A stretch of 64,000 nucleotides of DNA from Pyrococcus horikoshii OT3 (GTDB taxonomy: Archaea > Methanobacteriota_B > Thermococci > Thermococcales > Thermococcaceae), in assembly GCF_000011105.1 (NCBI RefSeq), contig NC_000961.1, forward strand, positions 62,001 to 126,000, written 5' to 3'. Positions 1 to 64,000 of this stretch are shown here, one piece after another. Under the pieces are notes generated by a model. It did no database searches and had not been told where the DNA came from. It worked only from the letters and a program-made list of their open reading frames with translations. Position 1 is the stretch's first letter. Every line of letters starts with the position of its first letter. Made by a program: the position numbers and the translations under genes.

Positions 1-417
1 GTTGAAAAAGTAAAGCCGGTTAAAGGTAGGACTATCATAGACGTCCTTCTCGAGGGCCTTCCAAGTGGAGGGGATATATTCCTTATAAAGGGAAATATGC
101 CCCTTGTAATGCCATTCTTCGTTAATTATATGAGCACTATTTTCATTGAAGAATCCCCAGATGCCCTGATACCTAAGTGGAAGGATGGTAGAATAGAACT
201 ATTTCATGCAATTTACAATGCTAGGGCCCTTAGAAATGCACTAGAAGGTATGAAAGCTGAAGGGGAAAAGAACATCGGTAATTTACCGAGATACTTGGAT
301 GCTGAATATCTATGCGTTGATGAACTTCTTGGAAGAAACGAAAAATTAATGTGGAGCTTTTTTGCAATTAGGGGTTCAGAAGATTTAAGGATCGTACTTA
401 AAAGTGGCATAATTTAG
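1..417 (+). CDS. MobA-like nucleotidyltransferase, C-terminal part
   Basis: The frame is open from base 1 to a TAG at 415-417, so the gene begins before the window. The visible 138 residues contain a GNMPLVMPFF segment, then DALIPKW and HAIYNA, which match the C-terminal half of MobA-type (molybdenum cofactor guanylyltransferase-like) NTP transferases, where a conserved 'P' loop is followed by 'G..EPLHA.Y'. The N-terminal nucleotide-binding GG signature is outside the window, so the substrate cannot be fixed. Thermococcales use tungstopterin enzymes, and mobB and moaA lie elsewhere in this window. A general sugar-nucleotide transferase remains possible. Confidence 0.6.
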   Translation, partial: VEKVKPVKGRTIIDVLLEGLPSGGDIFLIKGNMPLVMPFFVNYMSTIFIEESPDALIPKWKDGRIELFHAIYNARALRNALEGMKAEGEKNIGNLPRYLDAEYLCVDELLGRNEKLMWSFFAIRGSEDLRIVLKSGII

Positions 418-440
418 CGGATCACTTTTAACCATAGATG

Positions 441-454
441 AGGAAAATATAAAA
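441..454 (+). promoter_or_regulatory. BRE/TATA promoter of the NYN-domain gene pair
   Basis: A purine-rich BRE-like AGGAAA followed by ATATAAAA lies about 65 bases upstream of the ATG at 516. The expected start of transcription, about 25 bases downstream of the TATA centre, gives a leader of roughly 40 nt that contains the hairpin at 493-509. Confidence 0.55.
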
Positions 455-492
455 GCCTCAAAGTTTATTCTAATACGGTATCTCGCTCGTAT

Positions 493-509
493 CACCTATT
501 TCATAGGTG
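493..509 (+). promoter_or_regulatory. Leader hairpin covering the ribosome-binding site
   Basis: CACCTAT (493-499) and ATAGGTG (503-509) are perfect reverse complements separated by TTC. The 3' arm contains AGGTG, the Shine-Dalgarno element of the gene whose ATG is at 516. In the mRNA the 7-bp stem would hide the ribosome site; its regulatory use is inference. Confidence 0.45.
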
Positions 510-515
510 GCAACG

Positions 516-1094
516 ATGGCCCGCTGGGAGAGAATAGTTGAAGGAGTAAAAAGCATAGCATTGATTAAGCGTAAGATCATAAGTAGGGGAAAAAGGATTG
601 CTCTCCTCGTTGATGGTCCCAATATACTTAGGAAAGAGCTTGGAGTTCATCTGGAGGATATAGTGGAGGCCCTAAGTAGCCTTGGTAACATCAGGGTTGC
701 AAAGGTAATCCTCAATCAATACGCTCCTCAAAGTCTAATTGAAGCGGTGTCAAATCAAGGTTTTGAACCAGTAATTGTTGCCGGAGAAATAGGGGTAAAG
801 CTTGCAGTAGAAGCCATGAGAGAGGTTTACAATCCGAACATAGACATAATAGCTCTAGCAACAAGAAACACGGAATTCGTGCCAATAATACTCAAGGCAA
901 AGGAGAAAGGAAAAGAAACCGCAATAATAGGGGTAGAGCCTGGTTTTAGTTCGGCATTAAAGCATGCAGCAGATTATGTGATAGTACTAGAGTCGAGAGG
1001 TGAGTTGAGTGAAGAGGGTAATATCGAAGATATTGAAGAAGGAAAAGGAGAAGGAGGAAGAGGTAGAAGAAAAAACGATAGGCTTGATAATTGA
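516..1094 (+). CDS. NYN/PIN-like domain protein, copy 1
   Basis: A 192-residue protein of the archaeal NYN family (PIN-like nuclease fold, LabA/YacP relatives; TIGR00288-type). The first conserved acid is visible in LVDGPN (Asp33). The start is ATG 516, because GGTGG (506-510) sits five bases upstream; a GTG at 507 is in frame but lies in that ribosome site. It shares long blocks such as [13 protein letters not shown] with the next gene, so the two are tandem duplicates. At positions where copy 2 has GDTDV and RDADF, this copy has GEIGV and RNTEF, so the acidic cluster is reduced and nuclease activity is doubtful. The last 86 bases overlap copy 2 in another frame, giving a charged tail unlike the family. 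Confidence 0.75.
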
Positions 1095-1500
1095 TGGACC
1101 GAACATTCTTAGAAAGGAATTTGGGATAAAGCTTGAGGACATAAAGAAGGCCTTAGAAAAAATTGGAAAGATCAGAGTAGCTAAAGTTGTTTTAAACCAG
1201 TACGCCCCTCAAGGATTGATAGAGGCCGTTGTTAATCAAGGTTTTGAACCCATAATCGTTGCAGGAGACACCGATGTTAGAGTGGCCATAGAGGCTATGG
1301 AACTAATTTACAATACAGACGTTGACGTTATAGCACTTGCAACCAGGGATGCAGATTTCCTACCCTTAATAAGTGAAGCCAAGAGAAAGGGAAAAGAAAC
1401 TGTGGTAATTGGGGTAGAACCGGGCTTTTCAGTGGCCCTACAGAATGCTGCAGATTATATAATAAAGATGGAGAAGAAAAAAGAAGCTGAAGGGTATTAG
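1009..1500 (+). CDS. NYN/PIN-like domain protein, copy 2 (intact acidic site)
   Basis: A 163-residue NYN-domain protein with the expected acidic residues: Asp29 in IIDGPN, the [11 protein letters not shown] segment, and RDADFLPL. The family is thought to act as metal-dependent RNases, possibly in RNA processing; the substrate is unknown. Translation starts at GTG 1009 behind GAGGTGA (997-1003), inside the 3' end of copy 1, an 86-base overlap. A lysine/glutamate-rich leader (about residues 9-22) precedes the domain. The stop overlaps the convergent cobO stop by 4 bases. It is a close paralogue of copy 1, and the pair is probably one transcript. Confidence 0.8.
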
Positions 1501-2024
1501 TATTCTACTCCTCTTCTGGCCAAAATTCCCCTTTGATAGGGGTGTTTTATCTCCCTCATTTCGGTAACATAATCAGCTAACTCGTAAAGTTCCTTGGGAC
1601 AGTATCTCCCAGTTAATACGAGTTCAGTATTCTTAGCTTTCTCTTGGATAAGCTCTTTGACTTCCTCAATATTTAGCATTCCAAAGCCCAAGGCCACACA
1701 TATCTCATCAAGTATCACTAGATCCCATTCACCGCTTTTTACAACTTCTCTAGCCCTTTCCAAAGCCCTTTTAGCTGCTTTAATGTCTTCCTCATCGGGC
1801 TTTCCGTGAACGAACTTAGGAAGACCATAAGATTCTATCTTAAAGTTACATTTTTCGGCCATAAAGTATTCCCCATAGACCTTGGGAGCTTTCATGAACT
1901 GGATTATGATAACCTTCCCGCCAGAACCAAGCATTCTAAGGGCTAGACCCAAAGCGGCCGTGGTTTTACCTTTTCCATTTCCAGTGTATATATGAATCAT
2001 GCCGAGTTTTTCTCTCCAGCTCAT
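1497..2024 (-). CDS. cobO: Corrinoid (cob(I)alamin) adenosyltransferase
   Basis: A 175-residue P-loop protein of the CobA/CobO/BtuR family, which transfers the adenosyl group from ATP to cob(I)alamin or precursor corrinoids. Walker A is TGNGKGKTT at residues 14-22, a Walker B-like VILDE lies near residue 105, and the family ending with [10 protein letters not shown] is present. Length is normal for the family. The start is ATG 2024; little ribosome site is visible. It converges on the NYN pair, with a 4-base stop overlap. No other corrinoid genes are nearby, which fits salvage of imported corrinoids. Confidence 0.85.
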
Positions 2025-2095
2025 ATTATCACGGTTAAATTATTCACGATAAGGTTTTATACTTTTACGACGACCTAAAATTTCTGGGAGAGAAA

Positions 2096-2944
2096 GTGAG
2101 GATAATAAACCTCACATATTTCTTCCGAGACTTATTAGTGTTCATCATAACAACATCTGCTACTATTATTATAATCGCCCTAAGAAAGAATGCAAGGGAA
2201 GCCATGAAATATAAACCATTCTCAATGGCGAGTATCTTTGGCCTACTTAGTTTTCTTCTTATATCCCTAGCAGAGCTCATAGGGATGCTGATAAATACCG
2301 CAGTCTTAATCAACCAGTACGAAACTTGGCAATTCTTCAGAAGCATAATATTTACGATGGCTGCATTCTTTCTCTTAGCCTCTGTCCTCTCATTTTACGT
2401 GCCATTTGGAAAGAAAAGGTATGTAATATTTAAGGTCGTCTCTGAAGCAAAGCTAAGCAAGTTATGGGGAGCGTACTATTGTGATAGAAACTCCTGCTAT
2501 GCTGTCTTTAAAGCTCTCCTCAATGCTAGATTACCTGGGATAGCTATAGCCAGGGATCCACCCGAGATCTTTAGAGAAAAGCTCGGGCTACATCTCACAC
2601 CAGTCATTTGGATTTCAAAGATCAAACATGAGGATGCCGTTTCCCCTACAAGGCTCGAGTTTTTAATTCAAAGACTTGCTGATTTCTTGAAATCTGTAGA
2701 TATAGATAAGGTTATTTTAATTGACTGTCTTGACTATTTAATACTTGAAAATGGAGAAAAGGCCGTCTCAAAATTCATAACTAAGCTAAAAGACCTTTCA
2801 ATTCTACATAGAGGGATAACCCTAGTAACCCTAGATGAGGAAGTACTCCCAGATAACATGATCCACTTCCTGAAGAGTGAACTTGAACCCGTTTCAAACC
2901 TTAACATAAATGAGATAGAATTATTAAATAATCCTCAAAACTAA
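2096..2944 (+). CDS. DUF835 membrane-anchored protein
   Basis: 282 residues. The N-terminal third has three hydrophobic helices (about residues 11-28, 43-68 and 84-104), followed by a soluble C-terminal domain (about 110-275) that matches DUF835, a family largely confined to Thermococcales and relatives. The soluble domain has alternating hydrophobic strands and helices (KVILIDCLDYLI, GITLVTLDEE) suggestive of an alpha/beta fold. No catalytic motif is recognisable and function is unknown. The start is GTG 2096 with GGGAGAG (2087-2093) upstream. It reads divergently from cobO. The next gene starts 5 bases after its stop, so the two may be co-transcribed. Confidence 0.7.
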   Translation: MRIINLTYFFRDLLVFIITTSATIIIIALRKNAREAMKYKPFSMASIFGLLSFLLISLAELIGMLINTAVLINQYETWQFFRSIIFTMAAFFLLASVLSFYVPFGKKRYVIFKVVSEAKLSKLWGAYYCDRNSCYAVFKALLNARLPGIAIARDPPEIFREKLGLHLTPVIWISKIKHEDAVSPTRLEFLIQRLADFLKSVDIDKVILIDCLDYLILENGEKAVSKFITKLKDLSILHRGITLVTLDEEVLPDNMIHFLKSELEPVSNLNINEIELLNNPQN

Positions 2945-2948
2945 GAAC

Positions 2949-4034
2949 ATGAAAGCCCAAGAGTTAGGGATTAAAATTGGCGTGTTTAAGCCAGGGAAGA
3001 GAAACAAAATAACTGACGTTAAAGGAGTTAAAGTGGGACACGTAACATTAATCAAGGGAAAAGGGAAGCTGATACCAGGAAAGGGACCAGTAAGAACAGG
3101 TGTTACCGCAATACTACCACACGAAGGGAACATATACAAAGAGAAAGTTCTAGCAGGAGCTTTCGTAATGAACGGGTATTCTAAGCCAGTTGGCTTGATC
3201 CAGCTTTGGGAGCTGGGAACTATAGAAACCCCAATAATATTGACGAACACGTTGAGCATTGGAACGGCCGTTGAAGGCCTTTTAGATTACATTCTAGAGG
3301 AGAATGAAGACATAGGCGTTACAACTGGTTCAGTTAACCCCCTAGTGCTGGAGTGCAACGATTCATACCTTAATGACATCAGGGGAAGGCACGTCAAGAG
3401 GGAACATGTGGTTGAGGCAATAAAGAGAGCAGATGAAGACTTTGAAGAAGGAGCAGTAGGAGCTGGAACCGGAATGAGCGCCTTTGAATTCAAAGGAGGA
3501 ATAGGATCCGCTTCAAGGATAGTGGAAATAGAGGGTAAGAAATATACCGTGGGGGCACTAGTTCTTAGCAACTTTGGAAGGAGGGAAGATCTAACGATCG
3601 CTGGAGTTCCAGTTGGATTGGAACTTAAAAATTGGCCAGGAAGAGGGGGAGAGGGAAAAGGGAGCATTATAATGATAATAGCAACCGATGCCCCCCTAAC
3701 GGGTAGGCAATTAAATAGGGTAGCCAAGAGGGCCATTGTAGGGCTGGCCAGAACGGGTGGATACGCTTACAATGGGAGCGGGGATATAGCGGTAGCATTC
3801 TCAACGGCCAATAGGATTAAACACTATGAAAAGGAGGTCATCGAAATAAAAGCGCTCCCAGATTCTGTAATCTCTCCCCTGTTTAAGGCCACTGCTGAAG
3901 CAGTGGAAGAGGCCATAATAAATTCCCTGCTAGAGGCAAGAACGATGGATGGAAGAGATAACCATGTTAGGTATGCACTTCCAAAAGAGGAGTTGCTAAG
4001 GATAATGAGGAGATACGGGAGGTTGGAGGAATGA
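2949..4034 (+). CDS. DmpA-type (family S58) self-processing aminopeptidase
   Basis: 361 residues, the full length of the S58/P1 family (DmpA, BapA). These enzymes are made as one chain and cut themselves before the nucleophile to give alpha and beta subunits; known members release N-terminal L- or D-amino acids or beta-amino acids. The predicted cut lies between Gly238 and Ser239 in GKGSIIM, followed by the family block ATDAPL, with QLNRVAKRA and GLARTG after it. The N-terminal ITDVKGVKVGH block is also typical. The stop overlaps the ATG of the next gene (ATGA). Substrate preference cannot be read from sequence. Confidence 0.85.
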   Translation: MKAQELGIKIGVFKPGKRNKITDVKGVKVGHVTLIKGKGKLIPGKGPVRTGVTAILPHEGNIYKEKVLAGAFVMNGYSKPVGLIQLWELGTIETPIILTNTLSIGTAVEGLLDYILEENEDIGVTTGSVNPLVLECNDSYLNDIRGRHVKREHVVEAIKRADEDFEEGAVGAGTGMSAFEFKGGIGSASRIVEIEGKKYTVGALVLSNFGRREDLTIAGVPVGLELKNWPGRGGEGKGSIIMIIATDAPLTGRQLNRVAKRAIVGLARTGGYAYNGSGDIAVAFSTANRIKHYEKEVIEIKALPDSVISPLFKATAEAVEEAIINSLLEARTMDGRDNHVRYALPKEELLRIMRRYGRLEE

Positions 4035-5098
4035 AGTTCATAGTGAAAACTCAGATGGATATGGAAGCGGTCGCAGGTAACTACATAAGGGAAGTCCTTC
4101 CAAACGCTAAAGTTACGATAGCCCCAGAGGGATATCCTGGGATAGTAATAGTTGAGAGCGAAGAGGAAAACGCCTTACAAAAGATATTAGAAGTCCCAGA
4201 GGTGGAAAAAGTTTACCCGGTATTAATTGAGGTTCCAGCCAACCTTGATTCCATAAAAAGTGCAGCGGATGAAATTGTAAAATATATAAAGGAAGGAGAG
4301 ACATTCGCAGTTAGGACAAAGAAGAGGGGAAAAAGAGATTTCTCGAGCGTGGATGTTAACGTGGTGCTCGGGGCTAGAATAAAAGATTTAACGAACGCAG
4401 AGGTCAATTTAAGCTATCCGGATAAAGTTGTTCAGGTGGAGATAATAGGGGAGAAAGCGTACATCTCGGTAATACCTGGGAAAGAATACACGAAATGGAA
4501 GAAGTACCCAAAGGATAAGCCCGACTGCAGGAAGCTATTTAGGAAGTTAACTATCGTCCAAATGCCGTACTGGGGAGATTATAAAACTGCTAGAGCTTTC
4601 GGAGAAAAGATAGGTAGAGCTGCACAAGCCTTTGAGGTTAAGGAATTAATAATAGCTCCAAAGGAAAAGATGAACGCTTATGAGCTTATGGCCTTCATAA
4701 GGGGAGTTAAAGAAGGGCAGGAGAGTAGGTATCAGATTCAGAAAGAAGCCTATCCCTGGGAAGTTGAAAAGGTTCCAGTAACGGTTTGGGATCTGTATCA
4801 GGTGATAAGGGATAAGAGGAGGAACAGGAGGCTCATAATAATAACCGATCCCAAGGGCCCAACCCTAAACGAGGTAAAGGATAAGCTCGCCAGGGATATG
4901 TATTACGCGAAGGAGATCATCATATTCATAGGATCCAGGGAAGGAATACCAATCGGCTTGTTCAGGTTTGCAGATTACGTAGTTGATCTAGCCCCCTACA
5001 TGACCTTTGCCACGGAGCACGGTATACCAGCAACGCTGGTAGCCCTATGGACGATCTATGAAGAGGAGCTTAGAAGGAGGGGTGAAATAAACGACTAA
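4031..5098 (+). CDS. THUMP-SPOUT predicted RNA methyltransferase
   Basis: 355 residues. The N-terminal half (about 1-155) has a THUMP-like RNA-binding domain, with GETFAVRTKKRG as the recognisable strand-turn. The C-terminal half (about 175-345) has the SPOUT-class signature order: LIIITDPKGPTL, then IIIFIGSREGIPIG, then TFATEHGIPATL, forming the knotted S-adenosylmethionine pocket. The likely substrate is tRNA or rRNA; the modified base is unknown. The ATG overlaps the upstream stop by 4 bases, so translation is probably coupled to the peptidase gene. Confidence 0.75.
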   Translation: MKFIVKTQMDMEAVAGNYIREVLPNAKVTIAPEGYPGIVIVESEEENALQKILEVPEVEKVYPVLIEVPANLDSIKSAADEIVKYIKEGETFAVRTKKRGKRDFSSVDVNVVLGARIKDLTNAEVNLSYPDKVVQVEIIGEKAYISVIPGKEYTKWKKYPKDKPDCRKLFRKLTIVQMPYWGDYKTARAFGEKIGRAAQAFEVKELIIAPKEKMNAYELMAFIRGVKEGQESRYQIQKEAYPWEVEKVPVTVWDLYQVIRDKRRNRRLIIITDPKGPTLNEVKDKLARDMYYAKEIIIFIGSREGIPIGLFRFADYVVDLAPYMTFATEHGIPATLVALWTIYEEELRRRGEIND

Positions 5099-5103
5099 AA
5101 AGG

Positions 5104-5838
5104 TTAGCCATTTATTATTATCTCAATTCTCTTTCCTTCCCTATACCCCTTCATCGCTGAGAGCATTCCCTTTATTGTCTTCTCAACGAGCTCTTGAACC
5201 CAGTCTTTCAGGTAGAGAGGTTGCCCATCTATCTTTATTATAACCTTAGGTCTTGAACTTAAAACGACACAATCGTTAACGCTTTTCTCACCTTTAACTA
5301 TTAATTTAGCCATCTGCTCACAGTTAAAGCCGCAAAGTCCGCAATCTATATTGGGTAACATAAAGCCTCGCTTAAGCACGAGTTCAGCAAGCTTCTCTGG
5401 TTCTCTTGTCCCATCTATAACTGGTAAACCATCAACTTCCTTAACCCCCTGGGAAGCTATCACGCCGCTGACGGCTATTGCTAAACCATCGTTGAGCTCC
5501 CTTACTTCATCCTCGGACCTTGCACATATCACCTTAGGGACATGCTTTATCGACTTAAACCCCTCTATCAGCACTACATCAGATGAGATCATGGAGAATA
5601 ATGCGTTTATGTCTTTAGCCTTGAAGAGTAAGGCATCCGTATCCTTAGCATGAACCAAAACTGAATCCGCGATCCTGGAAAATTTCCAAGTATCAGTCCC
5701 TGGCCTGTCGAATTCCGAATGCATGCTCTTAACTATCGCAACCCTATAGCCCTTCTCCTTCAGAACCCTGGCAACCTTCTCTATCGTCGTCGTTTTACCA
5801 CTCTTCTTGAATCCTACAAAGGCCATGGCCCTAATCAA
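5104..5838 (-). CDS. mobB: MobB-like GTPase with C-terminal cysteine cluster
   Basis: 244 residues. A MobB-type P-loop (GFKKSGKTT, residues 9-17) heads a domain that binds GTP for molybdopterin-guanine dinucleotide synthesis; in Thermococcales the metal is usually tungsten. A second part (about residues 164-190) carries DCGLCGFNC and a later Cys, a pattern of a small Fe-S or zinc site seen in archaeal MobB fusions. The start is TTG 5838, because ILFVGFKK-type homologues begin just upstream of the P-loop; ATG 5826 is an alternative. It overlaps the upstream Sm-like gene by 8 bases, indicating one operon. Confidence 0.8.
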   Translation of the reverse strand: MIRAMAFVGFKKSGKTTTIEKVARVLKEKGYRVAIVKSMHSEFDRPGTDTWKFSRIADSVLVHAKDTDALLFKAKDINALFSMISSDVVLIEGFKSIKHVPKVICARSEDEVRELNDGLAIAVSGVIASQGVKEVDGLPVIDGTREPEKLAELVLKRGFMLPNIDCGLCGFNCEQMAKLIVKGEKSVNDCVVLSSRPKVIIKIDGQPLYLKDWVQELVEKTIKGMLSAMKGYREGKRIEIIING

Positions 5839-6040
5839 TTAGCATCACCCAACTTACATCGTCTAAAGAGACCAGCATAGCTTTTCCCTTATTCCCCAGG
5901 AAATCAACTACATCCCTCAATAACATCGTTTCACCGTCAAAGTCCTCGAGGATACCAGTAAATGAGTGCTCGCTACCAACGGTTACGGCTACCTTATGCC
6001 CCTTCCATTCTGTGAGAACTTTTTCAAGCAAGCTCTCCAT
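5831..6040 (-). CDS. Small Sm/Lsm-like protein
   Basis: 69 residues. The pattern of short strands, WKGHKVAVTV, then FTGILEDFDGETMLLRDV, then a final strand MLVSLDDVSWVML, resembles the Sm1 and Sm2 motifs of Lsm proteins (G.L...D...N/D). The classic archaeal Lsm alpha has an Asn in the D.hhN motif; here GETML takes that place, so RNA binding may differ. It is the first gene of a leftward pair with mobB (8-base overlap) and is divergent from the aldolase gene. The link to the pterin cofactor pathway is only positional. Confidence 0.6.
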   Translation of the reverse strand: MESLLEKVLTEWKGHKVAVTVGSEHSFTGILEDFDGETMLLRDVVDFLGNKGKAMLVSLDDVSWVMLID

Positions 6041-6069
6041 GGATCCTCCCCTGGACTGAAAAAATTGTG

Positions 6070-6087
6070 AATATTTTTAATATTTTA
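6070..6087 (+). promoter_or_regulatory. A/T-rich promoter region of the aldolase gene
   Basis: AATATTTTTAATATTTTA lies about 50-60 bases upstream of the ATG at 6134 in the divergent gap between the Sm-like gene and fba. It is the only TATA-like element there. I found no TATCAC-N5-GTGATA glycolytic regulator box. Confidence 0.4.
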
Positions 6088-6133
6088 GTAAGGACTTTAA
6101 AGGAAAGGAGCATATGGTTTGAGGTGGTGAACT

Positions 6134-6979
6134 ATGGAAGCCCTTCAAAATCTCGGTATAAGGAGGAGGCTAAAGAGGTTCTTTAGGAGGGATGGTAGGG
6201 CTCTGATATTTGCAATGGATCACGGATTTGAACATGGGCCTACAGATTTCGAACCTGTTTGGGAGCACGTTAATCCCAAGGTAATTATAAGGAAAGTTGT
6301 AAGGGCCGGGATAGATGGAGTAATGATGCTCCCAGGAATTGCAAGAATTGCGGGAGATGAAGTTAAGCCTGACGTTGGATTAATGATAAAGCTGACTAGC
6401 AAAACGAACCTAAGGCCAAAGCCCGATCAACTTCTCCAAAGCCAGCTTGCCTATGTTGAGGATGCAATAAAGCTAGGCGCAGATGCCATAGCCGCAACCG
6501 TTTACTGGGGTTCTCCCCAGGAGGATACAATGATAAGACAGTTCGCCGAGATAGCGAGCTATGCCCACGATCTAGGTTACCCAGTTGTGCAGTTCGCATA
6601 TCCAAGGGGGCCCTATATTGATGAAAAGTATGGAAAGAAAGAAGACTACAGGGTAGTGATGTACGGGGCTAGGGCCGCGGCCGAGAGCGGGGCCGATATG
6701 ATAAAAACTTACTGGACAGGCTCAAAGGAAACATTCGCAAAGGTAGTAGAGGCCGCAGCGGGAGTTCCCGTCCTCATGAGCGGAGGAGCAAAAACGGATA
6801 ATCCATTAGATTTCCTAAAGGTTGTTTGGGAGGTTATAGAGGCCGGAGGATCTGGAGCAGTCGTTGGAAGGAATATTTTCCAGAGAGAAAATCCTGAATC
6901 AATGATAAGAGCACTAATAAGGGTAATCCACAGGAACGAAGATCCGGAAGAGGCCGCAAAAGCTGAGGGCCTCATTTAG
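6134..6979 (+). CDS. fba: Archaeal class I fructose-1,6-bisphosphate aldolase
   Basis: 281 residues, the length of archaeal-type class I aldolases (FbaB/DhnA family), which cleave or form fructose 1,6-bisphosphate through a Schiff base. The lysine is Lys191 in [10 protein letters not shown]. The N-terminal [11 protein letters not shown] and C-terminal phosphate-binding SGGAK and [10 protein letters not shown] segments are present. In Thermococcales the enzyme serves gluconeogenesis and the modified glycolysis. The start is ATG 6134 behind GAGGTGG (6121-6127). It stands alone on its strand with its own promoter. No unusual residues were seen. Confidence 0.95.
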
Positions 6980-7040
6980 CCTCCACTTCTTTTTCCATAA
7001 ATCCCTTAAATAGGATTTTGAATCCGTAAGCGGTGGTGCG

Positions 7041-7892
7041 ATGCTACTTTACACGTATCGCTCATTCGACATGGAACTCCCAACGGTGGATATCAAAGAT
7101 GCTGACTACATAATCCTGGGATTACCATTTGATGGTACCACAAGCTATAAACCAGGAGCAAGATTCGGGCCAGTACTAATTAGGCAGGCTACCCTAAATC
7201 TTGAAAGTTACATCTTAGATTATGATATTGACATTGCAGAATTGAAAATTGCCGATGCGGGGGATGTAGCACTACCGGTGAGCATAGAAGATGCGATAAA
7301 GGTAGCAGTTGAAACCATTAAAGAAGTTAGAAGTATTAACCCTAGAGCACTACCAATCTTCCTGGGAGGAGAGCATTCAATGACTTACCCACCAGTTAAA
7401 GTCCTCGAACCTAAAAGCTACGTTGTTTTCGATGCTCATCTAGACTTAAGGGATTCCTATCAAGGGTCGAGGTTTAATCATGCATGCGTTGCGAGGAGAA
7501 TACACGAAATGGGGGTAAAGGTTGCAATATTTGGGGTTAGGAGTGGAACTAGAGAAGAGGTCATGTTTGCAAGTCAGAGTGGAATAGAATGGGTTCACGC
7601 TAGGGATTACAATTTTGACGCATTCGTTGATTTAGTTTCATCTCTTCCCGAACCGGTTTACGTTTCCATAGATGTGGATGTCTTTGATCTTCCCTTAGTT
7701 CCAGAAACTGGAACGCCGGAACCTGGAGGGCTTGGATTCTGGGAGGTCATAGAGGCCCTAGAATGGCTCACCAAAAGAAAGAAGGTAGCAGGTTTCGATA
7801 TAATGGAAGTATCTGGAGATAGATTGGGAAACTCAACCTCGATAACCGCGGCTAAGCTCCTCTTCTATGTAATAGGTATGAGTGCTAGGTGA
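7041..7892 (+). CDS. speB: Agmatinase (ureohydrolase family)
   Basis: 283 residues of the arginase/agmatinase superfamily. The metal-binding residues are visible: His112 in GGEHS, Asp131/His133/Asp135 in DAHLD, and Asp211/Asp213 in SIDVDVFD. Agmatinase hydrolyses agmatine to putrescine and urea in polyamine synthesis; an agmatinase has been characterised in P. horikoshii, consistent with this call. The start is the ATG at 7041, just behind GGTGG (7032-7036). It is followed 6 bases later by a THUMP gene, so the two are probably co-transcribed. Confidence 0.9.
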   Translation: MLLYTYRSFDMELPTVDIKDADYIILGLPFDGTTSYKPGARFGPVLIRQATLNLESYILDYDIDIAELKIADAGDVALPVSIEDAIKVAVETIKEVRSINPRALPIFLGGEHSMTYPPVKVLEPKSYVVFDAHLDLRDSYQGSRFNHACVARRIHEMGVKVAIFGVRSGTREEVMFASQSGIEWVHARDYNFDAFVDLVSSLPEPVYVSIDVDVFDLPLVPETGTPEPGGLGFWEVIEALEWLTKRKKVAGFDIMEVSGDRLGNSTSITAAKLLFYVIGMSAR

Positions 7893-7898
7893 AAACTA

Positions 7899-8375
7899 AT
7901 GAAATTCATAGCAACCTGCCCCCCAGGAAGAGAAGGAGAAGCTATACTCGAACTCGAGTGGGGGATAGAAGCTAAGGTAAGGAGAACCCGATGGGGAGGA
8001 GTATTAATAGGAGAGACTGAACTCAACAAGGAAGAGGTGTTTAAAAGGCTACAATCCTTCGAAACGTTTGCCCTTCAGAAGATTATTCCTATAGATTTGT
8101 TCATACCATTAGAGAAGCTTAACGATGTGATAGGGGAGATAGCAACGAAGATTCCTAAGGGAAAAAGCTTCGCCGTCAGGGCCAAAGTTAGAGGCGCCAA
8201 AATTGGAGAGAAAAGCCTTGAAATTGAAATTGGGGGATTAATAAAGCGAATTACGGGGAATCCAGTTAACCTAGAAAATCCAGAGTACCTCCTCATAATA
8301 GAGGTTCTGGGGAAAAAAGCTGGAGTAGCGCTAATAAAACCAGATGATATTATAAAGCTAGAAGTTAAACCTTAA
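7899..8375 (+). CDS. THUMP-domain RNA-binding protein
   Basis: 158 residues consisting mainly of an N-terminal ferredoxin-like part and a THUMP domain; [21 protein letters not shown] is the THUMP core (about residues 87-107). There is no methyltransferase or thiouridylase domain, so it resembles Tan1-type partners of tRNA-modifying enzymes. Its THUMP core is similar in form to that of the gene at 4031. The ATG lies 6 bases after speB and the stop overlaps the convergent queC stop by 4 bases. The tRNA target is unknown. Confidence 0.7.
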
Positions 8376-9091
8376 AGCTTTGGCGTTACAAGGTAAACAG
8401 TTTTATCCTCCCCTATACCCTCCATTAGCCCCCTATGCCTTCTAACGCAACTCTCACACCTTCCACAGTGAATGGGCTTACCATCTTCAGTGAAACCCTT
8501 AGGATCATAGCAAGAGTTCGAGTACTCGTACTTTGCTCCAAGCTCCTTAAGAAGTCTCGCTATTCCCCTTTTATCAAGTTCTATGAGGGGGGCGACGACC
8601 CTAACCTTATTCATAGTCGCATATTCTAAGGCCTTGTTAACCCTTTCGACAAATTCCTTTGTATTATCAGGAAAAGTTTCACCTTCCTCCTTGTTGAAGC
8701 CAACTATTATATCTCCACCTCCAAGGGCATCGAGAAGGGAAGCAGCAATACTTATCAAAACTAAATTTCTAGCGGGAACCCATACACTCCTTGCAGTTTC
8801 TTTGGCCCTCTCAATTACTTCCAATTCGCTAGCTGAAACCCTGGGAACATTTCCTTCCACCAATGCGCTTCCAGAGAGTTTAGAGAACTCGTTAAGGAAA
8901 TTAACCCTAATTATCTTTAAAGGAATTTTAAGCTCCTTTGAAAAGAATTCAGCAACTTTATTCATTACGCTCTCTTCCCTACTTCCGTAATTTATAGTCA
9001 ACATTATTACTTCATCATAATGCCTCTTAGCCCAGTAAAGACAGGCCGTTGAATCTAATCCCCCAGAAAACAGAACCACTCCCCTTTTCAT
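8372..9091 (-). CDS. queC: 7-cyano-7-deazaguanine synthase
   Basis: 239 residues of the QueC family, which converts 7-carboxy-7-deazaguanine to preQ0 with ATP and ammonia; in archaea preQ0 feeds archaeosine in tRNA. The PP-loop is SGGLDST at residues 9-15, and the C-terminal zinc cysteines are in CYDP and HCGRCESC. The start is ATG 9091 (MKRGVVLF). The frame runs upstream for 30 more residues, but these lack family similarity and overlap the divergent promoter region. ArcS, a later enzyme of the same pathway, is at 56449. Confidence 0.9.
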
Positions 9092-9153
9092 TTCCCATCG
9101 CATGCAAAAGGTTAAAATATCCTTATGAAGTTTTTGCTCTAGGTGTAGAGATA

Positions 9154-9828
9154 ATGGACAAGTACAAGCTCGTAGTAACATTAATTATTATAATAGCGCT
9201 TGGTGGAATTATACTAACAAAAGTAGCAAAACATTATGAAGGTGGAGAGATTTATGAAGCCGCAAATGATGCTATGAATTTATTATCTAAGGGATTTAAC
9301 GTCTCAGTGGAGGTAATTACAGTCGACGGTAGGAAAATTTCTGGAGAGGTATTCTCAGCAAAAGGATCAGAGATAACTATAATTGTGAACGGAACTAAGG
9401 TTTCAGTGGGAGGACCCTCGGCCACGAGGGAGGAAATCAAGGCAAAGTATATTAAAGTCATAACTAGGGGGAAGGTTTACGTATACGAAGTCCCTGGAAC
9501 GGAAGACAGCGGAAAACCATTCTTTAGATACGAAAAATACAGGACCAAGGATACCTATTCGATGAGGTTCAGCGGGTTGATATACATAGAGAACATCTCC
9601 CTCATAGAGGTTGGAAAGCTGAAATATTCCGCTGATTATTTGACTTTTGGCTCAATCACGATAAAAGAGATCCACGGAAATAATGCTATAATCTGGGCCA
9701 ACTACGTTCCAATAGAAATTTTAGAGGAGCATCTAAAAGGTAAGAGGGTGTTCTACTACGGAACATTATATGTAAACTCAGAGAAAAGAACTCTACCCCT
9801 CAGGCTCATTGAGGTGAGAGCTCCATGA
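9154..9828 (+). CDS. Membrane-anchored protein of unknown function, operon gene 1
   Basis: 224 residues with one N-terminal hydrophobic helix (about residues 6-22), followed by a soluble, probably external, beta-rich region. I recognise no family. The start is ATG 9154 with AGGTG (9141-9145) upstream; an upstream in-frame extension overlaps queC and is rejected. The stop overlaps the next ATG (ATGA), and four genes to 13141 overlap one another. The context of two polymerase-like membrane proteins and a GT-C glycosyltransferase suggests a role in surface glycan assembly. Confidence 0.6.
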
Positions 9829-10835
9829 GAGATATTCCCCTTTTGATTCCAATCCTCCTAATCCTCTTTGTCTCACTTGGATTAGCTAGGGTAAAAACGA
9901 TATTGGTTGTTGGCGCTTTTTCCCTCTTCTTCGTTTATGGATATCTAAAGGGAGAAAATATTGGAACCCCCAGGAGGAGAATCGAAGTTAATGACGACGT
10001 TTTTAGTGTAATGCTAATTCTCTCGGTGATAATAATCCTCATCCAAATTGCAAACTTAAGGGGAATACCTCTCCTTCATCCACATCTCCGAACCCATTTA
10101 AATCCAAAATTAACGGGATTAACATACTTTTTAGGACTACCATCAAGCGTCTACTTAATCATTAGGGGAAAGAAACTAGGTTTTCTATATCCCCTAATGG
10201 TAGCCCTATACGCTTACAGAACACCCGTGCTTGTAGCACTAATAGCGTTAACGCTTCCATATCTGGAAGATATGAAAAAGGGTAAAAAAGCCGTGGAAAT
10301 TGGAGTGATCGGAATCTTTTTACTTTTCCTAATTTCATACTTTAGGGGTAGCCTATCATTTCTAACCAGAATTCAGGGGACAACTTCAGTACTGGATGTC
10401 ATAGTAAAGAGGTGTAGCGTCGTAGGATTTTACAAAGGTGAACTCCAACTTGCCGGTGTGAAGTCCTACATCTTCGGAGGTTTAGGGCCCAGGACAATGA
10501 TAGCTAGATACCTAGGTATCCCAGGAGTAACTATAACGGCAACACTCATTGGAGGAATGTACTTAGATTTCGGGCTACTCTCATCCCTCGAAATGCTACT
10601 CCTGGGATTTTATTATGGGATTATGAAAAAGTTAAGATCAGACGTTGGAAGGTCCTTTTACTATTCGACCCTATCTTACGGAATAGTTGGGGTTGAAACT
10701 GGGATACTTGACCTTCCAGTTTATCTGATGATCCTGGTGGGCTTATTAATAGCCTGGAGGGAATTCGATGGAAACCTCAGAAAAGATATTCGTAGGATTA
10801 TCTCTTGGATTTCTAGTTCTAGCAATAATTGGTAA
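9825..10835 (+). CDS. Polytopic membrane protein, possible polysaccharide polymerase (operon gene 2)
   Basis: 336 residues with about nine to ten hydrophobic segments. A region after mid-protein (IFGGLGPRTMIARYLGIPG, about residues 217-235) looks like the long extracytoplasmic loop of Wzy or O-antigen-ligase-like proteins, and a comparable segment occurs in the next gene, so the two look like diverged paralogues. The family call is by architecture only. The ATG overlaps the previous stop by 4 bases; the 3' end overlaps the next gene by 68 bases. Thermococcales surface polysaccharide is the likely setting, but no substrate can be named. Confidence 0.5.
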   Translation: MRDIPLLIPILLILFVSLGLARVKTILVVGAFSLFFVYGYLKGENIGTPRRRIEVNDDVFSVMLILSVIIILIQIANLRGIPLLHPHLRTHLNPKLTGLTYFLGLPSSVYLIIRGKKLGFLYPLMVALYAYRTPVLVALIALTLPYLEDMKKGKKAVEIGVIGIFLLFLISYFRGSLSFLTRIQGTTSVLDVIVKRCSVVGFYKGELQLAGVKSYIFGGLGPRTMIARYLGIPGVTITATLIGGMYLDFGLLSSLEMLLLGFYYGIMKKLRSDVGRSFYYSTLSYGIVGVETGILDLPVYLMILVGLLIAWREFDGNLRKDIRRIISWISSSSNNW

Positions 10836-11772
10836 GTTGATAATATTCGGAGAAGCGATAAATCCAGGGGGATTAGCTTACGCTATACTATTTCTTTGTC
10901 TATTCGTTGTAGGTTTAGAAGCAAAACTTCCTAGAATACCTCCATACTTATGGTTAGTTATCTCCCTTATCACGATTTCGATCCTAGGAAAGATCTGGCT
11001 AACGATCTGGATCCTCCTCGTGATTCCGATAGCCCTCTACCTAAATACTAAAGGCTTAAAGGTATTTAAAATAGTTCTAGTGGGAATTTCTTTGCTCTTA
11101 CCACTTATTCCGGCCTTCAGCGGGATAATACCTATTCTAAATCCAAACACGAGGTTCGATCCCCTCTCAATATTGTACGTCCTCTCGGGATATGGCATAG
11201 CACTTCTAAATTCTATATCTCCAAACGTGGTTATCACTTTATATGGAACAGCTCTCGGGATCTTATCAATGTATAGAAGCGTCATAGCCCTCTCAATATT
11301 ACCGCTAATTTATAGGGATAAGATTCCCTGGAAAATTATAGGAATTGGAATCGTTGGTATAGCAATAATTTCGGTGGCTAGAGGGATCGGGGTATCCGAA
11401 ATCCTCTACAGGCCGGCATTCACGTATAGGGTTTACGAAAGGTTATATGAAATTGGGGTACCCTTTGGAAAATTGTTCATACTCAAAGAGGCAATCCCGG
11501 GATATAAAGTTGGGCAACTCTTTGGAAGCCCCAATAGGTACACTTATACAATATTTGGAGAATCCGTAGCAGATTTCGGAATTTTTGGAGTTTTGGAAGG
11601 ATTCTTACTTGGCCTATCCATTAGAGAAGCGAGAAAAGAAAAATGGGTTCATACATTTGGGCTAACCATTCTCTCCTTAGGTATAGAAGTTGGGTTAGAT
11701 ACCTTTAAGCTGGCCACATTATTTCTCCTACCCTTTATAGGAGGGAGTAAAAGTGAAAATAAAGGGCACTGA
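10768..11772 (+). CDS. Polytopic membrane protein, paralogue of the preceding gene (operon gene 3)
   Basis: 334 residues with about ten hydrophobic segments. A loop near residues 235-270 (GQLFGSPNRYTYTIFGES) occupies the same place as the loop of the preceding protein and is followed by a similar last helix pair, suggesting an old duplication. The start is ATG 10768, 68 bases inside the preceding gene in another frame. The 3' end overlaps the glycosyltransferase gene by 20 bases. The predicted role is Wzy-like polymerisation or export of a glycan; this is inference from topology and neighbours. Confidence 0.5.
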   Translation: METSEKIFVGLSLGFLVLAIIGKLIIFGEAINPGGLAYAILFLCLFVVGLEAKLPRIPPYLWLVISLITISILGKIWLTIWILLVIPIALYLNTKGLKVFKIVLVGISLLLPLIPAFSGIIPILNPNTRFDPLSILYVLSGYGIALLNSISPNVVITLYGTALGILSMYRSVIALSILPLIYRDKIPWKIIGIGIVGIAIISVARGIGVSEILYRPAFTYRVYERLYEIGVPFGKLFILKEAIPGYKVGQLFGSPNRYTYTIFGESVADFGIFGVLEGFLLGLSIREARKEKWVHTFGLTILSLGIEVGLDTFKLATLFLLPFIGGSKSENKGH

Positions 11773-13141
11773 AAAGGTACCGATCCTGATATTCCTGGGG
11801 GCCCTAGCTATAGGGATAGCATTCTTACCGCCAGAAAACTCGTTGACGTACGACGGAGCATTGTACATAAACATTGCAAGGAGCTTAACAAAGAGCGTAA
11901 CGAGCTTCACCTACCAGGGAATTTACATGATGTATAGACCACCCCTCTATCCCTACACGCTTTCGATATTCTTCAGAGTTTTTAGCTCAAACCACCTATT
12001 AATAGCGAGGCTAGTTTCCGTATTCAGCTTTGCATTAACTTCAGTTCTCGTTTATTTACTCACATTGGAGATGTTTAGGGATTCCGTTAAGGGGATTATT
12101 GCAAGCTTATTCTACATCTTCAATCCCTTAGCGTTCACGATGGCCGGAAGAGAACTAGTCCACAGCGAGTTTACGTTCTTTTACACCTTAGCGATTTACC
12201 TCCTCTATACTGGAAAAGTTAGAAAGAGTAACACGAGGATTTACCTTTCCTTTATCGCAGCTGGATTAGCCATATTAACTAGGTACACAGGTCTTTCGAT
12301 AGTACTCGTATTCTTAACCTACCTCTGGCTAACGGAAGATTGGAACTGGGTAAGGAGAAGGGAATACCTAATCGGCTTTGCGTTGCTTTTCCTAACGTTA
12401 TTACCATGGCTTTACATGGGGCACCTTTACTATGGAGGCTTTTTCAGACCATTTAAGATAGCTTCGAAGGTTGTAACTCTTGATAGACCTGTTTCAGCTT
12501 TCGATTTCATAAAGATGGTGATAGGGGATATGGGTTTCCTCCTCCCAGCACTAGCCGTACTTGGATTCTTTAGGGTTAAAAAGGATGAGAACGGATGGCT
12601 AATCCTAAGTTGGCTCGTCATGGGAGGAGGGGGGATACTGACTGTAACCCATAAAGAGAGCAGGTTCATCACATTTCTCTCCCCGGTTATAGCGATACTT
12701 GCGAGCGAAGGGATTTACCTTTTAAGCAACTTAACGCCAAGGATAAGGAGGAACAACATTGTGGCTGTTATATTAGCTCTCCTCCTTTTAATTCCCATCG
12801 GAATGAAAGCAGATAATCTTAGAGATAGATGGAGTATAGTGGGCGTTTATGACTCTAATGTCGTAAGATACGTCTCCGAGCATTACGATGGCAAAAAAAT
12901 TCTCGTGTCCCCTTATCTTTATACGATTGCCGGCTATTACTATCCAAACGCTGAGATAGATATGATCCTCAATAGAAAGGAGATCGTAGAGAAAATCGCC
13001 AAAGGATACTACGATGTCATAATTCACAAAGATCCAAACGTTTACCTCAACATAGAAGAGAGTGGAAACTATGTGCTCGTCAAAGAATTTCATGGAGGGA
13101 GATTCAAAGTGTACATCAATAGAAGATCGCTTGCGAAATGA
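11753..13141 (+). CDS. GT-C fold membrane glycosyltransferase (ArnT/PMT-like)
   Basis: 462 residues with about eleven membrane helices. The first external loop carries LTYDGALYINIAR (about residues 29-41), placing an acidic residue where GT-C enzymes have their catalytic Asp, followed by MMYRPPLYPY, a pattern of the dolichyl-phosphate-mannose/ArnT group that takes sugars from lipid carriers. A soluble C-terminal tail begins about residue 365. The start is GTG 11753 with GGAGGGA (11739-11745). As the last gene of the four-gene operon it gives the best functional clue: transfer of a sugar onto a lipid-linked or surface acceptor. Confidence 0.7.
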   Translation: MKIKGTEKVPILIFLGALAIGIAFLPPENSLTYDGALYINIARSLTKSVTSFTYQGIYMMYRPPLYPYTLSIFFRVFSSNHLLIARLVSVFSFALTSVLVYLLTLEMFRDSVKGIIASLFYIFNPLAFTMAGRELVHSEFTFFYTLAIYLLYTGKVRKSNTRIYLSFIAAGLAILTRYTGLSIVLVFLTYLWLTEDWNWVRRREYLIGFALLFLTLLPWLYMGHLYYGGFFRPFKIASKVVTLDRPVSAFDFIKMVIGDMGFLLPALAVLGFFRVKKDENGWLILSWLVMGGGGILTVTHKESRFITFLSPVIAILASEGIYLLSNLTPRIRRNNIVAVILALLLLIPIGMKADNLRDRWSIVGVYDSNVVRYVSEHYDGKKILVSPYLYTIAGYYYPNAEIDMILNRKEIVEKIAKGYYDVIIHKDPNVYLNIEESGNYVLVKEFHGGRFKVYINRRSLAK

Positions 13142-13194
13142 ATACACTAAAACTTAGGGTGAGTTATGGACATTGGAGAACTAAGGTATTCACG

Positions 13195-13209
13195 TTAATT
13201 TTAAATATG
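13195..13209 (+). promoter_or_regulatory. TATA promoter of ppsA
   Basis: TTTTAAATATG (13199-13209) lies about 50 bases upstream of the ppsA ATG. It predicts a transcription start near 13230 and a leader of about 25 nt containing GGAGGTGG (13243-13250). No TATCAC-N5-GTGATA box was found upstream. Confidence 0.55.
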
Positions 13210-13255
13210 ATCCACCTTTATCAATTTCGGAAATTCGAGCCTGGAGGTGGACAAA

Positions 13256-15712
13256 ATGGCATATAAGTTCATTAAGTGGTTTGAAGAACTTAGAAAAGAT
13301 GACGTTCCCCTTGTTGGTGGTAAAGGGGCAAACCTTGGCGAAATGACAAATGCTGGGATCCCTGTCCCACCAGGATTCTGTGTTACCGCAGAAGCGTACA
13401 AGTACTTCGTTGAAAATGTTAAGGTTTCTAAGGAAGATGTCAAGAAGATTCTCGGCGAAAAGGCAAATAAGGGAACGATAGCTGAGGTTCTTGCAAGCGC
13501 TCCAGACGAACCTAGGACACTTCAAGAGTGGATAATGGATATAATTAACAGGACAAACGTTGACGACAGCAAGCAACTCCAGGAGAACACCGCAATAATT
13601 AGGGAGCTAATTGAATCCCTTGAAATGCCAAACGAGATTGCAGATGAAATTAAACAAGCTTACAAGGAGCTCAGCCAGAGGTTCGGAAAGGATGAAATCT
13701 ACGTTGCAGTTAGATCATCCGCTACAGCAGAAGACCTACCAGAGGCTTCATTCGCGGGTCAGCAGGAGACTTATCTTGACGTTCTTGGTGCTGACGATGT
13801 TATAGACAAGGTGAAGAAGTGCTGGGCCTCACTCTGGACTGCAAGGGCTACCTTCTACAGGGCTAAGCAGGGATTCGATCACAGCAAGGTTTACCTTAGC
13901 GCGGTAGTCCAGAAGATGGTTAACAGCGAGAAGAGCGGTGTCATGTTCACGGCTAACCCAGTTACGAACAACAGGAACGAGATAATGATCAACGCCTCCT
14001 GGGGCCTAGGTGAAGCGGTAGTTAGCGGTGCGGTTACCCCAGACGAGTACATCGTCGAGAAGGGAACATGGAAGATCAAGGAGAAGGTCATAGCAAAGAA
14101 GGAGGTTATGGTAATCAGGAACCCAGAAACAGGAAAGGGAACCGTCCAAGTTAAGGTTGCAGAGTACCTCGGTCCTGAGTGGGTTGAGAAGCAAGTCTTA
14201 ACCGATGAGCAGATAATTGAAGTTGCAAAGATGGGACAGAAGATTGAGGAGCACTACGGATGGCCACAGGATATCGAATGGGCTTACGACAAGGATGATG
14301 GAAAGCTCTACATCGTCCAGAGCAGACCGATAACAACGCTCAAGGAAACGACAACTGAGGAAGTTGAGGAGGTTGAGGAAGCCGAAGTCATCCTCAAGGG
14401 TCTCGGTGCTTCCCCAGGAATAGGCGCAGGTAGGGTAGTAGTAATCTTCGATGCAAGCGAGATCGACAAGGTCAAGGAGGGAGATGTTCTAGTAACAACA
14501 ATGACCAACCCAGATATGGTTCCAGCTATGAAGAGGGCCTCAGCCATCATCACCGATGAGGGTGGAAGAACGAGCCACGCTGCAATCGTTTCAAGAGAGC
14601 TCGGAATTCCAGCAGTAGTTGGTACCAAGGAGGCTACCAAGAAGCTCAAGACTGGAGACTACGTAACAGTCGATGGTACAAGAGGTCTAGTCTACAAGGG
14701 AATTGTCAAGAGCTTAGTTGAAAAGAAGAAGAAAGAGGAAGCTGCAGCAGCTCCTGGAGCTGCAGTAGCAGCAGCTCCGTTAGTTACGGGAACCCTTGTT
14801 AAGGTTAACGTATCAATGCCAGAAGTAGCTGAGAGGGCAGCGGCCACTGGAGCAGATGGTGTTGGACTGCTAAGGGCTGAGCACATGATCCTAAGTATCG
14901 GACAGCACCCAGTCAAGTTCATCAAGGAAGGAAAGGAGGATGAGCTGGTAGAGAGATTAGCAGAAGGTATCGAGAAGGTTGCAGCAGCGTTCTATCCAAG
15001 GCCGGTATGGTACAGAACCCTCGACGCTCCAACCAACGAGTTCAGAGAGATGCCTGGAGGAGAGGACGAACCAGAAGAGAGGAACCCAATGCTCGGATGG
15101 AGAGGAATTAGGAGAGGTCTCGATCAACCAGAGCTACTAAGAGCTGAGTTTAAGGCCATCAAGAAGGTAGTAGAGAAGGGATACAACAACATCGGTGTGA
15201 TGTTACCACTAGTCAGCCATCCAGAGCAGATAAGAAAGGCTAAAGAAATAGCGAGAGAGGTTGGCCTTGAACCGCACAAGGATGTTGCATGGGGTATCAT
15301 GATTGAGGTTCCAGCAGCAGCTATCATCATCGAGGATCTAATCAAGGAAGGAATTGACTTCGTCAGCTTTGGAACAAACGACCTAACCCAATACACGCTA
15401 GCAATTGATAGGGATAACGAAAGGGTTGCTAAGCTCTACGATGAGACCCACCCAGCAGTCCTTAAGTTGATCAAGCACGTCATCAAGGTATGTAAGAAGT
15501 ATGGAGTCGAGACCAGCATCTGTGGACAGGCCGGAAGTGATCCAAAGATGGCTAGAATCCTCGTTAGGCTTGGAATCGACAGCATCTCAGCTAACCCAGA
15601 TGCAGTACAGCTAATCAGACAAGTAGTAGCCCAGGAAGAGAGGAAGCTTATGCTTGAAGCCGCTAGGAAGAAACTCCTCGAAGAGGAAGAGGAAGAAGAG
15701 GACCTCTTCTGA
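13256..15712 (+). CDS. ppsA: Phosphoenolpyruvate synthase
   Basis: 818 residues, the normal size. It interconverts pyruvate plus ATP with PEP, AMP and phosphate, a key step of gluconeogenesis in Thermococcales. The N-terminal ATP-grasp domain begins with GGKGANLGEM. The swivelling domain has the phosphorylated His441 in GGRTSHAAI. The C-terminal PEP-binding barrel has Cys756 in CGQAG. An alanine-rich linker (about residues 492-510) joins the last two domains, and the protein ends in a run of glutamates. The start is ATG 13256 behind GGAGGTGG; a GTG at 13247 lies within that site. The codon bias is stronger than in the neighbours, consistent with high expression. Confidence 0.95.
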   Translation: MAYKFIKWFEELRKDDVPLVGGKGANLGEMTNAGIPVPPGFCVTAEAYKYFVENVKVSKEDVKKILGEKANKGTIAEVLASAPDEPRTLQEWIMDIINRTNVDDSKQLQENTAIIRELIESLEMPNEIADEIKQAYKELSQRFGKDEIYVAVRSSATAEDLPEASFAGQQETYLDVLGADDVIDKVKKCWASLWTARATFYRAKQGFDHSKVYLSAVVQKMVNSEKSGVMFTANPVTNNRNEIMINASWGLGEAVVSGAVTPDEYIVEKGTWKIKEKVIAKKEVMVIRNPETGKGTVQVKVAEYLGPEWVEKQVLTDEQIIEVAKMGQKIEEHYGWPQDIEWAYDKDDGKLYIVQSRPITTLKETTTEEVEEVEEAEVILKGLGASPGIGAGRVVVIFDASEIDKVKEGDVLVTTMTNPDMVPAMKRASAIITDEGGRTSHAAIVSRELGIPAVVGTKEATKKLKTGDYVTVDGTRGLVYKGIVKSLVEKKKKEEAAAAPGAAVAAAPLVTGTLVKVNVSMPEVAERAAATGADGVGLLRAEHMILSIGQHPVKFIKEGKEDELVERLAEGIEKVAAAFYPRPVWYRTLDAPTNEFREMPGGEDEPEERNPMLGWRGIRRGLDQPELLRAEFKAIKKVVEKGYNNIGVMLPLVSHPEQIRKAKEIAREVGLEPHKDVAWGIMIEVPAAAIIIEDLIKEGIDFVSFGTNDLTQYTLAIDRDNERVAKLYDETHPAVLKLIKHVIKVCKKYGVETSICGQAGSDPKMARILVRLGIDSISANPDAVQLIRQVVAQEERKLMLEAARKKLLEEEEEEEDLF

Positions 15713-15774
15713 AGCTCTCTTCTTTCCTTTAAAGTTTATATTCCTATTTTTGGATATTTCTTCGGTGCAAGCAG

Positions 15775-16518
15775 ATGTGGAGGACAGATATTAAGTTAAA
15801 CGCAGACAAGTTCAGGAAGATAGATGCTCACTCCCACATCCAAGTTCTCGGATATCCCTTCAACGTATCCATAACACCAGAGGAATTTCTCTCGCTTATG
15901 GAAGCTTACAACATAGAGATTGCGATAATCAGTGATGTAAACAATGATAACATAGCAAAGATCGTTAAGGAATATCCAGACAAATTAGTTGGAATTTACT
16001 GGCCCAACCCCAGGGATGAAAAATCCATAAATGAGACCGAGAAATTCCTGGAGAAGTACGAGTTTAGGGGAATAAAGCTACACCCCCTGCTAAACATGTT
16101 CTCTCCCTCGGATCCTAGGGTTGAAAAGATTATGAAAATAGCTGAAGAGTTCAACGTTCATGTACAGATTCACTCGGGGCATCCTCCAACCTCACTTCCA
16201 TGGCAAATTGAAGAGCTTGCTAGAAAGTTTCCAGAAGTTAAGATAGTTATGGTGCACATGGGGCATGGAAATGCCTACTACATCCAGGGAGCGATAGAGA
16301 TAGCCGGGAGAAATGAAAATATATACCTAGAAACTTCAGGAATGCCAATGCCGAGTAAAATAGCTGAGGCCTATGAGGTAGCTCCAAGGAGGGTGGTTTT
16401 TGGGATAGATTTACCCTGTCATCACCCTGTCGTTGAGATAGCCAAAGTTCTGATATCTGGATTGAATGAAAAGGGTATGAAGAGGGTATTTTATGAGAAT
16501 GCAAAGGTGTTGCTATGA
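15775..16518 (+). CDS. Amidohydrolase-related TIM-barrel hydrolase
   Basis: 247 residues of the amidohydrolase_2 type. Metal ligands appear in DAHSH (about residues 18-22), a lysine in GIKLHPL, His in QIHSGHP and HMGHG, and a late Asp in FGIDLPCHHP. The family includes decarboxylases and hydrolases, so the reaction is not predictable. The start is ATG 15775 behind GGTG. The stop overlaps the ATG of the radical SAM gene (ATGA, 16515-16518), so they are translationally coupled. T-rich DNA just upstream (15719-15760) may terminate ppsA and hold this gene's promoter. Confidence 0.7.
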   Translation: MWRTDIKLNADKFRKIDAHSHIQVLGYPFNVSITPEEFLSLMEAYNIEIAIISDVNNDNIAKIVKEYPDKLVGIYWPNPRDEKSINETEKFLEKYEFRGIKLHPLLNMFSPSDPRVEKIMKIAEEFNVHVQIHSGHPPTSLPWQIEELARKFPEVKIVMVHMGHGNAYYIQGAIEIAGRNENIYLETSGMPMPSKIAEAYEVAPRRVVFGIDLPCHHPVVEIAKVLISGLNEKGMKRVFYENAKVLL

Positions 16519-18257
16519 TAGTTGCGATAATCGATGGGTACACAGATGAACCCGCTGGTTTAGGCGTTCCTCCCTACTTAGGACTTTACCCCAGATATGC
16601 CTACGGGGCGATAAAAAAAGCCAGAAGGGATGCAAACATATTTTACCTCACAATTGACGATCTAAGGGCTACCTTTGAGGGAGAGCAGGGAATAAAAACA
16701 AAGAACAAAACTCCGAACTTTCCCAAAGTTAAGGAGATTCTAGAGAAAGCTGAGGTAATTGTATTTATCGGAGGATTGCACACTCCCGGGAAGTACCTCT
16801 CCGCAGTTCCGGGAAGCGTTGAAGAGGTAAGCAAGTTCATCTCCCACTATAATGGTGTGAAGGTGCTTGGTGGGCCGGCATTTATGGGTTCGGCTAAGAT
16901 AGGCGGTGTGAAGGTAACGACGAAAGAGTTGAGGTTTGCGGAGGAGGTCTTTGACTACGTTGTATATGGGGATATCGAAGCCTTTCTCTTTGACTACTTC
17001 TCTGGGAGGGAATTAGATCCCTTCAGGTTTAGAGACTACGAAGAGCTTCAACCTTACGCACTCCTGGGAGCGGAGGTAGTTAAGCAGTTTCCAGGATACC
17101 CAGAGTTCGTTTTAATAGAGATAGAGACTCAGAGAGGCTGCCCAAAGGCCATGGGAATTGGAGGATGCTCATTTTGTACGGAACCTGTAAGGTACAGAGT
17201 CGTTGAGAATAGACCTCAAGAATATGTAGCCCAGGAGGTTAAGGTTTTCTATAACCTAGGAATTAGGCACTTCAGGATAGGGAGGCAGAGCTGTATCTTC
17301 TCATATATGGCTAAGCCTAACGGTAGGGTACCAATACCAAACCCGGAAGAAGTGGAAAAGCTCTTCAAAGCGGTAAGATTAGCTGCTCCAAACGTGAAGA
17401 CCCTTCACGTAGACAACGCAAATCCAGCGGTCATAGCAAATTATCCTGAAGAATCAAAGAGAATAGCAAAAGCAATAATAAGATATGGAACCCCAGGAAA
17501 TGTCGTAGCTTTTGGATTGGAAACCGCGGATCCAAAAGTTGCAAGGATAAACAACCTCAATGCAACCCCGGAGGAAACCTACGAAGCGGTTAAGATAATA
17601 AATGAAGTTGGAGGAAAGAGGGGATATAACGGATTACCATGGCTCCTCCCTGGGATAAACATAATTTTTGGACTCCCTGGAGAGACGAAGAGAACCTATG
17701 AGCTAACATATGAGTTTCTCAAGAAGATCCTCGATGATGGATTGATGGTAAGGAGAATAAACATAAGGCAAGTTGTTGTCTTCCCAGGAACGCCATTATG
17801 GAACATGAGGGATAAGGTGAAAACTGAAAAGCACAAGAAGTTGATAGAGCACTATAGGCATAAGATAAGGCACGAAATAGACTTACCAATGCTGAAAAGG
17901 ATAGTTCCAGTGGGGACAATTCTAAGGGATGTCAGGGCAGAAATCTATGATGGGGAGTTGACCTTTGGAAGGCAGTTCGGAAGCTATCCATTAATAGTGG
18001 GAATTCCGAAGAGAGTTGAACTCGATAGATACTACGATGTAATGATAGTCGACCATGGGCTTAGAAGCGTCACTGGAATACCCGTTCCGATAGATGTAAA
18101 TGGAGAGAGTTCAAAAGTTTTGAGATGGCTCCCTGGAATTGGAAAGAAAACCCTCGCGAGAATATTAGCTAAGAGGCCTTTTAAGAGCGAAGAAGAATTT
18201 CTCTCCCTGCTTCCTGAGGATGTCAAAAAGATGTACAAGGGAAAAATAAAGGTTTAG
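16515..18257 (+). CDS. Radical SAM protein with C-terminal helix-hairpin-helix
   Basis: 580 residues, matching the archaeal COG1031-type family. The N-terminal region (about 1-175) is a Rossmann-like part resembling a cobalamin-binding domain. The radical SAM core follows, with cysteines in the pattern C-X8-C-X2-C at CPKAMGIGGCSFC, a spacing unlike the usual C-X3-C-X2-C. The C-terminus (about 540-575) has a helix-hairpin-helix, WLPGIGKKTLARI, which suggests nucleic-acid binding. The substrate is unknown; RNA or DNA modification is plausible. It is coupled to the upstream amidohydrolase by an ATGA overlap. Confidence 0.75.
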   Translation: MIVAIIDGYTDEPAGLGVPPYLGLYPRYAYGAIKKARRDANIFYLTIDDLRATFEGEQGIKTKNKTPNFPKVKEILEKAEVIVFIGGLHTPGKYLSAVPGSVEEVSKFISHYNGVKVLGGPAFMGSAKIGGVKVTTKELRFAEEVFDYVVYGDIEAFLFDYFSGRELDPFRFRDYEELQPYALLGAEVVKQFPGYPEFVLIEIETQRGCPKAMGIGGCSFCTEPVRYRVVENRPQEYVAQEVKVFYNLGIRHFRIGRQSCIFSYMAKPNGRVPIPNPEEVEKLFKAVRLAAPNVKTLHVDNANPAVIANYPEESKRIAKAIIRYGTPGNVVAFGLETADPKVARINNLNATPEETYEAVKIINEVGGKRGYNGLPWLLPGINIIFGLPGETKRTYELTYEFLKKILDDGLMVRRINIRQVVVFPGTPLWNMRDKVKTEKHKKLIEHYRHKIRHEIDLPMLKRIVPVGTILRDVRAEIYDGELTFGRQFGSYPLIVGIPKRVELDRYYDVMIVDHGLRSVTGIPVPIDVNGESSKVLRWLPGIGKKTLARILAKRPFKSEEEFLSLLPEDVKKMYKGKIKV

Positions 18258-18322
18258 AGAGGATTGTCACTAACATATCTTTTTTAAAGTAAAGGGGTAA
18301 GGGCTAAACAAGAGGTGAGAAA

Positions 18323-18784
18323 ATGGACAAGGTCTATCTAACCTGGTGGCAGGTTGACAGGGCCATCTTCGCACTCGCGGAAAAATTGAGAGAATATAAG
18401 CCAGATGTGATAATAGGAGTGGCGAGGGGAGGATTAATCCCAGCGGTTAGGCTTAGCCACATTTTGGGAGACATCCCCCTTAAGGTGATAGATGTCAAAT
18501 TCTACAAAGGAATTGACGAGAGGGGAGAGAAGCCGGTAATAACTATCCCAATACACGGCGACTTAAAAGACAAAAGGGTAGTTATAGTTGATGACGTAAG
18601 TGACACAGGGAAAACCCTTGAGGTCGTTATAGAAGAAGTCAAGAAACTTGGAGCGAAGGAAATTAAAATTGCATGCCTAGCAATGAAACCCTGGACATCC
18701 GTAGTCCCCGATTATTACGTGTTTAGAACGGAGAAGTGGATAGTTTTTCCCTGGGAAGAGTTCCCAGTAATTGAGAAAGAGTAA
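18323..18784 (+). CDS. Phosphoribosyltransferase, xanthine/hypoxanthine type
   Basis: 153 residues of the type I PRTase fold, with the PRPP loop VVIVDDVSDTGKT (about residues 86-98) and the N-terminal GVARGG loop (about 32-37). It matches COG2236-type archaeal enzymes that transfer phosphoribose to xanthine, hypoxanthine or guanine in purine salvage. The base preference cannot be told from sequence. The start is ATG 18323 behind GAGGTGAG (18311-18318). Its short upstream gap contains T-rich DNA (18281-18286) that may end the preceding operon. Confidence 0.8.
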   Translation: MDKVYLTWWQVDRAIFALAEKLREYKPDVIIGVARGGLIPAVRLSHILGDIPLKVIDVKFYKGIDERGEKPVITIPIHGDLKDKRVVIVDDVSDTGKTLEVVIEEVKKLGAKEIKIACLAMKPWTSVVPDYYVFRTEKWIVFPWEEFPVIEKE

Positions 18785-18827
18785 CCTTTTTCTCCTCCCC
18801 TTCTATTAAGTCTATGGTGAGCCAAAA

Positions 18828-19424
18828 ATGATCCACAGGATAAAGGATGAGTTCGTCAACGTGTATATCATTGACAGGGGTGATCACCTAGTCCTCATAG
18901 ATACCGGAATAGAGAGCACCTGCGAAAAGATACTGAAAAAGATTGAAGAGCTCGGAAAGCCCCTAAAAACGGTAATCATTACCCACTACCATCTGGATCA
19001 TACCGGTTCCCTTAAATGCGTAAAAGATGGTACGGGAGCAAAAGTTGTAGCCCATGAGGAAGAGGTTAAAGCCATAGAGGAGAAGACAGGAGTTAGAGTT
19101 GACGTTCCGGTAAAGGATGGGGATGTGGTGGAGGGGTTAAAGGTATTCCACATGCCCGGGCATACGAGGGGAAGTATATGCCTCCTTGACGAGGAGAGTG
19201 GAGCTCTTTTCGTCGGCGACTTAATGGTTGAGAGAGATGGAAAGCTCTACGAAGTTCCACAGCAATATTCGGAGGATCCAATGATGAACAGGGAAAGAAT
19301 CAAGGAACTATTAAATATCGAGTTTAAGGCAATTTATCCAGCCCATGGGGAGCCGGTTCTAGAAAATGCAAAGGAGAAAGTTAAAGAGCTGGTGGAAAGC
19401 TTTTCAAAAGGAGAGACTAACTGA
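18828..19424 (+). CDS. Metallo-beta-lactamase fold hydrolase
   Basis: 198 residues. The zinc-binding HYHLDH motif (THYHLDHTG, about residues 55-63), a later His in MPGHTRG, an Asp in FVGDL and a final His in YPAHGEP form the complete two-metal site of the glyoxalase II/MBL group. Such enzymes hydrolyse thioesters, lactones or phosphodiesters; the substrate is unknown. The start is ATG 18828 behind GGTGAG. The 3' end overlaps the decayed gene on the other strand by 8 bases. Confidence 0.75.
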   Translation: MIHRIKDEFVNVYIIDRGDHLVLIDTGIESTCEKILKKIEELGKPLKTVIITHYHLDHTGSLKCVKDGTGAKVVAHEEEVKAIEEKTGVRVDVPVKDGDVVEGLKVFHMPGHTRGSICLLDEESGALFVGDLMVERDGKLYEVPQQYSEDPMMNRERIKELLNIEFKAIYPAHGEPVLENAKEKVKELVESFSKGETN

Positions 19425-20244
19425 ATCTAGCTTTAATTCGCTCGGGCAATTCAGAGAGAAATCCAAGAACAACAAAGCTTGTAGTTTCGACGTTGGTATC
19501 CCCTACCGGAACTATTTTCCCTTCTTCAATCCTATATCCCGTTACAATTCCACCATTTCCCATTTCTGGCATACTATGTAGATATTCCTACCCTCCCTCG
19601 GTTCATTTAGAGCTCGATATAAGTATGCAAAAAGAGCGCACTTATAAGTCTGGTATACGCCCCTAAACGCTTTGTCGCGAAATCCCTTTCCATCCCAGAG
19701 CGAAAGGAGATGCTTATATAGCTCGAAAGCTTCACGCTTTTTCCCAGAGAGAAGTTCATTTAAGGCCATGTAAACCGTTAAATCCGCATACTCTTTCCAA
19801 TCTTTCATTGGGCAAGAAGTGTCTGCAATCTCATACACGATATTAAACTCTGCCTTGAATTTCCGAGAATACGTCTTATTGATAAATATCACCTTGGAGC
19901 AGTAAATTCCACTTATTCGCTTTCCAAATAAGACGTCAATCTTTCCATTCCATCCTCCTGAATAGTTAGCATTGAGATTTTGGCGTATCCTCTCACCAAT
20001 TTAGGGTTATTAAAGCCCAGGATGCAAGCAGGTTGTCGTTTGCAATGTAAATTGTTTCATTGTCAGGGTAACTTTTAACCGCGGCCCTTAAGAGTCCGAC
20101 TTCTGGAACATATTGGGATTCAAGGAAAGACCTCAGAGAAGTAACGTTAAGCTTGAGTGCAGTTCTATTTTCAGTTTCAGTTTGTAAGAACATTATCATC
20201 ACAATCAGCAATGCTACTAAAGGAATAAGGAATCTTGATTTCAT
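19417..20244 (-). pseudogene. Frameshifted secreted or lipoprotein-like gene
   Basis: Reading leftwards, an ATG at 20244 begins MKSRFLIPLVALLIVMIMF, a signal or anchor helix. The frame stops at TGA 19993-19995. A second frame, open immediately beyond (GERIRQNLNANYSGGW), carries the protein on through a helical part (19542-19892) to a TAA at 19542-19544. A third frame continues as MGNGGIVTGYRIEEGK to a TAG at 19417-19419. Joined, they give one protein of about 275 residues with two frame changes, near 19995 and near 19570. I recognise no family. It could be a true pseudogene or reflect sequencing errors in the source genome. Confidence 0.6.
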
Positions 20245-20326
20245 CAGTTGTTTCTTATTTATTGGCGGGTAAAATGTTTTCGATATTCTTAAATAAGTTT
20301 TTCAGTAATTACCAAAAGGTGACTCT

Positions 20327-20593
20327 ATGGGGAAGATAAAAACCAGTATTTATATAGATGCTGACTTGTGGTGGGAATTAAAAAAAGAAGCTGCAGAAGA
20401 GAATAGGGATATAAGCAGACTCCTCGAAGAAATAATTTCTGAAAATCTCCTCTTAGATCTCGAAAAAAATATTGAAGAGATGCTGAAAAAATTTGAAAAG
20501 AAAATCGAATTTGAGCCTCTTCCTTCCAGAGGTTCAGTAAGTGAGCTCGTTAGGAGGATTAGAGATGAGCGAGAAGGTAATATACTTAGATAG
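20327..20593 (+). CDS. vapB: Putative VapB-type antitoxin
   Basis: 88 residues. The N-terminus KIKTSIYIDADLWWELKKEA has the beta-strand then helix pattern of ribbon-helix-helix antitoxins, which bind DNA and cap the partner toxin; the acidic C-terminal half fits toxin binding. The ATG is at 20327 with AAGGTGA upstream. The toxin gene starts inside its last 29 bases, the usual vapBC arrangement. A/T-rich DNA upstream (20262-20300) probably holds the promoter, which such antitoxins commonly repress. Confidence 0.75.
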   Translation: MGKIKTSIYIDADLWWELKKEAAEENRDISRLLEEIISENLLLDLEKNIEEMLKKFEKKIEFEPLPSRGSVSELVRRIRDEREGNILR

Positions 20594-21017
20594 CAGTGCG
20601 ATAATAAAGCGATACATAAGGGAAGAGAACAGCGATAGAATGGTAGAACTCTACACTCAGGCGTATCAAGGTGATATTAAGCTTGCCTTTAGTTTATGGA
20701 ACATAGGGGAAGTTTTAGGAGCGTTCGATAGAGCGAAAAGGATAAAGCGGATTGATGTCGAAACTTACGAGCTGGCTAGATTAAGATTCCTCTCTGAAAT
20801 CCTTAGAATGAAAAGGCTTGGAATACTCAAAATAATCCCTCTCTACAGCTCAATATTAATAGGTTCCTGGGAGCTCTTAGAGAAGTATCATATTTATCAG
20901 GCAGATGCAATTCAAATTGAATCTGCAAGGCGAGTAAATGCTTCCGAATTTTATACCGCAGATAAGAGACTACATCAAGTGGCACTTTCGGAGGATCTAA
21001 ATTCATTTCTCATCTAG
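20565..21017 (+). CDS. vapC: PIN-domain ribonuclease toxin
   Basis: 150 residues with the PIN-domain acids: Asp in YLDSSAIIKRY (about residue 9), Glu in NIGEVLGAF, and Asp residues in YQADAIQIESA and FYTADKRL. VapC toxins are metal-dependent RNases that cleave tRNA or rRNA. The start is ATG 20565 behind AGGAGGATT (20552-20560); earlier in-frame codons lack a ribosome site. It overlaps vapB by 29 bases. The two decayed or gene-free stretches on either side suggest a small accessory island. Confidence 0.8.
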   Translation: MSEKVIYLDSSAIIKRYIREENSDRMVELYTQAYQGDIKLAFSLWNIGEVLGAFDRAKRIKRIDVETYELARLRFLSEILRMKRLGILKIIPLYSSILIGSWELLEKYHIYQADAIQIESARRVNASEFYTADKRLHQVALSEDLNSFLI

Positions 21018-21373
21018 ATGCATTAAATCTTGAAATACTGAGAAGCACTAGAAGGGGAGCCAAAAAGGTTTATAAAGAACCTAACAAACTTCAAAAGTTT
21101 AGAGATTAATGAAGCAGTTGACGCTGCTATGTAATCTGCATGGATTTTTTTCTCTATTGAGCCTAATACTGGATTCATAGGGGTATAGTTCAATGGGTTA
21201 TACCCTTCGTTATGAGATTAACAGAATCCATGAAAAAAGTAAGAATTCTAGCCATTAACATGCCTCATTCACTATCTTTCCAAAAGAGGGCTACTTCAAA
21301 TGGGAAGCGCACTACCCTATAACATTCAAAAGAGCTGAAAAAGGATTATAACCCCTCAGGATTATTCACGAAC
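21018..21373 (+). other. Gene-free stretch with promoter-like TATA and nested inverted repeats
   Basis: No convincing coding frame lies between vapC and thpR. BRE/TATA-like AAAAAGGTTTATAAAG (21062-21077) predicts a transcript from about 21098. Downstream, three inverted repeats nest inside one another: CATGGATT (21139-21146) with AATCCATG (21225-21232); TCATA (21175-21179) with TATGA (21211-21215); GGGTATA (21181-21187) with TATACCC (21199-21205). This could be a structured RNA. A 23-codon frame (21109-21180) has no clear ribosome site. Confidence 0.4.
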
Positions 21374-21928
21374 ATGAGGGCGTTTATAGCTATTGATGTT
21401 AACGAAAGCGTTAGGGATTCACTAGTTAGGGCCCAAGATTACATAGGGTCAAAGGAGGCCAAGATAAAGTTCGTTGAGAGAGAGAACCTCCACATAACCT
21501 TAAAGTTCCTGGGGGAAATCACGGAAGAGCAAGCTGAAGAAATCAAGAATATACTCAAGAAAATAGCTGAAAAGTACAAGAAGCATGAAGTTAAGGTTAA
21601 GGGAATAGGAGTCTTTCCAAATCCTAACTACATTAGGGTCATCTGGGCCGGAATTGAAAATGATGAAATAATAAGAGAAATGGCAAGGGAGATAGAAGAT
21701 GAGCTTGCAAAACTCGGCTTTAAAAAGGAGGGTAACTTCGTTGCACATATAACCCTCGGGAGAGTGAAGTTCGTTAAAGACAAGCTTGGCCTAACCATGA
21801 AGCTTAAAGAGCTCGCGAATGAAGACTTCGGATCCTTTGTAGTTGATGCGATTGAGCTAAAAAAGAGCACCTTAACTCCCAAAGGCCCAATATATGAGAC
21901 CCTCGCAAGATTTGAGCTGAGTGAGTAA
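21374..21928 (+). CDS. thpR: RNA 2',3'-cyclic phosphodiesterase (2'-5' RNA ligase family)
   Basis: 184 residues of the 2H phosphoesterase superfamily, with both HxT motifs: His40 in LHITLKF and His125 in AHITLGR. The enzyme opens 2',3'-cyclic phosphates and can ligate tRNA halves through 2'-5' bonds in vitro. Length is typical. The start is ATG 21374, with no strong ribosome site. The CCA-adding enzyme gene follows on the same strand, so two genes for RNA-end metabolism are adjacent, although 225 bases lie between them. Confidence 0.9.
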
Positions 21929-22067
21929 AGTTGAGAGGGAAAATTTGGATTAGAAATCTTCCTTTTTACACTCATTTCTTCTTAAGTTAGCATCAGCAAG
22001 CTCGTTCCTGATACTGGAGCTTTAATAAGAGAATCCCAGGAATTTCAAACAGGACGCATGCATGGGC

Positions 22068-22095
22068 CTTATATAATCTTCCCCACTTGTGGGAA
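22068..22095 (+). promoter_or_regulatory. TATA box and hairpin upstream of cca
   Basis: CTTATATAAT (22068-22077) is a good TATA element about 80 bases before the cca ATG. Just downstream, CCCAC-TT-GTGGG can form a short hairpin in the leader. The stretch 21929-22057 before it holds no gene. Confidence 0.4.
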
Positions 22096-22153
22096 TTGCT
22101 GTAGCTATTGTGAAAGCAAAACTGTAAAATACTCTCCTAGATCATGTGTAAGC

Positions 22154-23503
22154 ATGGACATTGAAGATGTCATTGCTGAAGTCCTCCAGAGGATAGTTCC
22201 CACTAAAGAGGAGGAAAACTTTGTCAGCACACTTATGGAAGAGATCAAGGAGAAAACCGAAGAAACAATTGAAGAGCTCAACCTTGACGCTAAGCCATAC
22301 TTCGTTGGTTCCCTAGCAAAGGATACTTACCTAGCTGGGGATCACGATGTAGACCTCTTCATTGCATTTCCACTGGATACAAGCTTAGAAGAGCTCAGAG
22401 AAAAGGGGTTAGAACTAGGAAAGGTTCTAGGGGAAAGACTGGGAAAGTACGAGATAGCCTATGCGGAACATCCTTACGTAAGAGCTGAATATAAAGGGAT
22501 TAGGGTAGATATAGTTCCATGCTACAATGTTAAGAACTGGAAGGATGTTAGAACAGCCGTGGATAGGTCAATACTCCATACCCACTGGGTTCTTGAGAAC
22601 ATAAAGGGAAAAAACAACGAAGTAAGACTCCTCAAGCGCTTTCTAAAGGGAATAAATGCTTACGGAAGCGAGATATATATAAGGGGATTCTCAGGTTACC
22701 TTGCTGAAATACTGATCATAGAGTTCGGCTCATTTCTAAACGTCCTAGAAAAGTCTGATTTCATGCTTAGGAAGAAGATCATCGATCCCGAGGATTGGAT
22801 GAAGAGGGAGAGTGAAATAACGATGAAAACTATAAAGAGAGAAGTTGGAGAGGATAAGCCCCTAATAGTTATAGACCCCGTGGATCCAAGAAGGAACGTT
22901 GCAGCTAACTTGAGCTGGGAGCGCTACGGCTTATTCTACTTTAAATCCCAGGAATTCCTAAAGGAACCATCCACAGAATTCTTCTTTCCCAGGAAGAAGA
23001 TCGGAAATTATTTAAGTGCTCTAAGAAGTAGAAAGACCCACCTAATAACGCTCACATTTAATCCTCCAAAGCTTGTGGATGATATACTGTTACCACAGGT
23101 GGAAAGGACGGCCAAGGGGATAAAGAGGCAACTGGAGCTCGAAGGCTTTAAAGTTTTAGGCTACGATTACGGGAGAGAATTCATATTTCTTGAAGTTGAC
23201 AGACTTGAAAGGGAGGGAATTAAAGTAAAAAGAGGCCCATTATACTTTACCCAGCACGGGAAGAGATTTTATGAGAAGAATGACATCGTCTGGATAGAAG
23301 GGAAAGAGCTTGCCTCGGAAAAGCCCATCTCCACTTTTATAGTTGACGTTCTAGAAGAAATATTAAGAAAAGGGCAATTCTCAGCAGGGAAAAACATTAA
23401 AGATGCAATAGTAAAAGGTGATATCCTAGTAGACTTCGTACCCAAGGAGCTTTCCAAAGATGCATACCTCTTCCTCTCGAGGGAAAAGTTCAGGGTGAAG
23501 TAG
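22154..23503 (+). CDS. cca: CCA-adding enzyme, archaeal class I
   Basis: 449 residues, the length of archaeal class I tRNA nucleotidyltransferases, which add or repair the 3' CCA end using CTP and ATP. The nucleotidyltransferase signature GS (residues 52-53) is followed by GDHDVDLF, with catalytic Asp65 and Asp67; DIVPCYNV holds the third acid. The start is ATG 22154; the frame is open 32 codons further upstream, but that part runs through the promoter and is cysteine-rich, unlike the family. The last 14 bases overlap the convergent amidotransferase gene. Confidence 0.92.
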   Translation: MDIEDVIAEVLQRIVPTKEEENFVSTLMEEIKEKTEETIEELNLDAKPYFVGSLAKDTYLAGDHDVDLFIAFPLDTSLEELREKGLELGKVLGERLGKYEIAYAEHPYVRAEYKGIRVDIVPCYNVKNWKDVRTAVDRSILHTHWVLENIKGKNNEVRLLKRFLKGINAYGSEIYIRGFSGYLAEILIIEFGSFLNVLEKSDFMLRKKIIDPEDWMKRESEITMKTIKREVGEDKPLIVIDPVDPRRNVAANLSWERYGLFYFKSQEFLKEPSTEFFFPRKKIGNYLSALRSRKTHLITLTFNPPKLVDDILLPQVERTAKGIKRQLELEGFKVLGYDYGREFIFLEVDRLEREGIKVKRGPLYFTQHGKRFYEKNDIVWIEGKELASEKPISTFIVDVLEEILRKGQFSAGKNIKDAIVKGDILVDFVPKELSKDAYLFLSREKFRVK

Positions 23504-24305
23504 CATCCGTGGAAAGCTCATACTTCTTTACATCGAACTTCTCCTCCTTGAAGTCAACTGAAACTGTAAATACAGTTCCATTCTCAACTTCATCCAGCGG
23601 GATGAAGGTGTACCGCTCAAGGGTTGATGACATCACCGCAAATAAGTCGGCACTATAAAAACTCATTATCTTCATGTAATTTCTACTCAGTGGATCATTC
23701 AGATAATCCTCGGCCATGTATGCTGTTCCAAAAGCCTTGACCTCCTGATCTGGGGTTATCATTATCCCACCTGTATTTAGGGAAGTTCTGACGGTAGGCT
23801 TTAAGAGGGCTAGCCTCTCAACGATATCCCTATCATCCAACCCCTTTACGAAGAGCGAGAGGTAAAACCCAGCAAGGTATGAATCTGAAACATCCTCGTA
23901 CTTATCCTTTGGCAACTTAAGTCCTTCCAGGATCAGCTCTTTTAACAAGTCGCCGTTGTGCATGAAGTAAAGCTGATATCCATAAGGGCTTGCATAGGAA
24001 AAGGGCTGGGCATTGAAGGAATTAACCTTTCCCTGGCTCGCGGCCCTGGAGTGAAGTATTAGAGCTCCAAAACTAGGTAAGCTGTTCATCAAACGCTTGG
24101 CTTCATCATCCTCAAATATTGGTTTACTCGACTTATAGTGTACTATCGAATCCCTAGAGACTAAAACGTAACCCCATCCATCCTTATGCTGACTCCCCTT
24201 CCCACGAGCGGCCTTGTAAGGATCATTTTCAGAGGATTTTATTAGGGCCTCAACGAGGGGGCGCATTCTATAACCATTCCCAACTGCTAAGAGAATTCTG
24301 CACAT
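23490..24305 (-). CDS. Class II glutamine amidotransferase-like protein
   Basis: 271 residues beginning MCRILL, so Cys2 becomes the N-terminal nucleophile after Met removal, as in class II (Ntn) amidotransferases of the YafJ/EgtC type. LHSRAAS and the FMHNGDL loop are glutamine-site motifs. There is no fused synthetase domain, so the ammonia acceptor is unknown. It is monocistronic, converging on cca and divergent from the HSDR_N gene with about 60 bases between. The GAAE-type tunnel residues cannot be judged. Confidence 0.75.
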   Translation of the reverse strand: MCRILLAVGNGYRMRPLVEALIKSSENDPYKAARGKGSQHKDGWGYVLVSRDSIVHYKSSKPIFEDDEAKRLMNSLPSFGALILHSRAASQGKVNSFNAQPFSYASPYGYQLYFMHNGDLLKELILEGLKLPKDKYEDVSDSYLAGFYLSLFVKGLDDRDIVERLALLKPTVRTSLNTGGIMITPDQEVKAFGTAYMAEDYLNDPLSRNYMKIMSFYSADLFAVMSSTLERYTFIPLDEVENGTVFTVSVDFKEEKFDVKKYELSTDATSP

Positions 24306-24364
24306 GCTCTCACCCGCTCACTTTTTATTAAACCTCAACATATACTTTTCCTCGAGGTGGGGAA

Positions 24365-25222
24365 TTGAGAGATGAAATTAAGAAGATACGGAAAAAGCTT
24401 AGAGAGCACAGAACCCTCTACATGGCGAATGAAGAGGCCGTCAAGCAACACTTAATACTTCCCACGCTCTCTGCGCTAGGTTGGAAGGTGGATGATCCTA
24501 AAGAGGTAAGGCCAGAAGAGAAGACCGAGGAGGGAAGAGCTGACTATGCATTAATAAAAGATGGAAGGATAGTAGCCTTCCTTGAGGCAAAGAACTTAAG
24601 CGTAAATCCAGTAAAGGCCGTTACTCAGCTAGCAAAGTACTGCTTCGACAGAGGTGTAGAAGTGGGAATCGTGAGCAATGGTAGGTTCTGGATAATAGTC
24701 AAGGCCTTTGAACCCGGAAAGGATATTAGGGATAGGATCGTGACGAGGGTTGACGTTGAGGAGGAGCCCCTGGATAGGATTATCCTGAAGCTGTCATGTA
24801 TATCAAAGGAGAAAATAGAAAGGATCCTGGAGATGTGCGAAGCCCTGAATAAGATAGAGTCTGGAGTTAAAACCCTGAAAAGCTTAGGAATAAGCGAAGG
24901 TGAAATAGCCAACTATGTTCTCTCCCTTCCCCTTAGAGGGGCCTTTCCTCCAGAAGACGTTCATCCTTCCGAGAAGGTTAAAGGGGTTTACATTTTAGAC
25001 TTTAACTGGAAATACCTTCCAGTTCCAGATGGAACGCTAAAGGGTGCTTTAATAACTTTAATGGAATATTTGAAGGAGAAAGAGGAAGAGGAGAGGGAGA
25101 AAAAGATACTTGAAAAGGCGATAGCAGAGATAAAAACAAAGCATATCCCCAATGAGAAAATAATATTTTTAATTAAAGGAATTGAAAAAGAGAAGGGGAT
25201 TAAAGTTTTAATTTCACTATAA
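24365..25222 (+). CDS. Orphan HSDR_N/PD-(D/E)XK nuclease-like protein
   Basis: 285 residues. The N-terminal part matches the type I restriction subunit N-terminal domain (HSDR_N): a helical lead, LPTLSALGW, then the PD-(D/E)XK core with Asp60 in GRADYAL and Glu74/Lys76 in FLEAKNL. No helicase, methylase or specificity subunit is adjacent, so it is probably a stand-alone nuclease or DNA-binding protein. A lysine/glutamate-rich helix is near residue 240. The start is TTG 24365 behind GAGGTGG (24354-24360). The end overlaps the convergent phosphoesterase gene by 6 bases. Confidence 0.7.
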   Translation: MRDEIKKIRKKLREHRTLYMANEEAVKQHLILPTLSALGWKVDDPKEVRPEEKTEEGRADYALIKDGRIVAFLEAKNLSVNPVKAVTQLAKYCFDRGVEVGIVSNGRFWIIVKAFEPGKDIRDRIVTRVDVEEEPLDRIILKLSCISKEKIERILEMCEALNKIESGVKTLKSLGISEGEIANYVLSLPLRGAFPPEDVHPSEKVKGVYILDFNWKYLPVPDGTLKGALITLMEYLKEKEEEEREKKILEKAIAEIKTKHIPNEKIIFLIKGIEKEKGIKVLISL

Positions 25223-26725
25223 CCACGGAATCTCACTCTTTATCTTCCACATGCCGAGAACCTTCCTGCTCCCCCAAGTGGCCTGGATTTCAAAGGCCAC
25301 TACCATATCCTCATAGATGTCTATAATGTTGAAGCTGTTTCCGAATGGATTCCTGTGGAGCTCCCAACTTATGCTACCGGCATTTATTATCGGGCTCTTC
25401 TCAACCTTTACAGCACTTGTATTCCCACCATGCCCAGTTAGCGTAAGCTCGGTTTCGTTCTCAGTTATTATCTTAAGCACGTTACCAGCATCCTCAAGGT
25501 AACCTATCTCCTTAACCCCAGGGACTGGAACTAAGTTGTGGTGCATGATCACTATCCTGAACTTCTCCCTGAATTCCTCAAGCATTCTCGAGAGCATCTT
25601 CTGTCCCGTTCTTCCAACGACTCCAATTTGAGTCTCATATTGGGCCGAGAGGATCGGTATGAAGACGAAGTCACCTAGCTCAAGGACTTCAGGCTCCCCA
25701 AAGTATTCCCTAAATAGCTCGTAACCTAGGTAAGAGATATCATTATGCCCAGGAACTATTATCTTCTCTCCCTTAACCTTCTCGTAATACTCCATAGCTT
25801 TCTCATAATACCTCTCTATTCCCTTTTCAACGACATCTCCACAGTGGATAACAATATCGGGCTTATACTTCTCATTTATCGCCTTTATAGCATTCTCAAG
25901 GGTTCTCTTCCTGAAGTAAACCCTATCGGAAACGTTGCTCTCAGAGATTTGAACTATCCTTAAGAGTCTCCTTCCCCTGGGAATGAATATCTTTGGCCTA
26001 ATAGGGTTATGCTCCTTGCTTTCCTCATCCCCAGTTAAACGCCTTATTACGACCTTAACTCCCTTATCAGTTATCTTGACTATATTGTAACTGTTGACGT
26101 CACCTTTCCTCGTTTTTCTACAGGATGCACAACCCGCATTGTCAACAACTAAATCCTCAACTCTGTACACATTTGGAACGTGCTTGTGCCCGCACATGTA
26201 CAGGGTGACTTCATGCGTGAGAAGGAGATCCAGCACATCACCCGCGTTAAACAAAACATTTCTCTCCCTTCCAGTATCTGGAAGGGGAACGAGATGATGA
26301 TGGGCGGCAACTATCTTTATTTTCTTGTGACTATAAGCTTCAAGTTTTTCCTTAAGCCACTTAAACTTATAACCTCCCACCCTTCCATCGCTCAAATCAG
26401 GTATAGTCGAGTCCAACCATATTATAACGCCATTATCGAACTCATAGACTCCGTAGAGAGGCCCTATGTATTTCTCGAATAATTCATAGCCAACGTTCCT
26501 GGCATCATGATTTCCTGGGACTACGACGAGAGGCTTTTCTATCTTCTTAATTAGGTAGCTTGCGTGTTCATACTCTTCCCTAAGCCCATTATTTGTCACG
26601 TCGCCCGTATGAACGACGAGATCAAAGGGTTTAGTGTTTATCTCGTTGACTATTAAGTCGTAAGCGTAGGACTTGAAGGCTACTTCATTAGTTATGTGGG
26701 TGTCACTTATGTGGGCTATCAGCAT
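25217..26725 (-). CDS. Tandem metallophosphoesterase, second domain degenerate
   Basis: 502 residues with two calcineurin-like domains. The first (about 1-235) has the full metal set: SDTH, GDVTNNG, GNHD, HHH and GHKH. The second (about 250-502) keeps GDVVEKG and HHN but reads SESNVSD in place of DxH, GHND in place of GNHD, and GHGG in place of GHxH, so it has probably lost catalysis. The substrate is unknown. The start is taken as ATG 26725 behind GGAG; ATG 26731 and GTG 26734 are alternatives that overlap the CBS gene stop. It is co-transcribed with the upstream CBS gene. Confidence 0.75.
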   Translation of the reverse strand: MLIAHISDTHITNEVAFKSYAYDLIVNEINTKPFDLVVHTGDVTNNGLREEYEHASYLIKKIEKPLVVVPGNHDARNVGYELFEKYIGPLYGVYEFDNGVIIWLDSTIPDLSDGRVGGYKFKWLKEKLEAYSHKKIKIVAAHHHLVPLPDTGRERNVLFNAGDVLDLLLTHEVTLYMCGHKHVPNVYRVEDLVVDNAGCASCRKTRKGDVNSYNIVKITDKGVKVVIRRLTGDEESKEHNPIRPKIFIPRGRRLLRIVQISESNVSDRVYFRKRTLENAIKAINEKYKPDIVIHCGDVVEKGIERYYEKAMEYYEKVKGEKIIVPGHNDISYLGYELFREYFGEPEVLELGDFVFIPILSAQYETQIGVVGRTGQKMLSRMLEEFREKFRIVIMHHNLVPVPGVKEIGYLEDAGNVLKIITENETELTLTGHGGNTSAVKVEKSPIINAGSISWELHRNPFGNSFNIIDIYEDMVVAFEIQATWGSRKVLGMWKIKSEIPWL

Positions 26726-26730
26726 ATCCA

Positions 26731-27141
26731 TCACTCCGCTGAAATTGCAGTTTCAAGCCTCCTCCTACTGGCTTCAAGAAGGTCACTAAGGGTGAAGATT
26801 CCTACTATTTTCCCCTCCTCTTCTATTAGAATATGCTTTATCCTGTGCTCGGCCATTTTCCTCAAAACTTCACCCAGCGGCGTGTTTACATTCGCCGTTA
26901 TTAAGTTCCTTGTCATTATCCTCTCAACTGGAATATCGTATGGTAGTCCAGGAACTATAACCCTCCTTATTATGTCACTCTTCGTGAAGAAGCCAACAAC
27001 ATTTCCATCGTCATTTATTACCACCAAGGAACCAACGTCAAATTCCATCATCAACCTTGAAGCCTCTTGAACGGATGTACTCGGCTTGACGCCCAGGAGC
27101 TTCTTCGTCATGTACACTTTAATTGGGGCCTTCATGTCCAT
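26731..27141 (-). CDS. CBS-domain pair protein
   Basis: About 136 residues made of two CBS repeats: VYMTKK...GSLVVINDDGNVVGFFTKSDI and RIMTRNLI...HILIEEEGKIVGIFTLSDL. CBS pairs bind adenosyl ligands and regulate partner proteins; no effector domain is fused here. The start is ATG 27141 behind AGGTGA with five bases between. The stop TGA lies at 26731-26733 at the start of the phosphoesterase gene, suggesting a coupled pair and a possible regulatory link between them. It is divergent from alaX. Confidence 0.8.
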   Translation of the reverse strand: MDMKAPIKVYMTKKLLGVKPSTSVQEASRLMMEFDVGSLVVINDDGNVVGFFTKSDIIRRVIVPGLPYDIPVERIMTRNLITANVNTPLGEVLRKMAEHRIKHILIEEEGKIVGIFTLSDLLEASRRRLETAISAE

Positions 27142-27215
27142 AACTCTCACCTAAATAACATATTCTCATACAAGAATTTAAACCCTCAGGCCCTAGGTAA
27201 AGCTTGGTGATCAAC

Positions 27216-27857
27216 ATGACGAGGAAGCTGTACTATGAAGATGCATACCTTAAGGAAGCTAAGGGTAGAGTTTTAGAAATAAGGGATAACGCCATACTTT
27301 TGGATCAAACGATATTCTACCCAACGGGGGGAGGTCAACCTCACGATAGGGGAACTATAAATGGGGTCGAAGTTCTCGATGTTTACAAGGATGAAGAAGG
27401 TAACGTCTGGCACGTTGTTAAGGAGCCAGAGAAGTTCAAGGTTGGGGATGAGGTAGAGCTTAAGATAGACTGGGACTATAGATATAAGCTCATGAGAATT
27501 CACACGGGGCTTCACTTACTTGAGCACGTTCTAAACGAGGTTCTTGGAGAAGGGAATTGGCAATTGGTTGGTAGTGGAATGAGCGTTGAAAAAGGTAGGT
27601 ATGACATAGCCTATCCAGAGAACTTGAATAAGTACAAGGAGCAGATAATTAGCCTCTTTAACAAGTACGTTGACGAAGGTGGAGAAGTTAAGATATGGTG
27701 GGAGGGAGATAGAAGGTACACGCAGATTAGGGACTTTGAAGTAATTCCCTGCGGAGGAACGCACGTTAAGGATATCAAGGAGATAGGGCACATAAAGAAG
27801 TTGAAGAGATCCAGCATAGGAAGGGGGAAGCAAAGGTTAGAAATGTGGCTCGAGTAG
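27216..27857 (+). CDS. alaX: Alanyl-tRNA editing protein AlaX, medium form
   Basis: 213 residues homologous to the editing domain of alanyl-tRNA synthetase; it removes serine (or glycine) wrongly attached to tRNA-Ala. The zinc ligands are His96 and His100 in HTGLH, and Cys179 and His183 in CGGTH. The glycine-rich PTGGGQPHD motif marks the AlaX-M type. The start is ATG 27216 behind GGTGAT (27206-27211); a TTG at 27204 is in frame but includes that site. The helicase gene follows after 12 bases. Confidence 0.9.
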   Translation: MTRKLYYEDAYLKEAKGRVLEIRDNAILLDQTIFYPTGGGQPHDRGTINGVEVLDVYKDEEGNVWHVVKEPEKFKVGDEVELKIDWDYRYKLMRIHTGLHLLEHVLNEVLGEGNWQLVGSGMSVEKGRYDIAYPENLNKYKEQIISLFNKYVDEGGEVKIWWEGDRRYTQIRDFEVIPCGGTHVKDIKEIGHIKKLKRSSIGRGKQRLEMWLE

Positions 27858-27869
27858 AGGTGGAAAATT

Positions 27870-30800
27870 TTGGAATTTGGGGAGTTACATCCCAGCGAAA
27901 TCGCAAGGTTCTTTGAACTAGAGGAGTGTCCAAGATTTTTAATTTACCTTGATAGGAAGAAGAAAGGAGAGCTGAACGAATACATTAGGGTCATTAAAAA
28001 GAAAGAGGAAGAAAATAAGGCATTAGCAAAGTGGGGAAAGGAATTTGAACTTGAAATCCTCCAGGGGCTTAAAGGTAGGTTTAACTTTCCCTTCTATGGA
28101 TTTTTTAAGAAGGGAGAAGAGGATGTAACGCTTGCATTTTTTAGGAAGTACTATAGAGGGAACGTTATAATATTCGGGGACGAAGAGGAGGCTTACCAAA
28201 AGTTCAGAGAGCTTTTAAACCTGAACAATATCCTCGTGTATCAAGCTCCACTCATAGGAAAGATAGGGAGGTTTAAAGTTAAAGGGCTCTCGGATTTCAT
28301 AATAAAGCAGGGAGATACCTACTACATTCTTGAGGCTAAGTTTACAAAGGAAGAGAAGCTACCTCACAGGCTTCAGGCCGTTATATACGGAATGCTACTC
28401 GATAAGATAGTCAGAGGTAAAATAAAGCTAGCCATTGTCACTAAGGATAATTTTCCCTGGCCCCGGGAGTTTTTAGATTTCCCGAACGACGTTTTAGAGT
28501 TTGTAACAACGATAGAAGAAAAGCTGAGTGAAGAGATCAAATGGAGCGAAGCCTGGATAACGGCAAGATGTACAACGTGCCAATTCGAGCCTTTGTGCCT
28601 CTCGGAAGCCCTTGAGAAGAGGAGCCTCGGAATCCTGGGGATACCTCCGGGGGATATGAGGGTATTCGAAAAAATAGGAATAAGGACGATAGATGACCTC
28701 GCAAACCTAATGACATTTCCAACTGACAGCCCCATAAGCTTTGAGAGACCCCAGGTAAATGACCATGATGCCTTAGTTGAGATAACCAAAAGAACGAGCC
28801 TAAATGTACCAAGGCTCGTAAGGATTGCCCAAGCAGTTAGGGATGAAAGGAATGGTAAAGTTAAAAGGAAGTACATCCCAGGAACAGGATATAACCTTCC
28901 CTATGATGATGGACGGTTAGTTAAAATCTTTATATACGTTCAAAACAGCCCAGTAACCGATACGCTCATCGGAATCTCGGCCTTAGTTAAATCAAAGAAC
29001 GGAGAAGTGTCCGTTGTTGAACTAGTTGATGACGTTCCCCTAGATCCAGAGATAGGGAAGGAAAAGGAGAGGGAGATGCTTGAGAGGTTCTTCAGGAAAG
29101 TAATAGAAGTTATAAAGAACCTCTCACCTGGTGAGGAAATTTACCCCCATCTATACTTTTACACAAGGGGACAGAGGGAGAGCCTCGTAGATGCCCTTAG
29201 AAGGCACAGGGGACTGTGGTGGAGCAAACCAATTAGGGCCCTTTTAAGCTTAAGGAAGGCCATAGACTGGGAAGGGTTCTCGATAATTAAGGATGAACTA
29301 ATAGAGAGGCATGCATTACCCTTCGCCCAGGGATTGGGAATAATACCAGTTTCAATCCAGTTCGGGTACAGGTGGAAAGAAAACGAATCTTTCAAGGAGA
29401 TCTTTGAAATCCTGGCAAGGAAGGAAGGTGAAAGGCTCAACTTGAAAAAGCTCTACAGCGTAACAGAGCACGATCCAATAAGGGAGCCATACTATCCGGC
29501 CTTGAATAGAGATGACGACGAGATCCCATTCACCCCATTCTGGAAAGCTCTAGTTGAGGGGATAACTAAGGATCCCAGAAAGATAAACGACGTTAAGGAT
29601 ATGCTAGAGCAAGTAGTGAGAGCTATGGCAAAGATAGAGGAAGAAATTCCAGAAAGATATAAAGAGTTCACGAAAAAGGAGGGGATACCTAAAAAGGAGT
29701 TTGAAAGCTTCGATCTTGAAGATGGGGATTTGGCCAGGGTTCTGATCGAGTACTTACTCCTGGAATTTCACTCTAGAAAGGGCCAACTCGAGAGGTATTA
29801 CCGGATCCCTGAAGAGATAAGGGCCTATTCTGAAAAATCTGCAATTGTTAGGATTGAGAGTATAGAGAGGAAAACAAATGGAGAATGTGTAATAAAGGGG
29901 AAAATAGTCCTTCCGAGTGATGACGGTTTTAAGGGGTACTCACCCGAGGAGGTTCTAGTAGATATTGACGAGGATTCCTGGGTGTACGTAACTCCTCTTA
30001 GTATTTTAGGAGGGGATGATCCAGCTAAAATAATAAAGAGGTCTCCACTTGGGGTCATCGAGTATATAAACCATAGAGATGGAAGGATAATCCTAAAGCT
30101 AACCAACGTACCCCCAGGAAAGTTCACCCTTCGGCACTCAAAAAGTAAATGCAGGAATGGAGTGATTAACATCGAGGGGGTAAAGATCCACCTAGGAGAT
30201 TACATAATCCTAGATCCAGCCATCGATGAAATAGGAATGTCAAGGGCATTTGAGGTTCTCGACAAGATTAATGAAGAAGCCCACGAGGTATATAGGCTTT
30301 TAAATGAGATATATGAGGGAAATACGAATATTAATCCCGAAATTGGGGTTTGGAAAAAAGAATATATTCAGGAATTCCTAAACTTTCTTCCCAGCCTAAA
30401 TAGGGAACAGGTTAACTTTGCACTAGACTGCGAGCATAGAATAGTAACCCTTCAAGGGCCTCCAGGAACCGGGAAGACCTCAGGAGCAATAGCTCCAGCA
30501 ATTCTTGCAAGGGCATATTCAACGATAAAGCAAGGAAAAAGCTCCCTATTTATAGTGACGGCCCTCTCCCATAGGGCCGTTAACGAAGCTCTAATAAGGA
30601 CGTATAAGCTTAAAGAGAAGTTGAAAGATATCAAAGAACTCAAGAATGTAGAGCTTATAAGGGGAGTCTCAAGCGAAGAAGCTGTAAAACCCATGGAAAA
30701 GGAGTTAAATGGACTGAAAGTTAATGTGACAAATAAATTTTCATTTTCAAAGTCTCCTCTCTTTCTAACGGTAAAGATTCTCTTTGCAACACCTCAAACA

Positions 30801-31802
30801 GCGTTTAAACTTGCAAAAGATTATGATGCAGACCTCGTGGTGATAGATGAAGCAAGCATGCTGGACTTACCAATGTTCTTCTTGGCAACGAGTAATGCAA
30901 AGGGCCAGGTGTTGCTAGTAGGGGATCATAGACAGATGCAACCGATTCAAGTTCATGAGTGGGAGCTAGAAGATAGGAAAACCATTGAAGAGCACTTACC
31001 CTTCCTTTCGGTTTTAAACTTCATAAGGTTCCTGAGAGGAGAGCTCGAGGAAAGGGAGCTTAAGAGGTTTAAGAGAATTCTGGGTAGAGATCCACCAAGG
31101 TGGAATGTCGATAAAGATCGCGTCCTCCCAATGCACAGGCTTAGAGAAACTTTCAGACTCCCAAGAGCATTAGCCAAGTTACATTCAGAGCTCTTCTACT
31201 CCTTCGATGGGATAGAATTAATAAGCAGGAAAAACTCAGATAGAGAAGTCCTGGAAACGCTGAAAAAAGCAGGGAAAGACGAGTTCCTAAAGTTCATTCT
31301 AGATCCAGGGTATCCAGTAATTTTGATAATCCATAACGAGGGGGGCTCAACCAAGGTTAACGAGTTAGAAGCTGAGATAGTAAAGGATATTCTAAAGGAG
31401 GTTAAAGGCATCGATGTAGGTGTCGTTGTTCCTTACAGGGCCCAGAAGAGGCTAATAAGAAGCCTTGTAAACGTTCAGGTTGATACCGTTGAGAGATTCC
31501 AGGGGGGAGAAAAGGATGTCATAATAGTTTCCATGACATCCAGCGATCCAGCTTACCTCTCAAAGGTTCTGGAATTCATATATAATCCCAATAGACTGAA
31601 CGTCGCCGGTAGTAGGGCCAAGGAAAAGCTAATACTAATAGCATCAAAGAATTTGTTCACGCTTTCTGCGAAGGATTTGGAAACCTTCGAGATACTAAGG
31701 CCATGGAAGAGGTTCTATATAAAAATGAGAAGGGAAGGAGAAAGTAGGAAATTTACAAAAGCTGATTACATATTAGAAGTGTTTAGGTGGGCTGGAGAGT
31801 AA
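27870..31802 (+). CDS. Dna2-like nuclease-helicase with Fe-S cluster
   Basis: 1310 residues. The N-terminal Cas4/Dna2-type nuclease has Cys20 and a trio Cys234, Cys237 and Cys243 (CTTC...LC), the four ligands of a 4Fe-4S cluster, with LEAKFTK as the nuclease E-x-K. A long middle part (about 300-830) is less conserved. The C-terminal superfamily 1 helicase starts with Walker A GPPGTGKT at 863-870, Walker B VVIDEASM near 990 and late motifs VVPYRAQ and DTVERFQGGEKD. Roles in end resection or flap processing are likely. The start is TTG 27870 behind GAGGTGG. It lies between alaX and the RFC genes. Confidence 0.85.
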   Translation: MEFGELHPSEIARFFELEECPRFLIYLDRKKKGELNEYIRVIKKKEEENKALAKWGKEFELEILQGLKGRFNFPFYGFFKKGEEDVTLAFFRKYYRGNVIIFGDEEEAYQKFRELLNLNNILVYQAPLIGKIGRFKVKGLSDFIIKQGDTYYILEAKFTKEEKLPHRLQAVIYGMLLDKIVRGKIKLAIVTKDNFPWPREFLDFPNDVLEFVTTIEEKLSEEIKWSEAWITARCTTCQFEPLCLSEALEKRSLGILGIPPGDMRVFEKIGIRTIDDLANLMTFPTDSPISFERPQVNDHDALVEITKRTSLNVPRLVRIAQAVRDERNGKVKRKYIPGTGYNLPYDDGRLVKIFIYVQNSPVTDTLIGISALVKSKNGEVSVVELVDDVPLDPEIGKEKEREMLERFFRKVIEVIKNLSPGEEIYPHLYFYTRGQRESLVDALRRHRGLWWSKPIRALLSLRKAIDWEGFSIIKDELIERHALPFAQGLGIIPVSIQFGYRWKENESFKEIFEILARKEGERLNLKKLYSVTEHDPIREPYYPALNRDDDEIPFTPFWKALVEGITKDPRKINDVKDMLEQVVRAMAKIEEEIPERYKEFTKKEGIPKKEFESFDLEDGDLARVLIEYLLLEFHSRKGQLERYYRIPEEIRAYSEKSAIVRIESIERKTNGECVIKGKIVLPSDDGFKGYSPEEVLVDIDEDSWVYVTPLSILGGDDPAKIIKRSPLGVIEYINHRDGRIILKLTNVPPGKFTLRHSKSKCRNGVINIEGVKIHLGDYIILDPAIDEIGMSRAFEVLDKINEEAHEVYRLLNEIYEGNTNINPEIGVWKKEYIQEFLNFLPSLNREQVNFALDCEHRIVTLQGPPGTGKTSGAIAPAILARAYSTIKQGKSSLFIVTALSHRAVNEALIRTYKLKEKLKDIKELKNVELIRGVSSEEAVKPMEKELNGLKVNVTNKFSFSKSPLFLTVKILFATPQTAFKLAKDYDADLVVIDEASMLDLPMFFLATSNAKGQVLLVGDHRQMQPIQVHEWELEDRKTIEEHLPFLSVLNFIRFLRGELEERELKRFKRILGRDPPRWNVDKDRVLPMHRLRETFRLPRALAKLHSELFYSFDGIELISRKNSDREVLETLKKAGKDEFLKFILDPGYPVILIIHNEGGSTKVNELEAEIVKDILKEVKGIDVGVVVPYRAQKRLIRSLVNVQVDTVERFQGGEKDVIIVSMTSSDPAYLSKVLEFIYNPNRLNVAGSRAKEKLILIASKNLFTLSAKDLETFEILRPWKRFYIKMRREGESRKFTKADYILEVFRWAGE

Positions 31803-31845
31803 GGCTTAATACCACAACCACAGCTTTCTAAATTAGGTGCATAAT

Positions 31846-34404
31846 ATGGAAGAGGTTAGAGAGGTAAAGGTTCTTGAAAAACCATGGGTTGAAAAGTATA
31901 GGCCTCAGAGATTAGATGAGATAGTGGGTCAAGAGCATATAGTTAAGAGGCTTAAACACTACGTTAAAACTGGGTCAATGCCCCATTTACTATTTGCAGG
32001 TCCTCCTGGTGTTGGAAAGTGCCTCACCGGAGATACTAAAGTTATAGCTAACGGTCAACTCTTCGAACTTAGGGAGCTTGTCGAAAAAATCTCCGGAGGA
32101 AAATTCGGCCCAACTCCCGTTAAGGGGTTAAAAGTTATTGGGATAGATGAAGATGGAAAGCTTAGAGAGTTCGAAGTTCAATATGTTTACAAAGATAAAA
32201 CTGAGAGGCTAATAAGGATAAGGACTCGCCTTGGAAGGGAGCTTAAGGTAACCCCATACCATCCCCTCCTCGTGAATAGAAGGAACGGAGAGATAAAGTG
32301 GGTTAAAGCCGAAGAACTCAAACCTGGTGACAAACTTGCGGTACCGCGTTTCTTACCCATTGTAACCGGAGAAGATCCTCTGGCAGAGTGGCTTGGCTAC
32401 TTCCTCGGAGGCGGTTATGCTGACTCAAAGGAGAACTTAATCATGTTTACCAATGAAGATCCCCTCCTAAGACAACGCTTCATGGAGCTAACGGAAAAGC
32501 TTTTCTCAGATGCAAGGATAAGGGAGATAACCCACGAGAATGGAACTTCAAAAGTTTATGTAAACTCCAAGAAAGCCTTAAAGCTAGTAAACTCCCTAGG
32601 AAATGCTCACATACCCAAAGAATGCTGGAGAGGAATTCGGTCTTTCCTCAGGGCTTACTTCGACTGCAATGGTGGCGTCAAGGGGAACGCTATAGTCCTA
32701 GCAACAGCTAGCAAGGAGATGTCCCAGGAAATAGCATATGCTCTAGCCGGCTTTGGAATAATCTCAAGGATACAAGAATACCGCGTTATTATATCAGGCT
32801 CAGATAACGTAAAGAAGTTCCTAAATGAGATCGGCTTTATTAATCGGAATAAACTTGAAAAGGCCCTAAAGCTTGTTAAAAAAGATGATCCAGGTCATGA
32901 TGGCTTGGAGATCAACTATGAGCTAATATCCTACGTTAAAGATAGGCTTAGGTTAAGTTTCTTTAACGATAAGAGAAGTTGGAGCTACAGAGAAGCGAAG
33001 GAAATTTCCTGGGAGCTGATGAAAGAGATCTACTACCGCCTTGATGAGCTTGAGAAGCTGAAAGAGTCTTTGTCAAGGGGTATCCTAATCGACTGGAACG
33101 AAGTAGCAAAGAGGATAGAAGAGGTAGCAGAAGAAACTGGAATTAGAGCAGATGAACTCCTTGAGTACATAGAAGGAAAAAGAAAGCTGAGTTTCAAGGA
33201 TTACATAAAGATAGCAAAGGTTCTTGGAATTGACGTTGAACATACCATCGAAGCTATGAGAGTTTTTGCAAGAAAGTATTCAAGCTACGCTGAGATTGGA
33301 AGGAGACTCGGTACCTGGAATTCTAGCGTGAAGACAATTCTCGAGAGCAACGCCGTGAACGTTGAAATCCTAGAGAGGATAAGGAAAATTGAACTTGAAC
33401 TCATAGAGGAAATACTCTCCGATGAAAAGCTCAAGGAAGGGATAGCGTACTTAATCTTCCTCTCGCAAAATGAGCTTTATTGGGATGAGATAACTAAAGT
33501 AGAAGAGCTTAGGGGAGAGTTCATAATCTACGATCTTCACGTTCCTGGGTACCACAACTTCATAGCTGGAAACATGCCAACGGTAGTTCACAATACTACA
33601 GCAGCTTTAGCCCTCTCAAGAGAGCTTTTCGGCGAGAACTGGAGGCATAATTTCCTTGAATTGAATGCTTCAGATGAGAGAGGTATAAACGTGATTAGAG
33701 AGAAAGTTAAGGAGTTTGCAAGGACAAAACCCATAGGAGGAGCGAGCTTCAAGATAATCTTCCTTGACGAGGCCGACGCTTTAACTCAAGATGCCCAGCA
33801 AGCATTAAGGAGAACCATGGAGATGTTCTCGAGCAACGTTCGCTTTATCTTAAGCTGTAACTACTCCTCAAAGATCATTGAGCCCATACAGTCTAGATGT
33901 GCGATATTCCGCTTCAGACCCCTCCGTGATGAGGACATAGCAAAGAGATTAAGGTACATTGCCGAAAATGAAGGTTTAGAGCTAACTGAAGAAGGTCTCC
34001 AAGCAATACTTTACATAGCCGAAGGAGACATGAGAAGGGCCATAAACATTCTGCAAGCTGCAGCGGCCCTGGACAAGAAAATTACCGATGAAAATGTATT
34101 CATGGTAGCGAGTAGGGCTAGACCAGAGGATATAAGGGAGATGATGCTCTTAGCCCTTAAGGGTAACTTCCTGAAGGCTAGAGAAAAGCTCAGGGAAATA
34201 CTCCTCAAGCAGGGGCTTAGTGGAGAGGATGTCTTAATTCAGATGCACAAAGAGGTATTTAACTTACCGATAGATGAGCCCACTAAAGTTTACCTAGCGG
34301 ATAAGATAGGAGAGTACAACTTCAGGCTCGTTGAAGGAGCTAACGAGATGATACAGCTTGAAGCCCTCTTAGCTCAATTTACCTTAGTTGGAAAGAAGAA
34401 GTGA
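31846..34404 (+). CDS. rfcS: Replication factor C small subunit precursor with intein
   Basis: An 852-residue precursor. Removal of a 525-residue intein (residues 59-583) leaves a 327-residue clamp-loader subunit, which with RfcL opens PCNA on primed DNA. The N-terminal [10 protein letters not shown] box and GPPGVGK P-loop are in the first extein; [16 protein letters not shown] and the arginine-finger SRC follow the intein. The insertion splits the P-loop after its lysine, so the unspliced protein should be inactive. The start is ATG 31846 behind TTAGGTG. RfcL begins 6 bases after the stop. Confidence 0.95.
32020..33594 (+). mobile_element. RfcS intein with LAGLIDADG-type endonuclease domain
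   Basis: The intein is 525 residues, from Cys59 (KC|LTGDT) to Asn583 (VVHN|T), with Thr584 as the downstream nucleophile. Splicing blocks include TPYHPLL and the final [11 protein letters not shown]...VVHN. The endonuclease motifs read YFLGGGYAD (residues 185-193) and YFDCNGGV (271-278). At the places of the catalytic acids stand Gly189 and Asn275, so splicing is expected but DNA cleavage is not. Confidence 0.9.
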
Positions 34405-34410
34405 TAGCCT

Positions 34411-35817
34411 ATGCCCGATGTTCCATGGATTGAGAAGTACAGGCCAAGGAAGTTAAGTGAAATAGTTAACCAAGAGCAGGCCCTAGAGAAAGTTAGAGCA
34501 TGGATAGAATCCTGGTTACATGGAAATCCACCGAAGAAAAAAGCCTTATTATTGGCCGGGCCCCCAGGAAGTGGGAAGACTACCACGGTTTACGCCCTAG
34601 CTCACGAATACAACTTTGAGGTTATAGAGCTCAATGCTAGCGACGAGAGGACTTATAACAAGATAGCTAGGTACGTTCAAGCGGCCTATACAATGGATAT
34701 CATGGGTAAGAGGAGGAAGATAATCTTCCTGGATGAAGCCGACAATATTGAACCTAGTGGAGCTCCGGAAATTGCAAAGCTAATAGATAAGGCCAGGAAC
34801 CCCATAATAATGGCCGCAAATCACTACTGGGAAGTTCCAAAGGAAATAAGAGATAGAGCTGAGCTCGTTGAGTATAAGAGATTAAACCAGAGGGATGTTA
34901 TCTCTGCTTTAGTCAGAATACTCAAGAGAGAAGGAATAACAGTCCCCAAGGAGATCCTCACGGAAATAGCGAAGAGATCAAGCGGTGATCTGAGAGCTGC
35001 GATAAACGACCTTCAAACGATTGTGGCCGGTGGATATGAGGATGCAAAGTATGTCTTAGCTTACAGAGACGTTGAAAAGACGGTATTCCAATCTCTCGGG
35101 ATGGTATTTAGTAGTGATAATGCTAAGAGGGCAAAGCTAGCCCTAATGAACCTGGATATGTCCCCAGATGAGTTCCTATTATGGGTCGATGAGAACATAC
35201 CTCACATGTACCTTAAGCCCGAGGAAATGGCGAGGGCTTATGAAGCGATAAGTAGAGCTGATATCTACCTAGGAAGGGCTCAGAGAACGGGAAATTACTC
35301 GCTTTGGAAGTACGCCATAGACATGATGACCGCTGGAGTTGCCGTGGCGGGAACTAAAAAGAAGGGATTTGCAAAGTTTTATCCCCCAAATACCCTAAAA
35401 ATGCTCGCAGAGAGCAAAGAGGAGAGATCCATAAGGGATTCCATTATTAAGAAAATAATGAAAGAGATGCACATGAGCAAGCTTGAAGCCCTGGAAACTA
35501 TGAAAATCCTCAGGACGATATTCGAGAACAACCTAGATCTTGCAGCTCATTTCACGGTCTTTTTAGAGCTTACGGAGAAGGAAGTTGAGTTCCTAGCAGG
35601 AAAGGAAAAGGCCGGAACGATCTGGGGTAAAACACTTTCCATAAGGAGAAGGATTAAGGAAACAGAAAAAATTGAAGAGAAAGCCGTTGAGGAGAAAGTA
35701 GAGGAGGAAGAAGCTGAAGAGGAAGAAGAGGAGGAGAGGAAGGAAGAGGAGAAGCCCAAAGCTGAAAAGAAGAAAGGGAAGCAGGTCACACTCTTTGACT
35801 TTATTAAGAAGAATTAG
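34411..35817 (+). CDS. rfcL: Replication factor C large subunit
   Basis: 468 residues. Walker A is GPPGSGKTT (residues 50-58), with LNASDERT and FLDEADNI following, as in AAA+ clamp loaders. The C-terminal 60 residues are a long glutamate/lysine stretch that ends in [11 protein letters not shown], a PCNA-interacting (PIP) motif. No intein is present here. It is 6 bases downstream of rfcS on the same transcript. The 3' end overlaps the convergent moaA gene by 14 bases. Confidence 0.95.
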
Positions 35818-36736
35818 AGGTCCAATACGGCCTCCTCAAGAGCACAGCCCTCTTAAATATCTCAATCAAATCAGCATCGCTTGCTCCATTCCTCAGGGGC
35901 CCCAGGATGTCAATGAGGTCATCTCGCCTAAGCAAACAAGTCTTCAAGTAGCCGTCAGCGGTAAGCCTTAACCTGGTACAGTTCATGCAAAAAACGGTGT
36001 TGTGCATTGACCTTACGACTTCAACCTCGACGATCTTACCGTCAATAGGGATAAAGTATTTCCTCCTCCTGTGCATTCTTCTCTCTTTCACTTTAACCGC
36101 AAGCTTTTCAAATTTCTCTTCTAAAGGCTTTAAAGGGTAAAAGAAATCCTTAAAGAATTGAGAGTTTTCCATTTCCCTGGGAACCTCCAGTTCTATAAGT
36201 TGAAGGATTGCGTTAACTTCGCCGGCGAATCTCATCATATCCCATATTTCATCATCATTTACCCCTTTCATCACAACCATGTTGAGCTTTACAGGATAAA
36301 AGAGCTTTGTCGCCTTTTTTATACCTTTAATAACTTCATCCAGAACATTAAAGCCCGTGATCATCTTATACTTCTTCCTATCAAGAGTATCGAGGCTTAT
36401 ATTAACTCGATCAAGGCCCGCTTCCTTCAGCTTCTCGGCCAATACGTACATCGTAGTTCCGTTTGTGGTTAAGGATAAATCTACAACGTAAGGCTTTAAC
36501 CTTCTGATAATCTCTAGTATATCCTTCCTTATTGTTGGTTCTCCTCCAGTGAGTTTAACTTTTTTGATTCCAAGCCTGGATGCCACCCTTACGATCCTTT
36601 CAATTTCTTCAGGGGTCATGAACCTTTCTCCATCTAGCTGACCTTCCCTATGACAGTAGAAGCAGCTAAGATTGCACTCCTTAGTGAGGGATATCCTAAG
36701 GTTAGTAACGGGCCTTCCAAAGCGATCTATTAACAT
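35804..36736 (-). CDS. moaA: GTP 3',8-cyclase, molybdopterin/tungstopterin synthesis
   Basis: 310 residues of the radical SAM enzyme that starts pterin cofactor synthesis from GTP. The first Fe-S motif is CNLSCFYC (Cys21, Cys25, Cys28); the second, [18 protein letters not shown], lies near the C-terminus. The C-terminus ends WTSNSS and lacks the Gly-Gly tail of bacterial MoaA. The start is ATG 36736 behind GGAGGTT; the six extra upstream residues lack support. It converges on rfcL with a 14-base overlap. Thermococcales would use the product for tungsten enzymes. Confidence 0.9.
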
Positions 36737-36794
36737 GATCAACCTCCATATCATCGAAGATATTGTTAAAAATATAAGTCATGCGCTAACAAAA

Positions 36795-37841
<1,047 letters not shown>

Positions 37842-37881
37842 TTAACTTCTTTTGCTTAAATAACATTTTGGGGTTGCAGAG

Positions 37882-38574
37882 TTGAAGGAGAAGTTGAGAA
37901 GGATCAGAGATTCCCACCGAGACTTTGAAAATTTGATTCCAGAAATTGCAAAGGGGTCAAGGGATGCTATTTCAAAGGCTTACGTGCTCATAAATAACGA
38001 GATAAGAGACATCTCCGAGATTTTAGATGAGGCCTTCAAGATTGGCAGAGAGTTCAAAGAGACTACTGAAGAAACTATGAAACTTATAATCCAAATGAAA
38101 GGAATTCTTGACGAGGTTCTAATAAATTTTAACGATGTGGATAAGTTAAGATTTTCACTTAGAAAACTCCTGAACTTTAACAGAAGCTTTGACTACATAA
38201 TCACGGAAAATTTAAGCACGCTAATAACCTATGCAGAATTTGCGGAAATTATCGAGAAAGGAGCTGTTCCATCTTCAATATTGGATAAGATAAACAAGAT
38301 TGAAGAATTTACTAAGCAAGTTAACACATTAATAAAATTCTTAAAGATGCTCTATGATAAACCATCAGACATTTTCAAAGTCGAGTTCTCGATTAGAAAG
38401 GCCAATCAGATGGGTATGAAATGGGTCAATATATGGTATCTTGAGAGAGAAACGGGACTTAATGGGGATGAAATAAGGGAGATACTGGAAGCCTTAACGC
38501 TCATTGGAGTTACTGAAAGGGCAGAAAGAGGTGGTGAAAGTGTCTACAGAATCAGAGATCTCGGTGAGGATTAG
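37882..38574 (+). CDS. Helical protein with C-terminal winged-helix-like region, unknown function
   Basis: 230 residues, almost entirely predicted helix. Residues 1-160 are amphipathic helices with no named family, and about 175-225 look like a winged helix ([30 protein letters not shown], with a wing before YRIRDL). I do not recognise it. The start is TTG 37882, with weak signal; neighbouring TTG codons are possible. The fau-1 gene begins inside its last 35 bases, so it is coupled to an RNase gene and may act with it. Confidence 0.6.
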
Positions 38575-39949
38575 GGGAATTTATAGTACCGCATTAACTA
38601 AGCTTCTCTTAGACAAGGGGTTCAAAATAGTTCAACCCAGCGATATTATTGCAGAGAGACTTGGGTTAGAGAAGTCCTACGAAGACTTCGATATTGATAT
38701 ATACGACAGGAACCATGGAATTACGGTTGTTGGAACAAAAGTTGAAGAAATTAGAAAGGTTCTCGAAGAGGAACTCATTGATGTCTTCTTTAGGAAGCTC
38801 CCATATAAGTTGTATGGTGTTTACAAGGGAATAGTCGTGAAAAGAGACGATAGGTACGTGTACGTTGACATTGGAAACGCCATAGGAACTGTACTCATAG
38901 AGGAGTTGCCAGATGCTACGGAAGGGGATGAGGTAATAGTCCAGGTAAAGAAGCACAATGTTTTACCTCATTTGAGTGTTTTGATAACCATACCCGGAGA
39001 CTATGCGGTATTAATACCGAAACCAATAGGAGTTCAGAGACATGTGAAAATTTCAAGGAAGATAAGGGATCCAGAAGAAAGGGAAAGACTAAGAATACTT
39101 GGCCTAAGCGTGAACCTCGGGGAGTGGGGAATTCTTTGGAGGACTGCAGCCGCCTATAAGGAATGGAGCGTTCTAAGGGATGAAATTGTGAGACTATCTA
39201 AGGTGGCCGATAAGCTTAAGGAAGCTGAAAAATACTCTGCGCCCGCTGAGATAATTGAAGGGAGGAACATCTATGAGATAGAATTTGGAGGAGGGGCGAA
39301 GAAGAAGTTGGACGAAATAAGAAATAAGGTAGTTCCCACCATAGAGGGGCATCACCAGTACAAATCGTACGATCCCGAATTTACATTAGCAGTCGAGGTT
39401 GCTGAGGGTATTTTAGCTAAGATGCCCTCTCAAAGACAGAAGATAAGTGAAGGCTTCATAGAGGCCATAGTCAATTCAAAAGGACCAAAGCTCGGATGGA
39501 TGTTTACTTTAAATCACGTTAAACCAGACGGGCAGGTTATAAAAATAGGGCCCGGAGAGGTAATAGAGGTATCGGTTAAGCCCCTAAAGGTCAAGATAAG
39601 AAGGAACCTTAAACCCGGTAGAGTCTATGATGGATTAGAGGTTCCCATAGAGCCAGGGGATTACGCAATAACCGAGATAGAAGCTGGAAAATGGTGGTTT
39701 GTCCACCGCTACTATGATAGAAATGGTAATCTAAAGGGAGAGTTCTACAACATAAATACCCCCGTTGAGATATATCCAGATAAGGCAAGGTACATAGACC
39801 TAGAAGTTGACATAGTGAAATGGCCAGATGGAAAGAAAGAAATAATAGACAAAGAAAAGTTAAAGGAGCACTATGAAGATGGAATAATAAGCGAAAAGCT
39901 CTACAAATCCGTCTTAAGAATAGTCCAGGAAATTTATGAGAAGGTATGA
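38540..39949 (+). CDS. fau-1: FAU-1, AU-rich-RNA-binding RNase E/G-type protein
   Basis: 470 residues of the FAU-1 family of Thermococcales and some other archaea, described as binding AU-rich RNA and having RNase E/G-like activity, with a role suggested in 5S rRNA processing. The N-terminal part includes an S1-like strand set ([20 protein letters not shown]), followed by the family-specific region. The start is GTG 38540 behind GAGGTGG (38529-38535), 35 bases inside the upstream gene. Its end faces radB, with a gap of about 10 bases between stops. Confidence 0.85.
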
Positions 39950-39959
39950 ACCCCATTTT

Positions 39960-40616
39960 TTATTTACTATCTTCTAATCCCTTATCCGTAATTTTAAAGT
40001 AAACTATTCCACCTTCAGGTCTAAACCTATGCCTTTCTAGAACCGCCAGCCTAACTCCAACCCTAAGCTTCTCGAATCTTAATATATCCTTTGTCCTATA
40101 ACCCAGGGTATGTTCAGCTATAGGCCTTAGAGAGTTTGAATTAGAGTCGTGATAAACTTGATTAATAACTATTACAGCAACGTTTTTCCTTCTAGCCAGC
40201 CATTGGAGAACTTGAAGCTGTTTTGCTAGTTCACCATAATTTTTACTTCCTTCCGCTCGATAGTGGGCCGTCAACGAATCAACGACGACTAGGGAGAATT
40301 TTTCATCAACTATTGTTTTCAATTTGGAGATTACCCTCCTCTGCTCATTCAGATCCATAGGCTCAAAGATTATGAACTTTGATAGAGCCTTCTCTGGATC
40401 TAAACCCCTAGATCTAGCCATTTGGGCTAGCCTTTCAGGGGAGAATCCACCCTCAGTATCCACATAGGCAACCTTACCCTCATTTAAAAGGCCTACCTGC
40501 ATTGCAAAGGTTGTTTTACCAGTAGCGAAGGGCCCATAAACCTGTAGTATTACCCTCCTAGCAACTCCTCCACCCAATAATTCATCTAATCCCTTAACTC
40601 CAGTGGTAAGCACCAT
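39960..40616 (-). CDS. radB: RadB recombinase paralogue
   Basis: 218 residues, a RadA/RecA-family ATPase that lacks the N-terminal helix-hairpin-helix of RadA. Walker A is GPFATGKTT (residues 28-36) and Walker B is LVVVDSLTAHYR. RadB modulates recombination, and in Pyrococcus it has been reported to bind the small DNA polymerase D subunit, whose gene is close by. The start is ATG 40616 with GAGGTTCAGGGT upstream; ATG 40646 is in frame but has no ribosome site and overlaps the previous gene. It is last in the leftward replication group. Confidence 0.92.
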   Translation of the reverse strand: MVLTTGVKGLDELLGGGVARRVILQVYGPFATGKTTFAMQVGLLNEGKVAYVDTEGGFSPERLAQMARSRGLDPEKALSKFIIFEPMDLNEQRRVISKLKTIVDEKFSLVVVDSLTAHYRAEGSKNYGELAKQLQVLQWLARRKNVAVIVINQVYHDSNSNSLRPIAEHTLGYRTKDILRFEKLRVGVRLAVLERHRFRPEGGIVYFKITDKGLEDSK

Positions 40617-40626
40617 ACCCTGAACC

Positions 40627-41262
40627 TCAGACTTCGAACCCTTCATAGGGCTTTAGATCCTTTACTAGAACCCATACCCTTCTCCTCTGCAGTTCCCTCT
40701 TGAAGCTCTCTACATTGCCGGTACTACCGTAAGTTCCATAATGCATTGGTACTACGATTCTTGGTCTTATGATATCTATTATATCAACGGCCTCCCTCTC
40801 ACTAGCTGTTGACCTTCCCCCTATAGGGACAAGGAGTATGTCTACCTGTCCCCTGAGCTCCCTGAAGCCTGGGCTGTAGTATGTGTCCCCAAGGTGAGCA
40901 ACCCTCTTCTCCCCCAGAATTAAATATCCAAGGGGATACTGACTAGTTGGATGCTCAGTGTAAAAAGTCTTAACCGTCACGTCTCCCAGCTGAAATTCTT
41001 GATCGGCTTCCACTTCTCTAACTTTTGTCAATCCATCGCTTATGGCCATTAAATAAACCGTCTTAGGTCCTATTACCTCGGCATCGTTCAGCTTTGCTAT
41101 TAGTGGTGTCTTACCATAATGATCCATATGTTCATGGGTAATTAAAATGTAATCAACTTTCTCCATCCTATCCTCATCAACATCAGGATAGGGGTCAATT
41201 AGGATGCTCACCCCTTTCGTTTTTACTAAGAAACATGCATGTCCATACCAAACTATCTTCAT
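40627..41262 (-). CDS. UPF0173-type metallo-beta-lactamase-fold hydrolase
   Basis: 211 residues. The zinc motif HEHMDH (THEHMDHYG), preceded by YGHACF and followed by AHLGDTYYS and PMHYGTYG, matches the UPF0173/UlaG-like group of metal-dependent hydrolases. Substrates of this group are unknown. It sits between polC and radB on the same strand, 50 bases after the polC stop and 10 bases before the radB ATG, so it is probably transcribed with replication genes. A nucleic-acid or nucleotide substrate is possible but unproven. Confidence 0.8.
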
Positions 41263-41312
41263 CGGTTAAGCCTCCAAGACATTTTTCTCGAGATATAACT
41301 TAAAAGTTGTGG

Positions 41313-44300
41313 TTATTTCCTTGAGAAGAAATCATCTAGGCTAATTACTTTTCTTTTCTTTGACTTTTCCTGCTCCTTCTTTCTTTGCTTTTTAGGCATT
41401 TCTTCTTTCTTCCCCTTATTATAACCGTTAGCAAAGTTTTCTAGGAGGCCCGATTTTTTGCTCCCTCCAGTCCTTTCCATGATAATTCTCTGACATATGT
41501 CATTGGGATTAACGAGAAGCGTTAACTGAGTCTCCGGAAATACAGTTTCAAACAGGGAATCTATATCCCTCTCGGTTAAGCATATCCTCTGCCTCGTATA
41601 GTTTTTAACTTTGTACTCCGTCACCAGCATCTTAGCCGTCCCAAGATACTTCTCTATGGCCCCTTTACTAACGGTGAGCACTATTTTTCCTCCGCAAATT
41701 GGACATTTACCATCGAGGGGAGGTCTCCTAAACTTTGTGTTGCACTTCACACAACGGAACTCCTGCCTAGTAAAGCTTCTCAAATTACCCCTAAGATCAG
41801 GGATCAAATGAGAATTGAGTATCGTCTCAGCAACTTTATGCTCATCAACGGCCCTGATCCTCCTGGCGACGTCAAGTTGCCTCTTCACTTTTTCTTCCAT
41901 ATCTCCCAATTGCTTGTAAAGGCTCATCTTAGGGCCGAGGGCTATATCATCCGTGTCGTGGGTGAACTTCAGCCCATAATACATTTCAGGTTTTCCCAAT
42001 CTATCCTCGACTCTCTCAATAACTCCTACCAACTCCTTTGGAGACTTAAGTTCGTAGGTAGCCTCATAAAACTCGAGAGGATAGTACCTGACTATATCCA
42101 TGTTATGAACCTCGCTATCAACTTCCCTCGGATCTAAGCGCGTTGTGATGACCAATGGGGCATCCATCTTTCCACCACGCTTCTCTGGAAGATAATAGCG
42201 GGAAAAGTTTAGTAAAGCATCCAGGAGCAACATGACAGCATCTTCATCACCATCGCACTGATGCGTCACAATATTTTCATTAATTATTACAGTATGATAT
42301 TTTTTAGCATTAAGAGAGAACACAAAGTCCTCAGGCGGTTCTATGAACTCTATTTTTTTAACAGCAACCTTAAGGGGTTCCAAAGTTGATTCATCGATTA
42401 TAATTATTATATTCCCCTCCCTAACCTCAAATGCCCTTTTCTCCACGAACTTTCCATTTTCATATACGAGGACTGGGTGATCCACGGTTGTCTCAAAGCT
42501 ACTTCCGAGCTCAAGTTCAAAGCGAATTAAATGATCAGTAGCAGGGGCTTTTATTACCTCCTCAATATCGGTCAGAACTACCTTACCTTCCTCAGGGTTG
42601 AAGGAGTATACCTTAATGTCTACCTTTGGCTTTTTCCTTACGTACACCATGCTTTCATAATGTTCCTCGTCAAAGAGCTCATATAATTCCTTAAGTGTAA
42701 CTCTCTGCGGAGTTCCATTAATTTGAACTAATATTCTTGTATCTCCCGGGAAGCAATTTCTCCTCTTTGCAGCGTGGAAGTAGGGATGAGCATAACCAAC
42801 CAAGGCATCAACGAACCCTATGATCCTTCCGACGATTCCAGCGGAAGTGTGAGGAGCAAGCCCTATCACCAAATGTCCAATTAGATCTTCCATCTTCTCA
42901 GCATTGTAGAACCTTGGAAGACCATAAAACTTCTCAAGGAGGTCATCAACGAACTTTGCAACTTTCAAAAGGTATTTACCTGCTTCTTTGGAGAGTATAA
43001 TATCCTGAGGCTTAAGCTCAACTATCTGATCTTCGCTAACCAAGGGATTACCCTCGAAGTCGTGGGTATACCCCAGCTCTCTAAGTTTCTCAACTGAAAC
43101 TCCAATTTCTCTGGGTCTAAAATGGGTTATTGGAGCATCAGTGGCGTCAAACCTAATTGTCCCATCTTTAAACACATATACATCATTTTTAGCCCTAAGA
43201 AGTCCTTTCTCCAGAGGTTCCGGCATTTTCCAGCCGGATGTCATTCCCATAACTCCCTTCAGCTTGTCAATGCCATAAACTTTGACATTATCCATGGCCC
43301 TCTTAAGCAACTCTGATGGCTTTATCTTTCTCTTAGCATAAGGCTTTAGCTTAACGTTGCACTTTGGACAGGTGTAGTTATAGCCACTTGCCTGGCTCTC
43401 GGGGTACTCCGCGTTACACCTAGGGCATACCCAGATCAATTCCTTCCTGGTTCCACAGTTGGGACAGATATGCTCAGGGCCAACGTGACCACATTTGGGG
43501 CACTTGAAGAGGGCTATTTCAACCTCGGCAACCTTACCCTCCTCAGCGGCCTTCTTTATATCTCTACTACTTCCACCAGCAAGTCCTATTGGGAAGAGAA
43601 CTTGAACAGGAGGCTTCATCTTTCTCTCCTTAGCTTTCTCGGGCCTCCCCATCCTGGCCCCTATCCAGCTTATTCCCCTATCCCTAAGCTTAATCTCATT
43701 GTTTTCGTTTATGATATCTATGGTCGTGTGTAAAGGTTTAGCTCTGAACTCCCACTCAAGATTGCCAAGGGGAGTTAATAGAGCTGCAGCCCAGGGATAA
43801 TCAACGATAACGTTTTTACCCTCCACCTTATGTGGAAGTCCCAGGAGCTCAAGGGCTCTCTTAGAATCTCTAAGTTTTTCTAGGGGTATAACTATCCTCC
43901 TGGCAAACTTAATTCCCCTGAAGTTATCCCAGTCGATATGAGCGTGTTCCTTGAGCACCCTCCAAAGCTTCTCCACTTGCTCGGGCTTCACGGAATTCCA
44001 ATAGAGGGTATAATACGGATGAAGGGGTATCCCAAGTATTTCGGAGAAATGAATAGCAAGCTCAACTGGAGGCTTAGTCCTTAAGGGATCCTTAAGTAGC
44101 TCTTTCAAAAATTCAATGTCAACCTCGAGATAATCTGCCGCTTCCTCAAGATCTTCACTCGAATTAACTTCAAATGGTTTAAGCTCCACTTCATAAATTT
44201 CATTGAGAGCCTTCGTAAATTCCAGTATCCACCACTCTTCGCAATAATTGGCCGGAAGGAGGGTCTGATTATTCTCAACGAAGTCACCAAAAGCAATGAC

Positions 44301-45608
44301 AGCATCCCCTAAGTATAAGATCTCCTCAACTTCATCCCTGATCTTGAGGGCTAGCTTGTAATCGTCAACCTTCACTACGCTACCATCCTTGAGCTTGACT
44401 ATTGGGCCCTCTATAGTAGTTACAGGAGTTACCACAGCGCCCTTTCCTGGTCTCTCAGTCTTTAATTGAGTCCCAATGGCTAAGAACTCATCAACTAAAA
44501 TCATTGTCGCTGGATTTATTCCCCAAGTTGCAAATCCACTCACCCTGCTCCTTCCATAGCGTAGCCTAAATCCTCCATTCCTGGAGGGATCTGAGAAGAG
44601 AGGTCTCCCACCTATTATTTCCTTAGCATACTTATCATTTGGAGCAATCTCAGATTTGAACTTCTGATAGAGAGAGTAGTAAAAGCCCATGTCAACTTCT
44701 ACCTTTGTCTCTTCAACTGTTGATTCAGCAGATCCTTCCTCTTCAATTTCTTCTCCCTTTTCCTTAGCTTCGACGAATTCTTTAAGCCACTCCCAACCTT
44801 CAATTCCCATCTTATCTATATATTTAACTAACTTCTTGGCCTTCTGAAGAACTCCCTCCGCTAGGACTAGAATAGCACCACCCCTAAGTTGGTTGGTTTC
44901 CACTCCAGGGATATCTCTGTGAGAAACTTCAACTTCATCCGTAGCTTCTCCAGTAATTTCAATTGGAATATTCCTCATAGCTAACCTTACTTCCTCTGGG
45001 GAAGGATGATACTGTAGTCTAGAAACAGTCCTATGATAGAGATCAACTTCCTCAACCATTCTTTCTATGTGCTTTTCACTTGGCTTAAATCTATCAAGGC
45101 CTAGCTTTCTCCTCACGTAGTCGCCAACGAGAACACTTAGCGCTTGGGCCGTTCCTCCAGAGCTTCTGATTGGCCCAGCATAGTAGAGAGCTAAATACTC
45201 AGAATTATCGGACCATGTGTTCCTCTTTATCTTAACACTAGCTATTCCCTCAATTGGAGCGGAAACTACACCTTCAGTTAGTATGGCAAGGGCCGTCCTT
45301 ACGGCCTGTTCAGCATACTTTTCCTTACTTCCCAGATCACCGAATTTTCCATCTATTATCTCATCAACTATTTTGAGAGCAGCTATCTCCTTACCATATT
45401 CCTTAACTAGCTCCCTAATTCTTTCGGCAACTCCTGGGGGGCCGACTAAGCTTTCAACTCTTCCGGCCATGTCAGAAGCTTGAGGGATCTCAACATCCAA
45501 GCTAGGATCCTTACCCTGAGCTCTAGCCTTCTTGGCTATCTCATAAGCTTTATCTATCTCCCTCTGTAACATGGAAAAGTACTCTTCCATTTCCTTTGGA
45601 AGCTCCAT
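41313..45608 (-). CDS. polC: DNA polymerase D large (catalytic) subunit precursor with mini-intein
   Basis: A 1431-residue precursor. Removal of a 166-residue intein (residues 952-1117) leaves the 1265-residue DP2, the catalytic subunit of the archaeal replicative polymerase. The intein interrupts the active-site sequence RRN|CDGDEDA, where the aspartates bind metal. Two cysteine clusters, at CPKCG...CPRC...CPKC and CVKC...CPIC, are zinc ribbons. The C-terminus (VISLDDFFSRK) is a PIP motif for PCNA. The start is ATG 45608, sharing one base with the polB stop (TGATG); a GTG at 45617 is in frame. Confidence 0.96.
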   Translation of the reverse strand: MELPKEMEEYFSMLQREIDKAYEIAKKARAQGKDPSLDVEIPQASDMAGRVESLVGPPGVAERIRELVKEYGKEIAALKIVDEIIDGKFGDLGSKEKYAEQAVRTALAILTEGVVSAPIEGIASVKIKRNTWSDNSEYLALYYAGPIRSSGGTAQALSVLVGDYVRRKLGLDRFKPSEKHIERMVEEVDLYHRTVSRLQYHPSPEEVRLAMRNIPIEITGEATDEVEVSHRDIPGVETNQLRGGAILVLAEGVLQKAKKLVKYIDKMGIEGWEWLKEFVEAKEKGEEIEEEGSAESTVEETKVEVDMGFYYSLYQKFKSEIAPNDKYAKEIIGGRPLFSDPSRNGGFRLRYGRSRVSGFATWGINPATMILVDEFLAIGTQLKTERPGKGAVVTPVTTIEGPIVKLKDGSVVKVDDYKLALKIRDEVEEILYLGDAVIAFGDFVENNQTLLPANYCEEWWILEFTKALNEIYEVELKPFEVNSSEDLEEAADYLEVDIEFLKELLKDPLRTKPPVELAIHFSEILGIPLHPYYTLYWNSVKPEQVEKLWRVLKEHAHIDWDNFRGIKFARRIVIPLEKLRDSKRALELLGLPHKVEGKNVIVDYPWAAALLTPLGNLEWEFRAKPLHTTIDIINENNEIKLRDRGISWIGARMGRPEKAKERKMKPPVQVLFPIGLAGGSSRDIKKAAEEGKVAEVEIALFKCPKCGHVGPEHICPNCGTRKELIWVCPRCNAEYPESQASGYNYTCPKCNVKLKPYAKRKIKPSELLKRAMDNVKVYGIDKLKGVMGMTSGWKMPEPLEKGLLRAKNDVYVFKDGTIRFDATDAPITHFRPREIGVSVEKLRELGYTHDFEGNPLVSEDQIVELKPQDIILSKEAGKYLLKVAKFVDDLLEKFYGLPRFYNAEKMEDLIGHLVIGLAPHTSAGIVGRIIGFVDALVGYAHPYFHAAKRRNCFPGDTRILVQINGTPQRVTLKELYELFDEEHYESMVYVRKKPKVDIKVYSFNPEEGKVVLTDIEEVIKAPATDHLIRFELELGSSFETTVDHPVLVYENGKFVEKRAFEVREGNIIIIIDESTLEPLKVAVKKIEFIEPPEDFVFSLNAKKYHTVIINENIVTHQCDGDEDAVMLLLDALLNFSRYYLPEKRGGKMDAPLVITTRLDPREVDSEVHNMDIVRYYPLEFYEATYELKSPKELVGVIERVEDRLGKPEMYYGLKFTHDTDDIALGPKMSLYKQLGDMEEKVKRQLDVARRIRAVDEHKVAETILNSHLIPDLRGNLRSFTRQEFRCVKCNTKFRRPPLDGKCPICGGKIVLTVSKGAIEKYLGTAKMLVTEYKVKNYTRQRICLTERDIDSLFETVFPETQLTLLVNPNDICQRIIMERTGGSKKSGLLENFANGYNKGKKEEMPKKQRKKEQEKSKKRKVISLDDFFSRK
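42258..42755 (-). mobile_element. PolC mini-intein ending in glutamine
   Basis: The intein is 166 residues, from Cys952 (N|CFPGDT) to Gln1117 (VTHQ|C). Splicing blocks are the N-terminal CFPGDTRI, TTVDHPVLV, and C-terminal YHTVIINENIVTHQ. There is no room for an endonuclease, so it is a natural mini-intein. Its last residue is Gln rather than the usual Asn; a related Pyrococcus PolII intein with terminal Gln is known to splice. Confidence 0.92.
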
Positions 45609-47476
45609 CAGCACCACCTACTAAAGTCGAGAACTTTAATAACCCTCGCGCTTTCGACATCAACTATTGGTACCAACCCGGGGGTTGGGACTATGTTAAC
45701 CATCTTCTGGAATTCAGTCTGTGCTTGCCAAGTTGCCGAGTTCACGAGTTGCACACCCCTATAAACCGCAGTATCGTAAACATGCACATGTCCCATCTGA
45801 ACTAGATCCGGAACTTCCTCTATTACCAATAGATCCTCAGGATCTGGAGCGATCGGAACCTTCCCTCCAAAGGTTGGAGCTAAATGTCTCATTTTAAGCA
45901 ACTCAACCATGGGTAAGCCAGGTTTATGATGCGTCAATCCAGGAACGAATGAAACAACATCCTCTATTCCCCTTCCATGGGCTATCAAAAAATCCCTACC
46001 ATGAAGCCTTATGACCGCTGGGTTGCTGATTATCACAGTATTCTTCAACTTATACAGGGGCTTCGCGTACTCCTCGTAAAACTCAGGTTGCGGTATTGCG
46101 GGCCTTGCAGCATCATGATTACCGGGGCCTATGAAGATCGTTATATGCTTGGGAACGTTCGAGAGGAGGTTCGCAAGGGCCTCATACTGATCAAAGATAT
46201 CGGGAATTATTAGGTCAGAATACTGGCCAGGATAAATTCCGATGCCATCGACAACATCCCCTGCTATAATTAAATACCTTATTCTACTTACAATCTCTTC
46301 TTCCTCCTTGCTCTCAACGTAACCATTAAGCCACTCCAGGAACTTAATAAATGCCTTTTCACAAAATTCCTTGCTTCCAACGTGGATATCACTCGTCAAA
46401 ACGGCGTAAACCTTCTCTTCCAATGGGGGCTTCTGCTTTCTATATAGCGGAACATCAGGTAAATAAAATCTATTTGCAAAGAATATTCCCCTTTTCGAAT
46501 AAACTCCCTTGAAAGCAACTACAGCATCGGGAAGAACTTTCAAGGCTTCCCTGTAATCTTCAGAGTCTTTCGGAAGAAACACCTTAACTCTATCCGTTTG
46601 ATCCTCGACCTCAAATATCAGCCCCTTAGAGGTCTCCTTCTTACTATTGACGAGCCCTATTATAGTAACCTCCTCATCACCCTTGACGTATTTCAGCTTC
46701 TTTATATCAATAACATTGCTCACTTCAGGATTTTCCCTTAAGATCCTTCTAAGCTTCCTTAACCTACTCCTGAAAAGAGAGGCATAAGCCTCAACTATTA
46801 TCTCTCCCTCTTTTCCCGAACCGCTCTTAACCTTTGGAGGCTTAAGTTTTACTCGTCTAACGTCAAATTTTATCTCATAGTCTTTTTCTATCGGAACGAC
46901 TTCGAGGTTAGGATTGATCTCAATTGTTACATCTTCATACTTAGGATACTCTTCTAGTTCTTCCTCAATTTCCTCTGGAACATACGTGAAGGGATAGCCG
47001 TATTTATCGAAAACTACCACCGTACCTCCATTATTATTTTCCACTTCGGGGACTTCATCTCCAGTGGAAATAGAACTCTCTCCACCTTCAATGTCCCCTA
47101 TTTCTTCCTCTAATATATCTAAAGTAGGCTGTAGTTCCTCAGTTTTTGGAGTTTCTCCAGTGGAAATAGAACTCTCTACACTAGATTCATTCGTTATTTT
47201 TTCCAGTTCTTCATGATCTGGAACCTTCTGTGAACCTTCTCCAGTGGAAATGTAACCCTCCTTTATTTCCTGTGGAAGTTCAACTTCAGCCCCGATGGAC
47301 TTAAGGAATTCATTAGCAATCTCATCATCTATGATGAACGTTTCCCTGGATTTTGCAAATTTTATCAATTCTATGAGCGAGAACTTTCCCTCATTGAAAT
47401 GGCCAACTAAGAGGTAATAGGCAGAAGGAGTTATAAGGTACCCGTTTTTCATTAATCCCTTTACGAATTCATCCAT
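45608..47476 (-). CDS. polB: DNA polymerase D small subunit (3'-5' exonuclease)
   Basis: 622 residues. The N-terminal domain (1-70) is followed by a low-complexity acidic linker (about 71-190), an OB fold, and the Mre11-like phosphoesterase with TSDIHVG, GDVVDG, GPGNHDA, AHGRGIED and GHVHVYD, the proofreading nuclease site. The linker holds three ISTG repeats (residues 76-80, 104-108, 136-140), each encoded by an origin-box-like DNA sequence. The ATG at 47476 shares one base with the orc1 stop (TAATG) and the stop shares one base with the polC ATG, so the three genes are translationally coupled. Confidence 0.96.
   Translation of the reverse strand: MDEFVKGLMKNGYLITPSAYYLLVGHFNEGKFSLIELIKFAKSRETFIIDDEIANEFLKSIGAEVELPQEIKEGYISTGEGSQKVPDHEELEKITNESSVESSISTGETPKTEELQPTLDILEEEIGDIEGGESSISTGDEVPEVENNNGGTVVVFDKYGYPFTYVPEEIEEELEEYPKYEDVTIEINPNLEVVPIEKDYEIKFDVRRVKLKPPKVKSGSGKEGEIIVEAYASLFRSRLRKLRRILRENPEVSNVIDIKKLKYVKGDEEVTIIGLVNSKKETSKGLIFEVEDQTDRVKVFLPKDSEDYREALKVLPDAVVAFKGVYSKRGIFFANRFYLPDVPLYRKQKPPLEEKVYAVLTSDIHVGSKEFCEKAFIKFLEWLNGYVESKEEEEIVSRIRYLIIAGDVVDGIGIYPGQYSDLIIPDIFDQYEALANLLSNVPKHITIFIGPGNHDAARPAIPQPEFYEEYAKPLYKLKNTVIISNPAVIRLHGRDFLIAHGRGIEDVVSFVPGLTHHKPGLPMVELLKMRHLAPTFGGKVPIAPDPEDLLVIEEVPDLVQMGHVHVYDTAVYRGVQLVNSATWQAQTEFQKMVNIVPTPGLVPIVDVESARVIKVLDFSRWC
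47058..47080 (+). promoter_or_regulatory. ORB-like box 1 inside polB
   Basis: TCTCCAGTGGAAAT (47058-47071) followed by AGAACTCTC. The 14-mer core equals that of the origin box at 49498 and has the same orientation. It encodes ISTGD of PolB on the other strand. Orc1 binding is inference. Confidence 0.55.
47154..47176 (+). promoter_or_regulatory. ORB-like box 2 inside polB
   Basis: A 23-base copy identical to the box at 47058-47080, 96 bases further on, encoding ISTGE of PolB on the other strand. Confidence 0.55.
47237..47261 (+). promoter_or_regulatory. ORB-like box 3 inside polB, closest to the full origin box
   Basis: TTCTCCAGTGGAAATG, then TAACCCTCC. The full origin box at 49498 reads AAATGAAACCCTGGGGG after the same core, so the match extends beyond the core here. 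It encodes ISTGE of PolB on the other strand. Confidence 0.6.
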
Positions 47477-48735
47477 TAAACTAACCTCCTCTGACTATCC
47501 TTAAGGCTTATCGCAAGTAAGGGTTGGATAGTATAATCATACCTAAACACGTTCCTAATTTTATATGGAGTTACATTCAGCCTTATTTCCTTCGTTCTAC
47601 CGTAGCGTCCCTTGCTAACAACTTTAGCATTTATTATCCCCAGCATGTCAAGCTCGTTAATTAGATCACTTATCCTTCTCTGAGTCAATGGCTCTAAGTC
47701 AAGATATTCACAGAGGTCCCGATAGACAGAGTAAACCTCCCCTGTATTGGCTGGCAACTCCCCATTTTCATCCAATAGAACGATCGCATACAGTAAAACC
47801 TTTGACTGAAGTGGAAGTGTCTTAATTACTTCCTCCATCATATCCTGCTCTATTTTTTCCTGGGCCTTCCATACATGCTTTTCAGTCACCTTACTGGCCC
47901 CTTCCCTTTCAGCTATTTCACCAGCAACCCTAAGTAAATCTAAAGCTTTTCTAGCGTCACCATGCTCCCTAGCCGCAAGTGCAGCACAGAGGGGTATAAC
48001 ACCATCGTCAAGAACCCCAGGATAAAAGGCTTCCTCGGCCCTCTGCATTAGAATATCCCTAAGCTGATTAGCATCATAAGGTGGAAAGACTACCTCTTCC
48101 TCACTTAAGCTTGAAAGAACCCTTGGATCTAGGTACTCCTTAAACTTTAGATCGTTCGATATTCCAATAACGCTAACCTTAGCCCTTTTGAGTTCCGTGT
48201 TTATCCTGGTTAGAGAATATAAAACTTCATCCCCACTCTTCTTAACGAGCTTATCTATCTCATCAAGGACTATTATAACGAACCTCTCCCTCATGTCTAT
48301 TACCTGTTTAAGCTTCGCGTAAACCTCATCCGTGGGCCAGCCAACTAGTGGAACTTCAATTCCAGTCTCATGCTTGAAGTGGTTAACTATGTTAGCTAAA
48401 ACACGATAATGAGTGTCAACTATCTCACAGTTAATATAAATTACATCGACTGGAATATTATACTTGTGAGAAACTTTCTTAAGCTCCTCAGTTACGAACT
48501 TTACAGTTACCGTTTTTCCAGTCCCTGTTTTTCCATAGACGAAAATATTTGAGGGGGTTTCACCTTTTAAGACCGGAACCAAAATCTGGGCTAGGGTTTC
48601 TATCTGCTCGTGCCTGTGGGGTAAATCTTTAGGTGTATAACTGTGCCTAAGCACTTCCTTATTTTTAAATATCTTCCTAGCTTTGAGTAATTTCTCAAAC
48701 AGCTGATCTAGGTGAAGTTGCTCACCTTCGTTCAT
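47476..48735 (-). CDS. cdc6: Orc1/Cdc6 origin-recognition and helicase-loading ATPase
   Basis: 419 residues. AAA+ motifs: Walker A YGKTGTGKT (residues 67-75), Walker B IIVLDEIDK, sensor 1 IGISND. The C-terminal winged helix (about 330-419) binds origin boxes. It recruits the MCM helicase at oriC. The start is ATG 48735 behind GGAGGGA. The frame stays open for 18 codons upstream, but these run through the TATA box and an origin box, so they are rejected. It is the first gene of the leftward orc1-polB-polC run next to the origin. Confidence 0.95.
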   Translation of the reverse strand: MNEGEQLHLDQLFEKLLKARKIFKNKEVLRHSYTPKDLPHRHEQIETLAQILVPVLKGETPSNIFVYGKTGTGKTVTVKFVTEELKKVSHKYNIPVDVIYINCEIVDTHYRVLANIVNHFKHETGIEVPLVGWPTDEVYAKLKQVIDMRERFVIIVLDEIDKLVKKSGDEVLYSLTRINTELKRAKVSVIGISNDLKFKEYLDPRVLSSLSEEEVVFPPYDANQLRDILMQRAEEAFYPGVLDDGVIPLCAALAAREHGDARKALDLLRVAGEIAEREGASKVTEKHVWKAQEKIEQDMMEEVIKTLPLQSKVLLYAIVLLDENGELPANTGEVYSVYRDLCEYLDLEPLTQRRISDLINELDMLGIINAKVVSKGRYGRTKEIRLNVTPYKIRNVFRYDYTIQPLLAISLKDSQRRLV

Positions 48736-48744
48736 TGATGTCCC

Positions 48745-48756
48745 TCCACTGGAAAC
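48745..48756. promoter_or_regulatory. Mini-ORB between orc1 TATA box and start
   Basis: TCCACTGGAAAC, the dyad core of the origin boxes, lies between the orc1 TATA box (48760-48770) and its ATG (48735). Orc1 bound here would overlap the expected transcription start, which suggests autorepression. Confidence 0.6.
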
Positions 48757-48759
48757 TAT

Positions 48760-48770
48760 ACTTTTAAAGT
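48760..48770 (-). promoter_or_regulatory. TATA box of the orc1-polB-polC run
   Basis: Read leftwards this is ACTTTAAAAGT. Its centre is about 30 bases from the ATG at 48735, predicting a leader of only a few bases. Confidence 0.5.
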
Positions 48771-48781
48771 ACACGTCTCGA

Positions 48782-48796
48782 GTTTCCACTGGAAAT
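48782..48796. promoter_or_regulatory. Mini-ORB upstream of the orc1 TATA box
   Basis: GTTTCCACTGGAAAT, a near-perfect dyad with the ORB core, 12 bases upstream of the orc1 TATA element and about 38 bases from the other mini-ORB. Confidence 0.6.
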
Positions 48797-49208
48797 ATAA
48801 CACTAATCGCTATTTAATTTTCTTTTAATAGCACATTAAGACATGAACAGCTTTTGAAATTGGAACGTTATTGTCAAATTTTCCATAGGAAACATTGGAA
48901 CCATTGGAAAGCAACCTAATTCTCACCTCAACAGTTTTTATCCTTTATTTGACAAATGCATGTCCAAAAAATGAAAAATATCTCATATAATCTTCCAATA
49001 GAAGCTACATAATTTTCCAGGAGAAGCAGGGGATGCAATGATCAATGCTGTGCATTTCATGTTTACATTGTAGTATCTTCGATCCGATTTCCTTTGGAAG
49101 TTAAATGCACATAAATGTTCATTCAGACATGGACGTTAAGGCATATAAATGAGTATTAAGTTAACTTAATTTGTTTACTAAAATCAGAAATTTAAACAGA
49201 AGTGAAGT

Positions 49209-49233
49209 CCCCCAGGGTTTCATTTCCACTGGA
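49209..49233 (-). promoter_or_regulatory. Origin recognition box, left
   Basis: Read leftwards: TCCAGTGGAAAT, GAAACC, then CTGGGGG. It is the exact 25-base inverted copy of the box at 49498-49522, with the G-rich end pointing towards orc1. Confidence 0.85.
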
Positions 49234-49497
49234 ACTCGGGGGAGACACCGAGAGAATATTAATTTTTATTTCTGACAAGACACTCTCCCATACTAGTTGG
49301 TTCTCCTATTTAAATATTTTTCTATGAACATAATATAAAAGTAAAGATTATTTTATTAGAAAAATGTTCATTTAGAGTGAACAAATATGTACATTTAATG
49401 AACAGTTGTATATTTACAAAAGTAAAGAAATCGGAGTTAAATATTTACTAACATAAAAGAGACTAATTTTTGCTGGGGTATTGTCCTCCCAGTATTC

Positions 49498-49522
49498 TCC
49501 AGTGGAAATGAAACCCTGGGGG
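49498..49522 (+). promoter_or_regulatory. Origin recognition box, right
   Basis: TCCAGTGGAAAT, GAAACC, then CTGGGGG on the plus strand, identical over 25 bases to the inverted left box. The two boxes point outward with about 265 bases of A/T-rich DNA between them. Confidence 0.85.
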
Positions 49523-49561
49523 TTTTAAAATAATTATCGAAACGGTTAAAAAATAATAAAA

Positions 49562-50335
49562 TTACACAAACATTGTCTTTAAAACGTCGGCACACCCACA
49601 CTTTCTCTCTTCTGGAATCTTTGGAATTGCTCTCTTTAGGAGTTTCTGTACTTTTTCTTCATTTTCCTTCATAACCCTAAGAACTTCCTGGGCATCGACT
49701 GGCTTTTCCGCCCATACATCGTAATCCGTGACCGTGGAAATATTTACATAGCACATACCAAGTTCTCTAGCTAGGTTAACTTCTGGAACAAGTGTCATTC
49801 CTATAACGTCTGCAAACTGTCTAAACATCCTTGATTCAGCTCTTGTTGAAAATCTTGGTCCCTCTATACATACATAAGTCCCTCTCTCGTGTACGGGTAG
49901 ATTTAACTCTTTAGCTGTCTCAATGAATATTTTCCTAAGTTCGGGGCAGAAGGGGTCCGCCATCGAAACGTGGGCAACTTTTGGCCCATTGTAAAACGTG
50001 TACTCTCTTTTCTTTGTGAAGTCTATAAATTGGTCAATTATAACTATATCTCCAGGCTTGTACTCTTCCTTTAGTGAACCGACGGCGTTTATCGCTATCA
50101 CCCTCTCAACTCCAAGCTCATGAAGGGCCCATATGTTAGCCCTATAGGGAACTTGGTGCGGTGGAAACTCATGGTACTTTCCATGTCTCGGAATAAATGC
50201 AACCTCAACCCCTTCAATTTCCCCTATCTCTATTGGAGCCGAGGGCCTTCCATATGGTGTGTGAACCTTCACAACTTCTTTCGGTTCAAAAACACCATAA
50301 ACTCCGGATCCGCCGATTATTCCTATCTTTGGCAT
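49562..50335 (-). CDS. Purine nucleoside / methylthioadenosine phosphorylase
   Basis: 257 residues of phosphorylase family 2 (PNP/MTAP). Phosphate and nucleoside site segments are [31 protein letters not shown], and TDYDVW. The C-terminus has a Cys-Gly-Cys pair (KCGCAD), the CXC disulfide feature known from the P. furiosus enzyme. That homologue, located beside the origin, prefers 6-oxopurine nucleosides; MTA use cannot be excluded. The start is ATG 50335 behind AGGTGATG; ATG 50341 is an alternative. It reads towards the origin and ends at its right edge. Confidence 0.85.
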
Positions 50336-50435
50336 TTGCATCACCTTACTATTATCTCTCCTCCTTGTTATTAAATTTGACCTTTAGAGGAAATATTAAT
50401 TAGCTTTACATGCAATATAACTCTCGGGGATAAAC

Positions 50436-51161
50436 ATGGAGAATAGGCCCGTTAACATAGTTCTTCCAAAGATCGAAAATCCAATTCTTATAGAGGGTTA
50501 CCCAGGAATTGGGCTCGTGGGCCATATAGCTGCGAACTTTCTCGCAAAAGAGCTCAAGATGGAGGTTATAGGATACGTGGAGAGTTCTTTTATTCCTCCA
50601 ATGAGCCTTATACTTGAAGGTAAGCCGAATCCTCCCCTTAGGTTCTATGGAAAGGATAATATCATCATAGCAGTTGCCGATATATACCTCCCACCAACGC
50701 TGATAAACGAAATTGCAAAAGAAATTGCAAATTATTTAGAGCAGAACAAAGCTGAAAAAGTAATATCCCTTGGAGGAATGGGTATAGGAATTTTCAAGGA
50801 TAAATTTGAAGTATGGGGAGTTGGAGGGACTGAAGAGGAAAACAAAGAGCTTCAAGACCTCGGTGTTAAGATACTAGAGTATGGATCAATCAGTGGAATG
50901 AGTGGCAAACTTCTTTGGGAAGCATCTAGGAGAGGCTTAAAAAGCTATGTAATACTTGGCGAAACGTTTGGGGATAGGCCAGATCCTAGGGCCGCAGCTA
51001 ACGTCGTTGAAGTTCTAGATAGAATGCTCACTTTAAATGTCTCCGTGGAACCTCTATTGAAAGAGGCCGAGATGATAGAGGAACAGTTAAGGAAAATGCA
51101 TGAGCAGATGGAGAAAGCTAGAAGAAGCGTTGAAAAGCAGTATGAAACTATGTATCTGTGA
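50436..51161 (+). CDS. PAC2-family proteasome assembly chaperone homologue
   Basis: 241 residues. The PAC2 fold is indicated by LIEGYPGIGLVGHIAANFL, VADIYLPP, SLGGMGIG and GMSGKLLWEA. A C-terminal helix (about 205-238) ends in Met-Tyr-Leu, a hydrophobic-Tyr-X (HbYX) tail of the type that docks into the 20S proteasome alpha ring. Archaeal PbaA/PbaB proteins of this family are described as proteasome activators or assembly factors; which one this is I cannot say. The start is ATG 50436. It is followed 9 bases later by a DUF473 gene, likely in one operon. Confidence 0.85.
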   Translation: MENRPVNIVLPKIENPILIEGYPGIGLVGHIAANFLAKELKMEVIGYVESSFIPPMSLILEGKPNPPLRFYGKDNIIIAVADIYLPPTLINEIAKEIANYLEQNKAEKVISLGGMGIGIFKDKFEVWGVGGTEEENKELQDLGVKILEYGSISGMSGKLLWEASRRGLKSYVILGETFGDRPDPRAAANVVEVLDRMLTLNVSVEPLLKEAEMIEEQLRKMHEQMEKARRSVEKQYETMYL

Positions 51162-51170
51162 GGTGAGATT

Positions 51171-51551
51171 ATGGAGCTTCCCCTTCTCTCCGGTATTACT
51201 AGGAGAACCCTTGATTCTATATTGAGGAACCCTTATAGAACTATAGAAATAAGGAGTGCTAGAAATTATCTAGTTCTAGAGAGAGTTCACGAGGGAGATT
51301 TGATATTTTTAACTTATGAATCTCTTGAGGATGTGACCAAGGGAACCGAGGGGATCATAGCTAAAGTTGTTAGAATTGAGAGGACTCACCAGAGGATTCC
51401 CTGGGAGGAGAGCGATGAAAGGGAGATGAGCATATGTAGGGTTCAACTAAGACTCGTTGGTCTCGGTAGAATAATAGAGATTCACGAAAGGGAAGGAGTT
51501 ACAATGGTTAAAGTTAGGGAAATGACGCATCATGAGATCAGCATGGGGTAA
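51171..51551 (+). CDS. DUF473 family protein
   Basis: 126 residues matching the small archaeal DUF473 family in size and in segments such as RRTLDSILRNPYRTIEIRSARN and GDLIFLTYES. It looks like a compact beta-rich domain related to ASCH/PUA-type folds; function is unknown. The start is ATG 51171 behind GAGGTGA (51160-51166). It is paired with the PAC2 gene upstream. The last 14 bases overlap the convergent nucS gene. Confidence 0.65.
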   Translation: MELPLLSGITRRTLDSILRNPYRTIEIRSARNYLVLERVHEGDLIFLTYESLEDVTKGTEGIIAKVVRIERTHQRIPWEESDEREMSICRVQLRLVGLGRIIEIHEREGVTMVKVREMTHHEISMG

Positions 51552-52299
51552 AGAAGTCCAAGGTTTTCTGCTTTACTTCCCTCTTATTGTCATTATTCTT
51601 TGGAGGCTCAAGCTTTCTAAACTCTAATCCTTCTTTTTCTAGTAGCTTTTTAGCCCCCTCAGTTAATGAGGGGGCCACAAGAATTCCCCTTACCTTCTCC
51701 CCATACTCTTCCTTTAGAGAATCGACGTACCTCTTTAACTGACTAACGGCGTGTAAATCGGCCTTTCTCCTCTTCAATTCTAGGACTACTATGTTACCAT
51801 CCTTGTCGAGCCCCATTATATCTACTATCCCATGTTTTATCTGCTTCTCCCTGAACATGGGCTTAAATCCTTCTTCTATAACGTTTGGATTTTCGAATAT
51901 TAGCTTGGCCATTTCAGCTTCGCTCCCCGTTAGTGCTAATTCCTCATAATCCTCCGCAAGGAACACGGTTACAGCGTAGACTTCCATTAGCTCAACCTCG
52001 AGCCTTTCGTGGGGCTTTCTCCTAATACTTATGATAGAGTTTTCCCTCATGCTAACCTTGCTCCCAGGAGGTTGCCAATTGACGGGTTCTCTCTTTTTAT
52101 TTTGGTGAATCAAGAAGCTTCCATCTGGTTTAATAATGACTATTCTATCCCCTTCCCCAAGCTCACTCTTCGCCCTTCCTTCATAATATACTCTACATCT
52201 TGCGAAGATAGTAACAACTCCCCCATGCTTTTCGGCAATATCAAGTAGTTCTTTCACTTCCTCAACGGTTGGATTTTCCCTTGTTATTACCTTCTTCAT
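51538..52299 (-). CDS. nucS: NucS/EndoMS mismatch-specific endonuclease
   Basis: 253 residues with an N-terminal DNA-binding domain (about 1-120) and a C-terminal RecB-like nuclease core with GIVDIMGLD and VVLELKRRKA supplying the D...E-x-K residues. NucS cuts both strands at mismatches and also acts on flaps; it works with PCNA through the C-terminal PIP motif QKTLDFF, visible six residues from the end here. It is the archaeal non-MutS mismatch repair nuclease. The ATG at 52299 has no strong ribosome site. It is divergent from the DUF63 gene. Confidence 0.93.
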   Translation of the reverse strand: MKKVITRENPTVEEVKELLDIAEKHGGVVTIFARCRVYYEGRAKSELGEGDRIVIIKPDGSFLIHQNKKREPVNWQPPGSKVSMRENSIISIRRKPHERLEVELMEVYAVTVFLAEDYEELALTGSEAEMAKLIFENPNVIEEGFKPMFREKQIKHGIVDIMGLDKDGNIVVLELKRRKADLHAVSQLKRYVDSLKEEYGEKVRGILVAPSLTEGAKKLLEKEGLEFRKLEPPKNNDNKREVKQKTLDFFTPC

Positions 52300-52347
52300 C
52301 TACCAAGAATAATCGACAACAGTTAAAAATGAATCTCCCTATGAAAG

Positions 52348-53151
52348 ATGGGGATAAAGGTGAACTTACATCAGTTCTTTTGGGAGTACTTTATAAGACC
52401 AATGTACACGAGGGAGGGATATAATCCGATAAATACAGTTGTCTATGCTCTAATTTTTGGCTTTGCAGTGATTTACACGTATAAGTATATAATAAAACCT
52501 TTGAAAATTAAGGTTGATGAAAGGCTCTTCCTGGCCGTTACTCCTATGGTTATCTTTGGTTCAACGATTAGGGCCTTAGTTGATGGTGGGGTTTTGGCTC
52601 CAAACCCCTGGATCTTAACCCCTGGAATATTCTTCACGGCCTTCTTCTTGATCCTCCCAGTTTTGTTTGCCGACGTTAAGCTGAAGCTTTATCCAAAGCT
52701 AACGATAGCTTGGGGTTCCTTGTTAGCAATTTATGCCAACTATCTATTAATAATCAATGTGAAGTGCTGGAAGCCGTATGAGTTGACGTTGCTTCATGCC
52801 CTGGTTAGCTTTGCTGTAGTATTGGCTTACTATAAGTTTAAGCCATTTGAAAAGCTTTATCTCTACCCTACGCTAGCCCACTACTTTGACATAGCGTCAA
52901 CCGTTGTGGCCATACACTTTTATGGTTATAGGGAAGTTCACTGGGTGGAAAAGTACCTCGTAGGGATGTTTGGGGCTTATGCTTATTACCCCTGGATAAC
53001 GATCATCCTAATTATCGTGTATTACGTGTTGAAAGAGTTAGTATTAGATCCAGAGGAGAGATATTATTGGTATCTAGCTGTCTACATCCTAGGCCTCGGG
53101 CCAGGGATAAGGGATCCAGCCCAGATGGTACTACAGATACCATGCCGATGA
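52348..53151 (+). CDS. DUF63 membrane protein
   Basis: 267 residues with about seven membrane helices. Motifs of archaeal DUF63 include NPINTVVYAL, VIFGSTIRALVDGG, LAHYFDIAST and the C-terminal GLGPGIRDPAQMVLQ. Function is unknown. The ATG is at 52348 behind AAAGGTG. The TGA stop at 53149-53151 lies inside the C box of the C/D sRNA, so the gene end and the sRNA 5' end overlap. Confidence 0.8.
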   Translation: MGIKVNLHQFFWEYFIRPMYTREGYNPINTVVYALIFGFAVIYTYKYIIKPLKIKVDERLFLAVTPMVIFGSTIRALVDGGVLAPNPWILTPGIFFTAFFLILPVLFADVKLKLYPKLTIAWGSLLAIYANYLLIINVKCWKPYELTLLHALVSFAVVLAYYKFKPFEKLYLYPTLAHYFDIASTVVAIHFYGYREVHWVEKYLVGMFGAYAYYPWITIILIIVYYVLKELVLDPEERYYWYLAVYILGLGPGIRDPAQMVLQIPCR

Positions 53152-53201
53152 TGAGACCGGTACTGGCCGAAGTATGATGAGCACTCGGTTAGCTGAGGCC
53201 T
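53142..53201 (+). ncRNA. C/D box guide sRNA
   Basis: Canonical layout: C box ATGATGA (53148-53154), 12-nt guide, D' box CCGA (53167-53170, one change from CTGA), 3-nt spacer, C' box ATGATGA (53174-53180), 12-nt guide, D box CTGA (53193-53196), and a short terminal stem GCC/GGC. Spacings are those of Pyrococcus box C/D RNAs that direct 2'-O-methylation. The D' guide is complementary to CCAGUACCG, resembling a conserved 23S rRNA segment; the D guide target (CUAACCGAGUGC) I cannot place. Confidence 0.88.
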
Positions 53202-53204
53202 GAA

Positions 53205-53218
53205 AAAGGTTAAATATA
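53205..53218 (+). promoter_or_regulatory. BRE/TATA promoter of a leaderless gene
   Basis: AAAAGG followed by TTAAATATA (53210-53218). The TATA centre is 22-25 bases from the ATG codons at 53236 and 53239, and no ribosome site exists, so the mRNA is probably leaderless. Confidence 0.6.
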
Positions 53219-53235
53219 TCCTCCAATAATAACTC

Positions 53236-53892
53236 ATGATGTTTGAAAAATTGGAATCTCCAAAGGAGTTTAGTCCCTTCAAAGATCTATCCAAAAAGAT
53301 CGGTGGGTTAAGGGAGGGTGACCTTGTAGGAATAGTGGTCACCGATCAGCTTTCTCATGCTTACTTTCTTCACCTAGCCGTCTCAAGTTTTCCTGGTTTT
53401 TCATATTATCTAGACCTCTCGTCAAGGCTTTCCATGGATGTTCTATCTTCCCTGGGTGGGGATCCTGGCAGGATTTTCTTTGGTAGGGTCTACACTATGG
53501 GGGATATAATTTCTTCTATAAAATACGTTAGCGAGAATTCCCTATTTGTGGTGGGCTCTTTAAATGCCTTAGATCCAAGAAAGGAGGATATTTTAGCTCT
53601 TAAAAGTGAGATCAGCGAAAAAACACTATATGGGATGGTATTAATTGAAGAGCAAAATCTTAATGAACTTAACCTCCCAGGAGAGATTAGAAGGTTGCTG
53701 ATAGTTCCAGAGGTCTTTGAGCAAATTTTGGTTGGTAGGATATCCTATTATAGGGGTAAATATAAGTTAACCGTAACCGTTCTGAGAGCTTATCCCGATA
53801 AACTGTCCTCCCTAGGTGACCATGAATTTACAGTAGATGAGGAAGTAAAGAAAATTTTATTCCCAAATAGAGAAGGGCAACAATCACAATAA
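53236..53892 (+). CDS. Unknown protein, possibly a degenerate RecA/KaiC-like domain
   Basis: 218 residues that I do not firmly recognise. The order of hydrophobic strands (LVGIVVTDQ, FSYYLDLS, SLFVVGSLNALDP, GMVLIEEQ) and a 'GDPGRIFFGRVYTMGDII' segment recall RecA/KaiC-like ATPases, but no Walker A (GxxGxGKT) is present. The start is ATG 53236 or 53239, apparently leaderless. The 3' end overlaps the convergent ecfT gene by 65 bases, unusually long for this genome. It follows the C/D sRNA directly. Confidence 0.5.
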   Translation: MMFEKLESPKEFSPFKDLSKKIGGLREGDLVGIVVTDQLSHAYFLHLAVSSFPGFSYYLDLSSRLSMDVLSSLGGDPGRIFFGRVYTMGDIISSIKYVSENSLFVVGSLNALDPRKEDILALKSEISEKTLYGMVLIEEQNLNELNLPGEIRRLLIVPEVFEQILVGRISYYRGKYKLTVTVLRAYPDKLSSLGDHEFTVDEEVKKILFPNREGQQSQ

Positions 53893-54577
53893 CCGTTAAT
53901 GCTATATAGTCACTTTTTCTCATTTTTAAATCTACAAGGTGGGTTCTCTTTTTAGACGCTCCGAAAGCCCTACTTTCCATAGCTATTGCTAGTTCGTGTG
54001 CAGTCTTTATTGATATAACGAGTAGTGGTATTACAATTGCCACCATCTTTCTACTCCTCTCTATGAAGTTTCCCTTTTCTAGCTCTAGACCTCTACTTCT
54101 TTGGGCATCCATTATATTTTTTGCCAATGAATAAAGCGTTGGAATGTACCTCAACGCTATTAAAACTGTCAGCCCTATCTCATAGGGGAGGCCAAGCTTT
54201 GTAAATCCTCTTATCAATTCCCTCTGCTTAGTCGTCATCATTAGGCCGAATGCTATTAGGGTTATTCCCATTATCCTAAATGTATAGGCGATCCCTATAA
54301 GCACCCCTTTTTCAACTGGCTTCACTATTATTGGCCAGCTAATGAACGTTAGAATGAATATCGGAATTAGAGGTTTCATAACTTTAAACTGGGTTCTAAA
54401 ATCAATTTTTCCAAGGATTTTAAATCCCAGGAGGGTTAGGAAGAATATAAGGGGGGATATCACTGGATCTTTTATCATCAATCCTATTGTTCCAAAGACT
54501 AGCGTTCCAATTATCTTAACCCTTGGATCAAGAGCATGGAGTAGCGATCTTTTTTCTACGTAAAGGGAGTACATCAT
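53828..54577 (-). CDS. ecfT: ECF transporter membrane component (CbiQ/EcfT family)
   Basis: 249 residues with about five to six membrane helices. The family signatures are LHALDPRVKI near the N-terminus and the cytoplasmic coupling helices DAQRSRGLEL (about residues 157-166) and MESRAFGASK (about 205-214), which contact the ATPases. With the upstream ABC protein it forms the energising module for uptake of vitamins or metals. No substrate-binding S protein is adjacent, so it may be shared by unlinked S proteins. The ATG overlaps the ecfA stop (ATGA). Confidence 0.87.
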   Translation of the reverse strand: MMYSLYVEKRSLLHALDPRVKIIGTLVFGTIGLMIKDPVISPLIFFLTLLGFKILGKIDFRTQFKVMKPLIPIFILTFISWPIIVKPVEKGVLIGIAYTFRIMGITLIAFGLMMTTKQRELIRGFTKLGLPYEIGLTVLIALRYIPTLYSLAKNIMDAQRSRGLELEKGNFIERSRKMVAIVIPLLVISIKTAHELAIAMESRAFGASKKRTHLVDLKMRKSDYIALTVIVIVALLYLGIKFSLLPHLL

Positions 54578-55356
54578 AGCCCTATCACCTTTAGAAGCTC
54601 TTCAACGTTTCTGACAAAGTTTATTCCAACGTCTTTTGAAATTTTTACCAGTTCAGGCTCCTTTAGACCAAATCCTTCTAGATCTAACTCAAAGAATTCT
54701 TTTGTGGATCCAAAGAATTTTAGTTCTCCATCCTTTAAGAGCAAAACTTTATCCGCAACTTCAAGCACGAGCTCTATGTCATGGGTTACTAATATTATTG
54801 AACTTCCTTCTCTTCTTAAGTTCTTAATGACATTAATTAGATCCTGGAGCCCCCTCTCATCGAGTCCCGTGTTTGGCTCATCTAGGACTAGGTACTTTGG
54901 CTTCATTGCTAAAATGCATGCTATTGCAAGCCTCTGTTTCTCTCCACCACTTAGCTCAAACGGATTTCTATTTTCAAATCCCCTTAGCCCAACAGCTTCA
55001 AGGGCCCATCTAACTCTCTTCTTAACTTCCTCCTCATTGAGGCCTAAATTTTTTGGACCAAAAGCCACCTCTTTAAAAACGTTCTCCTCGAAGAACATTG
55101 CATCAGGGTTTTGGAATACGTAACCTACTATTCTACTCAGCTCAGCTACACTCACTTCCTTAGTGTTGATGCCATCAATTAAAACGTTCCCTTTCTTAGG
55201 CTTGAGCAAACCGTTCAGCATTTTAACTAACGTCGTTTTTCCGCTACCATTTGGACCTACTATAGCAAGGGTACCCTCGCTAAATGAAAAACTAATAGAC
55301 TTCAGCACGGTTTTACCTTCTTGATACCAAAACCAGACGTCTCTAAACTCTATCAT
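54574..55356 (-). CDS. ecfA: ECF transporter ATPase
   Basis: 260 residues with Walker A GPNGSGKTT (about residues 34-42), the Q-loop YVFQNPD, signature LSGGEKQR, Walker B YLVLDEP and switch His in VTHD. It is of the CbiO/EcfA type that drives group II ECF transporters. Only one ATPase gene is present, so the complex may use a homodimer. The start is ATG 55356; a TATA-like run about 25 bases upstream and the lack of a ribosome site suggest a leaderless mRNA. It is first in the ecfA-ecfT operon. Confidence 0.88.
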   Translation of the reverse strand: MIEFRDVWFWYQEGKTVLKSISFSFSEGTLAIVGPNGSGKTTLVKMLNGLLKPKKGNVLIDGINTKEVSVAELSRIVGYVFQNPDAMFFEENVFKEVAFGPKNLGLNEEEVKKRVRWALEAVGLRGFENRNPFELSGGEKQRLAIACILAMKPKYLVLDEPNTGLDERGLQDLINVIKNLRREGSSIILVTHDIELVLEVADKVLLLKDGELKFFGSTKEFFELDLEGFGLKEPELVKISKDVGINFVRNVEELLKVIGL

Positions 55357-55534
55357 CAGAGAACTTTTCGCTAGTTTAGATTAAAAACCTTGGTTTGACT
55401 TTGAAGTGTAAACTTTGATCCTCAAGAATTGGAGATGAGGGAAAAGTTTTTAATTTGAAAAAGTCGTTCCCAAATTAGCGAGGGATTAAGTCGATGATAA
55501 CTCACTATTCTAAAAGTGGGAAAGGGGAAGGAAT

Positions 55535-56437
55535 ATGCAAGTGAAAGTTGACCCAGAGGAAATTAAGAGGATCAAGAGAGAGCTTGAAGAACTTCAAGAG
55601 GAGAAGAGGAAAATTGAAATAAAACTGGAAGAGCTCCAGAAGGAGCTAAACACTTGGATTCAAAAGAGGGATGAAAAGAATCTTGAAGTGAAGAGGCTAC
55701 GTGAAAAGGCTAGAGAATTCAAGGCCAAGAGGGATGAAATAAATCAGAGAATAAAGGAGTTAAAGAAAAATAGGGACGAAATAAACGCAAAACTTGATCT
55801 TCTTTATCAAGAAGTCCTGGAGTACAGGACAAAAAGGGATGAGTTCAAGCAACTAAGAAGGCTTAAAATGCCCAAGGAGAAGATTGAAGAGAGAATTGAA
55901 AAGCTTGAGTGGGAGCTTCAGACTACTCCAAATATTTCCCCAGAGAGGGAGAAGCAAATAGTCGATCAAATTCAGGTTCTTGCAACTGAGTTAGAGATAA
56001 TCCAGCAAATTGAGAGGTACAATAACAAGCTTCAAGAGGTTAGGAAGAAGATAGATCAGCTTAAAAAGGCTAGAAGGGCTATAAGTATGGAAATACAACA
56101 ATTGGCTAATCAGAGTCAGCAATTCCATGAGCAAATGATAAAGACATATCAGAGAGCTGATGAAGTTAAGAAGGAAGCTGATGAGTATCACCAAAAGGTC
56201 CTGGAGCTTAGGGAGAAGATTAGGGAAGTTAGAAGGGAACTTAGGGAAGTTGAAAAGAAGATTCTAGAGTACGATCAGAAGCACAAGGAGCTTATAGCTT
56301 ATAAACTCGTAGCAAGGATGAAGGCTAAGAGAGATGCAAACTTCGAAAAAGCCGTTCAAGCCCTCGAGAAGTTCAAGCGTGGAGAAAAGCTCACATGGGA
56401 TGAAATATTACTACTCCAGAGGTACAACCTCGTCTGA
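55535..56437 (+). CDS. Long coiled-coil protein (COG1340-like)
   Basis: 300 residues, nearly all heptad-patterned and rich in Glu, Lys, Arg and Gln (about residues 5-265), with a break near 128-145 (TTPNISPEREKQI) that may form a hinge. The C-terminal 40 residues (FEKAVQALEKFKRGEKLTWDEILLLQ) are conserved in archaeal proteins of this type. It has no enzyme domain; earlier annotations as a phosphatase are not supported by its sequence. The start is ATG 55535 behind GGGGAAGGAA. arcS follows after 11 bases, so they are probably one operon. Confidence 0.75.
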   Translation: MQVKVDPEEIKRIKRELEELQEEKRKIEIKLEELQKELNTWIQKRDEKNLEVKRLREKAREFKAKRDEINQRIKELKKNRDEINAKLDLLYQEVLEYRTKRDEFKQLRRLKMPKEKIEERIEKLEWELQTTPNISPEREKQIVDQIQVLATELEIIQQIERYNNKLQEVRKKIDQLKKARRAISMEIQQLANQSQQFHEQMIKTYQRADEVKKEADEYHQKVLELREKIREVRRELREVEKKILEYDQKHKELIAYKLVARMKAKRDANFEKAVQALEKFKRGEKLTWDEILLLQRYNLV

Positions 56438-56448
56438 AGTGAGCTAGC

Positions 56449-58161
56449 ATGGAGGTAATCAAGCACGATGGCCCAGGAAGGTTAGGGGTTATTAGGTTAG
56501 AGCCTCCAGTTCAAACTCCCGCTTTAGCTGGAGTTGATTTCACGATTTCTCCATTCAACTCGTACTTTAATCCAAAGGAATATCACGATTATGATTTTAA
56601 CTTGGCCCCTTCAATTCCTCTAAGCTATTATACTCCTGATGAAGTCATTGAAAAAGCCCTTAAGAGAATTGAGACTGTGGATTATTCAAAATTTAACACA
56701 TTCTATTTTCCAGCCTTAAAACGGGATAAGTACTACCCTAGATTTGTCGAGCTCATAGAAGAGAATGACTTCGATGCAATTTACATAGGGAATTCCAAAG
56801 TAATGATTAAAGACTATAGAGGATTCGTAGCAACCTTGAGGATTTTAAGAGAAAAGTTTCCAAACGCTGTTTTAATAACTGACCTTGAACCGTTCTTTTA
56901 CCCATTAGCCGTTTATCTAGGGGTGGATGCCTTCGACGTGAGATCCCTAAAGATCTATTCATACGAAGGTTTAGGGTTTACCCCCTTCTCTCCGGTAATT
57001 TGGGATAGGCCAAACGATCCTATAGAATTCGCTCGTGAAATGATTAAGATTATCAAGATCGCTATACAAGAGGGTAAACTTAGGTATTTGGTTGAAAACT
57101 TCCTTCCAACTGTTATGAACGTTGGGATCCTTAGAATAGCCGATAAGGAGCATGGAGATTACCTGGAGAAGTACACTCCAGTTCACGATAAAACCGTTGT
57201 CTTTATTAGCGAGCATTCAATTAGTAGGCCCGAAGTGTTTAGATGGAGGAAGAGAATCGAAGAAAGATTTGAACCTCCTAAAGGAATTGATCTGTTACTA
57301 ATCTTCCCATGTTCAGCTAAGAAGCCTTACTCGAGATCGAGATCTCACATGATGTACAGGAAGGTTATGAAGGAAGCGCTTGGAGAGAAGGTACACAGGG
57401 TTCATGAACTGGTAGTGACTTCTCCCTATGGAGTCGTTCCCAGGGAGTGGGAGTGGCTGGCTAAATATGATATAGTCGTTACTGGTCACTGGAGCGAGAG
57501 CGAAGTTAGATTTGCAGGAGAATTGCTTGCTCAAACTATTGAGAAGTACCCTGACATTCCTATAGTAGCTCACGTTGAAGGTGGATATAGGGAGGCCGTT
57601 AAGTACGCAATGGAGCTTGTGAACAGGGATGTAATATTCACGGCAGTTGGTTCCTCTACGATCTCTAAAGAATCCTTGGATAAGCTGAAGAAAACCCTGA
57701 AAGAATTCGATCTCAGGGATGCTGAAAAGGATTATCGTAGGTACAGATTCTATGAAAATGTTAGGAAAGTATTTGACTATTACTTTGGGCTGGGTGCTGG
57801 AGAGGCCGTACTTCCTGAAAATGCCCAGATAGTTGGCTCTAAAATGCTAAGATTGATAGTCAATAACTCCCAAACGGGAACTTTTCAAGAGGGAGTTATA
57901 AGTGTGACCCCCTTTGGAATGCAGAGGATATATGATAAGCTGAATTCCTACTGGGTTGAGGTTGATTTTGACATAAGGGGAGATGTCTTTGCGGCCGGTG
58001 TGGAGAGGGCCGATGAGGGGATAAGGCCGAATGATATTGTAGGAATCGTGAGGGATGGAAGGGTTGTTGCGGTGGGGAGGGCCGTTTTAAGTGGAGAAGA
58101 GATGGTTAGGGCCAAGAAAGGTATCGCTGTAAGGGTTAGGAAGAGGGTAAAAAATAAATAA
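56449..58161 (+). CDS. arcS: Archaeosine synthase, TGT-like (ArcS/TgtA2)
   Basis: 570 residues. The first 250 residues resemble a TGT barrel (LEPPVQTPALAGVDF) without a full transglycosylase site; the middle has the ArcS motif PCSAKKPYSRSRSH (about residues 286-299); the C-terminus is a PUA domain (about 490-570; VFAAGVERADEGIRPNDIVGIV). ArcS attaches lysine to preQ0 in tRNA at position 15, after which a radical SAM partner completes archaeosine. The start is ATG 56449. The preQ0-forming QueC is at 8372. Confidence 0.9.
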   Translation: MEVIKHDGPGRLGVIRLEPPVQTPALAGVDFTISPFNSYFNPKEYHDYDFNLAPSIPLSYYTPDEVIEKALKRIETVDYSKFNTFYFPALKRDKYYPRFVELIEENDFDAIYIGNSKVMIKDYRGFVATLRILREKFPNAVLITDLEPFFYPLAVYLGVDAFDVRSLKIYSYEGLGFTPFSPVIWDRPNDPIEFAREMIKIIKIAIQEGKLRYLVENFLPTVMNVGILRIADKEHGDYLEKYTPVHDKTVVFISEHSISRPEVFRWRKRIEERFEPPKGIDLLLIFPCSAKKPYSRSRSHMMYRKVMKEALGEKVHRVHELVVTSPYGVVPREWEWLAKYDIVVTGHWSESEVRFAGELLAQTIEKYPDIPIVAHVEGGYREAVKYAMELVNRDVIFTAVGSSTISKESLDKLKKTLKEFDLRDAEKDYRRYRFYENVRKVFDYYFGLGAGEAVLPENAQIVGSKMLRLIVNNSQTGTFQEGVISVTPFGMQRIYDKLNSYWVEVDFDIRGDVFAAGVERADEGIRPNDIVGIVRDGRVVAVGRAVLSGEEMVRAKKGIAVRVRKRVKNK

Positions 58162-58185
58162 TACCCTCTTCAAATTCTCAAATAT

Positions 58186-59313
58186 ATGGAAACATTACTA
58201 CTACTAGCCATACTGCTTGCAGTCGCAAAATTTTCGGGATGGATATTTGAGAAGTTTAATCAGCCCATAGTTCTTGGACAGATCCTTGCCGGCATTTTAA
58301 TGGGTTTAATCATTGAAAGAAATGAAATTATAATTGAATTTGCAAACCTTGGAGTTCTAATGTTACTATTCTTGGCTGGAATTGAAAGTGACCTTGAGGA
58401 GTTCAAAAAAGTGGGAAAGCCAGGTATTCTGGTCGCTGGGGTTGGCGTTCTATTTGCATTCATATTTGGCTTTATCGTGGCTTACCCCTTCTTTGACTTT
58501 GGAACTGCTATGCTGTATGGGGCCGTGATGACCCCTACAAGCGTTAGCATAACAGTTAAAGTTCTGATGGAGTTGGGGAAACTTAGAACTAGGGAGGGAA
58601 CTACAATATTGGCAGCAGCTGTAATTGATGATGTCCTTGGTATTCTAGTCCTAACGATAGTTATCTCGACTCTAAGGGAGGGTAGCGTGCACTATGATAT
58701 TATTTTGAAGATCCTACTGGAAGTTGCAGGATTTCTGGCCGTATTCCTATACATAGGTCCTGTTTTCATGGAGGATGCCTTCAGGAGGTTATCTAAAATC
58801 GACTTACCAGAGGCTACTACTACTTTTGCGGTAGTTTTCTTGGTTCTCTTTGCCTATCTTGCGGAACACTTAAATTTGGCCTCAATACTTGGCGCTTATT
58901 TAATAGGACTCTCAATAGGACAGACGAGCTATAAAAAGAGGATTGAGGATCACATGAATACCCTTGGGTACTCGATATTCATCCCCCTGTTCTTTGTCGA
59001 CGTTGGGATGAGAATAGATCCAAGGTTTCTGCTTCAGGCTAAGGTGTTTGCACTTTTATATGCTCTAATTGCCATGTTAAGTAAAGTCATAGGATGCGGC
59101 CTTGGAGCATATCTAGCGAACTTCGATTGGAAGAGCTCGTTAAAAATAGGGATAGGGATGATTCCAAGACTGGGTGTTGAGTTAGCGATGATAACTACTG
59201 CAATGGCTAGTGGAATAGCCGGAAGCGACGTCTTAACCGTTGCAATGACCATGGTCTTTTTGACAACATTGGTAACTCCCCTTCTGCTTAAGCGTATATA
59301 TCAGATCCTTTAG
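58186..59313 (+). CDS. Cation/proton antiporter, CPA2 family
   Basis: 375 residues with about twelve to thirteen membrane helices and no C-terminal regulatory domain. Family marks are FLAGIESDLEEF, GAVMTPTSVSITVKVL and AAVIDDVLGILVL, whose Asp-Asp pair is the ion-binding site of NapA/GerN-like electrogenic exchangers. It probably exchanges Na+ or K+ for H+. The ATG at 58186 has no ribosome site; an A/T run at 58150-58160, overlapping the arcS stop, lies at TATA distance, so a leaderless mRNA is likely. Confidence 0.87.
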   Translation: METLLLLAILLAVAKFSGWIFEKFNQPIVLGQILAGILMGLIIERNEIIIEFANLGVLMLLFLAGIESDLEEFKKVGKPGILVAGVGVLFAFIFGFIVAYPFFDFGTAMLYGAVMTPTSVSITVKVLMELGKLRTREGTTILAAAVIDDVLGILVLTIVISTLREGSVHYDIILKILLEVAGFLAVFLYIGPVFMEDAFRRLSKIDLPEATTTFAVVFLVLFAYLAEHLNLASILGAYLIGLSIGQTSYKKRIEDHMNTLGYSIFIPLFFVDVGMRIDPRFLLQAKVFALLYALIAMLSKVIGCGLGAYLANFDWKSSLKIGIGMIPRLGVELAMITTAMASGIAGSDVLTVAMTMVFLTTLVTPLLLKRIYQIL

Positions 59314-59329
59314 TTCCTCTCGTCCAACG

Positions 59330-59340
59330 TTACATTTTTT
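59330..59340 (+). terminator. T-rich terminator after the antiporter gene
   Basis: CATTTTTTCC, 15-25 bases after the antiporter stop, with more T-runs at 59371-59380. It fits archaeal T-tract termination. No hairpin is needed or seen. Confidence 0.4.
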
Positions 59341-59430
59341 CCTCCCTTATCTTTCATATTCACTATATCGGCCTTTTATTTTTAGAATAATCAGCTCAAT
59401 CATTATAACACTTTGCTTAGTAATGTTAGA

Positions 59431-59447
59431 AAAGCATATAATGCTTT
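59431..59447. promoter_or_regulatory. Perfect 7-bp dyad upstream of the transporter-aminotransferase operon
   Basis: AAAGCAT-ATA-ATGCTTT, about 85 bases upstream of the TATA box of the downstream operon. A symmetric protein-binding site is one reading; since CCTTTT follows, a terminator hairpin is another. Confidence 0.4.
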
Positions 59448-59531
59448 CCTTTTATATTGGGGGAATTTTATGTATAATTAGCCTTGATATTTAAAAATAA
59501 TAAGATAAATTGGCAAAAATTTTGAGAAAAA

Positions 59532-59541
59532 TTTAATATAT
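59532..59541 (+). promoter_or_regulatory. TATA box of the transporter-aminotransferase operon
   Basis: TTTAATATAT with an A-rich BRE-like stretch upstream, about 50 bases before the ATG at 59588. TTGGCAAAAATTT just upstream (59511-59523) resembles the TTGNCAAT octamers near the Lrp gene. Confidence 0.5.
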
Positions 59542-59587
59542 CTGCAGGTTAATTTGATGAGTTGATATATGTTGTGGAGGTAGGAAG

Positions 59588-60724
59588 ATGAGTAATGGGC
59601 ATAGATATGGGATATTCTATAGATGGTTGCTACCAGCAATAATATTTCAATCCGTGTTCATGGGAGGGGGTTTCACAACTGGAAGGGAAGTAATGGAGTA
59701 TGCTGGAAAATATGGAGTCTATGGTATATATTCAGTGGTTATAGCAACTATACTATTCTTCATCTCAGCGGCCCTCTCGTATGAAGTTGCAAGGGTTTTC
59801 AAGGCCTTTGACTATAGGACCTGGGTGAAGCAAATAATATGGAAGTTCTGGCCTCTCTTTGACATAGCTTACATCATACTTGCGATAATAGTCATAGCTG
59901 TTGTAGGCTCAGCAGCGGCTAGCATTCTGGAAGACATGTTTGGCCTTCCCTACATGATAGGGGCGGTAGTGATAATCTCGATGGTTGGGTTGCTTCACTT
60001 CTATGGTAGGAAAGCCATCGAAGCTTTTGAGACCCTTGGAACTATAATTTTGTACATAATGTATATAATCCTCTGGGTCGTAACCTTAAAGGCTGCTTGG
60101 GGTAACATAGGAGATGCATTCGCAAAGAACCTTGGAGTTGGGGGCCCTGGAAAGGCCTTAATTTCTGGAATCCAGTACTTCGCCTACAACATGGTTGTCG
60201 TTCCTGCGGTTCTCTTTACCCTAGATAGGCTTGAAAGTAGAAAGGACTCAATAATTGCTGGCTTTAACTCGGCCCTATTCGTTGGAGTTGCATTTTTCCT
60301 CACCTGGCTCAGTCTGCTTGGCTTCTATACCAATGAGAACGTTGTGAATGCTCCAGTCCCGTGGTACGAGATAATGAAAATAGTGGGAGCAACTTGGTTG
60401 AGGGGTTTCTACGTTATAGCTGTCTTTTGGACGTTAATAGAGACTGGAACAGGCATGATACACTCGATAGTTAGGAGGATAGACGTTCAGCTTGAGGAAG
60501 CTAAGGGGATCTCCTTCACGAGGAGGCAGGAAGCTGTAATTGCCACAATCATAATAATCCTTGCAATAGCGATGGCCAAGTTCGGGATAATAGCACTGGT
60601 TGCAAAGGGATATGGAACTCTTGCATGGGTGTTCTTTGCTATCCTCTTCATCCCGCTTATAACGGTGGGCGTTGCCAGGATCCTAAATCCGAACTGGATG
60701 AAGGAGTTCTGGGAAAGGGCATGA
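59588..60724 (+). CDS. YkvI-like amino-acid transporter-type membrane protein
   Basis: 378 residues with about ten to eleven membrane helices of the YkvI/GerAB group in the LeuT-fold (APC) superfamily. The first helix has FMGGGFTTGREVMEY, a glycine-rich unwound segment typical of the fold. Transport of an amino acid is inferred from family and from the aminotransferase/racemase-type gene 18 bases downstream. The start is ATG 59588 behind GGAGGTAGGA. It is first in a two-gene operon with its own promoter. Confidence 0.75.
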   Translation: MSNGHRYGIFYRWLLPAIIFQSVFMGGGFTTGREVMEYAGKYGVYGIYSVVIATILFFISAALSYEVARVFKAFDYRTWVKQIIWKFWPLFDIAYIILAIIVIAVVGSAAASILEDMFGLPYMIGAVVIISMVGLLHFYGRKAIEAFETLGTIILYIMYIILWVVTLKAAWGNIGDAFAKNLGVGGPGKALISGIQYFAYNMVVVPAVLFTLDRLESRKDSIIAGFNSALFVGVAFFLTWLSLLGFYTNENVVNAPVPWYEIMKIVGATWLRGFYVIAVFWTLIETGTGMIHSIVRRIDVQLEEAKGISFTRRQEAVIATIIIILAIAMAKFGIIALVAKGYGTLAWVFFAILFIPLITVGVARILNPNWMKEFWERA

Positions 60725-60742
60725 TATATTGAGGTGGTTTCC

Positions 60743-62134
60743 ATGACCAAGTGGGATGAAATTAGAAAGTATACGTCGAAAAAAATTGAAAAAAATTTAG
60801 AGATAGTTAAGCTGGATGAAAAATATATTCCAAGGGCTTCTGGCTTTAAGTATTACCCGATGGTCATAGAAAGGTCTAGCGGTTCTAGGATATGGGATAA
60901 AGATGGAAATGAATACATAGACTTCCTAACGAGTGCGGCCGTATTCAATGTTGGACATACACACCCTGGGGTCGTGAAGGCCGTGGAGGAGCAGATTAAG
61001 AAGTTCTTCAATTACACGATGGGGTACTTGTATGTGGAGCCTCCCGTAAGGCTGGCTGAACTGTTGGTTGAGATAACTCCTGGTAATTTTGAGAAGAAAG
61101 TTACCTATGGGTTCTCTGGATCAGATGCAGTTGATTCCTCCATAAAAGCTGCTAGAGCATACACGAAGAGGGTTAACATAATAAGTTTTCTGCACTCTTA
61201 TCACGGAATGACATATGGAGCTCTTTCAGCTACGGGGATACTTGATCCTAAGCTGAAGAAGCTTTTACATCCGATGGGCAACTTTCACCACGTTGAATTT
61301 CCGGATCCTTATAGGAACAGCTGGGGAATAGATGGCTACGAGGATCCAAGTGAGCTCGCCAACAGAGCCTTAGATGAAATTGAAAGGAAAATTAAGGAGC
61401 TTAACGAAGACGTTGCGGGGATAATAATCGAGCCAATTCAGGGAGACGCTGGGGTTGTTATACCGCCAGAAGAATTTGTAAGAGACCTTAAGAAGCTAAC
61501 TGAGGAGTACGGAATAGTTTTCATAGATGAGGAAGTTCAGACGGGAATGGGGAGGACTGGAAGGTGGTGGGGAATTGAGCACTTTGGCGTAACTCCCGAT
61601 CTTATAGTTTCAGCTAAAGCCCTGGGAGGGGGTATGCCAATTTCCGCAGTAGTTGGAAAAGCTGAGATAATGGATAGCGTTCCAGTACCCTTCTTCGTGT
61701 TCACTCACATTGGGCATGCCGTAAATGCCTCGGCCGCAATAGCAACTATTAACGTTATAAAGGAAGAAAAGCTCGTTGAAAGATCCGAGAAGCTTGGAGA
61801 ATACATGCTAAAGAGGCTTAGGGAACTTCAAGAGACTTATCCAATAATTGGAGATGTTAGGGGTAAAGGATTGCTAATAGGGGTTGACATAGTGAAGGAA
61901 GGAACGAGGGAGCCTGATAGGAGTCTAGCACAGAAAATATCCTGGAGGGCTTGGGAGAAGGGATTAATAATGATAACGTTTGGAAAACATGGTAACGTTC
62001 TTAGAATAGCTCCACCACTCAACATACCCCAGGAAGACTTGGATAAGGGGGTAGAGATAATTGAGGAGTCAATAAAAGATGCAGTTGAAGGGAAGATTCC
62101 TGATGAGGTGTTGAAATTCTTACGGGCATGGTGA
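60743..62134 (+). CDS. Class III PLP aminotransferase-like protein, probable amino-acid racemase
   Basis: 463 residues of the GABA-aminotransferase-like family. PLP-site residues are GSDAVD, the Glu/Asp pair in [14 protein letters not shown], and Lys292 in SAKALGGG. In P. horikoshii a member of this family encoded in this region was shown to be a broad-specificity amino-acid racemase rather than a transaminase; I identify this gene with it from memory, so the substrate call is tentative. The start is ATG 60743 behind GAGGTGG. The stop abuts the convergent Lrp gene. It is downstream of a transporter gene. Confidence 0.8.
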
Positions 62135-62602
62135 CTAAAACACTCTAGCATATCCCCATTTTTTCACACTCGTTAGTATTGAGGTTTCCGTGCTTTTTAT
62201 TCCATCTATTTTTGCCATCTTCTCCAAGATAAAGCGCTCGAGCTCTTGAAGATCCTTAACGGTTACCTGCATGAATATGTCGTGGGCCCCTGTAACTATT
62301 CCTAGGACGTCAACTTCTGGAAACTTTGCAAGCTCCTCTACTACCTGCTTAACCTTTGCGGGTTCCGCATCTACTGCTATAAACGCTACTATTTCATATC
62401 CAGCTTTAAAGGGATTTATTAGGGCTGCAAACTTCCTTATAACCCCCTCTTTAACCAGTCTATTAACCCTGGCCCTTACCGTTGACTCTGGAACGTTTAT
62501 CCTCCTGCTGATTTCCGAGTAACTCATTCGTCCATCTTCTTGAAGGAGCCTTAAAATAGCCCTGTCGATCTCGTCCAGCTCAACTTTTCTTGAGTGTGGC
62601 AC
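62135..62602 (-). CDS. Lrp/AsnC-family transcription regulator
   Basis: 155 residues. An N-terminal helix-turn-helix (about 5-60; ILRLLQEDGRMSYSEISRRINVPESTVRARV) is followed by the RAM ligand-binding domain (about 70-150) with GAHDIFMQV. Such proteins sense amino acids as octamers. The start is GTG 62602 behind AGGTGA; GTG 62611 is in frame but includes that site. Converging on the aminotransferase gene, it probably regulates the neighbouring amino-acid genes and itself. Confidence 0.9.
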   Translation of the reverse strand: MPHSRKVELDEIDRAILRLLQEDGRMSYSEISRRINVPESTVRARVNRLVKEGVIRKFAALINPFKAGYEIVAFIAVDAEPAKVKQVVEELAKFPEVDVLGIVTGAHDIFMQVTVKDLQELERFILEKMAKIDGIKSTETSILTSVKKWGYARVF

Positions 62603-62640
62603 GGTTATCACCTGTATATCTAGGTAAACATTTAGGGGAT

Positions 62641-62648
62641 TTATATAA
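62641..62648 (-). promoter_or_regulatory. TATA box of the Lrp-family gene
   Basis: TTATATAA, about 40 bases from the GTG at 62602, predicting a leader of about 15 nt with AGGTGA. The tandem octamers at 62657-62672 lie immediately upstream. Confidence 0.55.
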
Positions 62649-62656
62649 TCTATCCA

Positions 62657-62672
62657 TTGTCAATTTGGCAAT
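62657..62672. promoter_or_regulatory. Tandem TTGTCAAT/TTGGCAAT octamers, candidate Lrp-family site
   Basis: TTGTCAAT (62657-62664) is directly followed by TTGGCAAT (62665-62672), and a third copy, TTGTCAAT, is at 62701-62708 beside the TATA-like TTTAAA of the divergent serine-hydrolase gene. Repeats in a divergent promoter fit operator half-sites; binding is inference. Confidence 0.45.
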
Positions 62673-62726
62673 CACATCGAGAAAAATCTAAAGTTTAAAC
62701 TTGTCAATTCTCTTATCGTGATAACC

Positions 62727-64000
62727 ATGGAATTCGTAGAACTTGAAAGCTTTATCGTTGAGAAAATGTCAGAAAAGAAAGTTCCAGGAATTAGTATAAG
62801 CATAATTAAGGATGGAGAAGTCATATATGCAAAGGGCTTTGGGTATAGGAACGTCGAAGCTAAACTCCCATCAACGCCTGAAACGATATATGGGATAGGT
62901 TCAATAACCAAGAGCTTCACGGCATTGGCAATAATGAAGCTTGCCGAGGAAGGAGCTCTAAGCTTGGAAGATCCAGTAGAAAAGTACGTTAACATAAAGC
63001 TGAGACCCTTCGGGAAACCTGTGACCATTCACCACCTTCTTACCCATTCTTCAGGAATACCTTCCCTTGGATATGCCGAGGCCTTCATAGAGGGCATGAT
63101 TGGGGAAGATAGATGGCTTCCAGTTGCTTCACCCGATCAAATAATAGCGTTTGCCAAGGATATGGAGAAGTGGGCCGTTGCAAAGCCTGGTGAGAGATTT
63201 TTCTACCTAAATACGGGTTACGTTCTCCTGGGAAAGATAATCTCTAAAGTCTCAGGAGTTCCCTATGAGGAATACGTAAGGAAGAAGATTTTGGAACCCC
63301 TCGGAATGAAGCGCTCTTACTTTAGCAAGGAGGAGGTTGAGAAAGATAAGGATGTTGCCATGGGGTATATAGTTGATAAAGAAGGAAAGCTAATTCCCCA
63401 GGGATTTCCCTACGGGATTACCTCCGATGGTGGATTGCTAAGTAATGTCCTGGATTTGGCTAAGTATCTAAAGATGTACATGGAAAGGGATGAGAAAGTT
63501 GTAAGTAAGGAATCCATAGAAGCAATGGAGAAACCATACATAAAGGTTCCATGGGAGCTCTTTGGAGGGGAATCTTACGGGTATTGATTGATAATATATC
63601 CAAACTTCCTGGGGGAGAAGCTTATAGGCCATAGTGGTTCAGTTGGGATGTACACGGGGTACATTGGTTACATACCTGAGAAGCAAATTGGCGTTGCAGT
63701 ACTTGAGAACTCCTCAGGGTATCCTCCTTCCTACATAGGAATGTACGCTTTAGCTTTACTACTGGACAAAAACCCAGAGGAAGAATTACCGTTTTTAAGC
63801 AGGGAGAAGAAGCTTAAAAGAATAGAAGGCCTTTACAAAGGGTATAAGGGAACTCTAAAATTCGAGGTAAAGGTTGAAGGAGATATAGTTTACCTGAAAT
63901 TCCTAGGAAAGATCTTCACGTACATGGTACCACTCTTCCCAGAAGTTCTTGAGGAAGACTTCATTAAATGCTATACCCTCTCAAATGGTAGGAAGATGTA
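62727..64000 (+). pseudogene. Serine beta-lactamase/D-aminopeptidase-like (family S12) gene with in-frame TGA
   Basis: The protein from ATG 62727 has the S12 motifs S-x-x-K (Ser59, Lys62 in GSITKSF) and Y-x-N (Tyr160 in YLNTG). Codon 287 (63585-63587) is TGA. The same frame continues without a break to the window end as LIIYPNFLGEKLIGHSGSVG, with the third motif HSG at codon 302. TGA stands where GGA (Gly) would restore a typical YGYGL sequence, one base away. The truncated product would lack the third motif and the C-terminal domain. The gene runs past base 64000. Start: no ribosome site, and TATA-like TTTAAAC at 62693 suggests leaderless; GTG 62718 is an alternative. Confidence 0.8.

Follow-up and report, generated by a model that had tools for sequence, protein, structure and literature searches.

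Most archaeal box C/D sRNA genes are without a promoter of their own, and their maturation needs the box motifs, not the flanks (PMC7994747). In about 25% of archaeal C/D genes the sequence includes the stop codon of the upstream gene, and in nearly half of these the stop lies in the C box (PMC7994747). For C/D genes that overlap the 3ʹ end of a gene, the effect measured with a reporter was neutral or slightly negative (PMC7994747). Species rich in sRNAs are known to show redundant targeting (PMC4644070); the main text of that paper mentions neither Pyrococcus nor Thermococcus. Here we describe a locus of Pyrococcus horikoshii in which the stop codon of a DUF63 gene and the C box of a guide sRNA share their bases, and we compare it with its relatives in other Thermococcaceae.

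The window, which is the whole stretch of 64,000 nucleotides that was analysed, covers positions 62001-126000 of the single 1,738,505-base contig of P. horikoshii OT3 (NC_000961.1). The final codons of the DUF63 gene in this window, TGC CGA TGA, are at the same time the 5ʹ part of the sRNA (Table 1). C, Dʹ, Cʹ and D boxes were found in this order together with guides of about 12 nt and a short terminal stem, and the Dʹ box CCGA is a variant. The C-Dʹ-Cʹ-D pattern occurred once in the window, against a mean of 0.0 in 60 randomised windows generated with an order-2 Markov model. The C/D box sRNAs of Pyrococcus were reportedly described by Gaspin et al. in 2000, the source given for the snoPyro_CD family. 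The sRNA matched this family (RF00095) over the full model length, at 53144-53199, with 43.7 bits and an E-value of 6.1e-8. Because this score is just below the gathering score of 45 bits, the default Rfam scan of the window was empty and missed the locus; the genome has 33 significant RF00095 matches, and 24 of them likewise fall under the cut-off. A preliminary description made from the sequence had placed here a C/D guide sRNA with the DUF63 TGA in its C box, and a base-for-base check, the Rfam match and the pattern count confirmed both this reading and all of its coordinates. We concluded that the locus very probably encodes a housekeeping box C/D guide sRNA of the archaeal type, carried within the 3ʹ end of the DUF63 mRNA.

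Table 1. Features of the sRNA locus, in window positions.
Feature	Position	Strand	Basis
DUF63 membrane-protein gene (host gene)	52348..53151	+	ORF, 267 aa; PF01889, E 2.5e-74
Box C/D guide sRNA, snoPyro_CD type	53144..53199	+	Rfam RF00095; conservation; covariance model R1, 76.4 bits
Terminal stem, 5ʹ strand GCC; codes end of Cys codon and start of Arg codon of DUF63	53144..53146	+	Pairs with 53197-53199
C box ATGATGA, contains DUF63 stop	53148..53154	+	Sequence
DUF63 stop codon TGA	53149..53151	+	Sequence, ORF
Dʹ guide GACCGGTACTGG	53155..53166	+	Complementary to 23S local 1976-1986 (contig 194704-194714)
Dʹ box CCGA (CTGA in other Pyrococcus)	53167..53170	+	Sequence, comparison
Cʹ box ATGATGA	53174..53180	+	Sequence, comparison; AGT between Dʹ box and Cʹ box
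D guide GCACTCGGTTAG	53181..53192	+	Consensus of the family pairs with 23S local 2003-2012
D box CTGA	53193..53196	+	Sequence, comparison
Terminal stem, 3ʹ strand GGC	53197..53199	+	Pairs with 53144-53146
GGTTAAATA, TATA-like sequence before downstream gene (start 53236), immediately 3ʹ of sRNA	53208..53216	+	Sequence

On the two sides of the locus, GGTTAAATA would be the promoter of the downstream gene, and GTTAAATA recurs just behind the sRNA, before the downstream gene, in most Pyrococcus. A NucS endonuclease gene (window 51538-52299, minus strand) stands divergent to DUF63. Those Pyrococcus loci that were read upstream have this neighbour, and the four loci of other genera that were looked at do not.

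The 58-nt unit with the stop in its C box was present at the same place in each of the eight Pyrococcus genomes whose DUF63 gene is intact, the genome of the window included. The C box was ATGATGA, ATGACGA or ATGAGGA in these genomes, and its first TGA, which is the stop, was constant; the same TGA was invariant in 38 of 38 parsed family members, where the parsing pattern itself demanded TGA. The 5ʹ strand of the terminal stem and base 1 of the C box code for the final DUF63 residues, and the C-terminus in Pyrococcus is Cys followed by Gln, Arg or Gly. When the eight sequences were compared, the terminal stem (helix 1) was 95.8% paired and two of its three pairs showed changes on both sides. 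A C-G pair was replaced by G-C in Pyrococcus L037, where the last DUF63 residue becomes Gly, and a U-A pair was replaced by C-G in the sRNA of the window. Changes on both sides of the stem combined with a varying last residue argue that the RNA stem is maintained by compensatory changes even where the end of the protein alters. The set was small, and its covariation score was equalled by 29 of 500 shuffles. In other genera, DUF63 orthologues are shorter at the 3ʹ end by about one to four codons and stop with TGA, TAA or TAG, and no sRNA was found at the 3ʹ end of DUF63 in those that were read.

The sRNA was found in another place in these genera. A search with R1, the covariance model built from the eight Pyrococcus sequences, gave, in most other Thermococcaceae, a strong second group scoring about 52-75 bits, and the next full-length matches had 36 bits or less, with two truncated matches between. 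The sRNA lies away from DUF63 in about 45 genomes of other genera, and at all of the 30 loci read it was divergent from a MarC-family gene (PF01914). When the 33 bases upstream of the sRNA were examined, a TATA-like motif was present at 26 of 30 loci of other genera versus none of the eight Pyrococcus loci, which is a count of motifs and not a promoter assay. The misses in g4 and g5 had TTTATAAAG or TTATAAAG slightly closer to the sRNA. The MarC gene is present in Pyrococcus, where its upstream region contained no sRNA and the TATA-like motif there leads to another reading frame. Two g2 genomes (L182 and L183) had a C/D-like RNA beside MarC on the strand opposite to that in the other genera, with a similar Dʹ guide and another D guide.

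Among the complete genomes, DUF63 was most diverged in g2 and g6 (54-58% identity). For this reason the home beside MarC is probably the older one, and the home at DUF63 probably arose in Pyrococcus, as judged from the sequences rather than from a rooted tree. In the lineage of Pyrococcus the sRNA would have come to lie at the 3ʹ end of DUF63, where its C box would have given the new stop and its terminal stem the last codons; this move would explain why the DUF63 stop doubles as the first UGA of the C box. Since the Pyrococcus copies carry no promoter motif of their own, the sRNA most likely comes from DUF63 transcripts and is probably processed from the mRNA. Processing of this kind had been raised in the preliminary description, and it gained support by inference, from Pyrococcus copies without the TATA motif that is usual elsewhere. 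The precursor would be transcribed from the DUF63 promoter, and L7Ae, Nop5 and fibrillarin would assemble on the K-turn (C/D) and the K-loop (Cʹ/Dʹ). The assembled proteins would shield a body of 56-58 nt while nucleases trim the flanking mRNA.

The sharing of a stop codon belongs to a class that has been described. The upstream stop was found inside the sRNA, in the C box, and a motif scan, which is all that this point is based on, found no upstream TATA motif. Five of 33 C/D loci of P. horikoshii have a C box in which an open frame of 113 codons or more terminates, these being open frames and not confirmed genes. The four other C/D sRNAs with an upstream frame stopping in the C box are at contig positions 420664, 1520050, 902264 and 230056. 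Because of this count and of the published frequencies of about 25% and nearly half (PMC7994747), the shared stop is an ordinary case of a documented and common archaeal arrangement, and not an anomaly. The overlap as such is likely to be without function. There is a TGA in the C box, and ATGATGA even has two in the same frame; an ORF that enters it in this one of the three frames must therefore stop, and the position would then be kept together with the C box; the five of 33 loci are consistent with this. Such an explanation accounts for the origin of the overlap and is compatible with the reading of the locus as a housekeeping guide in an mRNA 3ʹ end, so it does not compete with that reading.

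The guides were compared with 16S, 23S, 5S and SRP RNA and with 45 tRNAs of P. horikoshii. The Dʹ guide paired with 23S local positions 1976-1986 (target CCAGUGCCGGU) by 11 pairs including one G-U, and position 5 of the guide, the fifth nucleotide upstream of the Dʹ box, faces U1980, which is therefore the predicted Um. U1980 corresponds to E. coli U1841 in an alignment to K-12 rrlB. Most relatives have a C in place of a T in this guide, which gives a perfect Dʹ core; the consensus core made 10 of 10 pairs, and only 3 of 400 shuffles were as good. The family consensus of the D guide, CACTCGGTTG, paired with 23S 2003-2012 by 10 pairs with one G-U, a result as good in 17 of 400 shuffles, and predicted Cm at C2006 (about 1879 in E. 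coli, where the alignment is gapped nearby). Position 2 of the D guide in P. horikoshii is an A, and the resulting A.C mismatch is private to this species (one of 38 family members) and leaves nine pairs. The D target C2006 rests on the guides of the relatives, because only nine pairs remain in P. horikoshii and an equally good site for its guide was found in 23S at 1663. The P. horikoshii D guide alone had no convincing target among tRNAs, 5S, SRP RNA and rRNA. When a perfect target of the D guide was searched for in the genome at one mismatch, only the sRNA locus and one coding-looking match were returned, and this candidate was rejected. The preliminary description had expected the Dʹ target in this region of 23S, where it was indeed found; for the D guide, the comparison that it had proposed against all rRNA and tRNA gave a clear answer with the guides of the relatives, and a weaker one with the P. 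horikoshii guide.

Double guides usually have two sites this near each other, and the two predicted sites are 26 nt apart. The guide cores were nearly invariant in 38 sequences of five genera. Across the eight Pyrococcus genomes the 23S target region did not vary, and 14 genomes agreed at every paired position. By E. coli numbering, both predicted sites presumably lie in helix 68. Helix 68 is among the listed archaeal methylation hotspots (PMC7994747). The RNP would direct 2ʹ-O-methylation in domain IV of 23S rRNA, at U1980 through Dʹ and at C2006 through D, the latter weakly in P. horikoshii. A 2,911-base circular record named as an E. coli plasmid, NZ_AP027616.1, contains only a 23S rRNA gene, which is unlike that of K-12 in its helix 68 region; the record is possibly an assembly artefact or foreign DNA.

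The Dʹ box CCGA of the window was unique among the Pyrococcus copies, and the preliminary description had suggested that it may weaken one guide. In the 38 parsed family members, the Dʹ box was CTGA in 30, ATGA in five, CCGA in two and CGGA in one, and the D box was CCGA in 18, CTGA in 14 and CGGA in six. Position 5 of the C box and position 2 of the D box (A1 columns 10 and 52) lie opposite one another in the K-turn and change in step, with the pairs C/C in 15, T/T in 12, C/G in six, G/C in two, C/T in two and T/C in one. As CCGA recurs as a D-type box in this family, it appears to be tolerated there and is by itself no argument for a lost function. The variant box is present as described, but its effect was overstated, and the guide that is most weakened is D, with the A.C mismatch and nine pairs, not Dʹ with its 11 pairs.

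A second C/D sRNA was found at contig 1732054-1732109. Its D guide TATCGGCACTGT is in the same register on 23S U1980, and its Dʹ guide is predicted to act on 23S 2021. None of the eight complete Pyrococcus genomes lacked it, and with up to three mismatches allowed it was found in 30 of 94 genomes. This second sRNA may relax selection on the Dʹ guide of the window. One may ask from this whether the P. horikoshii copy is decaying, that is, whether CCGA, the G-U pair in the Dʹ duplex and the broken position 2 of D have left it poorly active, a state tolerated through the other sRNA on U1980. The private D-guide change fits such a decay, and so does the second sRNA, with its D guide in the same register on U1980 and its presence in all eight complete genomes. 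However, every box and the stem are intact, the CCGA box and the G-U variant are found in other species of the family, and Dʹ retains 11 pairs. We therefore consider decay unlikely, and a functional housekeeping guide remains our preferred reading.

Competition between ribosomes and L7Ae for the shared bases, also raised in the preliminary description, is conceivable but finds no support in the present observations. A regulatory switch, in which K-turn-bound L7Ae opposes terminating ribosomes so that DUF63 translation sets a limit to sRNA maturation or the sRNP restrains DUF63 expression, is very improbable. In its favour, the stop is inside the K-turn core, where joint occupancy would be sterically unlikely, and L7Ae bound to a 5ʹ-UTR K-turn is a translational repressor in archaea (PMC5539422). 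Against it, 3ʹ overlaps were neutral or only slightly negative on a reporter (PMC7994747), nothing about DUF63 points to rRNA modification, and the sRNA is apart from DUF63 in about 45 genomes of other genera. We give equally little credence to a wider proposal, that with the move to DUF63 guide dosage came to depend on how a membrane-protein mRNA is transcribed and how its translation terminates, with ribosomes and L7Ae competing for one UGA and the second U1980 sRNA as a buffer.

The housekeeping guide described here is preserved in two homes, mostly TATA-led in most Thermococcaceae and gene-embedded in Pyrococcus. Stop codons in C/D boxes are known, usually in one state only, and the two homes offer a natural comparison for the production of guide RNA without a promoter. 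The locus is also a case of RNA structure dictating the last amino acids of a protein.

Compared with snoPyro_CD (RF00095), the sRNA of the window has the same box order, spacings, 12-nt guides and short terminal stem and matches the full model; it differs in being 1.3 bits below the gathering score and in its Dʹ box CCGA. Compared with redundant C/D guides (PMC4644070), the likeness is that two different sRNAs are predicted on one rRNA nucleotide. Redundancy was reported there for only two species with very many sRNA genes, whereas the Pyrococcus pair consists of one Dʹ and one D guide and is kept over Pyrococcus and partly in other genera. The 3ʹ-overlapping archaeal C/D genes of Tripp et al. 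(2017), as far as they are summarised in PMC7994747, share with this locus the stop in the C box and the lack, here an apparent one, of an own promoter. What distinguishes the present case from that class, as it is summarised there, is that a non-overlapping and usually TATA-bearing state survives in sister genera, from which the change of home can be inferred.
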